From Allopusillimonas soli (lineage in GTDB: Bacteria; Pseudomonadota; Gammaproteobacteria; Burkholderiales; Burkholderiaceae_B): a stretch of DNA of 64,000 nucleotides. Position numbers and translations under genes: made by a program. Below the pieces are notes generated by a model. It was not told where the DNA came from. It did not search any database and worked only from the letters and a program-made list of their open reading frames with translations. Position 1 is the first letter of the stretch. Every line of letters begins with the position of its first letter. The stretch covers positions 186,001 through 250,000 of the forward strand of contig NZ_SDQC01000004.1 of NCBI RefSeq assembly GCF_004153445.1, written 5' to 3'. Of this stretch, positions 1-64,000 are shown piece by piece.

Positions 1-115
1 CCCGCGCAAGTGTGCGCAGCAAAGAGGTCTTGCCGGTATTCGTATGTCCGACCACTGCGAGCTTCAATGCCTGGTTGTCGACGGCCGGCGCAGCGGCGCT
101 CTGTGCATCGCTCAT
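1..115 (-). CDS. DUF3482-type GTPase, N-terminal fragment (runs off window start)
   Basis: Only the first 38 codons are inside the window, so the gene is incomplete because of the edge and not because it is broken. The visible protein begins MSDAQSAAAPAVDNQALKLA and then carries a P-loop of the form GHTNTGKTS, the Walker A motif of a small GTPase. Its ATG lies inside the stop of the upstream DUF2868 gene (ATGA overlap), which implies translational coupling. DUF2868 and DUF3482 genes are known as a conserved pair in beta- and gammaproteobacteria, and this supports the family call. The cellular role of the pair is not established. The family call leans on the neighbour because most of the protein is not visible. 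Confidence 0.72.
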   Translation of the reverse strand, partial: MSDAQSAAAPAVDNQALKLAVVGHTNTGKTSLLRTLAR

Positions 116-1710
116 GACGATGCTCCCGTTCCCGGCGTTGTGCGGGCCCGTGTCGCGGTGCGCTCCGGCGCGGAAATGTCTGGGAAGGCGGGCGTGGCGT
201 TTTCCGCTGCCGTGCCCGATGTGTCGTCCGGCGGGCTCACCGTACCCGCCAGCCATGCCACTGCGGCATCCGCATGGGCGTGGATGCGCTCAGGCTCGAA
301 GCCGGCGGCGACCAGGCGCTCGCGCCATGCACCAGCGCGCGATGCCTCGCCGGCATGAGACGCCATGGGCGTTGGTGCCGGTTCGCCCCGGCTTGCACTT
401 GCGCCGCCGGACGCACGCTCGCAAAGCAGGATGCCGCTTGTCCCGGAAAGCCCTGCGATCTCCGCGATCAATGCAATGGTCCCGCGATCGGGTGTCTGCC
501 CCGCATCGCAACCCAGCAGCACCCTCGCCGGTGCGGCATCCTGCAGGCTATCGAGCAGGCGTTTGCGTTGGGCGCCGCTGTCTATCATGCCCATATCGAT
601 GACGCTTGCCGGCAGCGCGGACGGCGGCCAGGGCGTGTCGGGCGGCAGCTCCAGCCCGATCAGCAGGGCCTGGCCGGGCGGGATGCCCGACACCTGGGGG
701 GCGGTAATGCGGGTCTGGTAGCCATCCGTGGGGGCACTGTCCACACCGGTGGGCAGGCTGGCCGGCATCAGGCGGTCGCGCAGTTCGGCATGGCCCGGCA
801 AGGTGGGGTCGAGTGTGATCGCCCCCATTCGCATGCGCACCATCCACAGGCTTATGGTCAGGGCTGCCAGGCGCGGCAGCAGGCCGTAGACCACCAGACA
901 GCCTATCAGCCATCCAGACCACAGCGCCTGAGCGGAGGCTGGAAGCGTCTGCAGGCCGTCGCTGGCGCGAATGATGGCCTCAGTGGGTGTTGGGAAACCC
1001 AGGCGCGCCGGCAGCCATCCCAGCATGCGGGTGAGGTCTACAAAGGTGTCGGGCGTAAGCAGCGTTGTTTCCCAGTTGAAGCCGTAGCGCCGCGCAGACA
1101 GCAGCGCGAGCATGACCAGCACCGCGGCTCCCAGCGCCAGTATCCACAGTGCATGGCTGATGCCGCCCATCGCCCAGCGCAGGCTGCGTTCTCTGTCCAG
1201 GAGTTCGATCAGCGCTCGCGGTGCTAAGGCGGCATCGGGTCCGCGCGCCAGGCGCCGCGTCAGCCACAGCCAGCATTCCCCCAGCCATGCCCCCGCGCCG
1301 CTGCCGGCAGACACGCCGAAGCTAAGCAGCCAGAACAGAAACGTAAGCAGATTGAGGCCGAGCAGCGTGGCCAATGCCATCACGATATTCACCGACCGGT
1401 TGCCATCGCCCAGTGCGCCCAGTGCGGCAGCGCCTCCCGCAATCACCGCCGCAACGGCCATGATGAACAGGGACAGGCGCGCCATGGCCGTCCAGCGGTC
1501 GAGCACGGTGTCCAATTTTTCGCGCCCGCCCAGCAACTGCGCCCGATATAGCAGCCGGTCGGCAAATGTTCCGCCGGCGGCGCGTGCGCGGCGCGTTTCG
1601 CTGCCGTCCTCCAATGGCCCCCACAGTGATTCGCGCAGGCGTATCGTCTCGGCAAGCCAGTGGCTGCGCATTCGGGAAACCGCGACAGTCGGGGAATTCC
1701 GCTCAGGCAT
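112..1710 (-). CDS. DUF2868 family membrane protein
   Basis: A 532-residue protein of the DUF2868 family, function unknown. The N-terminal part (motif MRSHWLAETIRLRE near residue 14) is typical of the family. Several hydrophobic segments follow at roughly residues 80-105, 110-135, 180-205 and 260-290, so it is probably an inner-membrane protein with a soluble C-terminal half. The start was placed at the ATG whose codon overlaps the stop of the DUF1232 gene (ATGCCTGA); a longer frame exists but lies wholly inside that gene. It is coupled downstream to the DUF3482 GTPase by a 4-base overlap, so the two probably form one functional unit. The C-terminus is Ala/Pro/Thr rich and poorly conserved in appearance. 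Confidence 0.8.
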   Translation of the reverse strand: MPERNSPTVAVSRMRSHWLAETIRLRESLWGPLEDGSETRRARAAGGTFADRLLYRAQLLGGREKLDTVLDRWTAMARLSLFIMAVAAVIAGGAAALGALGDGNRSVNIVMALATLLGLNLLTFLFWLLSFGVSAGSGAGAWLGECWLWLTRRLARGPDAALAPRALIELLDRERSLRWAMGGISHALWILALGAAVLVMLALLSARRYGFNWETTLLTPDTFVDLTRMLGWLPARLGFPTPTEAIIRASDGLQTLPASAQALWSGWLIGCLVVYGLLPRLAALTISLWMVRMRMGAITLDPTLPGHAELRDRLMPASLPTGVDSAPTDGYQTRITAPQVSGIPPGQALLIGLELPPDTPWPPSALPASVIDMGMIDSGAQRKRLLDSLQDAAPARVLLGCDAGQTPDRGTIALIAEIAGLSGTSGILLCERASGGASASRGEPAPTPMASHAGEASRAGAWRERLVAAGFEPERIHAHADAAVAWLAGTVSPPDDTSGTAAENATPAFPDISAPERTATRARTTPGTGASS

Positions 1711-2071
1711 CCGCAGGCTCGCCCGCCTTGCGCGGCCCAAACCATTTATCCAGCTTCTCGTGCGCCTGGGCCTTGACCTCGGGCGTGATGTAGAACGCCA
1801 CGGTGACCAGTGCGGCGGCCATGACGCTCAGGTCATCGGTGTACCCGACAATGGGTGCCAGATCGGGCAAGGCATCCAGGGGCAGGATGAAGTAGCCCAA
1901 GGCGCCGTACATGACGCGCCGGGCCCACTTGGGGGTTCTCGGGCTCTGCGCGGCGTAGTAGAGGTAAAGTGCCTTTTCCAATGTGGCACGGCCTATGCCG
2001 GCCGCGCGCGGACCCAGTTTTCGCCAAAATCGGCTGGGGGTGAAAGTTTGTGCGTTGGCGTGTTGCCTCAT
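1703..2071 (-). CDS. YkvA/DUF1232 family small membrane protein
   Basis: A 122-residue protein. The central segment with RVMYGALGYFILPLDALPD and IVGYTDDLSVMAAAL is the signature of the DUF1232 (YkvA) family: a short membrane hairpin with conserved Pro-Leu-Asp-Ala-hydrophobic-Pro-Asp and Gly-Tyr-Thr-Asp-Asp motifs. The function of this family is unknown. The start at 2071 has a clear GGAGG Shine-Dalgarno six bases upstream; in-frame ATGs further upstream lack one. The stop overlaps the DUF2868 start by eight bases, so this gene heads a three-gene unit with DUF2868 and the GTPase. Confidence 0.82.
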   Translation of the reverse strand: MRQHANAQTFTPSRFWRKLGPRAAGIGRATLEKALYLYYAAQSPRTPKWARRVMYGALGYFILPLDALPDLAPIVGYTDDLSVMAAALVTVAFYITPEVKAQAHEKLDKWFGPRKAGEPADA

Positions 2072-2141
2072 GGCGTCCTCCGGGAGGGCTGCGTGCATGC
2101 GCCTATTGTATCGGCAGCAGCCTGCGCCTTGGTTGAGGGTC

Positions 2142-2169
2142 AAAAGAAAACGGCCGGCAAGCCGGCCGT
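2142..2169 (-). terminator. Rho-independent terminator after the GlsB/YeaQ gene
   Basis: On the minus strand an ACGGCCGGC arm, a two-base TT turn (loop opened in practice by the inner pair) and GCCGGCCGT form a strong GC stem directly followed by TTTTCTTTT. It lies about 28 bases downstream of the stop of the small membrane protein gene. Confidence 0.8.
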
Positions 2170-2197
2170 CTTATCCAGGCGGATCGACCGCCCGTGT

Positions 2198-2449
2198 TCA
2201 GGCCCTTTTCTTGACAATAAGCCCGTAGATAAACAGGACAATGATGGCTCCGATGATGGATCCTATCCATCCCGCGCCTTCGCCCGGCTGGTAAAGATTC
2301 AGCGCCTGTCCGAGATAGCCCGCGACGACGGAGCCGATGATACCCAGAATGATGGTCATGATGATGCCCATTTTCTGGTCGCCCGGCATGATGGCTCGCG
2401 CGATCAGACCCACGATGAAACCCACGATGATCATGCTGATGATACCCAT
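2198..2449 (-). CDS. GlsB/YeaQ/YmgE family stress-associated membrane protein
   Basis: An 83-residue, almost entirely hydrophobic protein with three predicted membrane segments (about residues 2-20, 28-47 and 58-79) rich in Gly and Ile. The pattern MGIISMIIVGFIVGLIARAI, then PGDQKMGIIMTIILGIIGS and GWIGSIIGAIIVLFIYG, is the signature of the transglycosylase-associated (GlsB/YeaQ/YmgE) family. Members are induced in the general stress response in enterobacteria, but their biochemical role is unknown. It is a single-gene unit with its own strong terminator. The 239 bases between it and the ABC ATPase stop contain no gene. Confidence 0.85.
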   Translation of the reverse strand: MGIISMIIVGFIVGLIARAIMPGDQKMGIIMTIILGIIGSVVAGYLGQALNLYQPGEGAGWIGSIIGAIIVLFIYGLIVKKRA

Positions 2450-2642
2450 AGCCTTGTTTCCTTTTGAATATCAGATGAAAGCATGCATATTGACGACCTG
2501 CATGGACGATCCCTGCCTTTCTACAATATGCGTGCCGACCATGGCGGCTCCATCCATCAGATCCGCCTCCCTGCAGGGCCATCATAGGATCGCTACCGTT
2601 TCGATAGCGTGACCCAGTGATGGAATTCGTGTCAAGACGTTG

Positions 2643-2676
2643 CGAAAATGCCGCGCGCGCAGGCTTGTGCGCGCAC
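2643..2676 (-). terminator. Probable terminator of the dipeptide-type ABC operon
   Basis: Minus-strand GTGCGCGCA, loop CAAGCC, TGCGCGCGC gives a nine-pair stem with one G-U pair, followed by GGCATTTTCG. It starts 13 bases after the ATPase stop. The T-run is short, so confidence is moderate. Confidence 0.45.
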
Positions 2677-2688
2677 TTTCCGATGCGA

Positions 2689-4440
2689 TCAGGCTGGCTC
2701 GGCCTGCGCCGGCTCCAATTCCAGGCCTTCCCGGGACAGATAATCCAGCGTGGGCATCAATGACAGCAGATGTCGCGTGTAGTCGTGCTCTGGTGTCGAG
2801 AACAGTGTCTCGGTGGGCGCCACTTCCAGCAGTTGCCCGTGTCGCATTACGCCGACACGATCACACATCTGGCGTATGACGGGCAGGTCATGGCTGATAA
2901 ACAGCATGGTCAGCCCGAGACTCTCCTGCAACTCCTTGAGTAGATTCAGAATCTGTGCCTGAATGGACACATCCAGCGCCGAGGTGGGTTCGTCGCAGAT
3001 AAGAAACCGCGGCCGGGTGGCCAGCGCGCGCGCGATACAGATGCGTTGGCGCTGGCCACCCGAGAATTCGTGGGGAAAACGCAACAAAGCGCGCTCACCC
3101 AGTCCGACATAATCCAGCAGCCCGCCGACGATACGCCGCACATCGGCCTCGCGTCGTGCGAGCCGATGAAAGCGGATGGGCTCGGCGACAATGTCCAGAA
3201 TGCGCATGCGCGGGTTCAGGGATGAAAAGGGATCCTGGAAAACCATCTGAATCTGCCGGCGGAAGACATTCATCGCCTTGTGATCCTTCAGGTCCGTGAC
3301 ATTCACATTGTCGAAGACGACCGAACCGTGCGTGGCCTGATACAGACCGGCGATCAACCGGGCAATGGTGGACTTGCCCGACCCCGATTCGCCCACCAGG
3401 CCGAAGACCTCGCCTTCCTGGATGTCGAAGCTGACGTCCTTGACGGCGTCCAGCGTGATGCGACGGCGCTTGAACATGGAGTTGCGCAGTATGAAACGCA
3501 TTCCGAGCTGATCCACGCTGATTAGCGGACGCCCGGTGGGTTGGCCGAAATCGCGCCGCTCTTTCAGCCAGCCGGAGGCGATGTCGATATTGTCGTTGGC
3601 GGCCGGCGCCTGCACATCCTCTATGTAGGTCACCATGGGAAAGCGGCGCAGCTTGATATCCGAGCGCGGTACGGCGGAGATCAGACTCTTGGTATACAGG
3701 TGCTGCGGCTCGCTGAGTATCTGCCGTGTCGGCCCCTGCTCCACGAGACGGCCGCGGTAAAGCACGGCAACACGGTCGGTAATCTCCGCAATTACGCCCA
3801 TATCGTGCGTGATGAGTATCATGCCAACCTGCTTTTCCTTGCACAGCACGCGCAGCAGGTCCAGTATCTGTGCCTGGATGGACACGTCCAGCGCTGTTGT
3901 GGGCTCGTCGGCAATGATGACCTCGGGTTCGCAGCATAGGGCCAGGGCGATGACCACGCGCTGGCGCATGCCGCCCGAGAACTGATGCGGGTATTGTTGC
4001 AGGCGGTGTTCGGGCTGTTCTATGCCTACGCTTTCGAGCAGACTCAAGGCGCGCTGATGGGCCTGCTGGGTCGTCAACTGCAGATGCACCTGCATGGTTT
4101 CGACCAGTTGCTGCTCGATGGTCTGCAGCGGGTCGAGCGAGGTGAGCGGATCCTGGAAAATCATGCCGATGCGGCGTCCGCGCACCTTGCGGAAAGCGGG
4201 AGGCGGCAATTGGTCTATCCGTTCGCCATCCAGCAGCACCTGGCCCCCGGTCATTTTGCCTGGCGGCTCGAGCAGGCCGATGACGGCATTGCCTATGGTG
4301 GATTTGCCGGCGCCCGATTCGCCCACCACCCCAAGGATTTCGCCTTTCTGCAGCGCCAGCGACACGTCGTTGATGGCGACGAGACGGCCGCGTCGGCTGG
4401 CAAATTCAATTTTTAGGTTTTCGATGTCGAGCAAGGCCAT
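2689..4440 (-). CDS. Dipeptide/oligopeptide-type ABC transporter, fused double ATPase
   Basis: A 583-residue protein with two complete ABC ATPase domains in tandem, equivalent to DppD and DppF joined in one chain as in GsiA or YejF. The first Walker A (GESGAGKST) is at about residues 40-48 and the second (GESGSGKST) near residue 348. Each half has an LSGGxRQR/SGGQRQR signature and a DEPTxALDVSIQ Walker B segment. It powers import through the two permeases encoded just upstream. The start at 4440 has AAGGA upstream and lies 13 bases after the permease stop; a longer frame would overlap the permease. The substrate cannot be read from the ATPase. Confidence 0.93.
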
Positions 4441-4453
4441 GGCACCGTTTCCT

Positions 4454-5371
4454 TTAGCGCAGCTTGGGATTGAGCGCGTCGCGCAACCAGTCGCCCAGAA
4501 GGTTGACCGACAGCGCCAGCAAAACCAGCGCAATGCCCGGGAAGATGGAAATCCACCATTCGCCCGAGAACAAGTAGCTGTTGCCGATGCGTATCAGCGT
4601 GCCCAGCGACGGTGATGTGGGGGGTATGCCGACCCCCAGAAAGGACAGCGTGGCCTCGGTAATAATGGCGATGGCAAGGTGTATGGTGGCAATGACAAGC
4701 ACAGGTCCCATGACATTGGGCAGGATGTGCCTGCGCAATATGGTGAAGGGGCGCATGCCGATGAGGCGCGCCGCCTGAACATATTCCTTGTTGCGTTCGA
4801 CCATGGTGGCGCCGCGCACAGTGCGGGCGTATTGCACCCAACCCGAAATGCCGATGGCAAAGACAAGCACGTACAGTGCAAGACTGTCGTGCAGATCGCG
4901 CGGCAGCAGCCCGCGCGCGATGCCGTCGATCAGCAGCGCGATGAGAATCGCGGGAAATGAGAGCTGCACATCGGCGATGCGCATGATGATGCTGTCGGTG
5001 CGCCCGCCCGCATAGCCGCTGATCAATCCGAGCGATACGCCGATGACCAGGGAGAACAGAACCGATGCAAAACCGACCAGCAGCGAGATGCGCGAACCGT
5101 ACATGATGGTGGACAGCAGATCGCGGCCCTGGTCGTCGGTACCCAGCAGAAAACGGGGGTCGCCGTCGGGACTCCAGGCGGGGGGCATGTTTGCATCGAG
5201 CAGGTCGATGGTGGCCAGGTTGAACGGGTCGTGCGGTGCGATCCAGGGGGCCAGCACGGCGCCCAGGATGATGATCAGCGCGACAATCGCCGAAATAATG
5301 GCCGTAGGTGAATGACTGAAGCTATAAAAAATGTCACTTCGGTATGCGCGGGTCAGAACGTTCTGGGACAT
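4454..5371 (-). CDS. Dipeptide-type ABC transporter permease (DppC-like)
   Basis: A 305-residue inner-membrane permease. One N-terminal helix (about residues 25-46) is followed by a periplasmic loop with the typical GTDDQGRDLLSTIMYGSRISL motif and then five membrane segments. The EAA loop (EYVQAARLIGM...HILPNVMGPV) near residues 195-220 is the coupling site for the ATPase. It pairs with the DppB-like permease nine bases upstream. Length and motifs are normal for the DppC/OppC family. It belongs to the operon argE-like, receptor, DppB-like, DppC-like, double ATPase. Confidence 0.93.
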   Translation of the reverse strand: MSQNVLTRAYRSDIFYSFSHSPTAIISAIVALIIILGAVLAPWIAPHDPFNLATIDLLDANMPPAWSPDGDPRFLLGTDDQGRDLLSTIMYGSRISLLVGFASVLFSLVIGVSLGLISGYAGGRTDSIIMRIADVQLSFPAILIALLIDGIARGLLPRDLHDSLALYVLVFAIGISGWVQYARTVRGATMVERNKEYVQAARLIGMRPFTILRRHILPNVMGPVLVIATIHLAIAIITEATLSFLGVGIPPTSPSLGTLIRIGNSYLFSGEWWISIFPGIALVLLALSVNLLGDWLRDALNPKLR

Positions 5372-5380
5372 ATCGGAATG

Positions 5381-6352
5381 CTAGTTTCGTTGCACGCGCA
5401 GGCGCGGGTCGACGGCGAAGTAGAGCAGATCGACGATCAGGTTGATGATGACAAAGAAGAATGCGATCAGCAGCAGGTAAGCCGCCATGACTGGAATATC
5501 GACGACGCCGATGGACTGTATGAATAGCAGCCCCATGCCGGGCCATTGGAAGACTGTCTCGGTGATGATGGAAAACGCGATGATGGCGCCCAGTTGCAGA
5601 CCGGTAATGGTAATGACCGGCACCAGCGTGTTCTTGAGCGCATGTCGGAAATTGATCATGCGTTCGGGCAGGCCACGCGCGCGGGCGAACTTGATGAAAT
5701 CGGTTTGCATGACCTCGAGCATTTCGGCGCGCACCAGCCGCATGATCAGCGTCATCTGAAAGAGCGCGAGCGTGAAGGCGGGCATGATGATGGAGGCCCA
5801 TCCGCTGCGGGTCAGCAGCCCGGTCGTCCACCAGCCCAGGTCAACGACCTCTCCTCTTCCGAAACTGGGCAGCCATCGTAATATGACCCCGAAAAACAGG
5901 ATCATGAGAATGCCGATGAGGAAAGTGGGCAGCGAAATCCCAATGAGCGAGAGCGTCATGAAGCCGCGAGAGAGCAGGCCCTTGCGCTTGAGCGCCGTAT
6001 AGATGCCCATGGGGATGCCCAGAAACAGCGCAATGACGGCTGATACGAAAGACAGCTCCAGTGTAGCGGGGAGCCGGCTTTCGATGAGCTCGCTCACAGG
6101 GCGCCGCTGCCGGTATGAAACACCGAAATCACCCTGCGCAGCCTTGCCGATGAAACGCGCATACTGGACCAGGAAGGGGTCGTTCAGGCCCAGCCGCTCA
6201 CGCAGCGCAGCGCGCTGCTCGAGCGAGGTTTCCTGGCCGACCATGTTGCTGATCGGATCCCCGACATAGCGGAACATGCCGAAGGCGATCAGCCCCACGG
6301 CCAGCATGACGAACACCGACTGGACGATGCGCTGGGCGATGAACGCGAACAT
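5381..6352 (-). CDS. Dipeptide-type ABC transporter permease (DppB-like)
   Basis: A 323-residue permease with the standard DppB N-terminus (IAQRIVQSVFVMLAVGLIAF) and the ERLGLNDPFLVQYARF segment before the second membrane helix. The EAA loop (DFIKFARARGLPERMINFRHALKN) lies near residues 215-240. It forms the channel with the DppC-like subunit. It starts four bases after the receptor stop, so the genes are co-transcribed and probably co-translated. No unusual feature was seen. Confidence 0.93.
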   Translation of the reverse strand: MFAFIAQRIVQSVFVMLAVGLIAFGMFRYVGDPISNMVGQETSLEQRAALRERLGLNDPFLVQYARFIGKAAQGDFGVSYRQRRPVSELIESRLPATLELSFVSAVIALFLGIPMGIYTALKRKGLLSRGFMTLSLIGISLPTFLIGILMILFFGVILRWLPSFGRGEVVDLGWWTTGLLTRSGWASIIMPAFTLALFQMTLIMRLVRAEMLEVMQTDFIKFARARGLPERMINFRHALKNTLVPVITITGLQLGAIIAFSIITETVFQWPGMGLLFIQSIGVVDIPVMAAYLLLIAFFFVIINLIVDLLYFAVDPRLRVQRN

Positions 6353-6356
6353 AGGC

Positions 6357-7970
6357 TTACTTCATGACGACGTTGCGGATGTCCAGAACGTCATCGGCGC
6401 GCTGCGCGACTTCCACGCCCTTGCGCACGCCCCATGACATGGGTTGCTGGTGCAGCGGCAGATAGCCATAGTCGTTGCGTAGCATGGTGTAGGCCTTCTT
6501 GATCATCTCGTTGCGCTTGGCCTGATCGGTTTCCACCTCGATCTTGGCGGCCAGGGCATCGATTTCCTTGTTGCAGTAGCCGCCAAGGTTGAACTGGCCG
6601 GCGCCTTTCTTGTCGCGGCATGCCACAAGGTTTTCCAGCGGGTTGGCCGCATCGGTGGAGCTGGGCGTCCAGCCCAGCAAATACATGCTGGTCTTGTTGC
6701 CGGCCTGCAGTAGCACCTTGCCGAAATACTTGGACTTGGTCTGGGCAAGCAGGTCGATCTTGATTCCGATGCGAGCCAGCATGCTCGCTACGGCCTGGCA
6801 TACCTTTTCGTCATTGACATAGCGGTCGTTGGGGCAGTCGAGCTGGACGCTGAAACCATCGGGATAGCCTGCGTCAGCCAGCAGCTTTTTGGCTTTTTCA
6901 ACATCAGGCTTGTACGGCTGACCAAAGGATTCGTCGTAGCCGTTGATCTTGTCGGCGATGAGCGTACCCAGCGGCTTGGCCGCGCCGCGCATGATCTTTT
7001 TGTTGATGACATTGGTGTCGACGGCCAGCACGACGGCTTCGCGCACGCGCTTGTCTTTGAACGGATTCTTGCCCTTCACGCTGGAGAACAGCAGTTCGTC
7101 GCGTTCCTGGTCCATGCCGATGAATATGGCGCGTGCTTCAGGTTCGTTCAGCACACGCACACCGTCCTCCTTGTCCAGCCGGTCCCAGTCCTGCACCGGT
7201 ACCGGCTGCACCAAATCCATTTCGCCGGATATCAGCGCCGCAACGCGGGTGGATTCCTGCGTGATGGGCTGGAAGATCACCTTGTCCACATTGGTGGGGA
7301 TGTTCTTGTTCCAGTAGCCGTCGTAGCGCTCGAAGACGGTCTTGACGTCGGGTTGGCGATCGGCGACCGTGAACGGGCCGGTGCCGTTCTCGTGCATGTT
7401 GGCGTAGTTGTTCTCGCCGCCTTTCACGTTGCTGGCCTCGGTCGTGTGATGCTTGTCGGCCCAGTCCTTGCTCATGATGTACAGGAAAGTCCAGTCGCGG
7501 GGCAGGATGGGGTTGGGCTGGGGCGTGATGACCTCGACGGTGTGGTCGTCAACGGCCTTTACCTCGGACGCCTTGGCGCCATAGCCCTTCATATCTGACC
7601 CTTCCGTGAGGCTGCGCTTCCATGAGAACACGACGTCCTTGGCTGTGAAGGGCGTACCATCATGGAAGGTGACGCCTTTGCGCAGGTGGAATATCCACTT
7701 GGTGGGCTCGGGGTTTTCCCAGCTTTCGGCAAGCATGGGGACGAGCTTCAGATTCTTGTCGTAGCCGGCCAGGGTTTCATACACCCAGCCCTGCATGCCA
7801 AGCGTGAAGGTTTCGTTCAGAGACATGGGATCCAGGGAGTTCATGTCGCCCTGGTAGGCATAATGGAATACTTTTTCCTGGGCATGGGCCTGGGAAAACG
7901 GCGCGGCGCCCATGGCAAGCGCAAGCGTCGCGGCAAGCGCCGTTGTTCTGATCAGATGCTTCAGTTTCAT
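6357..7970 (-). CDS. Periplasmic peptide/opine-type binding protein, solute-binding family 5
   Basis: A 537-residue receptor with a signal peptide ending at SQAHA (about residue 30). The mature protein opens KVFHYAYQGDMNSLDPMS and continues with a WIFHLRKGVTFHDGTPFTA motif, the hallmark of the DppA/OppA (family 5) receptors. It captures the cargo for the DppBC-type permeases. The ATG at 7970 has GGAGA upstream; one codon earlier is only a TTG. The gene follows the argE-like deacylase by 80 bases on the same strand, which suggests that the cargo may be an N-acylated amino acid or peptide; that link is inference. Confidence 0.92.
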   Translation of the reverse strand: MKLKHLIRTTALAATLALAMGAAPFSQAHAQEKVFHYAYQGDMNSLDPMSLNETFTLGMQGWVYETLAGYDKNLKLVPMLAESWENPEPTKWIFHLRKGVTFHDGTPFTAKDVVFSWKRSLTEGSDMKGYGAKASEVKAVDDHTVEVITPQPNPILPRDWTFLYIMSKDWADKHHTTEASNVKGGENNYANMHENGTGPFTVADRQPDVKTVFERYDGYWNKNIPTNVDKVIFQPITQESTRVAALISGEMDLVQPVPVQDWDRLDKEDGVRVLNEPEARAIFIGMDQERDELLFSSVKGKNPFKDKRVREAVVLAVDTNVINKKIMRGAAKPLGTLIADKINGYDESFGQPYKPDVEKAKKLLADAGYPDGFSVQLDCPNDRYVNDEKVCQAVASMLARIGIKIDLLAQTKSKYFGKVLLQAGNKTSMYLLGWTPSSTDAANPLENLVACRDKKGAGQFNLGGYCNKEIDALAAKIEVETDQAKRNEMIKKAYTMLRNDYGYLPLHQQPMSWGVRKGVEVAQRADDVLDIRNVVMK

Positions 7971-8050
7971 CAAGAGTCTCCTGCCTTTTGGTGGGGGTAG
8001 TGCGCAGGGCCACTGGCCCGGCCCGAGGTCGGGGCGGCGGCGCGCGCCAT

Positions 8051-9199
8051 TCAGCTTGCCAGTTGGTCGGCGAGTTGTTCGAAGAAACGCTCACAGGCGC
8101 TGACCTGCGAGACGTCGATATATTCGTTGGGCTGATGCGCCTGATCGATGGAGCCTGGGCCGCAGAGTACGACCTCGAAGCCGCGCTCTTGGAATTGGCC
8201 CGCTTCCGCCGCATAGGGAACGACATCGGTATGCGCATGGCCGCAAAGCCCGAACACAAGCTGTTGCGCCGCACCGCCCTGATCCTGCAGCGGCGGCGCG
8301 TCGGCGAGAATCTCTGTATGTATGCTGGCGGCTGGTGATACCGACTGCATTGCCGGCAGCAGACTGTCGGCATAGGCCTGGAACCGCTCGAGGTAGCGGC
8401 GCCAGTCGTCGCCCGGCAGGGTGCGGATATCCCAGACGAAGCTGCATGTGCGCGAAATGATATTGAGAGCCGTGCCGCCGTTGACGACACCTGTATGAAG
8501 GGTGGTGTATGGCGGTACAAAGCGGCATTCGGGATCGGCCTGCTCGCGATTCTCCGCCATCATGTCGTCGATGAAGGTGATGAGGCGCGCCGCGGTGGTG
8601 ACTGCGCTCACGCCGCGCTGCACCTGGCTGGAGTGTGCTTCGTGTCCGGTGACGGTGGTGCGCAGCGCCGCGATGCCCTTGTGGGCCACGATGGGGCGCA
8701 TGCTGGTGGGCTCGCCCACGATGACCGCATGCGGACGGGGAATATCGGTAACCAGGCGATCGATCATGGACGGCGCGCCAAAGCAGCCTATCTCTTCGTC
8801 GTAGCTTAGTGCCAGATGGATGGGGCGCTTGATACCTCGCTGCAGGAAATGGGGCACCATGGCCAGGGCGACGGCCGAGAAGGATTTCATGTCGCAGGTG
8901 CCTCGTCCATAGAGGCGGCCGTCTTTCTGGGTGATGGTGAACGGATCGGTATCCCAGGGCTGCCCATCGACGGGCACGACGTCGGTATGCCCGGACAGCA
9001 CCACGCCGCCTTCCTCGCTGGGGCCTATGGTGGCGAAAAGATTGGCCTTGCCGCCGTCGTCGCTGGATACCAGATGACTGTGTATGCCGTGGCTGGCAAG
9101 ATAATCGCTCACGTAATGGATGAGCTCAAGATTGGAGTTGCGTGAAACCGTGTCGAACCCGACGAGCCTGGTGATCATTTCGAGGGATTGGGGCGTCAC
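8051..9199 (-). CDS. argE: ArgE-like N-acetylornithine/N-acyl amino acid deacetylase, M20 family
   Basis: A 382-residue zinc-dependent deacylase of the M20/ArgE family. Metal and catalytic motifs are visible: SGHTDVVPVDGQPWDTDPF with the first His-x-Asp, GRGTCDMKSF with the bridging Asp, and SYDEEIGCFG with the Glu-Glu pair. The C-terminus has the PGSIDQAHQPNEYI signature of ArgE. The GTG at 9199 is preferred because AGGAGA stands upstream and the resulting MTPQSLEMITRLVGFDTVS matches the usual family N-terminus. Its place ahead of a peptide-type importer suggests that it may deacylate imported compounds instead of, or besides, acting in arginine synthesis. The symbol denotes family, not proven pathway. 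Confidence 0.85.
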   Translation of the reverse strand: MTPQSLEMITRLVGFDTVSRNSNLELIHYVSDYLASHGIHSHLVSSDDGGKANLFATIGPSEEGGVVLSGHTDVVPVDGQPWDTDPFTITQKDGRLYGRGTCDMKSFSAVALAMVPHFLQRGIKRPIHLALSYDEEIGCFGAPSMIDRLVTDIPRPHAVIVGEPTSMRPIVAHKGIAALRTTVTGHEAHSSQVQRGVSAVTTAARLITFIDDMMAENREQADPECRFVPPYTTLHTGVVNGGTALNIISRTCSFVWDIRTLPGDDWRRYLERFQAYADSLLPAMQSVSPAASIHTEILADAPPLQDQGGAAQQLVFGLCGHAHTDVVPYAAEAGQFQERGFEVVLCGPGSIDQAHQPNEYIDVSQVSACERFFEQLADQLAS

Positions 9200-9287
9200 A
9201 GCAAAGTGTCTCCTATGTGAATGCAAGGTATGCCGATGCGCGTGTGGGCGCCATCGGCGTGCCGCACTGCCTGGTGGGCGGCGGCCC

Positions 9288-9327
9288 GTGACCTCCGAGA
9301 GCCGTCACCGGCTCTCGGAAGCGTCAC
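9288..9327. repeat. Perfect 11-bp hairpin with outer GTGAC/GTCAC arms
   Basis: TCCGAGAGCCG (9294-9304), loop TCAC, CGGCTCTCGGA (9309-9319) is a perfect stem. Just outside, GTGAC (9288-9292) and GTCAC (9323-9327) are also inverted. No T-run follows on either strand. It lies between the divergent argE-like and thpR genes. Confidence 0.7.
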
Positions 9328-9399
9328 AGTTTAGTGGGCTTGCCTGCGCTTGGGTAGGGTGGGTAATCCCCATGATGGATTCGGTATAAGCTTACAGAT

Positions 9400-9933
9400 A
9401 TGCACGCGCGACGTCTATTTTTTGCCCTCTGGCCCGCACAGGACGATGCCGCCCGGATAATGGCTTGGGCGCGCGATGCGCACGCCCTGTTGGGGGGGCG
9501 CATCATGCGCCAAGATACTTTGCACCTGACCCTGGCTTTCCTGGGCGGTACAGGGGAGCGGGACGTCCAGCGGCTGATCCAGGCTGTGCCCGGCTGGACG
9601 GCGCGGATCGAACCCATCACACTGCGGCGCTTCGGGCGTTTTCATGGGCCGCGCGTTGTTTGGGCGGGGCCGGACGAAAATAGTCGTATTGTCTGGCTGG
9701 ATGCATTGCATCAGGCAGTGTGGTCGCGACTCGAGTCCATGGGCTGGCAACCACCCTCCGAGGCATTCCGGCCTCATGTGTCGCTGCTGCGCCGCGCCGG
9801 ATCCGGCGACATGGCTATGCTGGGGTGCCGCCCGCCCATTACCTGGACGCCCGAGGCGTGTGTGCTGGCCGCATCCCAGCCCGACCTGGGCGGATCCCGC
9901 TACCAGGTGCTGGCCCGCATGCGGCTGGCATAG
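9400..9933 (+). CDS. thpR: RNA 2',3'-cyclic phosphodiesterase (2H/LigT family)
   Basis: A 177-residue enzyme of the 2H phosphoesterase superfamily. The two catalytic His-x-Thr/Ser-x motifs are present as HLTL (His42) and HVSL (His126), with RLFFALWP at the N-terminus as usual for LigT/ThpR. The family opens 2',3'-cyclic phosphates on RNA ends and can ligate tRNA halves in the reverse reaction. Length is normal. It is alone, divergent from the argE-like gene, and followed by the GFA-fold gene after 119 bases. Confidence 0.9.
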   Translation: MHARRLFFALWPAQDDAARIMAWARDAHALLGGRIMRQDTLHLTLAFLGGTGERDVQRLIQAVPGWTARIEPITLRRFGRFHGPRVVWAGPDENSRIVWLDALHQAVWSRLESMGWQPPSEAFRPHVSLLRRAGSGDMAMLGCRPPITWTPEACVLAASQPDLGGSRYQVLARMRLA

Positions 9934-10052
9934 CCCGTCGGGTTTTTGTGCGGGCCGCGACGCGTCGTGTGCTCGGCGGGCATTGCGTTTGCTGCGCATT
10001 GCGATATCTGCCGGCTGGCGGCGTGCCTTCTCACAACAAGGAGGTCTTCATC

Positions 10053-10571
10053 ATGCAATTGGAAGGTTCATGTCATTGCGGGGCGGTGCAGTTTTCCCTT
10101 GAAAGCGCCAATCCCTATCCCTATCAACGCTGTTATTGCTCGATTTGCCGCAAGACGCAGGGTGGTGGCGGCTACGCCATCAATCTTTCCGGCGATGCGC
10201 GCACCCTTAAGCTCAAGGGCGGGGATCATGTGGCGGTATACCACGCCGTCGTCCGCGATGGGCAGGGCGCGCGGGAGGGCGTCAGCTCGGCGGAGCGCCA
10301 TTTCTGCAGCCATTGCGGCAGTGCGCTGTGGCTGTTCAGCCCCGAATGGCCAGATTTGATACATCCCTTTGCCAGCGCCATTGATACCAACCTGCCGGTT
10401 CCTCCGGAGCGTACGCATCTGTTTCTGGACAGCAAGGCTTCATGGGTTGAAATCGAGGCCAAACAGGGCGACAAACTGTTCAAAGGCTATCCGGAGGAAT
10501 CCATCGCCCGATGGCATGAGCGTCTGGGCCTGGAGACGCCAGGCGCCAGCGTTTCCCCGGATAAGGCTTGA
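10053..10571 (+). CDS. GFA/CENP-V domain zinc protein
   Basis: A 172-residue protein with the zinc-binding GFA (glutathione-dependent formaldehyde-activating enzyme-like) fold. Cysteines are at C7, C9 (GSCHCGAVQF), C27, C29, C32 (CYCSICRKT) and C85, C88 (FCSHCGSALW), the full set expected for two zinc sites. The activity of this subgroup is unknown; the formaldehyde role of the founding member should not be assumed. The start has a strong AAGGAGG nine bases upstream; a longer frame reaching back into thpR was rejected. It may share a transcript with the small gene 24 bases downstream. Confidence 0.88.
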   Translation: MQLEGSCHCGAVQFSLESANPYPYQRCYCSICRKTQGGGGYAINLSGDARTLKLKGGDHVAVYHAVVRDGQGAREGVSSAERHFCSHCGSALWLFSPEWPDLIHPFASAIDTNLPVPPERTHLFLDSKASWVEIEAKQGDKLFKGYPEESIARWHERLGLETPGASVSPDKA

Positions 10572-10595
10572 ACATGCGGACTCAGGAGAACACAC

Positions 10596-10901
10596 ATGAT
10601 TACGGACAAAGACATTGAACGGGCTCGGCAGAATCAGGAGCCAGGTCAGGAAGCCAATTTGCGCAAGGATGGGCTCAAAGAACCCGCGCTGGGTCCTGGC
10701 GACTCCTCCGACTCCGGCAGCGACATGCCCGCTTTCAGGCCGGACACCGATAGCGACCGCAACAACACCGGCGAACGCGCGGAAGTTGAAAACCGGGGTG
10801 ACGATCCCTTGAATGAGGACGTTGAAGCGGATCGCATCGTATCAGGCGATAAGGCCGGCCTTGCTCATACGCCGCCGGATCCGGCGCGCAATGGCGGCTG
10901 A
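10596..10901 (+). CDS. Small acidic, probably disordered hypothetical protein
   Basis: A 101-residue protein not recognised. It is strongly hydrophilic and acidic, rich in Asp, Glu, Asn, Gly and Pro, with no Cys or Trp and no hydrophobic segment, so it is probably disordered and cytoplasmic. It starts with ITDKDIERARQNQEPGQE after a good AGGAGA Shine-Dalgarno site. The codon usage and ribosome site resemble its neighbours, which argues that it is real. It follows the GFA-fold gene by 24 bases and may be co-transcribed. No function is proposed. Confidence 0.65.
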   Translation: MITDKDIERARQNQEPGQEANLRKDGLKEPALGPGDSSDSGSDMPAFRPDTDSDRNNTGERAEVENRGDDPLNEDVEADRIVSGDKAGLAHTPPDPARNGG

Positions 10902-10950
10902 CCGCTGGCGGTACCCAATAATGAGGCGGGGGCCAGCGGATGGGGCGGGG

Positions 10951-11925
10951 CTATTCGATGCGGATGCCGGCCTTTTCGACTACCGCCTTCCATTTTGTGC
11001 CTTCCTTCGCAAGATACGCCCGCGTTTCGTCCGGGCTGGTGTGCGTGGGAAGCAAGTCCAGGGACTTCAGGCGCTCGCGCAATTCGGGCGAGGCAAAGGC
11101 ATCGGCCACCAGCTTGCTCCATAGTGCCTGGATGTCGCTCGGCGTGCCTTTCGGCGCCATCAGAACAAAGCCGAATCCCACATTGAAGTGATCCAGTCCG
11201 GGCAGGCCGGAGCCGGCAATCGTGGGTATGCCCGGCAGCAGCGGATCCGGTTCGCTGCCCGACACGGCTAGTGGAATCAGGCGGCCTGCATCCACATACT
11301 GCGCCACGCCGCCGATGACCAGGAAGCCGGCATCCACTCTTGCGCCGAGCAGGTCGCTCGTGGCCGGTGCGTTACCCTTGTAGGGTACGTGCGTCAGGGG
11401 AAGGTCGAGCGCCTGCGCGAACTCGGTCATGGTGAGGTGGCCGGGCGAGCCGATCCCAGCCGAAGCGTAGGTGAGGTCCTTCTTGCGTGCCAGTTCAATG
11501 AAGTCGGCCAGCGTCGTGACCCCCAGATCCTTGCGCGTGACCAGGGCCTGATTGAACGTGCCAGCCATAGTGATCGGCGCCATGACCTTGTTTACATCGA
11601 AGTCCGACTGCGCGTAGACATAAGGGTTGACAGTCGCGATGGTGTCCACGCTCAGGAGCAGCGTATAGCCGTCAGCTTGCGCGCGGGCCACATTGCGGGC
11701 CCCGATGGTGCCGGCGGCGCCCGACTTGTTCTCGACCACGACGGGCTGCTTCAGCGTCTTGCCCGCATACTCCGCAATGGAGCGCGCCAGCAGGTCCAAC
11801 GGACCACCCGCGGGATAGTTCACCACCATGGTGATAGCATGTTCCGGGTAGGCGGCCCGGGCGCTCATGCCCAGCAATAGCAGCGACACGCCTATGCAGG
11901 CGGATAGATATGTTGAAATACGCAT
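10951..11925 (-). CDS. Bug-type periplasmic receptor, tripartite tricarboxylate transporter family
   Basis: A 324-residue secreted binding protein. A signal peptide (MRISTYLSACIGVSLLLLG...ARA) is followed by YPEHAITMVVNYPAGGPLDLLAR, the opening of Bug/TctC receptors, and by VVVENKSGAAGTIGARNVARAQADGYTLL. The family binds carboxylates, amino acids or nicotinate and usually acts with TctA/TctB membrane proteins, which are not encoded here. It follows the sulfatase-type gene by 58 bases on the same strand, so its ligand may be the sulfatase product or substrate. GAGGAG stands upstream of the ATG. Confidence 0.92.
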   Translation of the reverse strand: MRISTYLSACIGVSLLLLGMSARAAYPEHAITMVVNYPAGGPLDLLARSIAEYAGKTLKQPVVVENKSGAAGTIGARNVARAQADGYTLLLSVDTIATVNPYVYAQSDFDVNKVMAPITMAGTFNQALVTRKDLGVTTLADFIELARKKDLTYASAGIGSPGHLTMTEFAQALDLPLTHVPYKGNAPATSDLLGARVDAGFLVIGGVAQYVDAGRLIPLAVSGSEPDPLLPGIPTIAGSGLPGLDHFNVGFGFVLMAPKGTPSDIQALWSKLVADAFASPELRERLKSLDLLPTHTSPDETRAYLAKEGTKWKAVVEKAGIRIE

Positions 11926-11983
11926 GGACTTATCTCCTCGTTATGATTTGCTTGATGTTCGGCTGCCTGGTGCCGGTGGATAC

Positions 11984-13567
11984 TCAGGCCAGCGCAGTTG
12001 GGTTGGGGCTGGTATCGGTATGTGCGAGCATCGTCCGCGCGAGATCCTGGAGCATCCGCGCCTTCTGGCTTTCATGAGCCGTGCTGTGCCACAGATTGTG
12101 CAGCTCCATCGGATCGGACTCCAGGTCGTAGAGTTCTCCCCATTCGATGCCGTCGTAAAGGCTGAGGCGGTGGCGACCATCGAATAGCGTGCGCATGCGC
12201 ACGCGGCTGTCAAAACCAAACATGACACGCTGCCCTTCTTCCTCGATCAGCACATGTTGCCGCACGCCACGCTGCCTGCCCGCCATGACGTCCAGCAGGT
12301 TGTGTCCCTGAATGCCGTTATAGGGAACAAGGCCGGCGCGCGCCAGTATGGTGGGTGCCACGTCCACCGTGCTGGCCAATGCATCTTCGTTATGGCGGGA
12401 TTGCGGGCAGCCTGGATCCATCCAGATGAAAGGCGTGCGTACAAGGCTCTGATAGTGAATCGGCCCCTTCCACAGCAGCTGATGATCACCCAGGTAGTCA
12501 CCGTGATCGCTCATGAATATGATGACGGTGTTGTCGTCCAGCCCATGGCGTTTCAATGTGGCCATGACGTCGCCGACGACGGCATCGATATGGGAGATAG
12601 ACCCATAGTTGAGCGCTATGGCTTCGCGCGCCTCACGCTCGGTGCAGGCAAACAGCGCGGGCGTGTGCTTCACAGCCTGGTTGCGGTCGCGCTGGGCATG
12701 CAGCCAGGCTACATGCGGCGGTGAAGCGTGCATCCCGCTCTCATGAAACGACGCGGGCAAGTCCACCTCGTCCGGATCGTACATGTCCCAATATCGCCCA
12801 TGTGGCGTAAAAGGATGGTGGGGATCCGGAAACGAGCACTGGATAAAGAACGGGCGTTCCTCCCGCGCATACTCCGCCAGCAAGGCACAGGTCTGGCTGC
12901 CGATATAACCGTTGGTGGATAGCGCTTCGGGAACGCGCGTTCGCCATGCCTGGTGCACCTTGCTCAAGGCAAAGTCGGGTGTCGGAATGGCATGCGCCTC
13001 CCCCGCCTGCTCCGCCACGTCGGGGTGTTCTCGCTCCAGCCAGCGCCAGTAGTGGCCCCACACCCGGTCGCCATGGTCCACAGCCAGATCCACGCGGGAA
13101 AAGCCGTAGAAGGGCGTTTCCAAGTCATGTGTGGGATCGTTGCGCCAAAGCGGCCCCCACTCCTGATCATAATTGCCGGGCTGATAGCGCCACGCCTCTC
13201 CTTCGGTTATTGCCTCCTCGGGACGCGGCCATTGAGGCGGTTTTCCCGTCATGTTCTGAAGATGCGACTTGCCCACGAGCGCAGTCCGATAACCCGCCTC
13301 GCGCATGACATCGACAAAGGTGCGGCTTTCGATGGCCAGCGGTATGCCATTGAGCCGCGCCCCATGCACCGAGGGCATGCGCCCCGTCATCAGCGATGCG
13401 CGGTTTGGCATGCAGATTGGCGTGGCGACATAAAAACAGTCGGCCTTCCAGCCTCTTGCCGCGATGGCGTCGATATGCGGTGTGCGCAATATGCGGTTTC
13501 CGTAGGCGCCCAGGTGGCTGGCCTTTTGCTGGTCTGTAATGAACAGGATGAAATTCGGTTTTTTCAT
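11984..13567 (-). CDS. Sulfatase-type hydrolase (alkaline phosphatase superfamily)
   Basis: A 527-residue enzyme of the sulfatase family. The formylglycine motif is CMPNRASLMTGRMPS with Cys52, fitting C-x-P-x-R. The N-terminal metal site reads TDQQ (Asp12, Gln13), where most sulfatases have Asp-Asp, and the C-terminal metal site is FMSDHGDYLGDHQLLWKG. Asp-Gln in this position is seen in phosphonate monoester hydrolase-like members, so the substrate may be a sulfate ester or a phospho/phosphonate diester. No signal peptide is present, so it acts in the cytoplasm. It pairs with the Bug receptor downstream and is divergent from a LysR gene. The Shine-Dalgarno site is weak. Confidence 0.88.
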   Translation of the reverse strand: MKKPNFILFITDQQKASHLGAYGNRILRTPHIDAIAARGWKADCFYVATPICMPNRASLMTGRMPSVHGARLNGIPLAIESRTFVDVMREAGYRTALVGKSHLQNMTGKPPQWPRPEEAITEGEAWRYQPGNYDQEWGPLWRNDPTHDLETPFYGFSRVDLAVDHGDRVWGHYWRWLEREHPDVAEQAGEAHAIPTPDFALSKVHQAWRTRVPEALSTNGYIGSQTCALLAEYAREERPFFIQCSFPDPHHPFTPHGRYWDMYDPDEVDLPASFHESGMHASPPHVAWLHAQRDRNQAVKHTPALFACTEREAREAIALNYGSISHIDAVVGDVMATLKRHGLDDNTVIIFMSDHGDYLGDHQLLWKGPIHYQSLVRTPFIWMDPGCPQSRHNEDALASTVDVAPTILARAGLVPYNGIQGHNLLDVMAGRQRGVRQHVLIEEEGQRVMFGFDSRVRMRTLFDGRHRLSLYDGIEWGELYDLESDPMELHNLWHSTAHESQKARMLQDLARTMLAHTDTSPNPTALA

Positions 13568-13632
13568 GACTGACCGTCGTTATGTGGGTGGTGCTTGCTG
13601 TGATTATGCGGTGAATCGGTATAAGCTAAAAT

Positions 13633-13645
13633 TGAAATAGTTTCA
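13633..13645. promoter_or_regulatory. Probable LysR operator (T-N11-A palindrome)
   Basis: TGAAATAGTTTCA is a perfect inverted repeat (TGAAA-TAG-TTTCA) with the T-N11-A form of a LysR-type box. It lies in the 115-base space between the divergent sulfatase-type gene and the LysR gene, 38 bases before the LysR start. Binding is inferred, not shown. Confidence 0.6.
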
Positions 13646-13682
13646 GATATCCATAACTATCTTTCATGGCAGGCTGATCATC

Positions 13683-14600
13683 ATGGACTGGAGCAGCCGA
13701 ATACGTCTGCGTAGCCTGCAAATGCTGGTTCGCTTGTGCGACGTCCGCAATATGAGCCAGGTGGCCCAGGAGTATCACCTTACCCAGCCCGCGTTGTCCA
13801 AGTGGCTGAAAGAGCTCGAGGACAGCATGGGCGCTGAGCTGTTCGCGCGGCATGCCAGAGGCGTCACGCCCACTCCCGTGGCCGAGGAACTGGCACGTCA
13901 GGCGCGCGCCATCGTCGGACGCATAGACAGGGCCAGACTGACCGTCCAGCAAATGAAGCAGGCCCAGGCAGGGCAGGTCGCCGTCGGTGTGTCGCCCATG
14001 GTTGCCATTGTGTTGTTGCCCGAGATCGTGCGCGCATTTCATGCCGATCATCCCGGTGTGTTTATCCGTATCGACGAGGAAACCCTGGATCTCCTGACGT
14101 CCAAGCTGCACACCGGCGGACTGGATGTCATCATTGGACGGGTCGAAGAAGGTGGCGTGCCGCCGGGCGTGTGCTACAGAAAGCTGGATGATGTGCCGCT
14201 ATGCCTGGCCGTGGCACCCAGTCATCCTCTTGCCGGCCGGCGCGAAGTCAGTTGGGACGAGGCGTTGGAATATCCCTGGATTGCCCCGGCCGCGGCCAGC
14301 CCGATTCGTCGCCGACTGCGCCTGGCTTTCGAGGCGCTCGGCCTGAAGGTGCCGCCGGTCATGGTGGAGTCCGCTTCAGTGTTCACCAGCGCGCGTATTG
14401 TCCAGGGTACCGATTTTGTCGTGCCGATGTCGGCCCGCCTGGCGGCCAGCCTGGGGCTGTCCCATACGCTCAATGTGCCCTGGTTTCAATTGGGCATGCA
14501 TGGCTCCATCGGCGTCATGTGGCGCCCCGAAGACCAGGATGTTCCCTTGATCCAGTCCTTCGTGGCGTGTGTTTGCAGGCAGTCTGCCAGTTTGCGCTGA
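13683..14600 (+). CDS. LysR-family transcriptional regulator
   Basis: A 305-residue LysR regulator. The winged helix-turn-helix is in residues 8-66 (SLQMLVRLCDVRNMSQVAQEYHLTQPALSKWLKELE), followed by the linker helix and a periplasmic-binding-protein-like effector domain from about residue 95. It is divergent from the sulfatase-type gene with a LysR-type palindrome between them, so it probably controls the sulfatase/Bug pair and itself. The effector is unknown. Its 3' end is followed by a hairpin that separates it from the convergent glucose dehydrogenase gene. Confidence 0.9.
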   Translation: MDWSSRIRLRSLQMLVRLCDVRNMSQVAQEYHLTQPALSKWLKELEDSMGAELFARHARGVTPTPVAEELARQARAIVGRIDRARLTVQQMKQAQAGQVAVGVSPMVAIVLLPEIVRAFHADHPGVFIRIDEETLDLLTSKLHTGGLDVIIGRVEEGGVPPGVCYRKLDDVPLCLAVAPSHPLAGRREVSWDEALEYPWIAPAAASPIRRRLRLAFEALGLKVPPVMVESASVFTSARIVQGTDFVVPMSARLAASLGLSHTLNVPWFQLGMHGSIGVMWRPEDQDVPLIQSFVACVCRQSASLR

Positions 14601-14603
14601 AGG

Positions 14604-14637
14604 GCTGCCGTGCGGCCAGCGCCGGCAGCGTGTTTTC
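14604..14637 (+). terminator. Probable terminator after the LysR gene
   Basis: GCTGCCG (14604-14610) and CGGCAGC (14623-14629) form a seven-pair GC stem followed by GTGTTTTC. It lies between the convergent LysR and glucose dehydrogenase stops. Confidence 0.5.
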
Positions 14638-14646
14638 AGATCCGCG

Positions 14647-17163
14647 TCATTTCTGTGGCAATGCAAAGGCAATGACATAGTCTCCCCGGTCGGGAGACTG
14701 TCTTGCGCCGCCGGCTGTCACGACCACGAACTGGCGCCCGCTTTCGGGCGATACGTATGTCATGGGTGTGGATTGCGCACCCACGGGCAGGCGTCCCTTC
14801 CAGAGTACCTCGCCTGTTTCCGCATCCAGCGCGCGCAAGTAATAATCTTGCGTGCCTGCGAAGAAGACCAGGCCCGATGCCGTGCTGATGGGGCCGCCCA
14901 TGGTGGGCATGCCGATGGGCACAGGTACGCCAACCTTGACGCCGCCCGCCGCCACCGTGTCCTGCAGGGTGCTGATGGGACGCTCCCAGACGACTTGGCG
15001 TTTTTGCAGGTCAATGGCCGCCATTGTGCCCCATGGCGGAGCGTGGCATGGCACGCCCAGCGGCGACATGAAGGTGTTCTTGGTGACGCCATAGGGCGTG
15101 CCGGCCTGTACATGCAGGCCATCGTGGCTTGCCGCGGCATTCGGCGCATCGGCTTCTTCACGCGATATATAGCGTAGCCATTGGGGCATGCGGATGTCGT
15201 TGACAAACAGATAGCCTCTTTGCTCGTCGATTGAAGCGCTGCCCCAATTGAAACCGCCATAGTTGCCCGGGTACTGCAGTGTTTTCCGGGTGCTGGGCGG
15301 TGTGAACTCGCCTTCATAATGCATCTTGCGGAACTCGATGCGACACCACAACTGATCGAACCATGTTGCACCCCACATACTTGCCTCGGTCAGCGGTTCC
15401 CGTCCTATGGCAGGCATGCCCGTCGAATAAGGCTGGGTGGGCGATATCCGGTCTCCTTCCTGGACATCCTGCGGCACGGGCTTTTCCTCGACGGTCGCCA
15501 GCGGTTTGCCATTGCGCCGGTCAAGCAGGAAAATCTGGCCGCGCTTGGTAAGCTGGATCAATGCCGGGATGGTGCCGCCGTTGCCGTCCGGCAGATCATA
15601 CAGCGCGGGCTGCGAGGTCACGTCATAATCCCACAAGTCATGGTGCGTGGTCTGGAAAGACCAGCGAACGCGGCCGGTAGCTATATCCAGGGCAACAACA
15701 GACGAAGAATACTTGTCGTCCAGCGCAGTGCGATGGCCGCCCCAATAGTCGGGCGTGCTGTTGCCGGTAGGCAGATAGACCAGGCCCAGCTTGTCATCGA
15801 AGGCGGGGGTGGACCACACATTGGGCGTCCCGCGCGTATACGTTTCGCCGGGCGGCGGCAGCTTGGTGATGGCCGGGTTGCCCAGGTCCCACGCCCATAC
15901 CAGCTCGCCCGTGTCCGCGTTGAAGGCGCGCACAACGCCCGAGGGCTCGCCTACCGACTTGCCGTCGTAGACCCATCCGCCCACCAGTACCATGTTGCGC
16001 ATCACGGTGGGGGCCGAGGTCGGCATATAGAAATTTCGCGGTATCTCGCCCATGCCCGCTGTCAGATCGACGGTGCCGCGATTGCCGAAACCCGCGCAGG
16101 GTTCGCCCGTCTTGGCGTCCAGCGCAATCAGCCGCGCGTCGAGTGTGGTCAGGAAAATGCGTTGTGCGCAACTGCCGCCCGCTGCATCCACGGCGTGTGC
16201 GACATCCGCATCAGTGGCGGCCTTTGCGCCGTTGACCACTGGGCGGGTGGCCGCGGCGCCGGTTTCCCTGGGCGGCGCATCGCTGTCGGCGGCCACGTCA
16301 GCTGTTCGCGCGGCCAGGGCGGCCGCTCCGGGGCCGGTTGCGTAGGCCGCCGCGTCGTAGTAGCCCACGCCTCGGCAACGGTTCCATATGCCGGTGTCCG
16401 GTGTGTCGGGGTCGTACTTCCAGCGTTGCTTGCCCGTGTCGGCGTCGAGCGCGATAACCTTGTTGTAGGGTGTGCAGACATATACGCTGTCGCCCACCTG
16501 TATGGGCGTGCCCTGATCCTCCGCGCCCTTTCCCGCGATATCGCCCGTGCGGAATGTCCAGGCAACTTCCAGTTCATCGACATTGTCCTTGTTGATTTGC
16601 GCAAAGGGTGCAAAACGCGTGCCGGCGGGTGTACGGCCATAATACTGCCACGTCGATGCCTTGGCCTCCCCAGGCGTTGGCGCGCTGACAGCCTGTGTGG
16701 TGTTTTGCGCCTTGCCGGCCTTGATCGCCCTATGAGGCTGCAGCATGCCGTACCCGCCCAGGCCCAATGCGGCCAGCGTCAGGACCGCCAGCGACCAGCA
16801 GGCCGCCCGCCCCCGTCCGCCGCGCAGGCGCGGCATCAGCAGGAAGCAGAAGAAAGCCAGCACCAGCACCGGCGCGAGCCGCGGTACCAGCGGCCAGAAT
16901 GCGAATCCGACCTCCCAGATCGCCCAGGCGATGGTGCAGATGAAAATGAGCAGGTACAGCCACGCGCCCAGCGCCATGCTTGCCGCCAACAGCACACCGG
17001 ACAGCACCAGCGCGACACCGGTGATCAGGTAGTACCAGGAGCCGTCCAGCGACACCAATTGCATGCCGCCCACGGCGAGCACCAGGCCGATGATGGTCAG
17101 GACAATGCCAAATACCACGGCTGTCCTGCTTCGAGACGCGGGAGGGGTATGATTTTCACGCAT
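14647..17163 (-). CDS. gcd: Membrane-bound PQQ-dependent dehydrogenase, glucose dehydrogenase family
   Basis: An 838-residue quinoprotein. Residues 1-145 hold about five membrane helices, the anchor that donates electrons to ubiquinone. The rest is a periplasmic eight-bladed PQQ propeller beginning STWQYYGRTPAGTRFAPF. Propeller motifs such as VIALDADTGKQRWKYDPD are clear, and HHDLWDYDVTSQPALYDLP is the segment that carries the catalytic Asp in Escherichia coli Gcd. It oxidises glucose or other aldoses to lactones in the periplasm; quinate/shikimate-type activity is the main alternative. Residues about 275-330 are an Ala-rich insertion. The gene follows the PqqU-type receptor by 29 bases in one operon. 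No pqq synthesis genes are in the window. Confidence 0.92.
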   Translation of the reverse strand: MRENHTPPASRSRTAVVFGIVLTIIGLVLAVGGMQLVSLDGSWYYLITGVALVLSGVLLAASMALGAWLYLLIFICTIAWAIWEVGFAFWPLVPRLAPVLVLAFFCFLLMPRLRGGRGRAACWSLAVLTLAALGLGGYGMLQPHRAIKAGKAQNTTQAVSAPTPGEAKASTWQYYGRTPAGTRFAPFAQINKDNVDELEVAWTFRTGDIAGKGAEDQGTPIQVGDSVYVCTPYNKVIALDADTGKQRWKYDPDTPDTGIWNRCRGVGYYDAAAYATGPGAAALAARTADVAADSDAPPRETGAAATRPVVNGAKAATDADVAHAVDAAGGSCAQRIFLTTLDARLIALDAKTGEPCAGFGNRGTVDLTAGMGEIPRNFYMPTSAPTVMRNMVLVGGWVYDGKSVGEPSGVVRAFNADTGELVWAWDLGNPAITKLPPPGETYTRGTPNVWSTPAFDDKLGLVYLPTGNSTPDYWGGHRTALDDKYSSSVVALDIATGRVRWSFQTTHHDLWDYDVTSQPALYDLPDGNGGTIPALIQLTKRGQIFLLDRRNGKPLATVEEKPVPQDVQEGDRISPTQPYSTGMPAIGREPLTEASMWGATWFDQLWCRIEFRKMHYEGEFTPPSTRKTLQYPGNYGGFNWGSASIDEQRGYLFVNDIRMPQWLRYISREEADAPNAAASHDGLHVQAGTPYGVTKNTFMSPLGVPCHAPPWGTMAAIDLQKRQVVWERPISTLQDTVAAGGVKVGVPVPIGMPTMGGPISTASGLVFFAGTQDYYLRALDAETGEVLWKGRLPVGAQSTPMTYVSPESGRQFVVVTAGGARQSPDRGDYVIAFALPQK

Positions 17164-17192
17164 GGCGCTTCTGCCTGAAGTGAGTGAGAAAG

Positions 17193-19367
17193 TCAGAACG
17201 CATGGGCCAGGCTGATGCCCGCTGTCCAGTTGCGGCCCGGCGCAGGCTCGTAATAGCGGCCCCAGGATGCATTGACGACAGTGGCCCCTGCGTAGTGGCG
17301 ATCAAATACATTGTCGAGGCGCGCGAATGCATCCAGCGTCCAGTCCTGAAGCTTCCAACGGTAGCCTGCGTGAACGGATGCTGTAAAGTAGGCCGGTGCA
17401 TATTCGTCGTTACTGTCGTTAACATAAAGCCGGCTCAGATAGCGCCCCTCCACGCCGGCGCGCCAGCCTTTCTCCTGGGCCCAGTCCAGGGCCGCATATA
17501 CGGCATGTTCTGCAATGCCCGGGATGCGGTTGCCATCGGGGACAAGCACCGCGCTGCCGCGCGTGTCCACTGTGCGAAAGCTGTCTTTGTAGCGCGCATC
17601 CAGCCACGTATAGGCCAGATAGGTGCTCAGGTTGTCGGCCACCTCGCCCGACCAGGCAAGTTCGAAACCATTGCGGCGCGTATGGCCTGCATTCTGGAAA
17701 GTCGTGCGTCCGCCGTCGGAACGAGCGGTTACGATTTCGTTGCGCGTGCGGGTCTGGAACAGAGCCGCAGTGAGCATTCCCCCGGCCACCCTGGCCTTGG
17801 CACCCACCTCCAGGCTGGTGTTTTCCGACGGCATCAGGGCCAGGTTCAGGCCAGGCCTTCCGTCGGGACGGTAGGACAGCTCACTGAAGGTGGGTGTCTC
17901 AAAGCCGCGCCCCGCCGTCGCATAGAGCATGAGATCGGTCGACGCCTGATAGCGCAGCGCGGCGGAGGGCAGCAGCTTGCGGTAGCGTACGGTGCCGCTG
18001 TCGTCGGGATTGCCTGCCGCGATGTAGTCGTCGTCCGAGTCGAAGTGCACGGTGCTGTACCGCAGGCCCGCGTCCACGCTCCATCTGTCGGTAAATTGCC
18101 ATGAGGCTTGCGCATAGGGATCCACGTTCCAGATATCGTTTGTCTCCTTGCGGCGCAAATTGCCCTGCACGCCTGTGGCAAGGCCTGCCGTGCCCGCCAC
18201 GAAGTTCTCGTAGCCGCGCCGGTCTTCCGTCATGGTGTCGTATGCGACTCCGCCAACAATCGTCAGGGGCCGGCCAGCCAGGCGCAGGCGGGAAGTCCAG
18301 CGGGCATCCAGGCCGCCGTAGCGACGCTGCAGGTCCACCACTCCGCCGGCGCTGCCAGGCGCCAACTGTGCGCTCACCGGTACGCCCAAAAATTGCACGG
18401 TCCGCCGTTGCCCATAGTAGGCCATGAGACGCAGTGTGTTGTGCGCGTCAACCTCGCGTTCATAGTGCAAGCCGCCCTGTGTCTGGCGTACCGTCTTGCG
18501 CGTGTTATAGGCAAGCGCGCCCGGAGAGGCCTGCCGGGGGTCGTTCATGAATTCATCGTAGGTCAGCCCTTGCGGATCGTCCGCCTTGACGTCCACACTG
18601 TTCAGCACCAGCGTCAGGCTGCTGTCTTCGTCGGGCGTCCAGCCCAGCTTTGCGTTGGCAAGGTTCTTGCGGGCGCTGCTGTGATCGCGATAGCCCTGCG
18701 TCACGTAGCGGTTGGCACTGACCAGATAGTCAAGCCCTGTGCCGGCACGTGCACCGCTGGCCTTGGCGCCGTAGCGGAACTGGCTGTCGCTGCCGGCGGC
18801 GAAGCTGCTCTCCAGCGTGGGCGGGTCCTTGCCGTGCTCGGTGAACACTTGCACAACCCCGCCCGAGGCATTGCCGTACAAGGCGGAGAACGGCCCGCGC
18901 AATATCTCCATGCTGTCAATGGAAGCGATATCGATATTCGATGTCTGGCCTTGCCCATCCGGCATGGTGGCCGGAATACCGTCCACATATAGCCGGACAC
19001 CCCGCACGCCATAGGTGGAGCGCGCGCCGAACCCTCGTATGGACAGTTGGAGGTCTTGCGCATAGTTTTGCCTGTTCTGTATCAGCAGGCCGGGCACGCG
19101 CACCAGACTTTCAGAGAGATTCACCTGCATCTGATCGCGGCGCATGAGGGTGCCATCCACCAGATCGATGGACGCTGGCGTTGAGAAGGCGGGCCGCTCC
19201 AGCTGCGCGCCTTGGATGGTGATCGCCGGCAGCGCTTGTATGGCGTCCTTCGAGGCTTGGGCTTGCGCGCACAGAGGCCAGATGGCGGCAAGCACCGCCA
19301 GACGGGCAAGCAGCATAAGCTGCCTGATGTCCTTGATGCGGCGTATGGCCTGCGGTGGAGTCGTCAT
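17193..19367 (-). CDS. pqqU: TonB-dependent outer-membrane receptor for PQQ (PqqU/YncD type)
   Basis: A 724-residue TonB-dependent receptor with a signal peptide (residues 1-36, ending CAQAQ), a plug domain and a 22-strand-type barrel ending in Phe. The plug contains NLSESLVRVPGLLIQNRQNY, SIRGFGARSTYGVRGVRLY, VDGIPATMPDGQGQTSNID and LRGPFSALYGNASGGV. From memory these match Escherichia coli YncD, now PqqU, the high-affinity PQQ receptor, nearly residue for residue; barrel motifs (GRGFETPTFSELSYRPDG and YYEPAPGRNW) also agree. It would import PQQ across the outer membrane. The neighbouring PQQ-dependent dehydrogenase strongly supports this. The start at 19367 gives a normal signal peptide; a 25-codon longer frame does not. 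Confidence 0.9.
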   Translation of the reverse strand: MTTPPQAIRRIKDIRQLMLLARLAVLAAIWPLCAQAQASKDAIQALPAITIQGAQLERPAFSTPASIDLVDGTLMRRDQMQVNLSESLVRVPGLLIQNRQNYAQDLQLSIRGFGARSTYGVRGVRLYVDGIPATMPDGQGQTSNIDIASIDSMEILRGPFSALYGNASGGVVQVFTEHGKDPPTLESSFAAGSDSQFRYGAKASGARAGTGLDYLVSANRYVTQGYRDHSSARKNLANAKLGWTPDEDSSLTLVLNSVDVKADDPQGLTYDEFMNDPRQASPGALAYNTRKTVRQTQGGLHYEREVDAHNTLRLMAYYGQRRTVQFLGVPVSAQLAPGSAGGVVDLQRRYGGLDARWTSRLRLAGRPLTIVGGVAYDTMTEDRRGYENFVAGTAGLATGVQGNLRRKETNDIWNVDPYAQASWQFTDRWSVDAGLRYSTVHFDSDDDYIAAGNPDDSGTVRYRKLLPSAALRYQASTDLMLYATAGRGFETPTFSELSYRPDGRPGLNLALMPSENTSLEVGAKARVAGGMLTAALFQTRTRNEIVTARSDGGRTTFQNAGHTRRNGFELAWSGEVADNLSTYLAYTWLDARYKDSFRTVDTRGSAVLVPDGNRIPGIAEHAVYAALDWAQEKGWRAGVEGRYLSRLYVNDSNDEYAPAYFTASVHAGYRWKLQDWTLDAFARLDNVFDRHYAGATVVNASWGRYYEPAPGRNWTAGISLAHAF

Positions 19368-19525
19368 GTGAAATGGAAAGCGAAACGGACAGACAGTCCA
19401 GGGATGATACCGCGTGAGCGGCGGCTCGCCCTGCCCTGGCAATCCGCATGCCCGCGCCGCGGCCGCTGTCCGGCATCCAGTAGAATAGAAAGGCTCACTC
19501 CTCTTTCACCACCCCGCACTCCCTC

Positions 19526-20704
19526 ATGGGCGAAGCCAGCTTCAGTCTCAAGAAAATAGCCATTCCAGCCTACGGCCCATCTGTGCTTTTCGGTTTGGGC
19601 AATGGCGCCATCCTGCCTGTCATTGCGCTGAGCGCCCGTGATCTCGGCGCTTCGCCGGCGCTGGCCGGCCTTATCGTTGCCCTGATCGGCCTGGGGTCGC
19701 TGGCCACGAATATTCCCGCCGCGCTGGTCACGGCCCGCTTTGGCGAGCGCAAGGCACTGACGGGGGCTTCGACGGTCATGGTGGCGGCATTGCTGCTATG
19801 CATCTTTGCGCGCAGTGAAGCCTTGCTGGCGGTCAGCACACTGCTCATCGGCACAGCGACTTCGGTGTTTTACCTGGCCCGCCAAACCTATCTGATCGAG
19901 GCGGTTCCGTTTGCCATGCGTGCGCGAGCCCTGTCCACACTGGGCGGCACACATCGCATCGGCATGTTCTTCGGCCCTTTCGCGGGGGCGGCGCTCATGC
20001 ATTTTCTGGGCCTTGCCGGCGCCTATTGGGTGGGCATCGCCGCCCTGACGGGAGCGGGCCTGCTGTCCTGGTCCATACCTGACCTGCACGCAGGCCCCAA
20101 GGATGAAACACAGGTCAATGCGGCCAAGCCGCGCATGGCTGCCATAGCGCGCACGCATGCTTCGGTTTTTCTGACGTTGGGCGTGGGTATTCTGCTCATC
20201 AGCGCCATGCGTGCCGGCCGCCAGGTTGTCATTCCCCTATGGGCGGATCACATTGGTCTGAGCCCCGCCGCGACATCCATCATTTTCGGCCTGACATCCG
20301 CCGTCGACATGCTGGTGTTCTATCCAGCGGGGAAAATCATGGACCAGTATGGCCGCCTGTGGGTCGCGCTGCCCTGCGCACTGATCATGGGTCTGGCGCT
20401 GCTCAGCATACCATTGACGGGCGTATTGATTACGTTTTTGACCGTTTCCATGCTCATGGGGCTTGGCAATGGTTTTGGGTCCGGCATCAATATGACATTG
20501 GGCGCGGATGCGTCGCCGTCCCATGGGCGCACCGAGTTCCTGGGGCTCTGGCGGCTCATCAGCGATGTGGGCACCAGTGCTGGCCCTGTCATTCTGTCTG
20601 GCATCACCGCGCTTGTTTCACTCGGCGCGGGCATTGCGCTTATCGGCTCTTTCGGTTTTGTGGCCGCGGCCATATTCTGGCGCAGCCTGCCGCATGGACG
20701 GTAG
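19526..20704 (+). CDS. Major facilitator superfamily transporter
   Basis: A 392-residue transporter with about 12 membrane segments. The A-motif region between helices 2 and 3 reads TARFGERKALTGAS, and the pseudo-symmetric loop after helix 8 reads GKIMDQYGRLW, as in the drug/metabolite efflux branch of the family. The substrate is unknown. It is divergent from pqqU and its stop lies only five bases from the stop of the convergent LysR gene. No good Shine-Dalgarno site precedes the ATG. Confidence 0.87.
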   Translation: MGEASFSLKKIAIPAYGPSVLFGLGNGAILPVIALSARDLGASPALAGLIVALIGLGSLATNIPAALVTARFGERKALTGASTVMVAALLLCIFARSEALLAVSTLLIGTATSVFYLARQTYLIEAVPFAMRARALSTLGGTHRIGMFFGPFAGAALMHFLGLAGAYWVGIAALTGAGLLSWSIPDLHAGPKDETQVNAAKPRMAAIARTHASVFLTLGVGILLISAMRAGRQVVIPLWADHIGLSPAATSIIFGLTSAVDMLVFYPAGKIMDQYGRLWVALPCALIMGLALLSIPLTGVLITFLTVSMLMGLGNGFGSGINMTLGADASPSHGRTEFLGLWRLISDVGTSAGPVILSGITALVSLGAGIALIGSFGFVAAAIFWRSLPHGR

Positions 20705-20709
20705 CCTTT

Positions 20710-21615
20710 TCATTGGGCCCAGGTGGTATGGCTGAACCATGTCCTGAGGTGGTCTACGAACAGGCGCACTTTATACGGCAGATGTCTTCGTGTCTGGACG
20801 ATGGCATAGATGTCCAGGCCCTCTGGCCTGTAATCCGGCAGCACGGGCACGAGCCGGCCGGCGTCCAGATCCTGATCCACCATGTAGCGCGGATGCATGG
20901 CGATGCCGTGGCCCAGTCTGGCCAGATGCTGGATGGATTCGCCCAAGTTTGAGTTGAACGTGCCCGATACGCTTACCGCGTGGGTCTGGTTGCTCGCGTC
21001 GGTGAAGGTCCAGGTGCCGGTTGGCGCCTTCAGGCTATGAACCAGGCAATTGTGATGTTCCAGGTCGCGGGGCGCGTCTGGGCTGCCATGCTCCGCGAGA
21101 TAGGTGCGGCTGGCCACCAGCATCTGCGGCACAACGGTAATTTTATACGCAATCTGGTTGGTATCCCGCAGCCTGGGTGCGATCCGCACCGAGAGATCCA
21201 GATTTTCGGCGATGAGATCGCTGCGGCCATCATCGATGAGCAGCGACACCCGTATTCTCGGATAGTGCTGTAGAAATGCCTGGATGGCCGGCGCAAGATG
21301 CACCGCGCCAAATGAAGGCGGTGTGCCCACACGTATGCGTCCGCTCGGATACTCGACAGGGCTGCGCACCTGTTCCTTCAACTGGCGCAGCGTTGCGGAC
21401 AGCGTGTCGGCATTCTCCAGCAGCGCGCGTCCGCTTTCTGTCAGGCTCACCCGCTTGGTATTGCGGTTGAGCAGCTGCGCTTCGAAGTGATCCTCCAGCC
21501 AGGCGATCTTCTTGGTGATGGAAGACTTGCTGCTGCCCAGGCTTTCCGCCGCCTTCGAGAAGCTGAGGCTGCGCGCAACCTCGACGAACACCTCCACGCA
21601 ATCAACAAGATTCAT
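20710..21615 (-). CDS. LysR-family regulator, divergent from catabolic operon
   Basis: A 301-residue LysR regulator. The helix-turn-helix is in residues 1-60 (MNLVDCVEVFVEVARSLSFS then KAAESLGSSKSSITKKIAWLEDHF), and the effector domain starts near residue 88. The subgroup (CrgA/DmlR-like, with Ser-Ser-Lys in the recognition helix) often controls adjacent metabolic genes. The ATG at 21615 has GGA upstream; an upstream TTG was rejected. It is divergent from the six-gene operon beginning at 21719 and is the likely controller of it, through the repeated TTCC/GGAA motifs between them. Confidence 0.9.
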   Translation of the reverse strand: MNLVDCVEVFVEVARSLSFSKAAESLGSSKSSITKKIAWLEDHFEAQLLNRNTKRVSLTESGRALLENADTLSATLRQLKEQVRSPVEYPSGRIRVGTPPSFGAVHLAPAIQAFLQHYPRIRVSLLIDDGRSDLIAENLDLSVRIAPRLRDTNQIAYKITVVPQMLVASRTYLAEHGSPDAPRDLEHHNCLVHSLKAPTGTWTFTDASNQTHAVSVSGTFNSNLGESIQHLARLGHGIAMHPRYMVDQDLDAGRLVPVLPDYRPEGLDIYAIVQTRRHLPYKVRLFVDHLRTWFSHTTWAQ

Positions 21616-21620
21616 AAGTG

Positions 21621-21680
21621 TTTCCAAAAAGGAAAAAATAAATTCCTGGTTATGTGGTGTTTTTCACAGGGAAAAATTCC
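21621..21680. promoter_or_regulatory. Intergenic region with two TTCC/GGAA inverted repeats, probable LysR operators
   Basis: TTTCC-AAAAA-GGAAA (21621-21635) and GGAA-AAA-TTCC (21670-21680) are inverted repeats of the same 4-5 base words, with a further ATTCC at 21642. The inner part of the first fits T-N11-A. The region separates the LysR gene from the divergent alcohol dehydrogenase gene. Binding by that LysR protein is inferred. Confidence 0.5.
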
Positions 21681-21718
21681 TACACTGGAAATACCAACTT
21701 TAAACGTAAAGGGCAGCC

Positions 21719-22873
21719 GTGATCAAGGATTTCGACTATCACCTGTTCGGCACGCATGTTCGCTTCGGAGACGGTGTCGCGGCGCGCATAGACGACGAGC
21801 TTTCGGCGCTGGAACTGGCGCGGCCCGTTGTGCTTTCACAGTCACGCATGGCGGCGACAACATCCTTTCAGATGGTGATGGCCGCGTTGGGCAAGCGGGC
21901 GGTGCTGCAGGAAACAGGCATTCCCGCCCATTCAAGCGTGATGCTGGTCGAGGATATTGCAAGGCGGGCACGGGATTTTCGCCCAGATTGCATTGTGGCC
22001 GTTGGCGGAGGCAGCGTTGCTGATTCGGCCAAGGCACTGGCCATGCTGCTATCCGAGGGTGGTTCGCTGAGCCAGCACACCACGGCTTTCACCCCGCCGG
22101 CGCACGTGGAGATTCCGCGTCGGAATCATCCCAAGCTGCCCATTATCGCCATACCGACAACCGCATCAGGGGCGGAAACCACGTCTTCGTTTGGCGTGCG
22201 TGATGAGCATGGCGAGAAGCTGATGTTCTGGAACCGGCATGTATCGGCCACCAGCCTGCTGATCGATCCGCTGCTCAGTCGGGACATTCCCATGGGACTG
22301 ATGCGCGAGACCGCCATGAACGGCATCGCCCATTGTCTTGAAGGCTTGTACTCGACGGGACGCTCCATCGTGTCGGACGGCCTGGCGCTGCAGGCGCTTG
22401 CGCTGTTTGCGCAGGCACTGGACGGCGACGGCCAGGATGAAGCAACCCAGCGGCGCGCGCTGCTGGCCGCTGGCCATCTGGCGGGCATGGTGCTGGCAAT
22501 GGCGAGAAGCTGCCTGCACCATGCCATCTGCCATGTCATCGGCGCCCACACCGGTGCCGGGCATGGCGCGGTCAATACCGTGATGCTGCCTCACACCATC
22601 CGCTTCAACGCGGAAACATCGTCGGCGCAGCTGGCTCCGGCACTGGAAACGGTGAACAGGCATGTATCTGGGCCGCACGACACCTTGTGGCACTGGGTGA
22701 GTGCCGTGCGTACGCGCCATGATCTGCCGGCCAGCCTGCGGGCGTTTGGCTTGGACGAGCAGGACCTTCCGCATGTCGCTCGGGCGGTCATGAAGGAGCG
22801 CGGCCTTGCCTTTAACCCGAGGCGCGTCGACAACCCTGAAGCCATAGAGCGCATTTTGCAGGCTGCGTTATAG
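21719..22873 (+). CDS. Iron-containing alcohol dehydrogenase (maleylacetate reductase-like)
   Basis: A 384-residue enzyme of the group III (iron-dependent) alcohol dehydrogenases. The dinucleotide motif is VAVGGGSVADSAKALA near residues 97-112. Metal ligands are visible in DPLLSRD, MNGIAHCLEG and the His cluster of CLHHAICHVIGAHTGAGHG. Maleylacetate reductases and hydroxyacid-oxoacid transhydrogenases are the closest functional relatives by appearance; a simple alcohol dehydrogenase is also possible. The start is GTG after a weak AAGGG site. It is the first gene of a six-gene operon divergent from a LysR gene. Confidence 0.87.
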   Translation: MIKDFDYHLFGTHVRFGDGVAARIDDELSALELARPVVLSQSRMAATTSFQMVMAALGKRAVLQETGIPAHSSVMLVEDIARRARDFRPDCIVAVGGGSVADSAKALAMLLSEGGSLSQHTTAFTPPAHVEIPRRNHPKLPIIAIPTTASGAETTSSFGVRDEHGEKLMFWNRHVSATSLLIDPLLSRDIPMGLMRETAMNGIAHCLEGLYSTGRSIVSDGLALQALALFAQALDGDGQDEATQRRALLAAGHLAGMVLAMARSCLHHAICHVIGAHTGAGHGAVNTVMLPHTIRFNAETSSAQLAPALETVNRHVSGPHDTLWHWVSAVRTRHDLPASLRAFGLDEQDLPHVARAVMKERGLAFNPRRVDNPEAIERILQAAL

Positions 22874-22921
22874 CTTCATGCGGCGGCAGACGAACAGAGT
22901 AGAGAATCAAGGAGTATTCTG

Positions 22922-23803
22922 ATGAAAATCATTCCCGGCGATGGCGCGTTGGGTGCGCGGATAGAAGGCAAGAACCTTTCCGAGCCGCTGACACAAGACG
23001 AGTACAGGGAGATCGAGCAGGCGCTTGGCGAGCATGGGGTGCTGTGCTTTCCGGGCCAGGATTTGACCGCTTCGGCGCTCAAACGCTACAGCGAAAACTT
23101 TGGCACGCTGGAGGTGAATGTCGCCAATATGTACTATGAACCCGGCATGCCTGAGGTCATGATTCTGTCGAACCTTAAGGAGAATGGCAAGCCCATCGGC
23201 TTGAGCGATGCGGGGCAGGACTGGCATACCGACATGTCCTACAGCAAGATGATTGCGTTCAGCAATGTACTGTATGGCATCCGGATTCCACGCCGCAACG
23301 GCGAGCCGCTGGGCAACACCGAATTCTGCAATACGCATGCCGCATACGAGGGGCTACCGGAAGACCTGAAGCAGGAACTGGACGGCATGACCATCACGCA
23401 TGATTTCAACAAATTCTGGGAGACCATGCGCAAGGAGAAAGGCAACAGGCCGCCGCTGACCGAGGAGCAGCGGCGCAAGAAGCCGCCGGTTTCCCACCCT
23501 GTGTTTCTCACGCATCCCATCACCGGGCGCAAGGTGCTGTACGCCAATCCCGGTTATTCGATGCGTATCAACGAGCTGCCCGAAGTGCGCAGCGATGAAG
23601 TCCTGGCGTTCCTGTTCAGACATCAGACCCAGGAGAAGTACCGCTACCGGCACAAATGGACCGAAGGCGATGTGCTCATGTGGGACAACATCGGCACCAT
23701 CCACAATGCCGTGGCGGATTATCGCCCCGATGAGCCGCGCCTGATCAAGCGCTGCCAGGTGATGGCGGACAAGTACTTTCCCGATCTCGCCCGAGGCGTT
23801 TGA
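22922..23803 (+). CDS. TauD/TfdA-family Fe(II)/2-oxoglutarate dioxygenase
   Basis: A 293-residue dioxygenase. The iron triad is His102-x-Asp104 (WHTDMSY) and His261 (GTIHNAVADY), with Arg273 placed to bind 2-oxoglutarate. The double-stranded beta-helix order and length match TauD/TfdA. The family hydroxylates a carbon next to a heteroatom and so cleaves sulfonates, aryl ethers or amines, releasing an aldehyde or oxoacid; that product could feed the dehydrogenases in the same operon. The substrate is not determined. An AAGGAG site lies upstream. It is followed by the Bug receptor gene after 39 bases. Confidence 0.9.
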   Translation: MKIIPGDGALGARIEGKNLSEPLTQDEYREIEQALGEHGVLCFPGQDLTASALKRYSENFGTLEVNVANMYYEPGMPEVMILSNLKENGKPIGLSDAGQDWHTDMSYSKMIAFSNVLYGIRIPRRNGEPLGNTEFCNTHAAYEGLPEDLKQELDGMTITHDFNKFWETMRKEKGNRPPLTEEQRRKKPPVSHPVFLTHPITGRKVLYANPGYSMRINELPEVRSDEVLAFLFRHQTQEKYRYRHKWTEGDVLMWDNIGTIHNAVADYRPDEPRLIKRCQVMADKYFPDLARGV

Positions 23804-23842
23804 ATCGATCCATCGAGCTATATCCACAAAGGAGGAATCACC

Positions 23843-24829
23843 ATGAGAAGAAAAATGATCGCGGCGCTGAGCGCTGCTGCAACGCTGTTCTGTGCCGCGC
23901 CGGCCGTGTTTGCGGCCGACTATCCCACGCATGCCATCAAGATGCTGGTTGGCTATTCGGCGGGAGGCCCGACGGACACGATCGCACGCGTGGTGGCCGA
24001 ACGCATGTCCCGGGAACTGGGCCAGTCGGTGGTCGTGGAGAACAAGCCTGGCGCAGCCGCCGCCATTGCGACCAACGACGTCATGAAAGCCGCACCTGAC
24101 GGCTATACCGTCCTGGTGACTTCATTGAGCCTCAATGTAAACCCGCTGCTCTATCCGGACCGCTACGACTATGATCCGGTCAAGGCGTTCGAGCCGATTT
24201 GCAACTTTACCAACAATCCACTCGTGGTCGTCACCGCCTACGACTCACCCTACAAGGATATGAAGAGCCTGCTGGCCGATGCCAAGGCGCATCCGGGCAA
24301 GCTGACTTTCGGTTCGTCCGGCTTTGGCGGTTCAGCGCATCTGGCCGCCGAGATGCTTTCAGCCATGGCGGGACTGGATATGGTGCATGTCCCGTTCAAG
24401 GGCAACGCACCAGCCTTGAAGGAAACCATCGCCGGTCGCATTTCCTTCATGTTCTATCCCAGCACCGGTATTGCCCAGTACGTGAAGAGCAAGCAGTTGC
24501 GTGTTCTCGCGGTTGGCACCAACGAGCCGCGCCCGGATTTTCCCGGTGTCCCGACCCTGGCGAGTCTGGGCTATGACGGCTTCGAGGAAGGTGCGCCATG
24601 GATAGGCATGCTGGCGCCTGCGGGAACGCCCAAGGCCATCGTCGATAAGCTGAACAAGGCTGCGGTGACTGCCCTGCATACGCCTGAGGTAAGCCAAAGA
24701 ATCACGGATCTGGGCTCCGTCGTGATCGCCGATTCTCCGGAGGAGTTCAAGGCATTCCTGATCAAGGACAAGCAGCGCTGGAGCGATGTGATCAAGAAAG
24801 GGAATGTCGCAGCGAAGAAACCCAAGTAA
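23843..24829 (+). CDS. Bug-type periplasmic receptor, tripartite tricarboxylate transporter family
   Basis: A 328-residue secreted receptor. The signal peptide ends AVFA (residue 24) and the mature part opens DYPTHAIKMLVGYSAGGPTD, the Bug signature, followed by VVVENKPGAAAAIATNDVMK. It probably binds the carboxylated substrate of the surrounding catabolic operon. No TctA/TctB membrane genes are nearby, as is common for this expanded family in Alcaligenaceae. A very strong AAAGGAGG site precedes the ATG. It differs clearly in sequence from the Bug receptor at 10951-11925. Confidence 0.92.
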   Translation: MRRKMIAALSAAATLFCAAPAVFAADYPTHAIKMLVGYSAGGPTDTIARVVAERMSRELGQSVVVENKPGAAAAIATNDVMKAAPDGYTVLVTSLSLNVNPLLYPDRYDYDPVKAFEPICNFTNNPLVVVTAYDSPYKDMKSLLADAKAHPGKLTFGSSGFGGSAHLAAEMLSAMAGLDMVHVPFKGNAPALKETIAGRISFMFYPSTGIAQYVKSKQLRVLAVGTNEPRPDFPGVPTLASLGYDGFEEGAPWIGMLAPAGTPKAIVDKLNKAAVTALHTPEVSQRITDLGSVVIADSPEEFKAFLIKDKQRWSDVIKKGNVAAKKPK

Positions 24830-24841
24830 TCAGGCTGGCCC

Positions 24842-26029
24842 ATGTTTGATTCTTTGGATGAGAGCTACGCCGTGGACCGCCTGCGTGTTATGGCGCGCAG
24901 GCGGCTGCCGCGTGCGGTCTATGATTTTTACGAAGGGGGCGCTGAGGATGAACTGACGCTGCGTGCCAATACCAGCGCTTTTCAGGAAACACGCCTTCTG
25001 CCGCGTGTGTTGCGCAATGTCGCGCAGGTGTCGTGCGCCACCGCGTTGTTTGGCGGCGACATGCGCCTACCCATCGGCATCGCGCCCATGGGTGCGGTGG
25101 GATTCGGGCGGCGCGGCGCCGATGTCGATCTTGCGAGGGCGGCGGCACATCATGGCATCCCCTACGTCTTGTCCACCTCGGCGACCGCCTCGATCGAGGA
25201 AATCGCCGATAGGGCGCCAGGCCGGCTCTGGTTCCAAGCCTACATCCTGCAGGACAAGGCTCGTCTGCACGACCTCATACGGCGCGCGGAGGCCGCCGGC
25301 TACGAAGGCCTGGTAATCACCGTGGATCTGCCGGTGGGCGGCAAGCGCGAGCGGGACCTGCGCAACGGCTTGGGTTTCCCGATGCGGATCACGCCACGCA
25401 ACTTCCTGCAGTTCGCGCTGCGGCCGCGCTGGTCTCTGGATATGCTCGTGAATGGACCGCCGGCTTTGCCGAATCTGAAAGGCCTGAACCGCATGGTGGC
25501 TGACCGAAGGTCCATGCAGTCGACGGCGGGCCGCAACTATGATCCCGCCTTTGATCTGCAGGCCCTGGCCAAGTTGCGCGACACTTGGCGCGGCAAACTG
25601 ATAGTGAAAGGCGTGGTCAATCCTCGCGACGTGGATGGTATTTTGTCGCTGGGCGCCGATGCGCTGGTTGTATCCAACCATGGCGGCCGCCAGCTCGATA
25701 CCTGCACGGCAACACTGGATGCGTTGCCTGGCATCGTCCAGGCCGTTGCCGGCCGGGTGCCAGTGATGCTCGATGGCGGCATACGCCGTGGCAGCGACAT
25801 ATTCAAGGCGCTGGCGCTGGGGGCCGCAGGCGTTTTGATCGGCAGGGCCGCGCTGTTCGGCGCCCTGGCCGGCGGTTACGCCGGCGCGGACAAGGTGTTG
25901 GACATTCTTCATAATGAACTGCAGCGCACCATGCAATTGTGCGGTGCGCGCTCGATCGCAGAGATCGGGGATGACATGTTGGCATCGCCGCCATTGTGTG
26001 CGGCGGCGCCGCGAACCGGGAGCGAATAG
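24842..26029 (+). CDS. FMN-dependent alpha-hydroxyacid oxidase/dehydrogenase
   Basis: A 395-residue TIM-barrel flavoenzyme of the lactate/mandelate/glycolate family. The catalytic His is His280 in SNHGGRQLD, and phosphate-binding glycines lie in DGGIRRGSDIFKALALGA and VLIGRAALFG. The N-terminal RRLPRAVYDFYEGGAEDE is also typical. It oxidises a 2-hydroxyacid to a 2-oxoacid, passing electrons to quinone, cytochrome or oxygen. Within this operon it would act on a hydroxyacid intermediate. It starts 12 bases after the Bug receptor stop and its own stop overlaps the next start by one base. Confidence 0.9.
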   Translation: MFDSLDESYAVDRLRVMARRRLPRAVYDFYEGGAEDELTLRANTSAFQETRLLPRVLRNVAQVSCATALFGGDMRLPIGIAPMGAVGFGRRGADVDLARAAAHHGIPYVLSTSATASIEEIADRAPGRLWFQAYILQDKARLHDLIRRAEAAGYEGLVITVDLPVGGKRERDLRNGLGFPMRITPRNFLQFALRPRWSLDMLVNGPPALPNLKGLNRMVADRRSMQSTAGRNYDPAFDLQALAKLRDTWRGKLIVKGVVNPRDVDGILSLGADALVVSNHGGRQLDTCTATLDALPGIVQAVAGRVPVMLDGGIRRGSDIFKALALGAAGVLIGRAALFGALAGGYAGADKVLDILHNELQRTMQLCGARSIAEIGDDMLASPPLCAAAPRTGSE

Positions 26030-26796
26030 TGAAGTGGATACGATATTCGGTGGATGGCGATGGCGATGCATGCTACGGCATTCTGGAGGACGATCGCATC
26101 GTGCCGGTGCGAGGCGACCCTTTTGGTGGCTATGAGCGAACAGCGCAGCGCCTGGCCCTGGCCGATGTGCGCATCGAGATTCCGGTGATTCCACCAACCT
26201 TTTATTGCGTGGGTCTGAATTACGTCAAGCATATTGCCACCGAAGGGCTGAAGATCCCCGACAAACCGGATGTGGGCTATCGCGCCAATAACGCACTGCT
26301 GGCACACGGACGCGATGTCATCATGCCGGCGGATGCCACGCGCGTGCACTACGAGGGCGAGCTGGTGGTGGTCATAGGCAGACAGGCGCGCAATATACGC
26401 GAGGAAGATGCGGCACAGTGCATTCTTGGCTACACCATAGGCAACGACGTCAGCGAACGAAATTGGCAGGCTTCAGACCGCACCTTCTGGCGCGCCAAGA
26501 ATGCCGATACGTTCAAACCCATGGGCCCATGGATAGAAACCGAGGCCGATATCTCTTCCATGGAGACCATCGTGCGCTTGAATGGTGAGATCACCACGCA
26601 GTTTGCCACGCACGACATGTTGTTTGGCGTGGCGCGTTTTATCAGCACAATGAGTCGCTATCTCACGTTGTATCCCGGCGATGTGCTCTGGATGGGAACG
26701 GACGGACACTCACCCGACCTGCGCGATGGAGATCTCGTCGAGATATCATTGACGGGTTTGGGCACCCTGAGCAACAGGTTTGTACGGGCGCGGTGA
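26029..26796 (+). CDS. Fumarylacetoacetate hydrolase (FAH) family enzyme
   Basis: A 255-residue FAH-domain protein. Metal ligands are the Glu pair in HYEGELVVVIG and the Asp in GNDVSERNWQ, and the DTFKPMGPWI and FVDGDLVEI-like C-terminal motifs are in place. The family hydrolyses, hydrates or decarboxylates 2,4-dioxoacids and related enols, for instance fumarylpyruvate, 2-hydroxyhepta-dienedioate or oxaloacetate. In this operon it could process the 2-oxoacid made by the FMN enzyme. GTG at 26029 is chosen because GGGAG stands upstream and it overlaps the preceding stop (TAGTG); a longer frame would read into the FMN gene. Confidence 0.88.
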   Translation: MKWIRYSVDGDGDACYGILEDDRIVPVRGDPFGGYERTAQRLALADVRIEIPVIPPTFYCVGLNYVKHIATEGLKIPDKPDVGYRANNALLAHGRDVIMPADATRVHYEGELVVVIGRQARNIREEDAAQCILGYTIGNDVSERNWQASDRTFWRAKNADTFKPMGPWIETEADISSMETIVRLNGEITTQFATHDMLFGVARFISTMSRYLTLYPGDVLWMGTDGHSPDLRDGDLVEISLTGLGTLSNRFVRAR

Positions 26797-26853
26797 TCCG
26801 TTGCATTCAAGGCAACGCAGCGATATTTTCCATACAGCGAGGAGGCATACATT

Positions 26854-27834
26854 ATGCGGGCGGCCTGGTATTCCAAGAATGGTCCTGCAAGCGAAGTACT
26901 GCAAGTCGGCGAACTGCCCGATATTGCACCCGCTGAGGGAGAGGTGCGCGTGCGGCTGGCCGTTTCGGGCGTCAATCCGTCCGACGTCAAGTCCCGAGGG
27001 GGCAGCCGGCCAGTCACGGTGCCGCATCTGGTGCCGCACAGCGACGGCGCCGGCGTGGTGGAAAGCGTAGGCCCGGGCGTGGATCCGGCGCGGGTGGGTG
27101 AGCGCGTATGGATATGGAATGGCCAGTGGCGGCGCGCCCTGGGCACGGCGGCGGAGTACATCACGCTCCCAGCCGGCCAAGCCATGCCGTTGCCGCAGGG
27201 CATTTCCTTCGAAGCGGGCGCCTGCCTGGGCATACCCGCGCTCACTGGCTTGCATGCCGTGCAGATGCTTGGTGCGCTCCAGGGCAAGACCGTGCTGGTA
27301 ATAGGCGCGTCCTCATCCGTGGGTTTCTATGCCGCGCAGATTGCGCATCTGCGCGGCGCGCGCGTCATCGGCACGGTTGGTTCGGCTGAAAAGGCCGGGC
27401 AGGTAAAAAAAGCGGGAATCGCCGACCTCATCGACTACAAGCGCGAGCCCGTCGCCGAACGTATCGCGGAGCTGACGGGCGGTCGTGGCGTCGATGCCAT
27501 TATCGACATGGATCTCTCCACTACGACGGCGCTGGTCACGGACGGCGCGCTGGCGCCGCATGGCAGTGTCATATGCTATGGATCCAACCAGCGCACTGGC
27601 GTGGCGATAGACTACTGGGTCTGGCTGCTGCGTTCGCTGAGCCTGCGTTTTTTTCTTGTCTACGACCTGCTTCCGGATGAACGGCAGGCTGATCTGAATG
27701 CGCTGCAGGCCTTGCTGCGCGAAGATCGCCTGCTGCACCACATCGGGCCCGCCTTTGCGCTGAAGGATATTGCGCAGGCGCACGAGGCCGTCGAGTCGGG
27801 CAAGACCATGGGTAAAGTGCTTGTCACGCTGTAA
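26854..27834 (+). CDS. Zinc-free NAD(P)H:quinone oxidoreductase-type MDR protein
   Basis: A 326-residue medium-chain dehydrogenase/reductase of the quinone oxidoreductase/zeta-crystallin type. The N-terminal GroES-like domain lacks the zinc ligands of alcohol dehydrogenases, and the Rossmann domain carries GASSSVGFYAAQIAHLRGAR (nucleotide motif). It probably reduces an alpha,beta-unsaturated carbonyl or a quinone. It is the last gene of the operon, 57 bases after the FAH gene. Its stop is 12 bases from that of the convergent hutG, with no room for a separate terminator for each. Confidence 0.87.
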   Translation: MRAAWYSKNGPASEVLQVGELPDIAPAEGEVRVRLAVSGVNPSDVKSRGGSRPVTVPHLVPHSDGAGVVESVGPGVDPARVGERVWIWNGQWRRALGTAAEYITLPAGQAMPLPQGISFEAGACLGIPALTGLHAVQMLGALQGKTVLVIGASSSVGFYAAQIAHLRGARVIGTVGSAEKAGQVKKAGIADLIDYKREPVAERIAELTGGRGVDAIIDMDLSTTTALVTDGALAPHGSVICYGSNQRTGVAIDYWVWLLRSLSLRFFLVYDLLPDERQADLNALQALLREDRLLHHIGPAFALKDIAQAHEAVESGKTMGKVLVTL

Positions 27835-27846
27835 TGTGCCAAGGCG

Positions 27847-28668
27847 TCAGCGCGCGTACTGAGCCCCGATTTCGCTCAGGGCATAGTCGATGGCCTTGCG
27901 CACCACATGCGCCGCCTGTGTTGCCTGCTCGGTTCGATAGGCATAGGGGCGCGACTCGCTCATATAGGTCAGCTGGGCCATCTCGAGCTGGATGGCATGG
28001 ATGCCGTGCCCCGGGTCGCCATACCGCCGCGTGATGTAGCCGCCCTTGAACCGGCCGTTGGCCACGGCGCTGAACTGGCCGCGGGCATTGATGTCGGCGC
28101 TGATCTTCTCGATGACGCCGGGCAGGGCGCTGGCTCCGTCGGCCGTGCCGAAATTGAAATCCGGCAGCCTGCCTTCGAACAGGCGCGGCACCTGTGATCG
28201 GATGGAGTGGGCTTCCCATAGCAGCACATATCCGTGCTGTGCGCGTATGCGCTCGATTTCCTGGGCGAGTGCCTGGTGGTATGGCTCCCAGTACAGGCTG
28301 CGGCGGCGCGCTTTTTCCTGTTCGTCGGGCATGCAGCCTTCCCGGTACAGCGGCGCTTCGTCAAACGTGTCTGTGGGCAGCAGGCCCGTGGTATTGCGGC
28401 CCGGATAGAGGTTGATATCATCAGGCGGGCGGTTCAGATCTATGACATAGCGCGAATGAATGGGCGTCAGGATGGAGGCGCCCATGCCCGCGGCAAAGCT
28501 GTACAGCCTGTCAAGATGCCAGTCCGTATCGTCGGCATGGCGGGCCACCTCCGTCATGGTGGCGGCAATGTCGTCGGGAATGCGTGTGCCCAGGTGCGGA
28601 ATGGATATCAGCAGCGGGGCGCTGCCACAGGCAAGAGAGAATATGGATGCGTCTTGTGATTCAGTCAT
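27847..28668 (-). CDS. hutG: N-formylglutamate deformylase (HutG family)
   Basis: A 273-residue amidohydrolase of the HutG family. Typical segments are LLISIPHLGTRIP (His25), DDTDWHLDRLYSF, SRYVIDLNRPPDD, LLWEAHSIRS, FNFGTADGAS and GRFKGGYITRRYGDPGHGIH. HutG splits N-formyl-L-glutamate to formate and glutamate at the end of the long histidine route; related members act on other N-acyl or N-carbamoyl amino acids. No hutH, hutU or hutF is present here. It is the last gene of the long minus-strand import operon, 113 bases after the gamma-glutamyltransferase gene, and both enzymes would release glutamate. Confidence 0.87.
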   Translation of the reverse strand: MTESQDASIFSLACGSAPLLISIPHLGTRIPDDIAATMTEVARHADDTDWHLDRLYSFAAGMGASILTPIHSRYVIDLNRPPDDINLYPGRNTTGLLPTDTFDEAPLYREGCMPDEQEKARRRSLYWEPYHQALAQEIERIRAQHGYVLLWEAHSIRSQVPRLFEGRLPDFNFGTADGASALPGVIEKISADINARGQFSAVANGRFKGGYITRRYGDPGHGIHAIQLEMAQLTYMSESRPYAYRTEQATQAAHVVRKAIDYALSEIGAQYAR

Positions 28669-28781
28669 GAGGTGTTCTGTTGCGAAAATATCAAGGCACG
28701 CATCGGATCTTCACGAGGCCGCTGCCTCATCCTCGGTGCCCACGCTTCAGGATAACGCATCCGGCCGCTTACTGCCCGCGG

Positions 28782-30422
28782 CTACGGCACACCTTCCGCA
28801 TAGCCGTCCCGCTGCGGGTCCGCGCCGCCGCGCAGTTCGCCGTCGAACATCGTGATGCCATGCACAGCGGCAAAGGCATAGCTGAGGTAGCTGCGGCGAA
28901 CTTCATACTGCATTGACGCCAGTGAGCGCTGTACGTGCGGGGGTATGCGGTTGGAGATATCGATGGCATCGCTGGTTGCAACCGCTCTTGGCGCACTGAT
29001 TGCCGTTTGTATATCCATACCCCAGTCGAGCACATTCAGCAGTACCTGGGCAACTGCCGGGCCTATCCAGGAGGCGCCGGGCGCGCCCAGCGTCATGACC
29101 GGCGCGTTGTGGTCAAACACAATCGTAGGCGCCATGGACGAATAGCGGCGCTTGCCGGGCTCGATGGAGTTCGGGTTGCCCGGAATGGGATCGAATGTAC
29201 TCATGGCGCCGTTCAGCATGAAGCCCGCGTCCTTGACGATAAACCCCGAAGGGTTGCCCAGCGTATGTGTCAGGGATACCACCATGCCCTTGGCATCGAC
29301 AGCCGACACATGCGTCGTGTGCTTGGACTCATGCGCCGCATGGCGCGCAATATGGGTTTTGACGCCGGCCCGTATCTGATCCGCGCACGAGGCAATGTAG
29401 GCATCTGAAAGCAGCCTGTCCACCGGGTTGTCGCTGAAGCGCGGGTCGCCGATGAATGCCTCTTTGTCACGCAGGGCGATCTTCATCGCCTCGGTCAGGA
29501 CACGCAGGTACTCCGGTGAATTGTGACCCATGCCAGCCAGGTCAAACTGCGCGGCGATGCGCAATACCTGGCCTACGAACAGGCCGCCCCCGGGAGGTCC
29601 GGGCAGGTTGACCTGCCAGTTGCCATGCGAAACCGACAGTGGCTGCACCTGGGGGGCTGAAATCGATGCCAGGTCTTCCTTCGTCAGCATGCCGCCTTGG
29701 TTGCGCAAGTCGTCAACAATATGATCAGCCAGCGCGCCGCCATAGAATGATGCGATGCCTTCACGTGCCACGCTTTCGAGCGTGGCCGCCAGATCCGGGT
29801 TGTGTATGACTGCGCCAGGCTTCTTGTACCCGCCGTCGGGTTCAAGATAGATGCGCCGCCCGTCGGCGGTCAGGCTCAGCTTTTCCCCGTAGTTCATGCG
29901 GCCATACTTTCGCTCGTCCTGGGTCAGTACCGTATAGACATGCGGGCGCATCAGCCAGCCATCGCGGGCATACGAGATCGCTGCGGAAAATAGATCCGGC
30001 CACGCCATGGATCCATGCCGATCATGGGCCGATGACAATGCCTTCAGAATGGCGGGCGCCGTCACGGAAAGTGCGCCGGCTTCGTTGACATGGCCCTCGA
30101 CGCGAAAACCGAAGCCGTCCGTCGTGTCTCCCTGGGCAATGTCCCGCCACATGTCGGGGCGGCTTTCCAGGGGACAGCCGCCAAAACCTTCGTAGACCGT
30201 GCTGTCGCCGGTGGCTGGATCGTAGAGATGCAGAATGCCGAATCCCCCGATGCCGCACATCAGCGGGTCGACGACGCCTTGTGTGATGGCGCACGCGATC
30301 ACTGCGTCCAGTGCATTCCCGCCCGCGCGCAGCACATCTGCGCCGGCGGAAACAGCTTCGGGCTGCGGCGCGGTGATCATGGCGCGCGCGGGAGGGAGGC
30401 GGTATGCGGGTTTCTGAGCCAC
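28782..30422 (-). CDS. Gamma-glutamyltransferase family protein without signal peptide
   Basis: A 546-residue Ntn hydrolase. The autocleavage and nucleophile motif is TTHVSAVDAKG with Thr369, so processing should give a large subunit of 368 residues and a small one of about 178. Substrate motifs such as GGNALDAVIA, GIGGFGILHLY and GAPGASWIGPAVAQVL are visible. The family hydrolyses or transfers gamma-glutamyl groups. The GTG at 30422 is preferred because GGAG stands just upstream; an ATG at 30437 lacks one. Neither start gives a secretion signal, unlike the periplasmic Escherichia coli enzyme, so this protein probably acts in the cytoplasm on imported compounds. Confidence 0.88.
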   Translation of the reverse strand: MAQKPAYRLPPARAMITAPQPEAVSAGADVLRAGGNALDAVIACAITQGVVDPLMCGIGGFGILHLYDPATGDSTVYEGFGGCPLESRPDMWRDIAQGDTTDGFGFRVEGHVNEAGALSVTAPAILKALSSAHDRHGSMAWPDLFSAAISYARDGWLMRPHVYTVLTQDERKYGRMNYGEKLSLTADGRRIYLEPDGGYKKPGAVIHNPDLAATLESVAREGIASFYGGALADHIVDDLRNQGGMLTKEDLASISAPQVQPLSVSHGNWQVNLPGPPGGGLFVGQVLRIAAQFDLAGMGHNSPEYLRVLTEAMKIALRDKEAFIGDPRFSDNPVDRLLSDAYIASCADQIRAGVKTHIARHAAHESKHTTHVSAVDAKGMVVSLTHTLGNPSGFIVKDAGFMLNGAMSTFDPIPGNPNSIEPGKRRYSSMAPTIVFDHNAPVMTLGAPGASWIGPAVAQVLLNVLDWGMDIQTAISAPRAVATSDAIDISNRIPPHVQRSLASMQYEVRRSYLSYAFAAVHGITMFDGELRGGADPQRDGYAEGVP

Positions 30423-30561
30423 GTGTTCTCCGTGCATGAATGAATACGGATCAGGCGGCGGACTGCGTATCCGCCGCATCGGCGAGAAAGGCGTCAAGAC
30501 TGGCGGCGCCAGCCGCACGCCCGTACTCGCAAGGAAAGTCAGACAATATGCCCATTCTCCG

Positions 30562-31617
30562 TCAAAGCGCGGCCTTGAACTCCTTGTTCCAGAAGTTGAG
30601 GCTGTCGGCGCGATGGCTGGCCAACGCTTTCAGGTCGTAGGGATGGATGCGGGCCAATTCATCCTCGGTAAAGCCCACGCGCTCCTGCAGGTCGGGAGGC
30701 AGACTGGCATTCTTGACCGTGGGCGCATAACCCATCGCACGCGCGAATTGCACCTGGCCCTCCGGCTCCAGCAGCGCATCCATGTACTTCCAGGCATTGT
30801 CCTTGTGGCGGCTGTTCTTGGGTACCGCGCCCTCGAACGTGACGGGTATGGCGCCTTCCTTGGGAATGACGAACCCCAGGGGCAGGCCGGCATCGCGCCA
30901 CTGCAGCGCACGCGCCTTCCACATGCATGCCACCCAGATCTCCCCCGACTTGAAGGCGGCGGCCACCGCCTCGTTGGATGGGAACACCTTGGGCTGATTC
31001 TTCACAAGCTTCTTCAGAAAGGCCATGCCAGGCTTGAAACTATCGCCCTTTCCGCCTTCGGCCAGACCGAGGAACAATGTGGTCGAATTGAAAAGAATAT
31101 CGGAAAAGCCCACCCGGCCCTTGTACTTGGGGTCGAGCAGATCTTCGCACGATTGCGGTGGCGCGGGCAATTTCTCCTTGTTGTATACCAATACCATCGC
31201 ACTGAAGATATGCGGAATGGAATAAGGCGTCTTGAACGATTCGATGACATTGGCCAGATTCGGCACATCCTTTTCGGACACAGGCGCAAGCGCGCCGGTC
31301 GTGCTGGCATCGTACATGTCCAGATCGCTCAGGAAAGCGATATCCATGGAGCCCCGGCGGCTGTTGCGCTCCGCCTTCAGTTTGGTATTGCGCGCGGTGG
31401 CATTGCCGGTATCGTAAATGACCTTGACGCCGTCCTTGGTCATGGCGGGTTCTATGAATTTCTGCAGAAGGTTCTGATAATCGCCACCCCAGGTGCCTAC
31501 GATGAGTTCGCCGTCGGCGGCATGGGCAAAACCCGGTATGAGCGGCAGGGCGGGGGCAAGCGCCAGGCCGCCGGCTTTTTTGAGAAAGCTGCGTCGATTC
31601 GATTTATGCATTTCCAT
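30562..31617 (-). CDS. Tat-exported binding protein of a polyamine-type ABC importer
   Basis: A 351-residue receptor of the PotD-like solute-binding family. The N-terminus NRRSFLKKAGG (residues 7-17) is a twin-arginine signal, with cleavage likely after AHA (residue 33). The mature part opens ELIVGTWGGDYQNLLQKFIEP. The matching permeases and ATPase are encoded at 35629-38434 in the same operon. The ligand is not evident: PotD-like receptors bind polyamines but many relatives bind other compounds. Use of the Tat route suggests folding before export. GAGGA precedes the ATG. Confidence 0.9.
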   Translation of the reverse strand: MEMHKSNRRSFLKKAGGLALAPALPLIPGFAHAADGELIVGTWGGDYQNLLQKFIEPAMTKDGVKVIYDTGNATARNTKLKAERNSRRGSMDIAFLSDLDMYDASTTGALAPVSEKDVPNLANVIESFKTPYSIPHIFSAMVLVYNKEKLPAPPQSCEDLLDPKYKGRVGFSDILFNSTTLFLGLAEGGKGDSFKPGMAFLKKLVKNQPKVFPSNEAVAAAFKSGEIWVACMWKARALQWRDAGLPLGFVIPKEGAIPVTFEGAVPKNSRHKDNAWKYMDALLEPEGQVQFARAMGYAPTVKNASLPPDLQERVGFTEDELARIHPYDLKALASHRADSLNFWNKEFKAAL

Positions 31618-31671
31618 GGTTTCCTCGTCCTTGTAGTGGTGCTGCGATGAATGGCCGCGGGCGGTGCGCCG

Positions 31672-32682
31672 TCACTGCATGAGTGCCGGTCCGCGGCCGG
31701 TTGCCGAAAGATGCATGGGCGGATCGGCCAGCATGCCGTTGAGCGCCTCCGCATCGAGGTCGCGGGTAATCAATACGCAACCTGATGGCGCGTCGGCATG
31801 CATCCGCATCCGTCGTGGCGCGCTGAAGGTCGTGCCGACGCTTTGCAGGAGGATGGGATCGGGGCAGTCCGCGATGCGGATCAACGCTTTCAGCCGCAAC
31901 AGCCGTTCTCCGCAAAAGGCGGCCACATCGTCCAGCCATTCTGCTATTTCGGGCCAGGTCAGGTCGCTGCGCGCGGGACTGCCCATCATGACTTCGATGC
32001 GGGGGTGCCTGTCATGGCGGCTGGGATGCTCGATGAGTGCGCGCAGAGCCTGGTCCACGAGATTCTGTGCAGGCAAAGGGGAAAAGGCCTGCGCCACGGC
32101 TGTGTTGCGGTCGGGCTCTGCAACGATCTGCGCCAAAGGATTTACGCTTGCCGCAATGCTGCGATGCCGCCGCACCTCGTCGGCGCAGGCCTTGTCCATC
32201 TTGGTGAAGACGATGCGCTGCGCCGCGGCCAGTTGTGCCGCCGCTTCTTCGAATGTCTCGACATTCAGCGCGCCAATTTCGCAGTCATAGGTGCCGACCG
32301 TACTGACGCGCAGTCCGCGGTTGCGCAACGCTGGATCTGCCAACGACGCAATGATGGGGCCTGGCCGCGATACACCGCTGGTTTCCAGGATGATGCGCCG
32401 CAGGGGCGCGCGCACGCCATCTCCTCCGCGCCCGTCGAGCAAGGCCACGACAGTATCCACCAGGGTGCTGCGCAGACTGCAGCACACGCAACCATTGGCC
32501 AGCATCATGGTGGGCAGGCCGTTGCTGCCTTCTTCGATGATGGCGCCATCAAGCCCTATTTCTCCCACTTCGTTAACGATGACCCCGGTGCCGGCGGCCT
32601 CCGCGCGAGACAGGTAGTCAACGAGCAGCGTGGTCTTTCCACTGCCCAGAAAGCCGCCAAGAAGGATGAGGTCAACGGACAT
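31672..32682 (-). CDS. CobW/COG0523-type P-loop GTPase, putative metallochaperone
   Basis: A 336-residue GTPase of the CobW/YjiA (COG0523) family. It has Walker A GGFLGSGKTT (residues 9-18), the metal-binding GCVCC motif (Cys65, Cys67, Cys68), an ETSG switch segment and TKMD as the guanine-specificity motif. Members load zinc or cobalt into target enzymes. The ATG lies inside the 3' end of the upstream amidohydrolase gene (11-base overlap), so the two are translationally coupled; both amidohydrolases in this operon are metal enzymes and are plausible clients. Client and metal are inference. Confidence 0.88.
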   Translation of the reverse strand: MSVDLILLGGFLGSGKTTLLVDYLSRAEAAGTGVIVNEVGEIGLDGAIIEEGSNGLPTMMLANGCVCCSLRSTLVDTVVALLDGRGGDGVRAPLRRIILETSGVSRPGPIIASLADPALRNRGLRVSTVGTYDCEIGALNVETFEEAAAQLAAAQRIVFTKMDKACADEVRRHRSIAASVNPLAQIVAEPDRNTAVAQAFSPLPAQNLVDQALRALIEHPSRHDRHPRIEVMMGSPARSDLTWPEIAEWLDDVAAFCGERLLRLKALIRIADCPDPILLQSVGTTFSAPRRMRMHADAPSGCVLITRDLDAEALNGMLADPPMHLSATGRGPALMQ

Positions 32683-34288
32683 TAGGCGGCCTCTCGGGAT
32701 CACCTTCCCAGCTCTGGTCCACCAACGTGCGTACGTCGGCCAGCAGCTCATCCACATCTAATACCATGCCAGCCTTGATGGTCCAGCGCAGGGCGCGGTG
32801 CCACTCCACCTTGCCTGTGTCGTCATTCAGCCGCATCGCACCCGTTCCGTAGAGCAGCTTGAAGTCATCCAGCGGGTTCTCGTCCAGCACGAGCAGGTCG
32901 GCGCGCTTTCCCGCCTCGACCGAACCGGTCTCGTCACCCACGCCCAGCAGTTCGGCGCCCTGTGACGTGGCTGCCCGCATGACCTCCAGAGGGTGGAATC
33001 CCGCTTCCTGCAGCAGTTCAAGCTCGCGTATCAGGCCGAAGCCGAAGATCTGGAAGATGAAGCCGGAGTCGCTGCCCGTACAGACGCGGCCTCCCCGGTT
33101 CTTGTAGTCGTTGACGAACTGCATCCAGAGCCTGTAGTTCTGCTTCCATTCCACTTCGTTCCGGGTGCTCCACCGATACCAGTAGGCGCCATGTCCGCCT
33201 CGCTGCGGCTGGAAGTACTTCCAGATGGCGCGCCAAGTGTATGCATCGTGCCAGTCGGCGCGGCGCGCGCGCATCAGGTCGCGGTTCGCATCGTAGATAT
33301 TGAAGGTAGGAACGAACGTGTGGCCCAGCTCCAGGAATTGATCCAGCACATCGTTCCATTTCGAGGTTCCGGGTTGGGCGGCCTGCAGGAACATCTGTCC
33401 TGCGAGTGAGAAGCGGAAATATTCGTCGAAGTAGTTGTAGTCGGTGGGATAGTCCTGAACAATCTGATCCTCGAACAGCGCTTCGGGCAGGCCATAGTAA
33501 TGCTCGGTGCTCGTCAACCCCCAGCTGGCGGATTTCAGGGCATTGACCCGTGTTACCGCCATTTGCGCGTGGTGGCACCCCGATCTCAGCCCCAGTTTTG
33601 CCGCTTCATCCAAGGCCGCCTTCATGATGGACGGTGGCGCGCCAAAGAACTTGATGCCGTCCGCGCCGCGCTCCTTCAGCTTGCGAACCCACTCGCGCGC
33701 CTGATCGGGCGTATAGATGGTCTTCACCCGTTCGTTGACAGCGGGAAAATAGGCATGCGCAACGATATGCGGCGCGGCGATTTCCTGTCTGGCCGAGGCA
33801 TCGCGCTGTTGAAGCGTGAACTGCAGGCCATTGAGTCCGCCCATTTCCCGCACCGTCGTCACGCCGTGAGCCAGCCAAAGCTTATAGATATAGTCGGCTG
33901 GTGGCGGATCGCCGCACATGGAATGGTAGGGCGTGCCGATATGGGCATGCGAATCCACCAATCCCGGCAGTACAAACTTGCCATGACAGTCGATTTCATG
34001 GTCGCCGGGCGCAGGGCGGTGCTTTGGGTTGATGGTGGCCAGCGAGGCGCCCACGCCTATGGTGGCCACGATGCGATCCTGCTCCACCACAATGTCCGCC
34101 GGCCCCCAAGGCGGCGCGCCTGTGCCGTCGATTATGGTGGCGCCGCGCAGCACAAGCCGCTTGTATGGACCTGTGCCACGGTCGCGACTGGTTGCCGGTG
34201 CGGGCGGAGACCAGCCCTTGGATGCATTCAGATCGCCGATTTCCTCGCCAGGCAGAGAATTGATGTAAGGATTGTCGGATAAGGCCAT
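32672..34288 (-). CDS. Metal-dependent amidohydrolase, COG1228 type, long form
   Basis: A 538-residue amidohydrolase. Visible metal-site elements are VDSHAHIG (His-x-His), the Lys of DGIKFFGAPP, the His residues of GCHHAQMAV and TSTEHYYG, and the Asp of TGSDSGF. This is the set of a binuclear or mononuclear centre in the imidazolonepropionase/Xaa-Pro dipeptidase-like branch. It is about 100 residues longer than its neighbour, mainly from an N-terminal extension of about 45 residues and an insertion around residues 270-380 rich in Trp and Tyr. The reaction is unknown, probably hydrolysis of a cyclic or linear amide. The start has GGAG upstream. Confidence 0.87.
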   Translation of the reverse strand: MALSDNPYINSLPGEEIGDLNASKGWSPPAPATSRDRGTGPYKRLVLRGATIIDGTGAPPWGPADIVVEQDRIVATIGVGASLATINPKHRPAPGDHEIDCHGKFVLPGLVDSHAHIGTPYHSMCGDPPPADYIYKLWLAHGVTTVREMGGLNGLQFTLQQRDASARQEIAAPHIVAHAYFPAVNERVKTIYTPDQAREWVRKLKERGADGIKFFGAPPSIMKAALDEAAKLGLRSGCHHAQMAVTRVNALKSASWGLTSTEHYYGLPEALFEDQIVQDYPTDYNYFDEYFRFSLAGQMFLQAAQPGTSKWNDVLDQFLELGHTFVPTFNIYDANRDLMRARRADWHDAYTWRAIWKYFQPQRGGHGAYWYRWSTRNEVEWKQNYRLWMQFVNDYKNRGGRVCTGSDSGFIFQIFGFGLIRELELLQEAGFHPLEVMRAATSQGAELLGVGDETGSVEAGKRADLLVLDENPLDDFKLLYGTGAMRLNDDTGKVEWHRALRWTIKAGMVLDVDELLADVRTLVDQSWEGDPERPPNVR

Positions 34289-34352
34289 GACATGCTCCAG
34301 ACGGTTGAGTTAAGGGCGGCTTTTCCTGTGCTTCTTCTCGCGACGGCGGCGC

Positions 34353-35600
34353 TCAGGCCTGCAGGCCGTCGTGGTGCAGTTCCCCGTCCTTCATGACCAA
34401 CTGAATGTGGTCACCCTGGCCGAGCAGGCAGTTGATGTTCTTGTAGGGATTGCCATCAACCACGAGCAGGTCGGCCAGCGCGCCTTGCCGCAGACATCCC
34501 AGTTGGCCTTGCATGCCGAGAATCTCCGCACCAATCACCGTTGCGCTCTGAATGACCTCGAACGGCGAAAGCACTTCGGCGCGGATACGGAACTCATTGC
34601 TTTGCAAGCGGTGAGACGGGCCCAGCAGATCGGTGCCGAAACCCATCTTCACACCCGCCCGTTTGAAGATATCAAGCGATGCAAGCCCGGCGGTGCGTAC
34701 GGTTTCTATCTTGGCCACGCTGTCGGCGGGCAGGCCGTACTGCGCACCTTCAGAGGCCAGGGCGTCGTAAGTGACCAGCGTTGGCACGGCATAGGCGCCC
34801 TGCCGCGCCATGATGCCGGCTACACGTTCATCGATGAGATTGCCATGCTCGATGGTGCGCACGCCTGCCAGCACAGCGCGTTCTATGGATTCAGGCGTAT
34901 AGGAATGGGCCATCACATAGCTGTGGCGCGCTTGCGCCTCCGCGACAATGGCGCGCAACTCGTCTTCGGAGTAGCCGAGTGCCGCAATCGGATCGGTGGG
35001 TGAGGCCACCCCGCCCGACGCCATGATCTTGATCTGGTCCGCGCCCATCTGGAACTCTTCCCGTACGGCGCGGCGCAGGTCATCGACGCCATCCACGACA
35101 CGGCCTATATCGCCGGCGCGAAAACAGCAACCGCAGAAGCTCATGGGGCGAAGGTGATCGGAGCGCGGCCGCGGGTCGCCATGGCCGCCGGTCTGGCTGA
35201 GGGCCCGTCCCGCGATGAACAGGCGCGGACCCTTGATGGTGCCTTCCTGGACCGCGCATTTGAGCCCCCAGCCCGCGCCGCCGGCATCGCGCAGGGTGGT
35301 GAACCCGCGGCGCAGCATACCGGCCATGATGGGCACGGCGCGCATCATGACCAGCGCGTCCGGCAGCACGCCCTGGGTGCTCAGATTGAGCTGGGTGGCC
35401 ATCACGTGTCCATGCAGGTCGATGAGCCCGGGCATGATGGTCTTGCCGGCAACATCGATCATGCGCGCCGATGAGGCCTTGATGGGGTGATCCGACACTT
35501 CCTTGATGCGGCCATCCTCAACAAGAATGTCGTACCCCTCGAGCAGCTCGGGTTGTTCGGGGTCCAGCAACGCACCGTTCTTCAACAATACAGCATCCAT
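34353..35600 (-). CDS. Metal-dependent amidohydrolase, COG1228 type
   Basis: A 415-residue amidohydrolase of the imidazolonepropionase/Xaa-Pro dipeptidase-like branch. Ligands can be placed as LIDLHGHVM (His-x-His), QIKIMASGG (the Lys that is carbamylated in relatives), VMAHSYTPE, RTIEHGNLID and GFGTDLLG. Related characterised proteins hydrolyse N-acyl amino acids or L-Xaa-L-Pro/Arg dipeptides, so the product may again be an amino acid. It starts at the ATG with AAGGAG upstream; a longer frame lies in the permease gene. It sits between the importer permease and the second amidohydrolase in one operon. Confidence 0.9.
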   Translation of the reverse strand: MDAVLLKNGALLDPEQPELLEGYDILVEDGRIKEVSDHPIKASSARMIDVAGKTIMPGLIDLHGHVMATQLNLSTQGVLPDALVMMRAVPIMAGMLRRGFTTLRDAGGAGWGLKCAVQEGTIKGPRLFIAGRALSQTGGHGDPRPRSDHLRPMSFCGCCFRAGDIGRVVDGVDDLRRAVREEFQMGADQIKIMASGGVASPTDPIAALGYSEDELRAIVAEAQARHSYVMAHSYTPESIERAVLAGVRTIEHGNLIDERVAGIMARQGAYAVPTLVTYDALASEGAQYGLPADSVAKIETVRTAGLASLDIFKRAGVKMGFGTDLLGPSHRLQSNEFRIRAEVLSPFEVIQSATVIGAEILGMQGQLGCLRQGALADLLVVDGNPYKNINCLLGQGDHIQLVMKDGELHHDGLQA

Positions 35601-35628
35601 CACGTCTCCTTGGGGCCAGCGCCGTTTT

Positions 35629-36501
35629 TCACGCAACCATCGTTTTCACATAGCGACGATGAATAATCCAATTGGAAAGCAAGGCCATGGCGAGCGTGGC
35701 CACGACCAGTATCAAGGCCAGGGTGGCACCAAATGGCCAGTTGTACGCTTTCGCTATCTGGTCGTAAAGCGCGGGCGCCATCATGGTGATGCCGGTGCCG
35801 CCGAGCAGCACCGGCGTGGCGTAGGCATTCATGCACAGGATGAACACCAGCAGCGTTCCGGCCGCAACGCCTGGCGTGGCGATTGGCAGCACGATGCGCC
35901 AGAAAGTGGTGAAAAAGCCCGCCCCCAGGTTCTGGGCGGCTTCCTCGACCGAGAAGTCTATGCCCTCAAGCACACTTTGCAGCGTCAGTATCATGTAGGG
36001 CATGACCACGCCCGTTGTCCCGACAATGACGGCCATCGGCGTGTACATGAGCTGCAGCGGCTGGTCGATGATCCCCAGCCATTTCAGTGTGTAGTTGATG
36101 AACCCCGCATTGCCAAGCACCACCATCCAGCCTGCGGCGCGAACCACACTGCCCACCATGAGCGGAAACACAAGCAGAATGATGAACAGGCTCTTGTAGC
36201 GGCTTTGCGACTTCGCCAGAAAATAAGCTACGGGAAAGCCCAGCACCAAAGAAAGAACGGTGCACACGACGGCCACATACACTGTGCTCAGGAATACTTC
36301 CCGATAGTACGGATCGTGGATGAAGCTTCGGTAATTTTCGAGCGTGAATCCCTCCACCATCACCGATGCTTCGAAGTGATTGAAGCTGTAGCGAAACAGC
36401 ATCAATATGGGCACCATCATGACGCACAGCACGATCAGCGAAGCGGGAAACGCGAGGCTGGCGCCGAGACGGCTATTGCGGTCCGAGGCCTGCGAGTTCA
36501 C
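35629..36501 (-). CDS. Polyamine-type ABC transporter permease (PotB-like)
   Basis: A 290-residue permease with six membrane segments. The first begins near residue 15, and the EAA loop is ISFSVEEAAQNLGAGFFTTFWRIVLP-like (SVEEAAQNLGAG near residue 185). The start is a GTG whose codon overlaps the ATPase stop (GTGA), with GGGGGAAG upstream. It forms the channel with the PotC-like permease at 37562-38434. The family imports polyamines, but several branches carry other cations, opines or phosphonates. Confidence 0.92.
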   Translation of the reverse strand: MNSQASDRNSRLGASLAFPASLIVLCVMMVPILMLFRYSFNHFEASVMVEGFTLENYRSFIHDPYYREVFLSTVYVAVVCTVLSLVLGFPVAYFLAKSQSRYKSLFIILLVFPLMVGSVVRAAGWMVVLGNAGFINYTLKWLGIIDQPLQLMYTPMAVIVGTTGVVMPYMILTLQSVLEGIDFSVEEAAQNLGAGFFTTFWRIVLPIATPGVAAGTLLVFILCMNAYATPVLLGGTGITMMAPALYDQIAKAYNWPFGATLALILVVATLAMALLSNWIIHRRYVKTMVA

Positions 36502-37559
36502 GCTGCTTCCCCCTGGAAGGCCATGCAGTCGTCAGGCCTGAAGCATGCATGCACACGCCGCCCTGTGGCCAGCGACGGCTGCGCGGACGCTGCACTGTTG
36601 GGCATCTGGCAGGATACGGTTTCTCCTGTATCCAGGCGAATCCGGATGTCGATGACGGCGCCGAGGTAGACGATATTGCTGATCTCGCCGGGCAAGGCAT
36701 TGGCCGTTGCCGGATCGCTGGACAGCGCGATGCGCTCGGGCCGCACGCCCACCTGCGTGGTGGAGGGACGTGCGGTGTCGACGGTCAAGGCGTGTCCTTT
36801 ATCGGTCACGAAGCGGCCGTCGTCAACCGTCTTGCCCTGGAAGAAATTCATCTTCCCGAGAAAGTCGGCAACGAAGAGGTTGGCGGGATTTTCATAGAGC
36901 GCTTCCGGCGTGCCAACTTGTTGCACCTTGCCGTCATACATGATGGCCATGCGGTCGGATATGGCCAGTGCCTCCTCCTGGTCGTGGGTCACAAAAATGG
37001 TTGTCAGGCCCAACTCGCGCTGCAGGGTGCGTATTTCCTCGCGCACCTCGGTGCGCAGCTTGGCATCGAGATTGGACAGCGGCTCGTCAAGAAGAAAGAC
37101 CTTGGGTTGTATGGCCAGGGCGCGCGCAATGGCGACCCGTTGCTGCTGCCCGCCCGACAGTTGACGCGGGTAGCGGTCCTTGAAGGATTCCATGCGCACC
37201 ATGGCAAGCGCATCGCCAATTCGCTTGTCCCGCTCGCTTGCGGGCACCTTGTGCATTTCCAGGCCAAACGAGACATTCTGGCCGACCGTCATATGCGGAA
37301 AGAGCGCGTAGCGCTGGAAGACCATGCCGGTATTGCGCTTGTGCACCGGGAGGTCGGTGACATCATCGTCGCCGATGACAATCGAGCCTGCCGAGGGGGA
37401 TATAAAGCCCGCAATCATGCGCAGTGTGGTCGTCTTGCCGCAACCGCTCGGGCCGAGGAATGCGACCAGCTCGCCATCCTCGATATCGAGGGAAAAATCC
37501 GACACGGCGACGGATGAGCCGAATTGTTTCTTGAGCCTGTCGAGAGACACTTTCGCCAT
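36498..37559 (-). CDS. Polyamine-type ABC transporter ATPase (PotA-like)
   Basis: A 353-residue ATPase. Walker A GPSGCGKT is at residues 36-43, the signature LSGGQ at 134-138, Walker B VFLLDEP at 154-160 and the switch His at 192. Residues from about 240 form the TOBE regulatory domain (VGVRPERIAL). It drives the PotB/PotC-like permeases. It begins two bases after the PotC-like stop and overlaps the next gene by four bases, so all three transport genes are tightly coupled. Confidence 0.93.
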   Translation of the reverse strand: MAKVSLDRLKKQFGSSVAVSDFSLDIEDGELVAFLGPSGCGKTTTLRMIAGFISPSAGSIVIGDDDVTDLPVHKRNTGMVFQRYALFPHMTVGQNVSFGLEMHKVPASERDKRIGDALAMVRMESFKDRYPRQLSGGQQQRVAIARALAIQPKVFLLDEPLSNLDAKLRTEVREEIRTLQRELGLTTIFVTHDQEEALAISDRMAIMYDGKVQQVGTPEALYENPANLFVADFLGKMNFFQGKTVDDGRFVTDKGHALTVDTARPSTTQVGVRPERIALSSDPATANALPGEISNIVYLGAVIDIRIRLDTGETVSCQMPNSAASAQPSLATGRRVHACFRPDDCMAFQGEAA

Positions 37560-37561
37560 TC

Positions 37562-38434
37562 TTAGACCACCTGACTGAGTTTTACGAAACGGTCTGTTAT
37601 CAGCATGAGCACGCCAAGCAGAAAAATCTGTATGGAGGACACGGCCGCAATCGTTGGATCCAGCGTGAATTCCAGATACTGCAGGATGGCGATCGGAAGC
37701 GTGGTTCGCCCCGGCCCAACGAGAGACAGCGACAGTTCGAGGTTTTCGAATGAAACAATGAAACTGAACAGCGACGCGGCGACAATGGCCGGCCGCAGCA
37801 TGGGAAGCGTGATGCGAAGAAAGGCGCGCGTACCGCTGGCCCCCAGATTGCGGGCCGCCTCTTCTATGGAAGGGTCCAGTCCCTCCATGCTTGCCGACAC
37901 CAAACGCACCGTCCAGGGAATGGTGAGGCAGACATGGGCAATCGCCAGGCCGCCGAATGTGCCCACCACATCCATATCAAGGAAGTTTTCAACCTGCAGG
38001 TAGGCAAGATAAATGGCAACACCCGCCACAATGCCCGGAATGAGCAGTGGAGAGAGAAGCAGGGTATTGACTGATTTATGTCCGCGAAAGGCGTAGCGCC
38101 GTATGCCCAGCGCCGCCAGCACGCCCAGCACAACCCCGATGAGCGCGGCCACGATGGCCACCTGCATGCTTGTAATGAAGCCGCTGAGAAAGGCGGAATC
38201 GGTGGCGGCCTTGTGATACCAGCCCAGGGTGTAGCCGGAGGGAGGAAAATAGAGAATGGCGCCTTTGAAGAAACTGAGCCACACCACAAAAATAAGCGGG
38301 CACAGCATGAAGAGATACATCAGCACGACGAATGCGCGATGGCACCACCGCAGCCATGGCAAACGAAAGCGACGCCGGGCCTGCGCGCCGCCACCGTGTT
38401 TTGATAACGGTAAGGCGGGACTATTCAAAGGCAT
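37562..38434 (-). CDS. Polyamine-type ABC transporter permease (PotC-like), first gene of the operon
   Basis: A 290-residue permease with six membrane segments and the EAA loop DPSIEEAARNLGASGTRAFLRI near residues 185-206. The N-terminal 30 residues are basic and cytoplasmic. AAGGA lies almost against the ATG, which is a poor spacing, so translation may be weak or the true start may differ slightly. It heads a nine-gene minus-strand run ending at hutG. A possible operator lies upstream at 38501-38515. Confidence 0.9.
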   Translation of the reverse strand: MPLNSPALPLSKHGGGAQARRRFRLPWLRWCHRAFVVLMYLFMLCPLIFVVWLSFFKGAILYFPPSGYTLGWYHKAATDSAFLSGFITSMQVAIVAALIGVVLGVLAALGIRRYAFRGHKSVNTLLLSPLLIPGIVAGVAIYLAYLQVENFLDMDVVGTFGGLAIAHVCLTIPWTVRLVSASMEGLDPSIEEAARNLGASGTRAFLRITLPMLRPAIVAASLFSFIVSFENLELSLSLVGPGRTTLPIAILQYLEFTLDPTIAAVSSIQIFLLGVLMLITDRFVKLSQVV

Positions 38435-38500
38435 TCCTTTTTCGTCTGCGACAGTTTGCCGGCCCCATTTATCTTGGAGCGTAGCAACCGGGATAGTCGA

Positions 38501-38515
38501 TAAGGTGATACCTAA
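38501..38515. promoter_or_regulatory. Possible operator upstream of the PotC-like gene
   Basis: TAAGGTGATACCTAA is an inverted repeat with five of six arm positions matching around GAT. ACCTA and TAGGT, eight bases apart, follow at 38510-38527 and overlap it. The site is 67 bases upstream of the first gene of the nine-gene operon. The binding protein is unknown; no regulator gene adjoins this operon. Confidence 0.35.
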
Positions 38516-38611
38516 TACTAAATAGGTTGTACTTTTGGTCGCAATAGGGGTTTGTGCTATTGATCGGCGGGGCGGCCGCTCATTATCCCGACATGAGCGC
38601 GCTGGTAAAAA

Positions 38612-39031
38612 TCATGGTCCATGCTGCGCCATGGGAATGATTGCCGCACCCGGCAGCCGTGCTGCATTTTGATCGAACGTGGCCAGGGTGCGTGCATGTT
38701 GTACTGCATTGGCAATATGCACGCAATCAGCAAAATCGGCCCCGGGTTGATTGCGCCATAGCCTGAGGGCCTCTTCCAGTACGGCAGGCTCTTGTGCAAG
38801 GAATTCGTGTGTCTCCAGGATCGCGTTGAAGGCCCGCTGGATCTCCGCCGGCAAAAGCTTGTAGCGGCTGCGCAGCACCCATTCCGTCTCGAGTAGCACA
38901 CCTGTCGAAATCAGAACCGGTGCGCCGTCTTCCACAGCAGCTTGTACGATCTTCACCGCTGCGGCACACTGGGTCTCGTCGTCGCGAGTCAGCAATCGGA
39001 TGAGTACGTTTGTATCTATGGCGATGCTCAT
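38612..39031 (-). CDS. vapC: PIN-domain ribonuclease toxin (VapC family)
   Basis: A 139-residue PIN-domain protein. The acidic catalytic residues are Asp6 (SIAIDTNVL), Glu48 (GVLLETEWVL), Asp99/Asp102 (GADFADCVH) and Asp120 (LATFD), all present, so the toxin looks intact. VapC toxins cleave specific RNAs, often tRNA anticodon loops or rRNA. The start overlaps the antitoxin stop by four bases (ATGA). The ORF and motifs are normal in length and there is no sign of decay. Confidence 0.92.
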   Translation of the reverse strand: MSIAIDTNVLIRLLTRDDETQCAAAVKIVQAAVEDGAPVLISTGVLLETEWVLRSRYKLLPAEIQRAFNAILETHEFLAQEPAVLEEALRLWRNQPGADFADCVHIANAVQHARTLATFDQNAARLPGAAIIPMAQHGP

Positions 39032-39273
39032 GGAGCGGCGTCATCGGTTGGCAGGTCGACCGTCATGTCCTTGAGCGGCACAGGTGCTCTGCCAGGCTTA
39101 TGCAGCAGCCCGGCCAAGTCTGTCACATGCCGCAGTTTGGGCCGCACAACCAGGGTCCCATCGCTGAGCAGGGAGAAGGTGATCTTGTCGCCGGGCTTCA
39201 GGCCCATGCGCTGCCGTATTTCCTTCGGCACGGTCACTTGTCCCTTTGATGTCAGGGTAGTGGCATCGGTCAT
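39028..39273 (-). CDS. vapB: AbrB/SpoVT-type antitoxin (VapB family)
   Basis: An 81-residue protein with an N-terminal swapped-hairpin DNA-binding domain (TLTSKGQVTVPKEIRQRMGLKPGDKITF) and a C-terminal tail that would block the toxin. Two ATGs stand together; the second (39273) has the better spacing to GGAGG. The gene precedes vapC and should repress the pair from the palindrome just upstream at 39294-39320. Confidence 0.92.
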   Translation of the reverse strand: MTDATTLTSKGQVTVPKEIRQRMGLKPGDKITFSLLSDGTLVVRPKLRHVTDLAGLLHKPGRAPVPLKDMTVDLPTDDAAP

Positions 39274-39293
39274 CATGGCCCTCCAACGCGTAG

Positions 39294-39320
39294 GTATTAC
39301 GATATTAAATATCGTAATAC
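39294..39320. promoter_or_regulatory. Perfect 27-base palindromic operator of vapBC
   Basis: Arm GTATTACGATATT (39294-39306), one central A, and the exact inverted arm (39308-39320). It is AT-rich in a GC-rich setting and lies 21 bases upstream of the antitoxin start, the expected place for autoregulation by the AbrB-type antitoxin or the toxin-antitoxin complex. Confidence 0.85.
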
Positions 39321-39420
39321 ATTGGCGCCTTAGGATCAATCTGGCAAAGTCCTGAACTTTCCCTCATGAGGCGCTTTGCCTTCAACTTTTTCCTGGCTGG
39401 GTCGTGGGAGAAAATGCCCC

Positions 39421-39453
39421 AAAAAGCAAAACGCCACCCAGATAGGGTGGCGT
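39421..39453 (-). terminator. Rho-independent terminator after tRNA-Thr
   Basis: On the minus strand ACGCCACCC, loop TATCT, GGGTGGCGT forms a nine-pair stem followed by TTTGCTTTTT. It begins 16 bases after the CCA end of the tRNA gene and separates it from vapBC. Confidence 0.78.
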
Positions 39454-39469
39454 AATTGCTTGATTCTGT

Positions 39470-39545
39470 TGGTGCCGGTTAACGGATTCGAACTGTTGAC
39501 CTTCGCATTACAAGTGCGCTGCTCTACCAACTGAGCTAAACCGGC
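39470..39545 (-). tRNA. tRNA-Thr (anticodon UGU)
   Basis: A 76-base tRNA gene with encoded CCA. The acceptor stem GCCGGTT/AACCGGC is perfect, the D arm is GCTC-AGTTGGTA-GAGC, and the anticodon loop CTTGTAA gives UGU. The anticodon stem has a G27-A43 mismatch, and the T stem (AACAG/CCGTT) has an A-C mismatch at the fourth pair. The T loop TTCGAAT is standard. A terminator follows directly. Confidence 0.95.
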
Positions 39546-39624
39546 GAAAACGATAATTCTACAAGAAATTCCGGCTTCGGGTGGGATCGCAAGGCAATGA
39601 CACTCGACTGCTGCGTCAGCTCGC

Positions 39625-40269
39625 TCAGGATTGGTTTCCGTGGGATGGCACCCCGCCCGATACAGGCAGCGCATTGTGAGGCGTCATAGTGATGATCTTG
39701 CCCAATGCGGCGTAATTCGGGCCGCCAAGGCGGCAAACCGGATCAAGTTCGGCGGCATCTATCTTGTTATCGCTGCCAAGGCCTTTGCGAACATGCAGCA
39801 TGACGATCTCTCCGACAAAGAACTCTGCGCCGAGATCTCCGAATGGAATGACTTGGCGGAGCCGGCACTCCATGCTGATGGGCGCGGCGTTCAGGCGCGG
39901 GGCCGCGACCTCAAGGCCAGGCTGCGTATCCAGGCCAAGCAGATCGATCTCGCTGACATCGGCAGGGTGCTCTGCTGCACTGAAATGCATGGGCTTTAGC
40001 AGAGAGGTGTCGGCTACATTGACCACGAACTCCTGCTGCGACAGGATGTTGACGGCCGTATCTTTTCGTTCATGGTGCCTATTGCGGCCGATGTTCACGC
40101 CGAGAAGAGGCGGTTTTGTTGAGACGACGGTGTAGCAGCTAAAGGGCGCGAGGTTGGGTACGCCGGAAGCCGAGATGGTGCTGATCCAGGCAACTGGCCG
40201 AGGCACGACCGTGCCCATAAGCAGCTTGTAGGTGTCCGCTGCGGACAGCGTGTGAGGCGATATCTGCAT
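39625..40269 (-). CDS. Flavin reductase-like FMN-binding protein
   Basis: A 214-residue protein of the flavin reductase-like split-barrel family. The N-terminal YKLLMGTVVPRPVAWISTISASG and the NLAPFSCYTVVSTKPPLLGVNI motif are the FMN-binding elements. Members either supply reduced flavin to two-component monooxygenases or act alone; no partner monooxygenase is adjacent. The ATG at 40269 has AGGAT upstream and was preferred to a longer frame. It is divergent from hpaI across 184 bases that hold no gene. Confidence 0.86.
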   Translation of the reverse strand: MQISPHTLSAADTYKLLMGTVVPRPVAWISTISASGVPNLAPFSCYTVVSTKPPLLGVNIGRNRHHERKDTAVNILSQQEFVVNVADTSLLKPMHFSAAEHPADVSEIDLLGLDTQPGLEVAAPRLNAAPISMECRLRQVIPFGDLGAEFFVGEIVMLHVRKGLGSDNKIDAAELDPVCRLGGPNYAALGKIITMTPHNALPVSGGVPSHGNQS

Positions 40270-40453
40270 GAGGCAATCCTGGGAATCCGGACATACCGGC
40301 AATAGTTGTACACACGAACACTATACTGAAATCAGGCATTGGCGCGATACGCGGACGCCAACGGTGCTACCATCGTTGATAAATACTTTACACGTCTGAA
40401 AGAGTGCCGCGATGCATGGATTATCAATGGACTGACGAGGAGAGTCCGACAGC

Positions 40454-41221
40454 ATGAGCAACGTACCCACCAACAAATTCAAGCGCGCACTGGCGCAAGG
40501 CAAGCAGCAGCTAGGCTTGTGGACATCTCTGGCCAATCCATACACCACCGAGATCGTGGCCCGAGCGGGCTTCGACTGGCTGCTCCTGGATACGGAACAT
40601 GCCCCCAACGACCTGCGTTCCGTGCTGGCACAACTGCAGGCCGTTGCCGCCTTTCCCGTTACCGCGGTGGTGCGCCCCACCTGGAATGATCCCTTGCAGC
40701 AGAAGCGTTATCTCGATATTGGGGCGCAGTCGCTGCTCATCCCCTATGTACAGAACGCCGAGGAGGCCGCGCGGGCGGTGGCGGGTACTCGCTATCCGCC
40801 GCTGGGTATCCGGGGCGTGGGCGGTACGACGCGCGCCAGCGCTTTCGGCGCCAATCGTGAATACATGCGTCAATGCGAAGACGAGCTCTGTCTGCTGGTT
40901 CAGGTCGAGACGCAGACGGGCCTCGACAATCTCGACGAAATTCTGAAGGTTGACGGCCTGGACGGCGTATTCATCGGGCCGGCGGACCTCTCCACCAGCA
41001 TGGGGCATCCCGGAGAATTGGGGCATCCCGAGGTGCAGTCGGCCATTCAAGATGCCATCAAGCGCATACGCGCGGCCGGCAAGGCGCCGGGCATTCTTAC
41101 TGTCGACGAGGCCCAGGCGCGCCGCTACATGGAATGGGGTACGCTGTTCACAGCGATAGGCATGGATATCGCGTTGCTGGCGCGTGGCGCGGAGCAGCTG
41201 GCTGCCCGCTACCGCGGCTGA
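40454..41221 (+). CDS. hpaI: HpcH/HpaI-family class II pyruvate aldolase
   Basis: A 255-residue aldolase closely resembling Escherichia coli HpaI along its whole length: [53 protein letters not shown] (metal Glu) and [10 protein letters not shown] (metal Asp). HpaI cleaves 4-hydroxy-2-oxoheptanedioate to pyruvate and succinate semialdehyde in homoprotocatechuate breakdown and accepts many aldehydes. No other hpa genes are nearby, so the natural substrate here may differ. It stands alone and is convergent with the amino-acid ABC operon. Confidence 0.88.
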
Positions 41222-41247
41222 CCGGAGCAGCTTTCCCTGCATCACGA

Positions 41248-41291
41248 ACGGCCCGTGCGCTCGTTCCGGGATGGCGGGCCGTATTCTCTTT
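41248..41291 (+). terminator. Possible terminator after hpaI
   Basis: ACGGCCCG (41248-41255) and CGGGCCGT (41275-41282) form an eight-pair stem with a long 19-base loop, followed by ATTCTCTTT. It lies between the convergent hpaI and AapM-like stops. Confidence 0.42.
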
Positions 41292-42439
41292 CAGGCGCTT
41301 GCGGCGCGGCCTTTCTGTTCGACCACGCGGGCACTCCACGATAGCACCATGGCGATCAGCAAGTAGACGGCAAACATGAAGACGTACACCTCGTAGAGTT
41401 GGTCCGAGTGCTGCGGGTTGGACAGCACGACTTGGCCAGCCCGCACGAATTCGGTCAGCCCGATGATGAACAGCAACGGCACGTTGTTGAATATGTCCAG
41501 AACGTTACCGACGAGGCCGGGTAACACCGTGCGTATTGCCTGCGGCAGGATCACATGGCGCAGGGTCTGAGCAGTCGTCATGCCCAGCGACCACGACGCG
41601 CCCCATTGCCCCGCCGGTATCCCTTGCAGCCCGCCGCGCACGTATTCGGCCACATAGGCTGCGTAGAACAGCACGAAGCCCGCTGTGCCGCGTACCACAT
41701 CGTTGATGCGGATATCGGCGGGCAGCACGAGCGGCACCACCATCCAGGCCCAGAATAGAATGGAGATCAGCGGCAGCGATCGCACCAGCTCGATGTAGCC
41801 GCTGCAGACCATGCGCACGCCCGGCAACCGGCTGGTACGGCCCAATGCCAGCAATACTCCCAGCGGAAAGCTGCCCAGGGCGGCCACCACCGTAACGAGA
41901 GTGCCCAGGAGCAGGCCGCCCACGGCCCGGCCGGTGCCTGGAATCAATATCTGCCACATCACGATCGTGCCCGCCACCCAGGCGAGCACCAACCATCGCG
42001 CTGTCACCAGCCGGGCTCCTGCCCAGCCCAGCAGCAGCGCGGCAAACAACAGGAGGGGCAGCGCAAGCGGCGTATCCAGGGCCAGCCGAAGCATGGACTC
42101 CGCGGAGAGCAGGACAAGCGCCGCGCCGAGCGCCCAGTGCCATCCTCGGCCATCAAAGAGCCGGGCAAGGCTGAGTCCCACCAGTGCAAGAAACAGGTAG
42201 CTGGCGGCCCATGCCCGCCAGATCTGCGCGCGATCCAGACCGCCGGCCATCAGGAAGCGCAGGCTTTCACCGATGACGCGCCAATCGGCCTGCGTAAACG
42301 CCCAGCGCCCGAAGGACCATGCCAGCCAGATGACGATGGCCAGCGTGCACAGCGATAGTGCGCCATCCAGCCAAGTTGGGAACAGGCGCTGTGCAAGCCG
42401 TGCGCTCAGGCCGTCCCGCGGCGCGGCATGGACATTCAT
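41291..42439 (-). CDS. aapM: General L-amino-acid ABC transporter permease (AapM-like)
   Basis: A 382-residue permease of the polar amino-acid (His/Glu/Gln/Arg) family. The long N-terminal half with extra membrane segments and a C-terminal half with GYIELVRSLPLISILFWAW and the EAA-type WGASWSLGMTTAQTLRHVILPQAIR is typical of AapM. It works with AapQ and the AapJ receptor. The expected ATPase gene aapP should follow but is absent; the next gene is the convergent hpaI. It overlaps the AapQ stop by four bases. Confidence 0.9.
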   Translation of the reverse strand: MNVHAAPRDGLSARLAQRLFPTWLDGALSLCTLAIVIWLAWSFGRWAFTQADWRVIGESLRFLMAGGLDRAQIWRAWAASYLFLALVGLSLARLFDGRGWHWALGAALVLLSAESMLRLALDTPLALPLLLFAALLLGWAGARLVTARWLVLAWVAGTIVMWQILIPGTGRAVGGLLLGTLVTVVAALGSFPLGVLLALGRTSRLPGVRMVCSGYIELVRSLPLISILFWAWMVVPLVLPADIRINDVVRGTAGFVLFYAAYVAEYVRGGLQGIPAGQWGASWSLGMTTAQTLRHVILPQAIRTVLPGLVGNVLDIFNNVPLLFIIGLTEFVRAGQVVLSNPQHSDQLYEVYVFMFAVYLLIAMVLSWSARVVEQKGRAASA

Positions 42440-43593
42440 CGCTGCCCCCGCGCCAGCAGCCGCCGGTTATACATATTCATGAAGAGACTGATGAGCCAAT
42501 TGATGAGCAGGTAGGCCACCATGACGAACAGAATGCCTTCCATGCTGCGACCGGTCTGGTTCGCAACAGTGCCGTAGATATTGAAAAGGTCTGGAAAGCC
42601 GATGGCGATGGCCAGCGAGGTATTCTTCGCCAGATTCAGGTACTGGTTGACCAGCGGCGGGATCAGCATTCGAAAGGCCTGGGGAAGGATGACATAGCGC
42701 ATGGCCTGGCCGCGCTTCAGGCCCAGGGCATGGGCCGCCATCCATTGCCTGCCCGACACGGCCTCGATGCTGCCGCGCACGACTTCGGCGATGAAGGCGG
42801 CGGTGTATACGACGAGCGCCAGCAGGATGGCGGCGAACTCAGGCGTGAAGGCCAGTCCGCCGCTGGCCCGGAAACGCGATGCCACTGGCATGTCCAACTG
42901 CAGCGGCGAGCCCTTCCAGGCCATGGTGGCGATCCAGGCCGCGATAAGTGCGCCGAGCAGGATGCCGCGCCGGGCGGGACGGCCTCTTGTGACCAGAACA
43001 ATAGCGCCGGCCAGGATCAAGCTGGCAAGCACCAGCCATTCGCCGCCGGGCCAGGCGGACTGCGGCGACGGAAAATAAATACCCTGCTGGCTGGCAATGA
43101 CGCCATACAGATGCGCGGCTTCCCGCATGGGCGGCAGACGCAGCACCACGGCAAAATACCAGAAAAACAACTGTATGAGCAGCGGCGTGTTGCGTATGAG
43201 CTCGACGAAAGCCAGCGAGAACCGGCTTACCGCCCAATTGCGCGATACGCGGCCGGCACCCACCACGAGGCCCAGCATCGTGCTGAGGATGATGCCGACG
43301 AGGGCGACTTTGAGAGTGTTGTACAGGCCCAGCAATAACGCCTGTAGATTGCTGTCTCCCGACTCGTACGGAACCAGGGCCACACCGTCCGTCCAGTCCA
43401 GCGTTAGGCCCTCGGTCAGGTGCAGCCCGGATTTCTGCCACAGGAAATCGAAGCTGACGCCGATGTTGTGCGCCGCCAGGCCGCTGTAGATGCCATAGGC
43501 CAGGCCGGCCACGAGCGCGACAGCCCCCAGCACGACCAGCGCCTGCAACAGATGGTCGGCCAGGGAAAGGCGCGAAGTGCCGCCGCGCTGCAT
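42436..43593 (-). CDS. aapQ: General L-amino-acid ABC transporter permease (AapQ-like)
   Basis: A 385-residue permease. It has the characteristic long periplasmic insertion between helices (about residues 150-230) and the motif SLAFVELIRNTPLLIQLFFWYF, then an EAA-type loop QWMAAHALGLKRGQAMRYVILPQA. It pairs with AapM to carry amino acids captured by AapJ. It starts one base after the AapJ stop, so the three genes form one tight unit. Confidence 0.92.
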   Translation of the reverse strand: MQRGGTSRLSLADHLLQALVVLGAVALVAGLAYGIYSGLAAHNIGVSFDFLWQKSGLHLTEGLTLDWTDGVALVPYESGDSNLQALLLGLYNTLKVALVGIILSTMLGLVVGAGRVSRNWAVSRFSLAFVELIRNTPLLIQLFFWYFAVVLRLPPMREAAHLYGVIASQQGIYFPSPQSAWPGGEWLVLASLILAGAIVLVTRGRPARRGILLGALIAAWIATMAWKGSPLQLDMPVASRFRASGGLAFTPEFAAILLALVVYTAAFIAEVVRGSIEAVSGRQWMAAHALGLKRGQAMRYVILPQAFRMLIPPLVNQYLNLAKNTSLAIAIGFPDLFNIYGTVANQTGRSMEGILFVMVAYLLINWLISLFMNMYNRRLLARGQR

Positions 43594-43594
43594 C

Positions 43595-44638
43595 TTAGCG
43601 GAACGGTGGCGAATACATCAGGCCGCCGCGCGTCCACAGGTCGTTCTGACTACCGTCGCGGGCAATGCCGTACGGCGTATCGGGCCCGATGTTGCGGTCA
43701 TAGATTTCACCGTAGTTGCCAACGGCCTTGATGACTGTCTTGGCAAAGTCCGGCGCGAGACCCAGGCTTTTGCCCACGTCGCCGTTCACACCCAGGAATC
43801 GTTGGATATCCGGATTCTGGCTTTTCGTCATTTCGTCCGCATTCTTGGCGGTAATCCCGAACTCCTCCGCCTGGACCAGTGCATATGCGATCCAGGTGAG
43901 CGCGGTGCGCCATTGATTGTCATCCTGACGCACGAAACCGGCAAGCGGCTCCTTGGAGATGGTTTCGGCCAGGACATCGAAATCGTCGGGATTGGGCGCG
44001 TTGCCTTTCCATCCCACCAGCGCGGACTTGTCTGTGGTCATAGCATTACAGCGGCCCGTATTGAGGGCGGCAAACAGCTTGTCCAGATCCTGGTAGGTCA
44101 GCACCTGTGTTGCGGGGTCCCATTTGTGACCCTTGATATAGTCGGCCCACACAGCTTCCGTGGTGGAGCCCTGCGTGGTGCAGATGGTGCCGCCATTCAG
44201 GTCGTCGATCTTGCCGATTTTGTCCGCCTTCTTCACCAGTACGCCGGTACCGTCATAGAAATTCACCGGCAGGAACGCCGCGCCGACCACGGTAGCACGT
44301 GTCGCGGTGATGGTCGTATGGAAAAAAACGACATCTACTTCGCCATTTTGCAAGGCATTGAAGCGGTTCTTGTCGGTGAGCGCCACCATCTTGACCTTGG
44401 ATGGGTCGCCCAGCACGCCGGCTGCCACGGCATGGCAATAATCCACGTCGAAGCCTTCGAGTTTGCCTGTCTTGGGATTCAGATAGCCGAAGCCGGGTTT
44501 AGTGTTGTCGGTGCCGCAGATCAGTTGCCCGCGCTTGACGACCGTGTCCAGTTTCGAGGACTGCGCGTGCGCCGGCATGACGGCCAACCCTCCGACCAGG
44601 ATGCCTGCAGCGCCCGCCTTGATGATATGGGTATGCAT
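43595..44638 (-). CDS. aapJ: General L-amino-acid ABC transporter binding protein (AapJ-like)
   Basis: A 347-residue family 3 receptor with a signal peptide ending PAHAQ (about residue 26). The mature part shows GQLICGTDNTKPGFGYLNPKTG-type residues and GFDVDYCHAVAAGVLGDPSKV, the AapJ/BztA pattern, with a C-terminal DLWTRGGLMY. It binds L-amino acids in the periplasm. It lies 39 bases after an SHMT-like gene on the same strand, so the ligand may be a substrate of that enzyme. GGAGGAG precedes the ATG. Confidence 0.92.
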   Translation of the reverse strand: MHTHIIKAGAAGILVGGLAVMPAHAQSSKLDTVVKRGQLICGTDNTKPGFGYLNPKTGKLEGFDVDYCHAVAAGVLGDPSKVKMVALTDKNRFNALQNGEVDVVFFHTTITATRATVVGAAFLPVNFYDGTGVLVKKADKIGKIDDLNGGTICTTQGSTTEAVWADYIKGHKWDPATQVLTYQDLDKLFAALNTGRCNAMTTDKSALVGWKGNAPNPDDFDVLAETISKEPLAGFVRQDDNQWRTALTWIAYALVQAEEFGITAKNADEMTKSQNPDIQRFLGVNGDVGKSLGLAPDFAKTVIKAVGNYGEIYDRNIGPDTPYGIARDGSQNDLWTRGGLMYSPPFR

Positions 44639-44677
44639 GATGTCTCCTCCTTGGCGGGGCGAGCCCGCGGTTCTGTT

Positions 44678-46009
44678 TCAACTTCGTATAAAGTGCAGCT
44701 CCGTAAAGTTATGGCGCCAGGCGCTGACATCGCGGGCTATGGCGGCCAGCGCACCGTCCCCGTCGGCATTCAGCCCGGCCGCGATATAGCCTGCGAGTCT
44801 GGGCATGTCCTCGGGACGCATGCCGAAGCGCACGATCTCGGGCGTGCCCAGCCTCAGCCCGTTGACGTCACCGTCGACGGGGGCAACAGGCAGGCCGATG
44901 CCGCAGCTCAGGATATTGGCCTGGCGCAGCTTGCGCGCTGCAGCCTGTCCACCGCCGTATCGGGCCGCTTCGACGGCGAATTGATGGGAGCGGGTAAAAC
45001 CCTGCTCCGCGGCGAAGACCGGCACGCCACATTCATACAGCGACTCTGCCAGCGCCTTGGCCGTGGCTGCCATCATGGCCGCATACGAGCGTCCATAGAC
45101 TCTCCAGTCCAGCAGGCCTATTGCCAGCGCCGCAGTCTTGCCCGCATCGAAATTCGCGGTCAGGCCGGGATACGCGACGCTGTCCAGTTGCCGCGCCAGT
45201 TCCGGATCGCTGGTGACGATGAGCCCGCCCGCCGGGCCGCCCAGGCTTTTGTAGGTGCTCATGGTCATCAGATGTGCGCCTTCTTCCAGAGGCTGCTGCC
45301 AGGCATGTCCGGCAATCATGCCCGACATATGGGCTGCGTCGAACAGGACCCGCGCGCCCACTTCGTCCGCGATCTGACGTATTTCACGTATGGGATGCGG
45401 AAAAAGGTTGAGACTGCCGCCTATGGTGATCAGCGCGGGACGCAGGCGCCGCGCATCCTCCCTCAGGCGGTCGATGTCGACGGTATAGTCCTTCGCATTG
45501 ATGGGTGCCGGCTCGGTGCGTACGCCATACAGCCCTGCGGCCCCCTGCTTGTGGTGAGTAATGTGGCCGCCTATGGCGGCGGGAGGGGCGATGATGATGT
45601 CGCCCGGCTTGCAGATCGCCATGAAGGCGTACAGGTTGGCCAGCGCGCCCGAGCCCACCCGTACCTCTGCATAGCGGGCGCCGAAGACCTCACAGGCCAG
45701 TTCGGTTGCAATGACCTCAATTTCTTCAATCGCCTCCAGCCCCATTTCGTACTTATCGCCGGGATAGCCCAGGGATGGGCGCGAACCAAGGCCCTGGCTC
45801 AGTGCGGCCTCTGCGCGGGGGTTGACGACATTGGTGGCTGGATTCAGGTTAAAGCAGTCGGTTTCGTGTATCTGCCGGTTGCGTGCGATCAGCTCGCCGA
45901 TGCGGGTATCAATGTCATCAATGGACGACGCGGCTGCCTTGCTGGCCAAGCCCTCGATATAACGCTCGACGGGTTCTGGTACCCAGGATCGTTGCTGTAG
46001 TGCGCTCAT
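44678..46009 (-). CDS. Serine hydroxymethyltransferase-like PLP enzyme with altered active site
   Basis: A fold-type I PLP enzyme of the SHMT superfamily, 443 residues from the chosen ATG. Family marks are GYPGDKYEMG, GSGALANLYAF, GGHITHHKQG, LFDAAHMSGMIAG and the PLP-Lys segment MSTYKSLGGPAGG. Three differences from true SHMT stand out: the ASEN motif reads PATN (loss of the catalytic Glu), the His before the PLP Lys is Tyr, and LRGPRGG is LGGPAGG. The substrate-carboxylate Arg seems kept in GLRLGTPE. It may be a threonine-, phenylserine- or 2-methylserine-type aldolase. The start is uncertain: ATGs at 46024 and 46045 are possible and none has a clear Shine-Dalgarno site. Confidence 0.85.
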   Translation of the reverse strand: MSALQQRSWVPEPVERYIEGLASKAAASSIDDIDTRIGELIARNRQIHETDCFNLNPATNVVNPRAEAALSQGLGSRPSLGYPGDKYEMGLEAIEEIEVIATELACEVFGARYAEVRVGSGALANLYAFMAICKPGDIIIAPPAAIGGHITHHKQGAAGLYGVRTEPAPINAKDYTVDIDRLREDARRLRPALITIGGSLNLFPHPIREIRQIADEVGARVLFDAAHMSGMIAGHAWQQPLEEGAHLMTMSTYKSLGGPAGGLIVTSDPELARQLDSVAYPGLTANFDAGKTAALAIGLLDWRVYGRSYAAMMAATAKALAESLYECGVPVFAAEQGFTRSHQFAVEAARYGGGQAAARKLRQANILSCGIGLPVAPVDGDVNGLRLGTPEIVRFGMRPEDMPRLAGYIAAGLNADGDGALAAIARDVSAWRHNFTELHFIRS

Positions 46010-46116
46010 TGCCGCGGTTCCCATGTGCGTGGCCGTTGCGGCCATGTTGCGACCATGGTAGGCAGGCAGCTGCCCGTGCTGCAAACGATTTATTCTTCGG
46101 GCCAGCCGTAGAAAAA

Positions 46117-47028
46117 CTAGGCCTGGGTGGCCGGCTGCCCGGCCAATGCCTGGAGTCGGGACACCAGGGGCCGGAATTGCGCGGAAGACGGCGCACTGTC
46201 GGGCAGCAGGATGCTCAGCTCGTCCGGCGCCGGTACGCGCAGTTCGGACACCGGCACCAGCAGGCCATGCTGTAGCGCATCGTCAATCAGGCTCGATCGC
46301 CCCATGAGCACCCCCGCACCGTCTATGGCGGCCTGGCGCGCCATGCTGTAGAGGGAAAATTCGGCGCCGGTGGCCGGCTGCACGCCGGGCACGCGCGCCT
46401 CGTCGAGCCAAAGCTGCCAGTAGTTGCGCCAGATGGTGTCGTGCAACAGCCGCAAGCTGCTCCAGTGTTGGCCGTTGGACTGGGCCTGGGCCAGCAGGCG
46501 CGGCGCGCATACAGGGAAAAGCTCGTCGCGCCCCAAGCCTATACGAACCATGCCCTCGGGCGCGTCCCTTACATAGAATACCGCCAGATCGTAGGGCTCG
46601 CGCCGGAAGTTGGGTGGCTGCTCCATGGCCGTGACGGAGAAATAATGTTCGGGAAATGCTGAGGACAGCGCAGGCAGTCGGGGCGAGAGCCAGAGCAGCG
46701 CCACCGAGGGCAGCGCGGCAATGGAAATTTCGGTTGGTGTATTGACCTGCCGCAGGTGGCTGACCGCAGCGCTCAGTTGATCAAAGGCTGCGCTGAGCGG
46801 CGGTAATGCCTGTTGGGCCTCGGGCGTCAGCTTGATGCCCTGGGCGCTGCGCTGGAACAGTGGGCAGCCCAGCCAGTCTTCCAGCAGCTTGATCTGCTGC
46901 GCAATGGCGCCCGCGGTGACATGGAGCTCCTGCGCTGCCTTGGTAAAGCTCTGGTGGCGCGCCGCCGCTTCGAATGCTTTGAGCGCATTGAGCGAAGGAA
47001 ATTTCGGGCGGGATGTATAGGCCGGCAT
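46117..47028 (-). CDS. LysR-family regulator, GcvA-like
   Basis: A 303-residue LysR regulator. The helix-turn-helix in residues 10-66 (LNALKAFEAAARHQSFTKAAQELHVTAGAIAQQIKLLE) is of the GcvA subtype. The C-terminal effector domain is of normal length. It lies 107 bases upstream of the SHMT-like gene in the same direction and probably controls the SHMT-like/aapJQM operon. The GcvA subtype often responds to amino acids, which fits. Confidence 0.9.
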   Translation of the reverse strand: MPAYTSRPKFPSLNALKAFEAAARHQSFTKAAQELHVTAGAIAQQIKLLEDWLGCPLFQRSAQGIKLTPEAQQALPPLSAAFDQLSAAVSHLRQVNTPTEISIAALPSVALLWLSPRLPALSSAFPEHYFSVTAMEQPPNFRREPYDLAVFYVRDAPEGMVRIGLGRDELFPVCAPRLLAQAQSNGQHWSSLRLLHDTIWRNYWQLWLDEARVPGVQPATGAEFSLYSMARQAAIDGAGVLMGRSSLIDDALQHGLLVPVSELRVPAPDELSILLPDSAPSSAQFRPLVSRLQALAGQPATQA

Positions 47029-47061
47029 GTCGTGATTACATGTGCGAGCCGCGGCCCGCCC

Positions 47062-47526
47062 CTATTTCACGATCGTCAGCCGCGGTGGCTTGGGATCGTC
47101 GGGCCCATCGCTCTCGTGCGCCGGCGAGCGGGTGCCATTGTCGGCGACGACTTTGGGTCCGCCGGCATCCTGCTGCGCGGGCTGGGTCTCGCCAAGTCCC
47201 GGATGCGGTTGCGACTCCACGACGTCAAAACCCATGCCTGCGCCCGTTTCGCGCGCGTAAATGGCCGACACGGCGGCTACCGGGACGTAGATCTGCTCGG
47301 TGACGCCACCGAAACGTGTCTGGAATTCGATGTACTCGTTACCCAGTGTCAGGCGGTTGGTGGCCAGTGTGCCGATGTTCAGCGTGATCTGGCCGTCCCG
47401 GATATGCGCCGGCGGCACAACGGTATTGGCGTCCACCGTGACAACGATGTGGGGCGTATAGCCGTTGTCGGTGCACCATTCGTGCAGCGCGCGTATCAGA
47501 TAGGGTTTGGTCGAGGACTCTTGCAT
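47062..47526 (-). CDS. sspB: ClpXP protease specificity-enhancing factor SspB
   Basis: A 154-residue adaptor. The SspB substrate-binding domain occupies residues 5-105 (KPYLIRALHEWCTDNGYTPHI, IRDGQITLNIGTLATNRL, FQTRFGGVTEQIYVPVAAV). A flexible, acidic linker follows, and the protein ends PPRLTIVK, which matches the ClpX-binding tail of Escherichia coli SspB. It tethers ssrA-tagged proteins to ClpXP. It lies six bases after sspA, the conserved order. Confidence 0.95.
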   Translation of the reverse strand: MQESSTKPYLIRALHEWCTDNGYTPHIVVTVDANTVVPPAHIRDGQITLNIGTLATNRLTLGNEYIEFQTRFGGVTEQIYVPVAAVSAIYARETGAGMGFDVVESQPHPGLGETQPAQQDAGGPKVVADNGTRSPAHESDGPDDPKPPRLTIVK

Positions 47527-47532
47527 AATGAT

Positions 47533-48141
47533 CTAGCGACGCATGACCTTTTCCGAAGGTGTCAGCGCCTCGATGTAGGCAGGCCGCGAAAAGATGCGTT
47601 CGGCATATTTCTGCAGCGGCGCGGCATTCTTGGGCAGCTCGATGCCGTAGTGATCCAGGCGCCACAGCAACGGCGCAATGGCTACGTCCAGCATGGAGAA
47701 TTCTTCACCGAGCATGTACTTGTTCTTCAGCAGCAGCGGAGCCAGCTGGGCCAGGCGGTCGCGGACGGCATGGCGTGCCTGATCCTGCGCCTTGGCGTCG
47801 GTGCAGCTGCGGTCTTCGAGCACGGACACATGCACGAAGAGCTCCTTCTCGAAGTTATACAGGAAAAGCCGTGTGCGCGCACGCATGACCGGATCGGCCG
47901 GCATGAGCTGCGGATGGGGGAAGCGCTCGTCGATGTACTCGTTGATGATGTTGGATTCGTACAAGACCAGATCCCGCTCTACCAGAATGGGCACCTGGCC
48001 GTACGGGTTCATGACCGAGATATCTTCCGGTTTGTTGTACAGGTCGATGTCACGGATCTCGAAATCCATGCCTTTTTCAAACAACACGAACCGGCAGCGT
48101 TGGGAGAAAGGGCAGGTCGTTCCAGAATAGAGCACCATCAT
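47533..48141 (-). CDS. sspA: Stringent starvation protein A (SspA), RNA polymerase-associated
   Basis: A 202-residue protein with a glutathione S-transferase fold: thioredoxin-like N-terminus (MVLYSGTTCPFSQRCRFVLFEKG) with the cis-Pro segment NPYGQVPILVERDLVLYESNIINEYIDERFP, then an all-helical C-terminal domain. SspA binds RNA polymerase and alters transcription during starvation. It lies between the pet operon and sspB in the order usual for betaproteobacteria. Two ATGs stand in tandem at 48141 and 48138. Confidence 0.95.
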   Translation of the reverse strand: MMVLYSGTTCPFSQRCRFVLFEKGMDFEIRDIDLYNKPEDISVMNPYGQVPILVERDLVLYESNIINEYIDERFPHPQLMPADPVMRARTRLFLYNFEKELFVHVSVLEDRSCTDAKAQDQARHAVRDRLAQLAPLLLKNKYMLGEEFSMLDVAIAPLLWRLDHYGIELPKNAAPLQKYAERIFSRPAYIEALTPSEKVMRR

Positions 48142-48189
48142 GTCGCGAATTCCAATCGTAGAAGTGGGGGGCGGGCATCAAAAACGCCA

Positions 48190-48231
48190 CGCCGAAAAGG
48201 GAAATAGGCGTAATCGACTACGCCTATTTCC
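48190..48231 (-). terminator. Terminator of the petABC operon
   Basis: A perfect 13-pair stem (GGAAATAGGCGTA and its inverse, 48200-48231) with a six-base loop is followed on the minus strand by CTTTTCGG. It lies 59 bases after the cytochrome c1 stop and 59 bases before sspA. Confidence 0.6.
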
Positions 48232-48233
48232 AG

Positions 48234-48266
48234 ATCAATAGTTTAAACGTTAAGTGAACTATTGAT
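48234..48266. repeat. Second inverted repeat between petC and sspA
   Basis: ATCAATAGTT (48234-48243) and AACTATTGAT (48257-48266) are perfect 10-base inverted arms around a 13-base AT-rich loop. The flanks are also AT-rich (48267-48290). It may be part of the sspA promoter region or a second mRNA hairpin. Confidence 0.6.
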
Positions 48267-48289
48267 ATTAATTACTATTTATACAGTAT

Positions 48290-49138
48290 TTACTTGACGT
48301 GCTTCCAGTAGGAAGCGTTCAGGCGCCAGGCAACGACCAGGAACAAAGCCAGGAAGAGCAGAATCCATACGCCCATTTGCTTGCGCTGCTGCTGCATGGG
48401 CTCGGACATCCAATCGAGGAAGTTTGCCAGATCGGCCACGTTGTTGTCGAATACTGCCGCCTGCCGGGCATCGGCTGGCGTCAGCACGGACTTGTTTACG
48501 GCCTTGCCTTCGTAATCCTTGAGGGCTTCGGTCTTGATGACGGAGAACCCGTCGGCATCGTACTTGGATACAGTACGTTCCCATGCTTCGCTGCCGTCCT
48601 GCTGCTCGACCTTATGGATGACCGTCCGGTCCAGTGTAACTGGTCCCTGCAGCTGCCAGAGAATATTGGGCATGGCGATGTTCGGGAACACCAGGTTGTT
48701 CCAGCCGCTGGCCTTGGACGTGTCGCGGTAGAACGAGCGCATGAGGGTGTAGACATAATCGGTGCCCGAGGCGCCCAGATTGTGCGATTTGGCGCGTGCA
48801 ATGACCGACAGGTCGGGCGGCGTGGTGCCGAACCACTTCTTGGCGTCTTCAGGCCGCATGGCGATATGCATGAGCTCGCCCACTTTGTCAGCCGTGAACA
48901 ATAGGTTTTTTTCTATCATTTCCTCTGTCAGGCCAATATCGGTGAGCTTGTTGTATCTCATCGAATTGGCGCTGTGACAGCCCATGCAATAGTTCACGAA
49001 CAGCTTGGCGCCGTTCTGCAGTGACGCCATGTCATTCAGGCGGTCGGGCGCGTGATCCAGGGGGTGGCCGCCTTCGGCCGCCATGGCAACCGTGCAGCTC
49101 AATGATAAGGCGATGACGCCGAGCAACTTTTTGATCAT
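48290..49138 (-). CDS. petC: Cytochrome c1 of the bc1 complex
   Basis: A 282-residue protein with a signal peptide cut after AMA (residue 20), a c-type heme motif CMGCH (Cys51, Cys54, His55), and a C-terminal anchor helix (about residues 255-273, ending SYWKHVK). The distal heme ligand is probably the Met in NIAMPNILWQ. It carries electrons from the Rieske protein to cytochrome c in the periplasm. It is the third gene of petA-petB-petC, 26 bases after petB. Confidence 0.97.
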   Translation of the reverse strand: MIKKLLGVIALSLSCTVAMAAEGGHPLDHAPDRLNDMASLQNGAKLFVNYCMGCHSANSMRYNKLTDIGLTEEMIEKNLLFTADKVGELMHIAMRPEDAKKWFGTTPPDLSVIARAKSHNLGASGTDYVYTLMRSFYRDTSKASGWNNLVFPNIAMPNILWQLQGPVTLDRTVIHKVEQQDGSEAWERTVSKYDADGFSVIKTEALKDYEGKAVNKSVLTPADARQAAVFDNNVADLANFLDWMSEPMQQQRKQMGVWILLFLALFLVVAWRLNASYWKHVK

Positions 49139-49164
49139 GATCTTTCCGTAACGTATGGGTTGCC

Positions 49165-50553
49165 TTAGTGAGCGTGGAACGTGATGCGTTCAGGAACCGG
49201 TTTGAATCTGCCCAGGCGGCTCCATACCGGCATCAGCAGGAAGAAACCCAGATAGATCACGGTGCCGATCTGGCTCAGCATATTGAAAGTCGGATTGGGC
49301 GGTTGGGTGCCCAGGAAGCCCAACATCAGGAAGTTGACGATGAAGATGGCGTACAGGTATTTGTGCCAGGTTGGACGGTAGCGTATGGACTTGACCGGAG
49401 AGTGGTCGAGCCAGGGCAGGAAGAACAGGATGACCACGGCGCCGCCCATGGCCACGACGCCCCAGAACTTGGCGTCGATGACTTGCAGCAGGAATGCAAT
49501 GACCAGCAGGATGACCGGCACGGCGAGACGCCATATGCCTCTGAGGTTGCCCTTGATGAATAGCGCGATGGCACCGATCACGGCAAACACGGTGAGCACC
49601 ACAGTGAAATCCGATGTGGTGGCGCGCAGCATCGAGTAGAAGGGTGTGAAATACCAGACGGGCGCGATATGGGGCGGCGTCTTCAGGGGATCGGCCGGTA
49701 TGAAGTTGTTGTACTCCAGAAAGTAGCCGCCCATTTCAGGCGCAAAGAAGATGATGGCCGCGAAAACAATGAGGAAGCCGGCAACACCCATGATGTCGTG
49801 CACGGTGTAGTACGGATGGAAAGGAATGCCGTCTACAGGGCGGCCGTATCTGTCCTTGGGTCCTTGCTTGATTTCGACGCCGTCCGGGTTGTTCGAACCC
49901 ACTTCGTGCAGCGCAATGATGTGCGCCACGACCAGGCCGATGAGCACCAGTGGGATGGCGATGACATGGAAGGCAAAGAAGCGGTTCAGCGTGGCATCGG
50001 ACACGACGTAGTCGCCGCGGATCCAGATGGCCAGATCGGGGCCGATGAAGGGAATGGCCGAGAACAGGTTGACGATGACTTGGGCACCCCAGTAAGACAT
50101 CTGGCCCCAGGGCAGCAGATAGCCGAAGAATGCCTCGGCCATCAGGCAGAGGAAAATGGCAACGCCAAAAATCCATACCAGCTCGCGCGGCTTGCGGTAG
50201 GAGCCGTAGAACAGCCCGCGCAGCATGTGCAGGTAGACCACGACAAAGAACATGGAGGCGCCGGTCGAGTGCATATAGCGGATCAGCCACCCCCAGGGCA
50301 CTTCGCGCATGATGTACTCGACCGATTCGAAGGCCAGCTTCGCGTCGGGCTTGTAGTTCATGACCAGGAATATGCCGGTGACGATCTGGATGGCCAGCAC
50401 CAGCATCGCCAGGGATCCGAAGAAATACCAGAAGTTGAAATTCTTGGGCGCGTAGTACTCCGACATGTGCTCCTTGACCATGACGGACAGCGGGAAGCGC
50501 CTGTCTATCCACCCCAAAAGTCCTGTCGTATCGACGGTTTTCTCGCCAGCCAT
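49165..50553 (-). CDS. petB: Cytochrome b of the bc1 complex
   Basis: A 462-residue polytopic protein with eight to nine membrane helices. The paired heme-binding His residues lie in helices B (GWLIRYMHSTGASMFF and VYLHMLRGLFYGS) and D (FFAFHVIAIPLVLIGLVVAHI), and the quinol-site motif PEW is replaced in position by the usual bacterial form near KTPPHIAPVWYF. It oxidises quinol and moves protons. A tetrapeptide-rich C-terminal extension with extra helices is normal for the proteobacterial form. It starts 77 bases after petA. Confidence 0.97.
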   Translation of the reverse strand: MAGEKTVDTTGLLGWIDRRFPLSVMVKEHMSEYYAPKNFNFWYFFGSLAMLVLAIQIVTGIFLVMNYKPDAKLAFESVEYIMREVPWGWLIRYMHSTGASMFFVVVYLHMLRGLFYGSYRKPRELVWIFGVAIFLCLMAEAFFGYLLPWGQMSYWGAQVIVNLFSAIPFIGPDLAIWIRGDYVVSDATLNRFFAFHVIAIPLVLIGLVVAHIIALHEVGSNNPDGVEIKQGPKDRYGRPVDGIPFHPYYTVHDIMGVAGFLIVFAAIIFFAPEMGGYFLEYNNFIPADPLKTPPHIAPVWYFTPFYSMLRATTSDFTVVLTVFAVIGAIALFIKGNLRGIWRLAVPVILLVIAFLLQVIDAKFWGVVAMGGAVVILFFLPWLDHSPVKSIRYRPTWHKYLYAIFIVNFLMLGFLGTQPPNPTFNMLSQIGTVIYLGFFLLMPVWSRLGRFKPVPERITFHAH

Positions 50554-50630
50554 GAAACGGCTCCTTTATGTTCTATCTAGGCGTAATACGGTTTTGGCTC
50601 GTGTGGCGCGCGGCGAATGCCGCATGCCCA

Positions 50631-51269
50631 TCAGGCCTTTTTCTTGTCCTCGACACCGATGGTGACCTTGGTGCCGTCCTCGGAAAACACATAGGGCGGA
50701 ACTTCCAGGTTGTCGGGTGCGGGCTTGTTCTTGTAGACGCGTCCGGCCAGATCGAACATGGAGCCGTGGCAGGGGCACAGAAAGCCGCCTTTCCAGTCGG
50801 CCGGCAGGCCGGGGCCGCCTGTAAACTCGGGCGTGGGAGAACAGCCCAAGTGTGTACAGATGCCTACACAGATGAACAGATCGGGCTTGCGTGACCGGTA
50901 TTCGTTTTCAGCGAAATCGGGCGTGAAGCCCGGACGCTCTGAGTGAGGGTCTGCGAGTTCGGGATCCAGCGTCTTGAGGTCGCTGATCTGCTGCTTGGTG
51001 CGGTGTAGTATCCAGACCGGCTTGCCACGCCACTCGACGGTCATCATCTGACCGGGAGCAAGGCCGGATACATCGACTTCGACAGGTGCGCCAGCGGCCT
51101 TGGCCTTTTCGGAGGGCGCAAAGGAGCTGACGAACGGCACGGCCGTGGCAACCCCGGCAACACCACTCACCGCACAGGCGGTGGTCACCCAGAAACGGCG
51201 CGACGGATCCGGTGGGAGGTTGGGATCGACCGCTCCGGAATCGTCGAGCTGTGTCGTAGTCTCACTCAT
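50631..51269 (-). CDS. petA: Rieske iron-sulfur subunit of the bc1 complex
   Basis: A 212-residue protein. A twin-arginine signal-anchor (SRRFWVTTACAVSG, residues 23-36) leads into the membrane helix, and the 2Fe-2S ligands are Cys138-Thr-His140 and Cys165-Pro-Cys167-His168, with the disulfide Cys143 and Cys167-side partner of the usual motif. It is a Tat substrate; tatABC is encoded 4 kb away. It heads petABC and is divergent from mscL. GGAT stands upstream of the ATG. Confidence 0.97.
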   Translation of the reverse strand: MSETTTQLDDSGAVDPNLPPDPSRRFWVTTACAVSGVAGVATAVPFVSSFAPSEKAKAAGAPVEVDVSGLAPGQMMTVEWRGKPVWILHRTKQQISDLKTLDPELADPHSERPGFTPDFAENEYRSRKPDLFICVGICTHLGCSPTPEFTGGPGLPADWKGGFLCPCHGSMFDLAGRVYKNKPAPDNLEVPPYVFSEDGTKVTIGVEDKKKA

Positions 51270-51346
51270 TCTAGTATCCTTTCTGAGCCCGGGCCGGGCA
51301 AATGGAGTTCACTATTTTTTGCTGTATGCCATCTATTCAACCGCGT

Positions 51347-51352
51347 ATTATA
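51347..51352 (-). promoter_or_regulatory. Consensus -10 element for petABC
   Basis: TATAAT on the minus strand, 78 bases upstream of the petA start, in the petA/mscL divergent space. The -35 position holds TGCCCC, a poor match, so either activator help or another promoter (a TTGAAT at lower coordinates) is possible. Confidence 0.4.
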
Positions 51353-51404
51353 GCGTTAGCCCGGGTATGGGGCATGTGAAGCACATCATAAGGAAGAAAC
51401 GACC

Positions 51405-51866
51405 ATGAGCAAAGCCAGCGGTTTCCTGAGCGAGTTTCGCGAGTTCGCCGTCAAGGGCAACATGATAGATCTGGCCGTCGGCGTCATCATCGGCGCTGCC
51501 TTTGGGAAAATCATCACCTCACTGGTGAACGACATCATCATGCCTCTCATCAATTTCGTGCTTGGTGGCGAGGTCGATTTCTCCAACAAGTTTCTGCTGC
51601 TGCGCATGCCGGAAGGGTACGCCGGGCCGCAAACCTATGATGCACTCAACAAGGCGGGCGCTGTCGTCCTGTCATGGGGCAACTTTCTCACCGTGCTCAT
51701 CAACTTCATTCTCATGGCCTTTGTGGTGTTCTGCCTCGTCAAGGCAGTGAACGCCTCGCGCAAGCGTTTCGAGCGCGAACAGGCTGCCGAGGAGGCGGCG
51801 CCCGCAGCGCCTGCCGAGGATGTCGTCGTGCTGCGCGAAATCCGCGATTTGCTTCAGCGCAAATAA
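51405..51866 (+). CDS. mscL: Large-conductance mechanosensitive channel MscL
   Basis: A 153-residue channel. The N-terminal amphipathic helix and first membrane helix ([20 protein letters not shown] through [16 protein letters not shown]) are almost invariant in the family. The second helix lies about residues 92-115 and a charged cytoplasmic bundle ends the protein ([10 protein letters not shown]). It is about 17 residues longer than the Escherichia coli protein, from the periplasmic loop and an Ala/Pro-rich linker before the bundle. It opens under extreme membrane tension to vent solutes. Confidence 0.96.
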
Positions 51867-51905
51867 CCCTTGTCCGAGGCCGAGGCTGCGGCACGGCGGG
51901 GCCGA

Positions 51906-52682
51906 TCAAACCGGATTGTCGATATCCACAAATTCCACCTTGATGCCGAACTGCGCGGCGACGGCGTCGCCCAGGGCCTGTATGCCGTAGCGCTCGGTGG
52001 CATGATGGCCGGCGCCGATGAAGCCCGTGCCGGTTTCCCGCGCCAGATGCGTGGTGGGTTCGGAGGCTTCGCCGGTGATATAGACATGTGCCCCGGCGTC
52101 GACGGCGGCTTCCATCATGCCTTGCGCCGCCCCGGTGCACCATGCCACCCGGCCTGTTTTTTGTTGTGGATCGCCCACAATCAACGGAACACGTTGTAAG
52201 GCCTTGTAAATTTTTTCGCGCAGATCCCCCAGCGTGTTCGCCCCGGGACAGCTGCCCAACCATATCAGTCCCTCGGGACCGCAGGTGACGGGATTGCCGT
52301 CGGCATCCCGGTCGGGCTCCAGTCCCAGCACTCGGGCCAGTTGGGCATTGTTCCCTAGTGTGGGATGCGCATCCAGGGGGAGGTGATAACCGAATACATT
52401 CAAGTCGCTGCCCAGCGCCGTGGCCAGGCGCTGGCGCCTCGGGCCTCGAACCACGGGGCTTTCGCCTTTCCAGAACCAGCCGTGATGCACCAGCACAGCG
52501 TCGGCGCCCCGGCTTATGGCGGTCTCGAGCAGCGCCTGCGAGGCCGTGACGCCCGTGATAATGTGGCCTATCGTTGCCTTGCCTTCCACCTGCAAACCGT
52601 TGGGGCAATAATCCCGAAAGCGCTCCGCCTGCAGCGTATTGTCCAGCCAGGTGGCCAGTTGTCGTGTAGAAACCTGATCCAT
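51906..52682 (-). CDS. Nif3-like dinuclear metal-centre protein
   Basis: A 258-residue protein of the Nif3/YbgI family. Metal ligands are in LVHHGWFWKGE (His-His), YHLPLDAHP (His, Asp) and GAGHHATERYGIQAL (His, Glu). It forms hexameric rings; some relatives act as GTP cyclohydrolase 1 type 2, but the general role is unresolved. The start at 52682 gives the normal N-terminus (MDQVSTRQLATWLD); the frame is open much further upstream only because it runs antisense to the DegS-like gene. Its ATG overlaps by two bases with another ATG on the opposite strand. Confidence 0.9.
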   Translation of the reverse strand: MDQVSTRQLATWLDNTLQAERFRDYCPNGLQVEGKATIGHIITGVTASQALLETAISRGADAVLVHHGWFWKGESPVVRGPRRQRLATALGSDLNVFGYHLPLDAHPTLGNNAQLARVLGLEPDRDADGNPVTCGPEGLIWLGSCPGANTLGDLREKIYKALQRVPLIVGDPQQKTGRVAWCTGAAQGMMEAAVDAGAHVYITGEASEPTTHLARETGTGFIGAGHHATERYGIQALGDAVAAQFGIKVEFVDIDNPV

Positions 52683-52698
52683 GGGATACTCTCGCCTT

Positions 52699-53862
52699 AT
52701 GCGTCGATTGTGGTTGCTGTTTGCACAGACCGTTACGGTCTGTCTTGGTATTTTATTCATCGTGGCCACATTGAGGCCCGAATGGCTGCCGGGCCGCCAA
52801 CCCGGGCCAGTTGCCACGCCGGCCGCTGCCCAGCCTCCGGCGGCTGCCGCGCCCGGGACGGCGCTGGCGCGGCTGTCATTTGCGGATGCGGTGGCGCAGG
52901 CCACGCCCTCGGTGGTCAATGTCTACACACGCAAGCATGTCAACGTGCCATTGCTGCCGCTGCCGCCCAACCCCGAACTTGAGCGGCTGTTCAAGGAAAT
53001 TCCCGGCTTTAGCCGCCGCCGCGAGTTTACCAACCTGGGTTCGGGCGTCATTGTGCGCGATGATGGCTACATTCTGACCAACTTCCATGTCATCGAGGCT
53101 GCGGATTCCATAGAAGTGGCACTGAGCGACGGGCGCGAGGCCAAGGCAACGCTGGTTGGCGCGGATCCTGAAAGCGATCTGGCTGTCCTCAAGATCGATC
53201 TGCCCGGGCTGAAGGCCATTGCCTTCAATCAAGGCGCCGTGGCGCGCACAGGCGACATCGTGCTGGCCATCGGCAATCCGTTCGGCGTGGGCCAGACCAC
53301 CACCATGGGCATCGTGTCGGCCGTGGGCCGCAACCGCCTTGGCATCAATATTTACGAAAACTTCATTCAGACGGATGCGGCCATCAATCCAGGCAATTCT
53401 GGCGGCGCGCTCATCGACACCTCCGGCAATCTGGTCGGTATCAATACCGCGATCTATTCCGAAACCGGCGGGTCGCTGGGCATAGGGTTCGCCATTCCCG
53501 CACGCACTGCCCACACCATTATGGCGCAGATCATCAAGACGGGAACGGTGACGCGCGGGTGGCTGGGTATCGAGCCGCAGGACATGACGCCAGATCTGGC
53601 ACGCGCCTTTGGTCTCAAGCAGGATCACGGCGTCATCATTGCCAGCATTCTGCGCGATGGGCCGGCCGCGCGCGCAGGCTTGAGAGTGGGCGATATCGTG
53701 TTGGCCATCGAAGGAGAACCGGTGCAGGACTCCATCGGCCTGCTCAATCAGATTGCGCCCCTGGGCCCCGGCAAGACGGCGGCGCTTCTCATATTGCGCG
53801 ACGGCAAGCAGCGCAAGGTTCAGGTAGAGGTGGGAACGCGTCCGCCCATTCGGCGCCGGTAA
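52699..53862 (+). CDS. DegS/AlgW-like trypsin-type serine protease with one PDZ domain
   Basis: A 387-residue periplasmic protease anchored by one N-terminal helix (about residues 5-25). The catalytic triad is His130 (TNFHVIEA), Asp160 (DPESDLAVLKID) and Ser234 (NPGNSGGAL). A single PDZ domain follows from about residue 275 (GWLGIEPQDMTPDLA), so it is of the DegS/AlgW type and not the two-PDZ DegP/DegQ type. Members sense misfolded outer-membrane proteins and start RseA-type anti-sigma cleavage. An Ala/Pro-rich linker of about 30 residues follows the anchor. ATG at 52699 is preferred; ATG at 52681 would overlap the Nif3-like start. Confidence 0.9.
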   Translation: MRRLWLLFAQTVTVCLGILFIVATLRPEWLPGRQPGPVATPAAAQPPAAAAPGTALARLSFADAVAQATPSVVNVYTRKHVNVPLLPLPPNPELERLFKEIPGFSRRREFTNLGSGVIVRDDGYILTNFHVIEAADSIEVALSDGREAKATLVGADPESDLAVLKIDLPGLKAIAFNQGAVARTGDIVLAIGNPFGVGQTTTMGIVSAVGRNRLGINIYENFIQTDAAINPGNSGGALIDTSGNLVGINTAIYSETGGSLGIGFAIPARTAHTIMAQIIKTGTVTRGWLGIEPQDMTPDLARAFGLKQDHGVIIASILRDGPAARAGLRVGDIVLAIEGEPVQDSIGLLNQIAPLGPGKTAALLILRDGKQRKVQVEVGTRPPIRRR

Positions 53863-53889
53863 TACGCAAAGGGGTCTTTCGGCGGCTCC

Positions 53890-53923
53890 GATGAGCCTGC
53901 CGCGCAGTGCTGGCGGGCTCATC
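53890..53923. terminator. Hairpin between convergent degS-like and tatC genes
   Basis: GATGAGCCTGCC (53890-53901) and GGCGGGCTCATC (53912-53923) pair over 12 positions with one G-U, around a 10-base loop. No T-run follows, so it may be a weak or bidirectional terminator. Confidence 0.4.
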
Positions 53924-53989
53924 CATCTGCCGTGCCTGCATGGCCACCCGGCCACGGCTGATGGGCGGGGCCGCCCTTAAGCCGTCTGC

Positions 53990-54772
53990 TTATTCCGTTT
54001 CTTGCGTGCCGGCGTCATCGGCCGTCTGGCTATCATCGGCCGATTTGCGCTCCAGCAATGAAGCCACGAATATGCCCAGTTCAAACAGCAGACACAGGGG
54101 AAGCGCCAGCATGAACTGACTGACGACGTCGGGGGGCGTGATGACCGCGGCAATGATGAATGCACTGACAACCACGTATCCGCGCACAGCACGTAGCTTC
54201 TTAACCGACACAATACCGGTCTTGACCAGCAGAATGACGGCCACCGGCACCTCGAATGTGATGCCGAAGGCAACGAACATGGTCATGACGAACCCCAGGT
54301 AGGCCTCGATGTCCGGTGCGGGCGTGATGGACTCTGGCGCAAAATGCGCGATGAACTGGAATACGGTGCGGAATACGACGAAATAGCAAAAGGCCATGCC
54401 AAGCAGGAACAACAGCGTGCTGGAGGCGATCAGCGGCAAGGCCAGGCGCTGCTCGTGCTTGTATAGCCCCGGCGCGATGAATGCCCAGGCTTGATACAGG
54501 ACAATGGGCAGCGAAACGATGAAAGACGCCAGGAGCGTGACCTTGATGGGCACCATGAACGGCGTTATCACGCCCGTGGCGATCATCCGCGTGCCCTGGG
54601 GCAGCGACGCGAGCATGGGCTGAGCCAGAATGTCGTAGATAGCGGATGGACCGGGGTAGAGAAATAGGATTACGAAGACAGCCAGCACCGCCATGGCGGC
54701 GCGCAGCAGGCGCGTGCGTAACTCGACCAGGTGGGAGATGAAGGTGTCCTGGGTGTCGTCCGGCTGTGTCAC
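53990..54772 (-). CDS. tatC: Twin-arginine translocase subunit TatC
   Basis: A 260-residue protein with six membrane helices. The N-terminal FISHLVELRTRLLRA motif and the first periplasmic loop (PLP-type LVELR... to PFMVPIKVTLLASFIVSLP) are the signal-binding region, and FAFGITFEVPVAVILLV-like helix 4 is also present. It recognises twin-arginine signals and forms the export core with TatA and TatB. The start overlaps the tatB stop by four bases. The C-terminal tail is acidic (SADDSQTADDAGTQETE). Confidence 0.96.
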   Translation of the reverse strand: MTQPDDTQDTFISHLVELRTRLLRAAMAVLAVFVILFLYPGPSAIYDILAQPMLASLPQGTRMIATGVITPFMVPIKVTLLASFIVSLPIVLYQAWAFIAPGLYKHEQRLALPLIASSTLLFLLGMAFCYFVVFRTVFQFIAHFAPESITPAPDIEAYLGFVMTMFVAFGITFEVPVAVILLVKTGIVSVKKLRAVRGYVVVSAFIIAAVITPPDVVSQFMLALPLCLLFELGIFVASLLERKSADDSQTADDAGTQETE

Positions 54773-55365
54773 GATTGCTTCTCTGGTGATGGCTTTGCGG
54801 CTGTGCCGGTTTCGAATCCGGGCAGGGGCAGCGAGTCCGGATCGGAGTCGGTGGACGGCGCCGGTTCGGAGCCCGAGTCCGGCGCGCCGGCGTCTGCCTG
54901 GGGCGCGAATTCGTCCGGCGTCTCGTAAGAATGGGCCGGCGCCAGCGTGCCCAGCGGGTCGGGTGTAACGTCCGCCGGCGCTGTCTTGGCGGCTGCGTGC
55001 TCGTCGTGGGCATCAGACGCGGTTTCCGCATCGCTTTCCGCGGCCTTGGTCAGGCTGTCAATGGAGTCCGATGCGTCCGCCAGTGCCTTGCGCGCCTCAT
55101 CCATGGGTTCGCGCAAGGATTCGGAGGCATCCTGCATGGACGACTTCACCGACTTGGCAGCCTCCTCCATCTGGCCCTTGAGGCTGTTCAGTTCCTCCAG
55201 GTCCATCTCCCGCTGGATATCGCTTTTGACATCGCTGACGTAGCGCTGGGCGCGGCCAACCAGATGGCCGATGGTGCGTGCCACTTTGGGCAGGCGTTCG
55301 GGCCCGATGACGATCAGCGCAATTACGCCGATCAGCATTAGCTCGCTGAAACTGACATCAAACAT
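54769..55365 (-). CDS. tatB: Twin-arginine translocase subunit TatB
   Basis: A 198-residue protein: one membrane helix (residues 5-21, MFDVSFSELMLIGVIALIVI), the hinge GPERLPKVART, a long amphipathic helix and a low-complexity acidic tail rich in Asp, Ser, Ala and Pro. It binds signal peptides together with TatC. Length is at the upper end for the family, all from the tail. It lies 50 bases after tatA. Confidence 0.95.
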   Translation of the reverse strand: MFDVSFSELMLIGVIALIVIGPERLPKVARTIGHLVGRAQRYVSDVKSDIQREMDLEELNSLKGQMEEAAKSVKSSMQDASESLREPMDEARKALADASDSIDSLTKAAESDAETASDAHDEHAAAKTAPADVTPDPLGTLAPAHSYETPDEFAPQADAGAPDSGSEPAPSTDSDPDSLPLPGFETGTAAKPSPEKQS

Positions 55366-55415
55366 GGTGGGACCGTGCGCCTGATCGGTTAAGGGGAAGA
55401 CTGGATTTGCGCACG

Positions 55416-55655
55416 TCAGGCGTCGGTTTTTTCCTTGGCCTGGACGTCGATGGTGTCGTCTGTCTGGGTACGCTGCTGCGTGACGGCTTCGGGGGTTTTC
55501 TGGTCCGCTTCCTCGTTGGCATCGCGCATGCCTTTCTTGAAGCCCTTGACGGCGCCGCCAAGGTCCTCGCCCATATTGCGCAACTTCTTGGTGCCGAACA
55601 CCAGTGCGACAATGACCAGGACAATCAGCCAGTGCCAGATACTGAAACTACCCAT
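55416..55655 (-). CDS. tatA: Twin-arginine translocase subunit TatA
   Basis: A 79-residue protein with the TatA pattern: membrane helix (residues 4-21, [19 protein letters not shown]), the [21 protein letters not shown] hinge and amphipathic helix, and a charged tail. It polymerises to form the translocation pore. It lies 14 bases after hinT and heads tatABC, though these genes appear to be read together with the histidine operon upstream. Confidence 0.96.
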
Positions 55656-55669
55656 GATAAGTCTCCGAA

Positions 55670-56038
55670 TTAAGCGGCGGGTGCCGCACGTTTGTCCCAG
55701 GGGCGCGGGCCCCCGATAATATGCATGTGCAGGTGGGCGACTTCCTGCCCGCCCTCGACGCCGGTGTTGACCACCAGCCGGAAACCGCCTTCAGGCCCCG
55801 GCGTGCAGCCGTTTTCAGCGGCCAGCTTGGGGGCGAGCGTCATCATGCGGCCCAGCCATTGCGCATCCTGCGGTCCGATTTCCTGCATCGACGGTACATG
55901 ATGCTTGGGAATGACAAGCAAATGCACCGGCGCGGCCGGATTTATATCATGAAAGACGTAGAAGTTTTCGTCTTCGTACACTTTCTTCGACGGGATTTCG
56001 CCCGCGGCAATTTTGCAGAATAGACAGTTGTTGTTCAT
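55670..56038 (-). CDS. hinT: HIT-family nucleotide phosphohydrolase HinT
   Basis: A 122-residue HIT protein. The His triad is HLHMHIIGG, and the N-terminal zinc-like [13 protein letters not shown] plus [17 protein letters not shown] are standard. HinT hydrolyses adenosine phosphoramidates and aminoacyl-adenylates. It stands between hisE (nine bases upstream) and tatA, a conserved order in Burkholderiales. Confidence 0.95.
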
Positions 56039-56047
56039 TACGCGATC

Positions 56048-56392
56048 CTATTGCTTGGTCCTGGCGGCCTTTTCCGCCAGGCCCGAAACCCCTTCACGGC
56101 GGGCCAGTTCGGCCATGACCTGCTCTGGCCTCAGGCCGTAGTGAGCCAGGGCAACCATGCAATGAAACCACAAGTCCGCTGTTTCGGCCACGATGCGGTC
56201 GGGCTTCCCGTCCTTGGCGGCCATGACCAGTTCGGTGGCCTCCTCGCCGATTTTCTTCAGAAAGGCATCGGGGCCGCGCGCCAACAGCTTGGCCGTATAA
56301 GATGCGTCCGGGTTGCCGCCGTTGGCCGGAAGGCGTGTTTCCAGTGTGTCGGCCAGCCGTGCCAGCACGGTGGCGGTGTCCTGCGTCGTCAT
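56048..56392 (-). CDS. hisE: Phosphoribosyl-ATP pyrophosphohydrolase
   Basis: A 114-residue all-helical MazG-like enzyme for the second step of histidine synthesis (phosphoribosyl-ATP to phosphoribosyl-AMP). The metal site is in [17 protein letters not shown] and [14 protein letters not shown]. HisE is separate from HisI here, not fused as in enterobacteria. The start overlaps the hisI stop by four bases. Confidence 0.96.
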
Positions 56393-56793
56393 TTGTATAT
56401 GAGCTCTGGGTCTTTCAAGACGGGGTCCACAGCCGACCAGGATGCCTGGTTGGCCGTGCCATCCAGACGCCGGAAAAAGCAGCTTTCCCGGCCCGTGTGG
56501 CAGGCGATGCCGCCCTCCTGCTTGACCTTGAGCAGGATGACGTCGCCGTCGCAGTCCAGCCGGATTTCATGCACGATCTGCACATGGCCGGATTCCTCGC
56601 CCTTGCGCCATAAACGCTGGCGCGAACGCGACCAGTACACCGCGCGGCCCGTGGACACGGTTTCGTCCAGTGCCTCGGCATTCATCCAGGCGACCATGAG
56701 CACCAGACCAGTATCCACGTCCTGCGCGATGGCGGGGAGCAGTCCCTGGTCGTCGAATTGAATGGCATCCAGCCAGTTGCTTTCGTCTGTCAT
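56389..56793 (-). CDS. hisI: Phosphoribosyl-AMP cyclohydrolase
   Basis: A 134-residue zinc enzyme for step three (opening the adenine ring of phosphoribosyl-AMP). Motifs are [43 protein letters not shown] and the cysteine segment [14 protein letters not shown]. Overlaps hisF and hisE by four bases each. Confidence 0.96.
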
Positions 56794-57599
56794 ACAGGTA
56801 ATCGTACCCTAATACCTTGCCGGGCCATGAATTGCTTTGCCTCCTGCACGGTGTGCTCGCCGTAGTGGAAGATGCTTGCTGCCAGCACGGCGCTCGCCCG
56901 GCCCTCGGTGACGCCGTCGGCCAGATGCTGCAGAGAGCCCACGCCGCCGGACGCGATAACCGGTACAGGCACTGCATCGGATACCTGCCGCGTCAGGGCC
57001 AGATCAAAGCCCGACTTGGTGCCGTCGCGGTCCATGCTGGTGAGCAGCAGCTCCCCGGCGCCATTGGCCGCCATTTTTCTTGCCCATTCGACGGCATCCA
57101 GGCCGGTAGCCTTGCGCCCGCCGTGGGTGAACACCTCCCACTTGGGCGGCTCGTCGTCGGCCGAGGTGCGCCGGGCATCGATGGCCACCACAATGCACTG
57201 GGAGCCATGATAGCCGGCCGCATCGCTCACCAGCTGGGGGTTGGCCACGGCCGCACTGTTGATCGAGACCTTGTCGGCGCCGGCATTGAGCAGGCGTTGT
57301 ATGTCCGATACCTTGCGCACGCCTCCGCCGACCGTCAGAGGGATGAACACCTGCCTGGCCACGGATTCTATGATGGGCAGTATGAGATCGCGGTCGTCGC
57401 TGGTTGCCGTAATATCAAGGAAGGTGAGCTCGTCGGCGCCTTGCTCATCGTAGCGCCGCGCGATCTCGACGGGATCTCCCGCGTCGATCAGGTTGACGAA
57501 ATTAACGCCCTTGACCACCCGGCCCGCCGTGACGTCGAGGCAGGGGATGATGCGCCGGGTAAGGCCTGTGTCGATGGTGTCGGGCGAGGTATGTGTCAT
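56790..57599 (-). CDS. hisF: Imidazole glycerol phosphate synthase, cyclase subunit
   Basis: A 269-residue TIM barrel that joins with HisH to make imidazole glycerol phosphate and AICAR. The catalytic Asp pair is Asp22 ([15 protein letters not shown]) and the Asp of VVAIDARR, and the phosphate-binding VIASGGVGS loop is present. The start at 57599 overlaps the hisA stop by four bases; a longer frame reads through hisA. An 11-residue N-terminal extension ([11 protein letters not shown]) precedes the usual start. Confidence 0.96.
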
Positions 57600-58339
57600 G
57601 CTGCGCCGAGCTCGTCGGCTCGATCCTGTGCTGCGGCAAAGTCCAGCGTGCCTTCGTAAAGGCTGCGGCCCAGAATCGCACCCTCCACGCCTTCGTCCTC
57701 GACCGCGCACAGCGCCTCGATGTCGCGCAGATCGGTGACGCCGCCCGATGCGAAAATGGGAATGTTGACGCGGCGGGCCAGCTTGACCGTCGCGTCGATA
57801 TTGACCCCCGACAGCATGCCGTCACGGCCGATGTCGGTATAGATAATGGCCTCGCAGCCGTAGTCTTCGAACTTGGCCGCCATGTCGAGCACGTCGTGGC
57901 GCGTCAGCTTGCTCCAGCCGTCGGTGGCCACCTTGCCGTCACGTGCATCCAGGCCGACGATGATATTGCCAGGGAAGGCGCTGCAGGCATCGCGCAGGAA
58001 GCCGGGATCCTTCACGGCGGCGGTGCCGATAATGACGTACGACAGGCCCGCATCCAGATACTGTTCGATGGTGTCGAGGTCGCGTATGCCTCCGCCGATC
58101 TGGACCGGCATGTCATCGGCCACCGCATCAAGAATGGCGCGAATGGCGCCGCTGTTGCGCGGTTTGCCGGCCACCGCGCCGTTCAGGTCGACCAGGTGCA
58201 GGCGGCGCGCGCCGGCATCCAGCCATTGGGTTGCCATGGCGGCCGGGTCGTCGGAAAACACGGTGGCGTCGTCCAGGTCGCCCTGGCGGAGGCGCACACA
58301 ACGCCCGTCTTTAAGGTCGATGGCAGGGATGAGTAGCAT
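57596..58339 (-). CDS. hisA: Phosphoribosylformimino-AICAR-phosphate isomerase
   Basis: A 247-residue TIM barrel for the Amadori rearrangement step. The catalytic Asp8 lies in [16 protein letters not shown], the second acid in [12 protein letters not shown], and the paired phosphate loops are QIGGGIRD and FASGGVTDL. It lies three bases after hisH and overlaps hisF by four. Confidence 0.97.
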
Positions 58340-58342
58340 GAT

Positions 58343-59017
58343 CTAAGGATTCCAGTCTACGAAATTCCGGTACAGCCGCAGGCCATGCCCTGCGCTCTTC
58401 TCGGGGTGGAACTGTACCGCGAAAATGTTAGCGTCTGCGATGGCACAGGTAAAGCGCAGGCCGTAATGGCTTTCCCCAACGGTAAGGGATGGCTGTTCCG
58501 GTTGAGCATAATAGCTGTGCACGAAATAAAAATGGGTTTCATCGGGTATGCCGTCCCATAGCGGATGCGCACGGATCTGCGTCACGCGGTTCCAGCCCAT
58601 GTGAGGCACTTTCAGCCGCTCCGGCCTGTCGCCGGCCTGTCCGGCATTGCAAGGCGCATCATCCCGGCTTGCAAACTGCGTGCCCGAGAAGCGCCTAACC
58701 ACGCCCGGAAAGAGATCCAGGCAGGGCACATCGCCCTCCTCGCTGCGTGTGAACAGCATCTGTTCGCCCACGCACACGCCCAGCAGCGGTCTGCTGCGGG
58801 CTGCCCGCATTACGGCGTCCCGCAGGCCCGATTGTTCAAGCGTGCGCATGCAATCAGGCATGGCGCCTTGTCCGGGAAACACCACGCGGCTGGCGCGGTC
58901 GATTCCGGCGGCCTCGCGGCAGACGCGTATGTCGGCATCGGGCGCGGCGGCATGCAGGGCGCGCGCCACCGAGTGGAAGTTGCCCATGCCATAGTCAACG
59001 ATGGCGATCGTATTCAC
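58343..59017 (-). CDS. hisH: Imidazole glycerol phosphate synthase, glutamine amidotransferase subunit
   Basis: A 224-residue class I glutamine amidotransferase supplying ammonia to HisF. The nucleophile is Cys82 ([12 protein letters not shown]) and the His-Glu pair is in [12 protein letters not shown]. The start codon is GTG with no strong Shine-Dalgarno site. It is slightly longer than most HisH because of an insertion around residues 115-140. Confidence 0.95.
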
Positions 59018-59065
59018 GATAGATGGAAAAGTAAGAGTGATTCGGTATGGCTTCCCGAGGGAGTG

Positions 59066-59659
59066 TCAGAGCACGCCTTTGGTGGACGGTACCACGCCCG
59101 CGCTGCGCGGGTCGATCTCCGTTGCCATGCGCAAGGCACGGCCAAAGGCCTTGAAGACTGTCTCGCACTGATGGTGCGAATTCTCGCCGCGCAGATTGTC
59201 GATGTGCAGCGTGACCAGTGCATGGTTGACGAAGCCTTGGAAAAACTCGCGCGTCAGGTCGACGTCGAAGCGGCCGATATGCGAGCGCGTAAATGGAATG
59301 TGATAGTACAGGCCCGGCCGCCCGGAAAAGTCGACGACCACGCGCGAAAGCGCTTCGTCCAGCGGCACATAGGCGTGGCCATAGCGGCGCAGTCCAGCCT
59401 TGTCGCCGACAGCCGCTGCAAACGCTTGTCCGAGCGTGATGCCTACATCCTCCACCGTGTGGTGGTCGTCGATGTGCGTGTCGCCGTCGCATTGGATGTC
59501 CAGATCGACCAGCCCATGGCGGGCGATCTGATCCAGCATATGGTCCAGAAAGGGGACGCCTGTGTTGATGGATTGTTTGCCCGTGCCATCGAGGTTGATG
59601 GCCACGCGCACTCGGGTTTCGTTGGTGTTCCGGGTAATGTCGGCTGTACGCATGGTCAT
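59066..59659 (-). CDS. hisB: Imidazoleglycerol-phosphate dehydratase
   Basis: A 197-residue dehydratase only, without the histidinol-phosphatase domain of the enterobacterial HisB. Manganese-site His motifs are [38 protein letters not shown] and [16 protein letters not shown]. It starts right at the hisD stop (TGAATG), with no hisC between. Neighbours are hisD and hisH. Confidence 0.97.
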
Positions 59660-60973
59660 TCAGGTTTTTTCGGTGGATGGAAGCCGGTATTCGGCGCTGG
59701 CGGCATGGGCCTGCAGGCCCTCGCCGTAGGCCAGGCAGGCGGCGATGCGGCCCAATGTCTGGGCGCCATCCCGCGATACCTGGATGAGACTGCTTCGTTT
59801 CTGGAAATCGTAGACGCCCAGCGGCGAGGAAAAGCGGGCGGTGCGCGATGTGGGCAATACGTGGTTGGGCCCCGCGCAGTAGTCGCCCAACGCCTCGGAG
59901 CTGTAGCGGCCCAGGAATAGGGCGCCGGCATGGCGGATGAGATCCGCCCAGCGTTGAGGCTCGTCGGCGGAGATTTCAAGATGCTCGGGGGCGATATCGT
60001 TGGCAATTTCACAGGCTTCTTCCATGTCGCGCACCTGGATCAGCCCGCCGCGGTTGGCCAGGCTTGTGCGGATAATGTCCGCGCGCGGCATGCCTGGCAG
60101 CAGGCGGTCCATGGCCTGGGCGACCTGATCCAGGTAGCCCGCGTCGGGGCATAGCAGAATGGCCTGTGCCAGTTCGTCGTGTTCGGCCTGGGAGAACAGA
60201 TCCATGGCCACCCAGTCTGCCGGCGTGGTGCCGTCCGCAACGATGAGGATTTCGCTGGGGCCCGCGATCATGTCTATGCCGACCACGCCGAATACGCGGC
60301 GTTTGGCCGCCGCGACATATGCATTGCCGGGTCCTACGATCTTGTCCACGGGGGCGATGGTGTCGGTGCCGAATGCGAGCGCAGCTACGGCTTGTGCACC
60401 GCCGATGGCCCAGGCGCGGTCGACACCCCCGAGCGCGGCGGCCGCGAGTACGATGGGGTTGCGCAAGCCGTCGGGCGTGGGCGTAACCATGACCACCTCG
60501 CCAACGCCCGCAACCTTGGCCGGTATGGCGTTCATGAGAACTGACGAAGGGTATGCGGCCTTGCCGCCCGGCACATACAGGCCGACGCGATCCAGCGGCG
60601 TGATCTTCTGGCCCAGCATTGTGCCGTCGTCTTCTGTGTAGGTCCAGGTTTCGGCGCGCTGTCTTTCGTGGTAGCGTCGTACGCGGTCTGCGGCGGCTTC
60701 CAGTGCCTGACGCTGCGCTGCATCCAGGCTGTCCAGCGCTGCGGCCAGCGCCGCGGGCGTGATTTCCAGCTCGGCCACGGATGCAGCAGTTACGCGGTCG
60801 AAACGGCGCGTGTAGTCAAGCAGCGCGGCATCGCCATGCTGCCTTACCCCTTTCAGGATATCGGTTACGGCGTTTTCTATGGAGTCGTCCTGCGTGGCAT
60901 CGAAAGCCAGCAGGGCACGAAGACTGGCCTTGAACCCGTCGTCCCGGGTGTTGAGGCGTTTGATCGAGAGCAT
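59660..60973 (-). CDS. hisD: Histidinol dehydrogenase
   Basis: A 437-residue zinc- and NAD-dependent enzyme for the last two steps. Motifs are [62 protein letters not shown] and AQAEHD-like [10 protein letters not shown], with C-terminal [17 protein letters not shown]. The start at 60973 is an ATG; a TTG four codons upstream was rejected. It follows hisG by 88 bases. Confidence 0.97.
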
Positions 60974-61061
60974 GGTACAAGCCAATGAGTGCGTTCTGTT
61001 TGTCCCAGTTTATACCGGAAGTGGTCGCCTTGCCCGCGAAAGGCCGGCTGCGAGTGGCCTC

Positions 61062-61745
61062 TCAGCGGGCCGTGCCGCCCGCCGAGGCGCGCGCAAAAGC
61101 GTCGATCAATGGTTGCAGGCCGCTGCCGCGCATTTTGAGCGAGGCCTTGTTGACGATGAGGCGCGAGGAGATCGCCGTGATTTCCTCGACCTCCATCAGA
61201 TTGTTGGCCTTAAGCGTGCCGCCCGTAGACACCAGGTCGACGATGGCGTCGGCCAGCCCGACCAGCGGCGCCAGTTCCATGGAACCGTAAAGCTTGATCA
61301 GATCGACGTAGACCCCCTTGCGGGCAAAATGCTCTCGCGCGGCGCGTACGTACTTCGTGGCGACGCGAAGCCGTGAGCCTTGACGCACAGCGGCTTCGTA
61401 GTCGAAACCCGTGCGTACGGCCACACACAGGCGGCACCGCGCAATGTTCAGGTCTATGGGCTGGTAGAGGGCGCCAGGATGGGCGGCGGCATGCTCGTAC
61501 AGGACGTCGGCGCCTGCGATGCCGAAATCAGCCGCACCGTACTGCACATAAGTGGGCACGTCCGAGGCGCGCACGATGATCAACTGCAGGCCGGCACTGC
61601 TGGTGCGCAGAATCAGCTTGCGCGAGGTTTCGGGATTCTCGGTCACGCTGATGCCCGCGGCGGCCAGCAGCGGCATGGTTTCCTCGAAAATCCGGCCCTT
61701 GGATAGAGCAAGGGTCAGGGGCTTGTCCAGGCTTGCGGGGCTCAT
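61062..61745 (-). CDS. hisG: ATP phosphoribosyltransferase, short form
   Basis: A 227-residue enzyme for the first step of histidine synthesis. [23 protein letters not shown] and the PRPP loop EITAISSRL region are present, with [13 protein letters not shown] in the middle. It is the short form, without the C-terminal ACT-like regulatory domain, so it should need the HisZ partner encoded elsewhere. Its start overlaps the murA stop by four bases. Confidence 0.96.
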
Positions 61746-63010
61746 TGGGGCGTTCCGGTTATGCGCTGGATATCCGCGCCGAGCGCACGCAGTTTTTCTT
61801 CCATGCGCTCATAGCCGCGGTCCAGGTGATAGATACGTTCGACGGTGGTCTGGCCGCATGCGGCCAGACCGGCGATGACCAGGCTGGCCGATGCGCGCAG
61901 ATCGGTGGCCATGACGGTGGCTCCCGACAGCCTTTCGACGCCGGACACGATGGCCGTGTGGCCGTCGATGTCGATGACGGCGCCCATGCGCACCAGTTCC
62001 TGCACGTGCATGAAGCGGTTTTCGAAGATGTTCTCAACGATGACTGAGGTGCCGTCGGCAATCGTGTTCAGGGCCATCAACTGTGCCTGCATGTCGGTTG
62101 GGAATCCTGGATGCTCGCTGGTTCGAAAGCCCGTGGCTCGGGGGCGCTGTTTCATCGTGGCGCGGATCCAGTCCTCCCCGCACTCGATCTGCATGCCGGC
62201 TTCAGTCAGCTTGTCGAGTGTGGCACCCATGGTCCCGGGTGCGGCGTTGCGCAGCGTGATGTCGCCGCCCGTGGCGCCCACCGCGCAAAGAAAGGTGCCC
62301 GCCTCGATGCGGTCGGCGATGACGCGATGCTCGGCGCCATGCAGCTTCTCCACGCCGTCGATCACTATGCGGTCTGTGCCGTGGCCTTGAATACGCGCGC
62401 CCATTCGGTTGAGCAACTCCGCCAGGTCACCGATTTCCGGTTCGCGGGCCGCATTTTCCAGGGTGGTGCGGCCCTCTGCAAGCGTGGCCGCCATCATCAG
62501 GTTCTCGGTGCCCGTTACCGTGACCATGTCCGTGCGGATCGAGGCGCCCTTGAGCCGGCGTGCGCGCGCAACGACATAGCCATGCTCGATGCTGATTTCC
62601 GCGCCCATGGCTTCCAGCCCCTTGATGTGCTGATCGACGGGACGTTGGCCAATGGCGCATCCACCCGGGAGACTGACGCGCGCCTCACCGAAGCGAGCCA
62701 ACAGCGGCCCAAGCACGAGAATGGACGCCCGCATGGTCTTGACGAGATCATAGGGCGCTTCAAGCCGGTCCACGCCAGTCGCATTCAACATCACCGTGCC
62801 GGCCTGCCGGTCGCGGTCCGCCTGCACGCCCATTTGCCCCAGCAGGCGCAGTGTGGTGCCGATATCGTTGAGGCCGGGCACATTGCTGAGCGAGAGCGTA
62901 TCGCCTGTCAGCAGCGAGGCGCATAGAATGGGGAGCGCGGCATTCTTGGCGCCTGACACCGCAACGTCCCCCTGAAGCTGCCGGCCGCCCGTGATGCGAA
63001 GCTTATCCAT
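61742..63010 (-). CDS. murA: UDP-N-acetylglucosamine 1-carboxyvinyltransferase
   Basis: A 422-residue enzyme for the first committed step of peptidoglycan synthesis. Lys22 lies in [10 protein letters not shown] and the fosfomycin-sensitive catalytic Cys118 in [16 protein letters not shown]. The C-terminal loop [14 protein letters not shown] is standard. It overlaps bolA-type ibaG by eight bases and hisG by four, so cell-wall and histidine genes share one transcript. Confidence 0.97.
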
Positions 63011-63251
63011 TCGGGTTCGCCTCGTATTCGGCCGGCGTTAATGTGCGCATGGACAGGGCGTGGATCTCGGCTTTCATGCGGTCGCCAAGCGCTGCATAGA
63101 CCAGTTGGTGGCGCGCGATGAGACGCTTGCCCTCGAAGGCGGGGCTGACGATGACGGCGTCGAAATGCGAGCCGTCGCCTTGCACCTCGATATGCCGGCA
63201 GTCCAGGTTGGCGGCAATGTAATCGCGTACTTGTTCGGGAGTCGGCAACAT
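63003..63251 (-). CDS. ibaG: BolA-family protein, IbaG/YrbA type
   Basis: An 82-residue BolA-fold protein with the IbaG pattern [20 protein letters not shown] and [13 protein letters not shown]. BolA proteins work with monothiol glutaredoxins in iron-sulfur handling. The start at 63251 ([13 protein letters not shown]) has AGGAA upstream; a TTG three codons earlier was rejected. It stands between an ABC export permease gene and murA, as in many betaproteobacteria. Confidence 0.92.
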
Positions 63252-63256
63252 GGTTT

Positions 63257-64000
63257 TCAATTCCTGAGTTTATAGCCGCTGGCGACCAGGCGCAGGGCGA
63301 GAAGACCGAGCATGGCAGCCACCACGGCAACGACGACCAGGCTGTGCCACGGGGAGACGTCAGAAACCCCAAAGAAGCCGTAGCGCATGCCATCTATGGT
63401 GTAGAACAGCGGATTCCACCGCGAAACGGCCTGCCAGAAGGGGGGCAGGCTGTGAATGGAGTAGAACACGCCGGACAGAAACGTGGCCGGCATGATGAGA
63501 AAATTCTGGAATGCCGCCAATTGGTCGAATTTCTCGGACCACAGGCCCGCGATCAGGCCAAGCGTGCCCATGATGCCACAGGACAGGATCGCAAACACGA
63601 GCACCCACAGCAGGTTCGCGGGCGGTAAAGGTACGAAGAACAGCGCGACAAGCCATATACAGGCCCCCACGCACAGGCCCCGGGCAATGGCCGATAGCAG
63701 GTATGCGGCAAATATTTCCACATGGGAAAGCGGCGGCAGCAGAATGAATACAAGATTGCCCGTGATACGGCTTTGAATCAGCGATGACGAGGGGTTGGCA
63801 AACGCGTTCTGCAGCATGCTCATCATCATGAGGCCGGGGATCAGAAACGCGGTGTAGGGTACCGTGCCATAAACGTGAACCCGGCCTTCCAGCACATGGG
63901 CGAAGATCAGCAGGTAGAGCAGGGCTGTGACGACCGGCGCCGCAATGGTCTGGAAAGCCACTTTCCAGAAGCGCATGAGCTCCTTCTTGAGCAGGGTCGG
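63257..64000 (-). CDS. ABC-2 type export permease (YadH-like), 5' end beyond the window
   Basis: At least 247 residues, six membrane helices, of the ABC-2 permease family. Motifs are FWKVAFQTIAAPVVTALLYLLIF, PGLMMMSMLQNAF and SGVFYSIHSLPPFWQAVSRWNPL. An in-frame ATG at 63976 would give 239 residues, but the frame stays open to the window edge and the preceding residues (TLLKKEL) match the usual N-terminus, so the true start is upstream. A partner ATPase gene is expected just beyond the window. Confidence 0.9.
   Translation of the reverse strand, partial: PTLLKKELMRFWKVAFQTIAAPVVTALLYLLIFAHVLEGRVHVYGTVPYTAFLIPGLMMMSMLQNAFANPSSSLIQSRITGNLVFILLPPLSHVEIFAAYLLSAIARGLCVGACIWLVALFFVPLPPANLLWVLVFAILSCGIMGTLGLIAGLWSEKFDQLAAFQNFLIMPATFLSGVFYSIHSLPPFWQAVSRWNPLFYTIDGMRYGFFGVSDVSPWHSLVVVAVVAAMLGLLALRLVASGYKLRN

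Follow-up and report, generated by a model that had tools for sequence, protein, structure and literature searches.

A pqqU-type receptor gene beside a gene for a QuiA-like membrane dehydrogenase in Allopusillimonas soli: a probable unit for scavenging and using PQQ

When a gene for a PQQ importer stands directly before a gene for a membrane-bound PQQ dehydrogenase, does the cell take its cofactor from neighbours, and which substrate does the enzyme oxidize? The question is raised by a locus of Allopusillimonas soli, in a window (the whole stretch of DNA analysed, 64,000 nucleotides) that corresponds to G000:C13:186001-250000 of the source genome G000 (4.15 Mb, 18 contigs, 99.99% complete). 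On the minus strand, a gene for a pqqU-type TonB-dependent receptor (17193..19367; 724 amino acids from the ATG at 19367; identified by NF041535 and by alignment to PqqU) is followed by a gene for a membrane-bound, QuiA-like PQQ dehydrogenase of presumed quinate/shikimate type (14647..17163, minus strand; 838 amino acids; identified by TIGR03074 and by its place in a tree). The mechanical open reading frame of the receptor extends from 17193 to 19442, where the first start codon is TTG; the ATG at 19367 is in frame. The receptor stop and the dehydrogenase start are separated by 29 bases (17164..17192, minus strand), within which the terminator scan listed no terminator-like site. An earlier note on this DNA had described the same arrangement of the two genes, 29 bases apart, and was also right that gcd and pqqU are unlinked in Escherichia coli: in K-12, they lie at 138835-141225 and 1520963-1523065, respectively.

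The reading favoured here, with a probability of about 0.65, is that the two genes form a unit that scavenges and uses PQQ: the importer would load the neighbouring QuiA-like apo-dehydrogenase, which would most likely oxidize quinate or shikimate.

The receptor as a PqqU-type importer

In a profile search, the receptor matches NF041535 (TonB_rec_PqqU) with an E value of 1.6e-281 and 935.6 bits. This score lies below the curated equivalog cut-off of 1200 bits, which is a threshold for annotation and does not define the protein biologically, and which was reached in none of 250 sampled genomes of the family, among the matches listed. The receptor also matches the solved YncD/PqqU chains 6v81 (E 9e-227) and 9c4o (E 6e-226), carries a plug (Pfam PF07715) and a barrel (PF00593) homologous to those of PqqU, and shares 52% identity with E. 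coli PqqU (NC_000913) in the alignment. Family match, identity and solved chains together bear out the assignment to the PqqU/YncD type made in the earlier note. The top-ranked named relative is the receptor of Allopusillimonas ginsengisoli (66% identity); two lower-ranked ones reach 67%.

In the available text of PMC12124388, PqqU is recognized by an aromatic residue at position 99 and arginines at positions 304 and 365. The corresponding E. coli residues Y99, R304 and R365 are Y119, R321 and R383 in the window receptor, and the same signature recurs in each of the 127 rows of the alignment, which comprise E. coli, the window and 125 loci, in places several from one genome. Moreover, the alignment of PQQ-binding residues that the earlier note had proposed shows that 9 of the 11 contacts named in that text are kept, namely Q84, Y99, Q121, K274, R304, Q308, R365, Y481 and R536 in E. 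coli numbering, with leucine in place of Q310 and serine in place of N477. In these named PQQ-contacting residues and in its plug and barrel families, the receptor thus resembles E. coli PqqU (YncD; 6v81 and 9c4o; PMC12124388). It differs in its surroundings: the E. coli gene has no dehydrogenase neighbour, whereas the window pqqU adjoins a dehydrogenase gene.

Class and substrate of the dehydrogenase

The product of the second gene matches TIGR03074 with 1031.5 bits over residues 17-836. This exceeds the curated cut-off (832.65 bits) and confirms a membrane PQQ dehydrogenase as the neighbour of pqqU. TIGR03074 is a mixed glucose/quinate/shikimate family. The enzyme aligns end to end with E. 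coli Gcd at 42-44% identity; however, it belongs to a separate clade and lacks both histidine motifs. In the alignments, the position of H262 of Gcd is occupied by tryptophan or arginine and that of H775 by a gap; mutant studies point to the importance of both histidines in Gcd. The motifs QHxTCRG and GGHGSxGTK of Gcd-type enzymes contrast with WNRCRG and GGARQSPDRGD in the window enzyme.

The motif set that we call quinate-type was assigned through the gene context of enzymes from Acinetobacter and Klebsiella. The Acinetobacter dehydrogenase (L244:8515-10944; motifs WERCRG and GGARQSPDHGD) follows pcaD, pcaH, pcaG and a gene for an aroD-type dehydroquinate dehydratase, a gene order that matches the pcaI-quiA operon for which the roles of QuiA, QuiB and QuiC are described (PMC4213383). 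The Klebsiella enzyme (L246) has the same motif type and is preceded by pcaHG and one LysR gene. In a tree of 63 sequences, a clade of 22 holds E. coli Gcd and the other enzyme of the source genome, and the remainder includes a clade of 32, to which the enzymes of the window, Acinetobacter and Klebsiella belong. When the diagnostic motifs were masked, the window enzyme still grouped with the quinate-type enzymes with a support of 99, in groups that were named after the 63-sequence tree was seen. It shares the clade and the motifs W-x-RCRG and GGARQSPD with Acinetobacter QuiA, but the two are only 44% identical, and the Acinetobacter gene follows pca and dehydroquinase genes while the window gene follows pqqU. 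The window enzyme also falls outside the narrower subclade of the two anchors, L244 and L246 (p-AU 7e-4).

Closer relatives are found in five genomes of genus g43, whose dehydrogenases are 64-66% identical to that of the window. At three of these five loci (L188, L191 and L192; 64-65% identical), a LysR gene, pcaH and pcaG come after the dehydrogenase gene, with the families of pcaH and pcaG confirmed for L192; at the other two (L183 and L184), the flanking DNA examined contains no pcaHG. The proximity of pcaHG at the three loci ties the subclade of the window enzyme to the protocatechuate pathway in some of its members.

The quinate-type label could nevertheless denote ancestry only, the enzyme of the same clade acting on a different cyclic or linear polyol. 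We consider this unlikely, though it deserves real weight. The subclade of the window enzyme is distinct from the anchored QuiA enzymes, a relative in Rhizobium is encoded near the gene for a glycerol kinase, and neither pcaH, pcaG nor Acinetobacter-type quiB or quiC was found in the flanking DNA examined at any of 17 pqqU-linked loci, the window included. Nor were downstream quinate genes found in the source genome: pcaH had no match (the control matched in 4 of 14), and a search for type II dehydroquinases, with type I outside it, returned a single enzyme, so that no route from quinate to protocatechuate was found. On the genes searched, quinate catabolism was set aside as a proposal for the source genome. 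Searches for ligA and Acinetobacter-type QuiC also gave no match there but are uninformative, as they had no positive control. Against another substrate stand the members of the enzyme's own subclade, 64-65% identical to it, which are encoded one gene away from pcaHG in three genomes.

Recurrence and local history of the gene pair

Receptor and dehydrogenase genes are paired elsewhere in the family as well. In a sample of 250 Alcaligenaceae genomes, 53 hold both PqqU and a dehydrogenase, and in 17 of them, from 8 of 19 genera among the matches listed, the two are adjacent, with 39-781 bases between matches. Under a uniform-position model, which ignores relatedness, about 0.1 such pairs would be expected. 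PqqU was called on a strong NF041535 match (about 450 bits or more) or on several pieces at one place, which gave at least 103 genomes; at most three dehydrogenase candidates were scored per genome, so enzymes may be missed. A class-wide dehydrogenase search at E 1e-150, which returned 5 of 369 genomes, used too stringent a threshold to survey the clade. Among named genomes, a dehydrogenase stands in the examined flank at 10 of 80 PqqU loci, some of which are cut by contig ends; examples of the pairing come from Advenella kashmirensis, Bordetella pseudohinzii, a Citrobacter sp., Serratia and Rahnella. The Serratia enzymes are 38% identical, and their class was left unassigned.

Linkage differs by enzyme type. 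Among PqqU-bearing genomes, the linked fraction is 13/24 for quinate-type enzymes, 3/40 for Gcd-type enzymes and 1/16 for the rest; after reassignment by hand, it is 14/29 for the quinate type versus 3/43 for the Gcd type. The linked quinate-type cases span six genera and the Gcd-type cases two, and genomes of the same genus are not independent. Types were given by motif pattern to 96 of 100 dehydrogenase rows (G011:C30, G080:C43, G102:C33 and G029:C2 were left out). The pattern class 'other' comprises 17 rows and includes L202, L206, L209 and L213, which fall in the quinate-type clade of the tree, L089, L224 and L227, which have Gcd-type motifs, and L084, a linked enzyme with the motif WQRCRG and a truncated end that is absent from the 63-sequence tree.

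The neighbourhood has a local history of its own. In A. ginsengisoli, one side of pqqU is occupied by a gene for an MFS transporter and the other by counterparts of the window's ORF 10053 (matched by eye on a similar product start), 9400-9933 and 8051-9226. The same neighbours flank pqqU in the window, with a block between them (10951-17163) that is absent in A. ginsengisoli and encodes a TctC-type binding protein, a sulfatase, a LysR regulator and the dehydrogenase. The G+C content of the block resembles that of its surroundings, and the block was either gained in the window genome or lost in A. ginsengisoli. The MFS gene of the window (19526..20704, plus strand) is divergent from pqqU and 75.5% identical to its A. 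ginsengisoli counterpart; its tie to the pqqU-dehydrogenase unit is uncertain.

The same holds for the LysR gene (13683..14600, plus strand), which is convergent with the dehydrogenase gene and divergent from the sulfatase gene; given the latter orientation, it may belong to the sulfatase gene. As a regulator of the unit it was set aside as unsupported, its product sharing 26-31% identity with the LysR proteins encoded close to other dehydrogenases. Its best NCBIfam match is PcaQ (146 bits, cut-off 304), which is also the best family of the LysR protein encoded behind the g43 dehydrogenase at L183, a coincidence that is suggestive only.

The absence of the block from A. ginsengisoli, where its flanking genes directly follow pqqU, would suit a chance neighbourhood, in which the dehydrogenase gene came to lie next to an older pqqU locus and shares no regulation with it. 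So would the variable orientation of the 17 linked pairs: 13 on the same strand (7 with the receptor first and 6 with the enzyme first), 3 convergent and 1 divergent. However, the recurrence in 8 of 19 genera is far above the uniform expectation, and several separate loci share the receptor-first tandem order, which makes chance a rather improbable explanation.

The linkage data also include pairs with glucose enzymes. It could thus be asked whether the window enzyme is, as the earlier note labelled it, a glucose dehydrogenase of the Gcd type that makes gluconate with scavenged PQQ. pqqU lies beside Gcd-type enzymes in 3 of the 17 linked family genomes, the tree pairs the pqqU-linked enzyme of the Rahnella locus L163 with E. 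coli Gcd, and the window enzyme belongs to the same TIGR03074 family as Gcd and has most of the other compared positions in common with it. Nevertheless, neither H262 nor H775 is kept, forcing the window enzyme into the Gcd group is rejected even with the diagnostic motifs masked (p-AU 1.9e-67), and the genome has a separate, full Gcd-type enzyme on contig C11. Motifs and tree thus rule against the glucose reading, which we regard as highly improbable, and the earlier label gives way to a QuiA-type grouping. It also follows from the enzyme on C11 that any gluconate formed in an assay should stem from that enzyme rather than from the window dehydrogenase.

PQQ supply and the proposed role of the unit

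The earlier note had proposed that the cell takes PQQ from its neighbours and that the whole genome be searched for pqqABCDE. The searches covered pqqC, pqqD and pqqE, with pqqA, pqqB and pqqF outside them, and found none of the three above cut-off. pqqD had no match in the source genome (its positive control matched in 3 of 14), and pqqE gave two weak matches (57.1 and 48.6 bits; cut-off 381). In the first search of the source genome for pqqC, no control matched; the controls are supplied by the 250-genome search, in which the source genome again had no match while 53 genomes scored above cut-off, including two of the same genus, G080 and G102. In G080, pqqB, pqqC, an ORF of 91 amino acids (no family at E 1e-30) and pqqE are consecutive.

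Within the genus, PqqU and pqqC did not co-occur in any of the five sampled genomes: the source genome and G052 have PqqU without pqqC, G080 and G102 have pqqC without PqqU, and G013 has neither, nor a dehydrogenase match. Such a split would be expected if each genome either synthesized PQQ or imported it. Family-wide, however, the split fails, since the 68 dehydrogenase-bearing genomes comprise 43 with PqqU only, 10 with both, 4 with pqqC only and 11 with neither; the last 11 indicate that there are other ways of having PQQ. Moreover, pqqC (called in the linkage counts at E up to 1e-30, in 54 genomes, 53 of them over the cut-off) is present in 7 of the 17 linked genomes, six of which are from one genus, and linkage was therefore rejected as proof of PQQ piracy. 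The proposal of the earlier note holds insofar as a PqqU importer stands beside a PQQ apoenzyme, with pqqC and pqqD unmatched and pqqE not above cut-off; it does not hold insofar as it was drawn from the pairing, which alone implies no piracy. Given the receptor signature, the searches that found no synthesis genes, and the same-genus pqqC genomes that are without PqqU, PQQ scavenging in the source genome appears well supported at the level of sequence. That the cell makes PQQ by missed genes and uses the receptor only to recapture what leaks would fit the pqqC found in 10 of the 53 family genomes with PqqU and a dehydrogenase, and import may also prevent loss of PQQ by diffusion (PMC12124388), but it is very improbable in a 99.99%-complete genome where pqqC and pqqD are unmatched and pqqE is below cut-off, the pqqC search having matched two genomes of the same genus.

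On the favoured reading of a unit that scavenges and uses PQQ, pqqU and the dehydrogenase gene would be co-transcribed, and the cell would depend on its neighbours for PQQ. The active domain of Gcd is periplasmic. The receptor would bind nanomolar extracellular PQQ and move it into the periplasm with energy from TonB, where it would insert into the membrane-anchored apo-dehydrogenase encoded next, whose active domain is predicted to be periplasmic. The QuiA-like enzyme would then most likely oxidize quinate, shikimate or both in the periplasm, a substrate range that is deduced from its relatives, and pass electrons to ubiquinone. A periplasmic active domain and electron transfer to ubiquinone are described for QuiA, the quinate dehydrogenase (PMC4213383). 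Imported PQQ may also serve the Gcd-type dehydrogenase of contig C11.

PqqU and PQQ scavenging are already known; the pairing with a quinate-type enzyme is the fresh point. According to the available text of PMC12124388, PqqU-mediated scavenging in the absence of synthesis is established and common: synthesis genes occur in 23% of PqqU-bearing genomes and a predicted PQQ dehydrogenase in 67%. For four Burkholderiales, the same text reports that pqqU is syntenic with the pqq operon. There, as in the window, pqqU is linked to another PQQ gene, but the partner is the biosynthesis operon (PMC12124388), whereas in the window it is a PQQ enzyme and pqqC, pqqD and pqqE were not found. Clustering of pqqU with a dehydrogenase gene is not mentioned in the available text of that study, and a literature search of titles and abstract openings gave no report of pqqU clustered with a quinate-type dehydrogenase. 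The genome paper of Tetrathiobacter kashmirensis, a member of the Alcaligenaceae, mentions PQQ biosynthesis and a PQQ-dependent glucose dehydrogenase; the terms 'quinate' and 'yncD' are both absent from its available text (PMC3669393).

A practical rule follows for annotation: a neighbour of pqqU that is labelled as a member of the glucose/quinate/shikimate family should not be taken by default for a glucose dehydrogenase. More broadly, the locus would link the scavenging of PQQ to an enzyme that is not a glucose dehydrogenase. Only tentatively, pqqU and a quinate/shikimate-type membrane dehydrogenase may be viewed as a 'bring your own cofactor' module that recurs among genomes and is perhaps mobile. 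If such a module exists, a strain unable to make PQQ would, on acquiring the enzyme beside an importer of PQQ, gain periplasmic oxidation of plant-derived quinate or shikimate, a carbon source that it could use only where neighbours leak PQQ. The use of these compounds would then rely on PQQ supplied by neighbours; such cross-feeding is open to direct test, and the genus itself offers a natural comparison between pqqC holders (G080 and G102) and PqqU holders (the source genome and G052).

Neighbourhood and Ala-rich stretch of the window dehydrogenase

The four-gene block at 10951-17163 of the window is missing next to pqqU in Allopusillimonas ginsengisoli (locus L093). Its QuiA-like membrane PQQ dehydrogenase (14647-17163) carries an Ala-rich stretch at approximately residues 263-331, after the W-x-RCRG motif; in the alignment, E. 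coli Gcd is shorter at this position.

Receptors and dehydrogenases in other genomes

On the Novosphingobium plasmid pHR1a (L248:531-5228), a TonB receptor gene is immediately followed by one encoding a membrane PQQ dehydrogenase from the mixed glucose/quinate/shikimate family, and the receptor has no match to PqqU at E 1e-20; the arrangement is possibly a second kind of receptor-dehydrogenase pairing. In a genome from another family of the class (G614), a dehydrogenase with Gcd-type motifs is convergent with a distant PqqU-like receptor (L242:5219-7282), which scores 395 bits against NF041535.

The pqqU match is split into pieces in four genomes (G137:C4, G188:C1, G082:C2, and G092:C1), which suggests gene decay or sequencing errors; two of them, G137 and G188, also carry pqqC. 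Profile searches of the family genomes matched neither PqqU nor pqqC in 11 that show membrane PQQ dehydrogenase matches (G029, G043, G073, G088, G150, G157, G159, G165, G178, G189, and G198), and in three of these (G165, G189, and G198) a dehydrogenase is located close to pcaHG.

A ZnuD-like receptor upstream of the Gcd-type dehydrogenase

On another contig of the Allopusillimonas soli genome, C11, a ZnuD-like TonB receptor (L071:9999-12068, minus strand; NF038289, 742.9 bits, below the cut-off of 950) is followed downstream by a Gcd-type dehydrogenase (L071:7358-9856). Homologues of this receptor are also found upstream of a dehydrogenase in all three other same-genus genomes that have one (L083, L222, and L226). 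The motifs of the L226 dehydrogenase have diverged. Among the same-genus genomes with a dehydrogenase, this gene order occurs in those with pqqC as well as in those with PqqU. It is possible that such a neighbourhood ties zinc to acid production.
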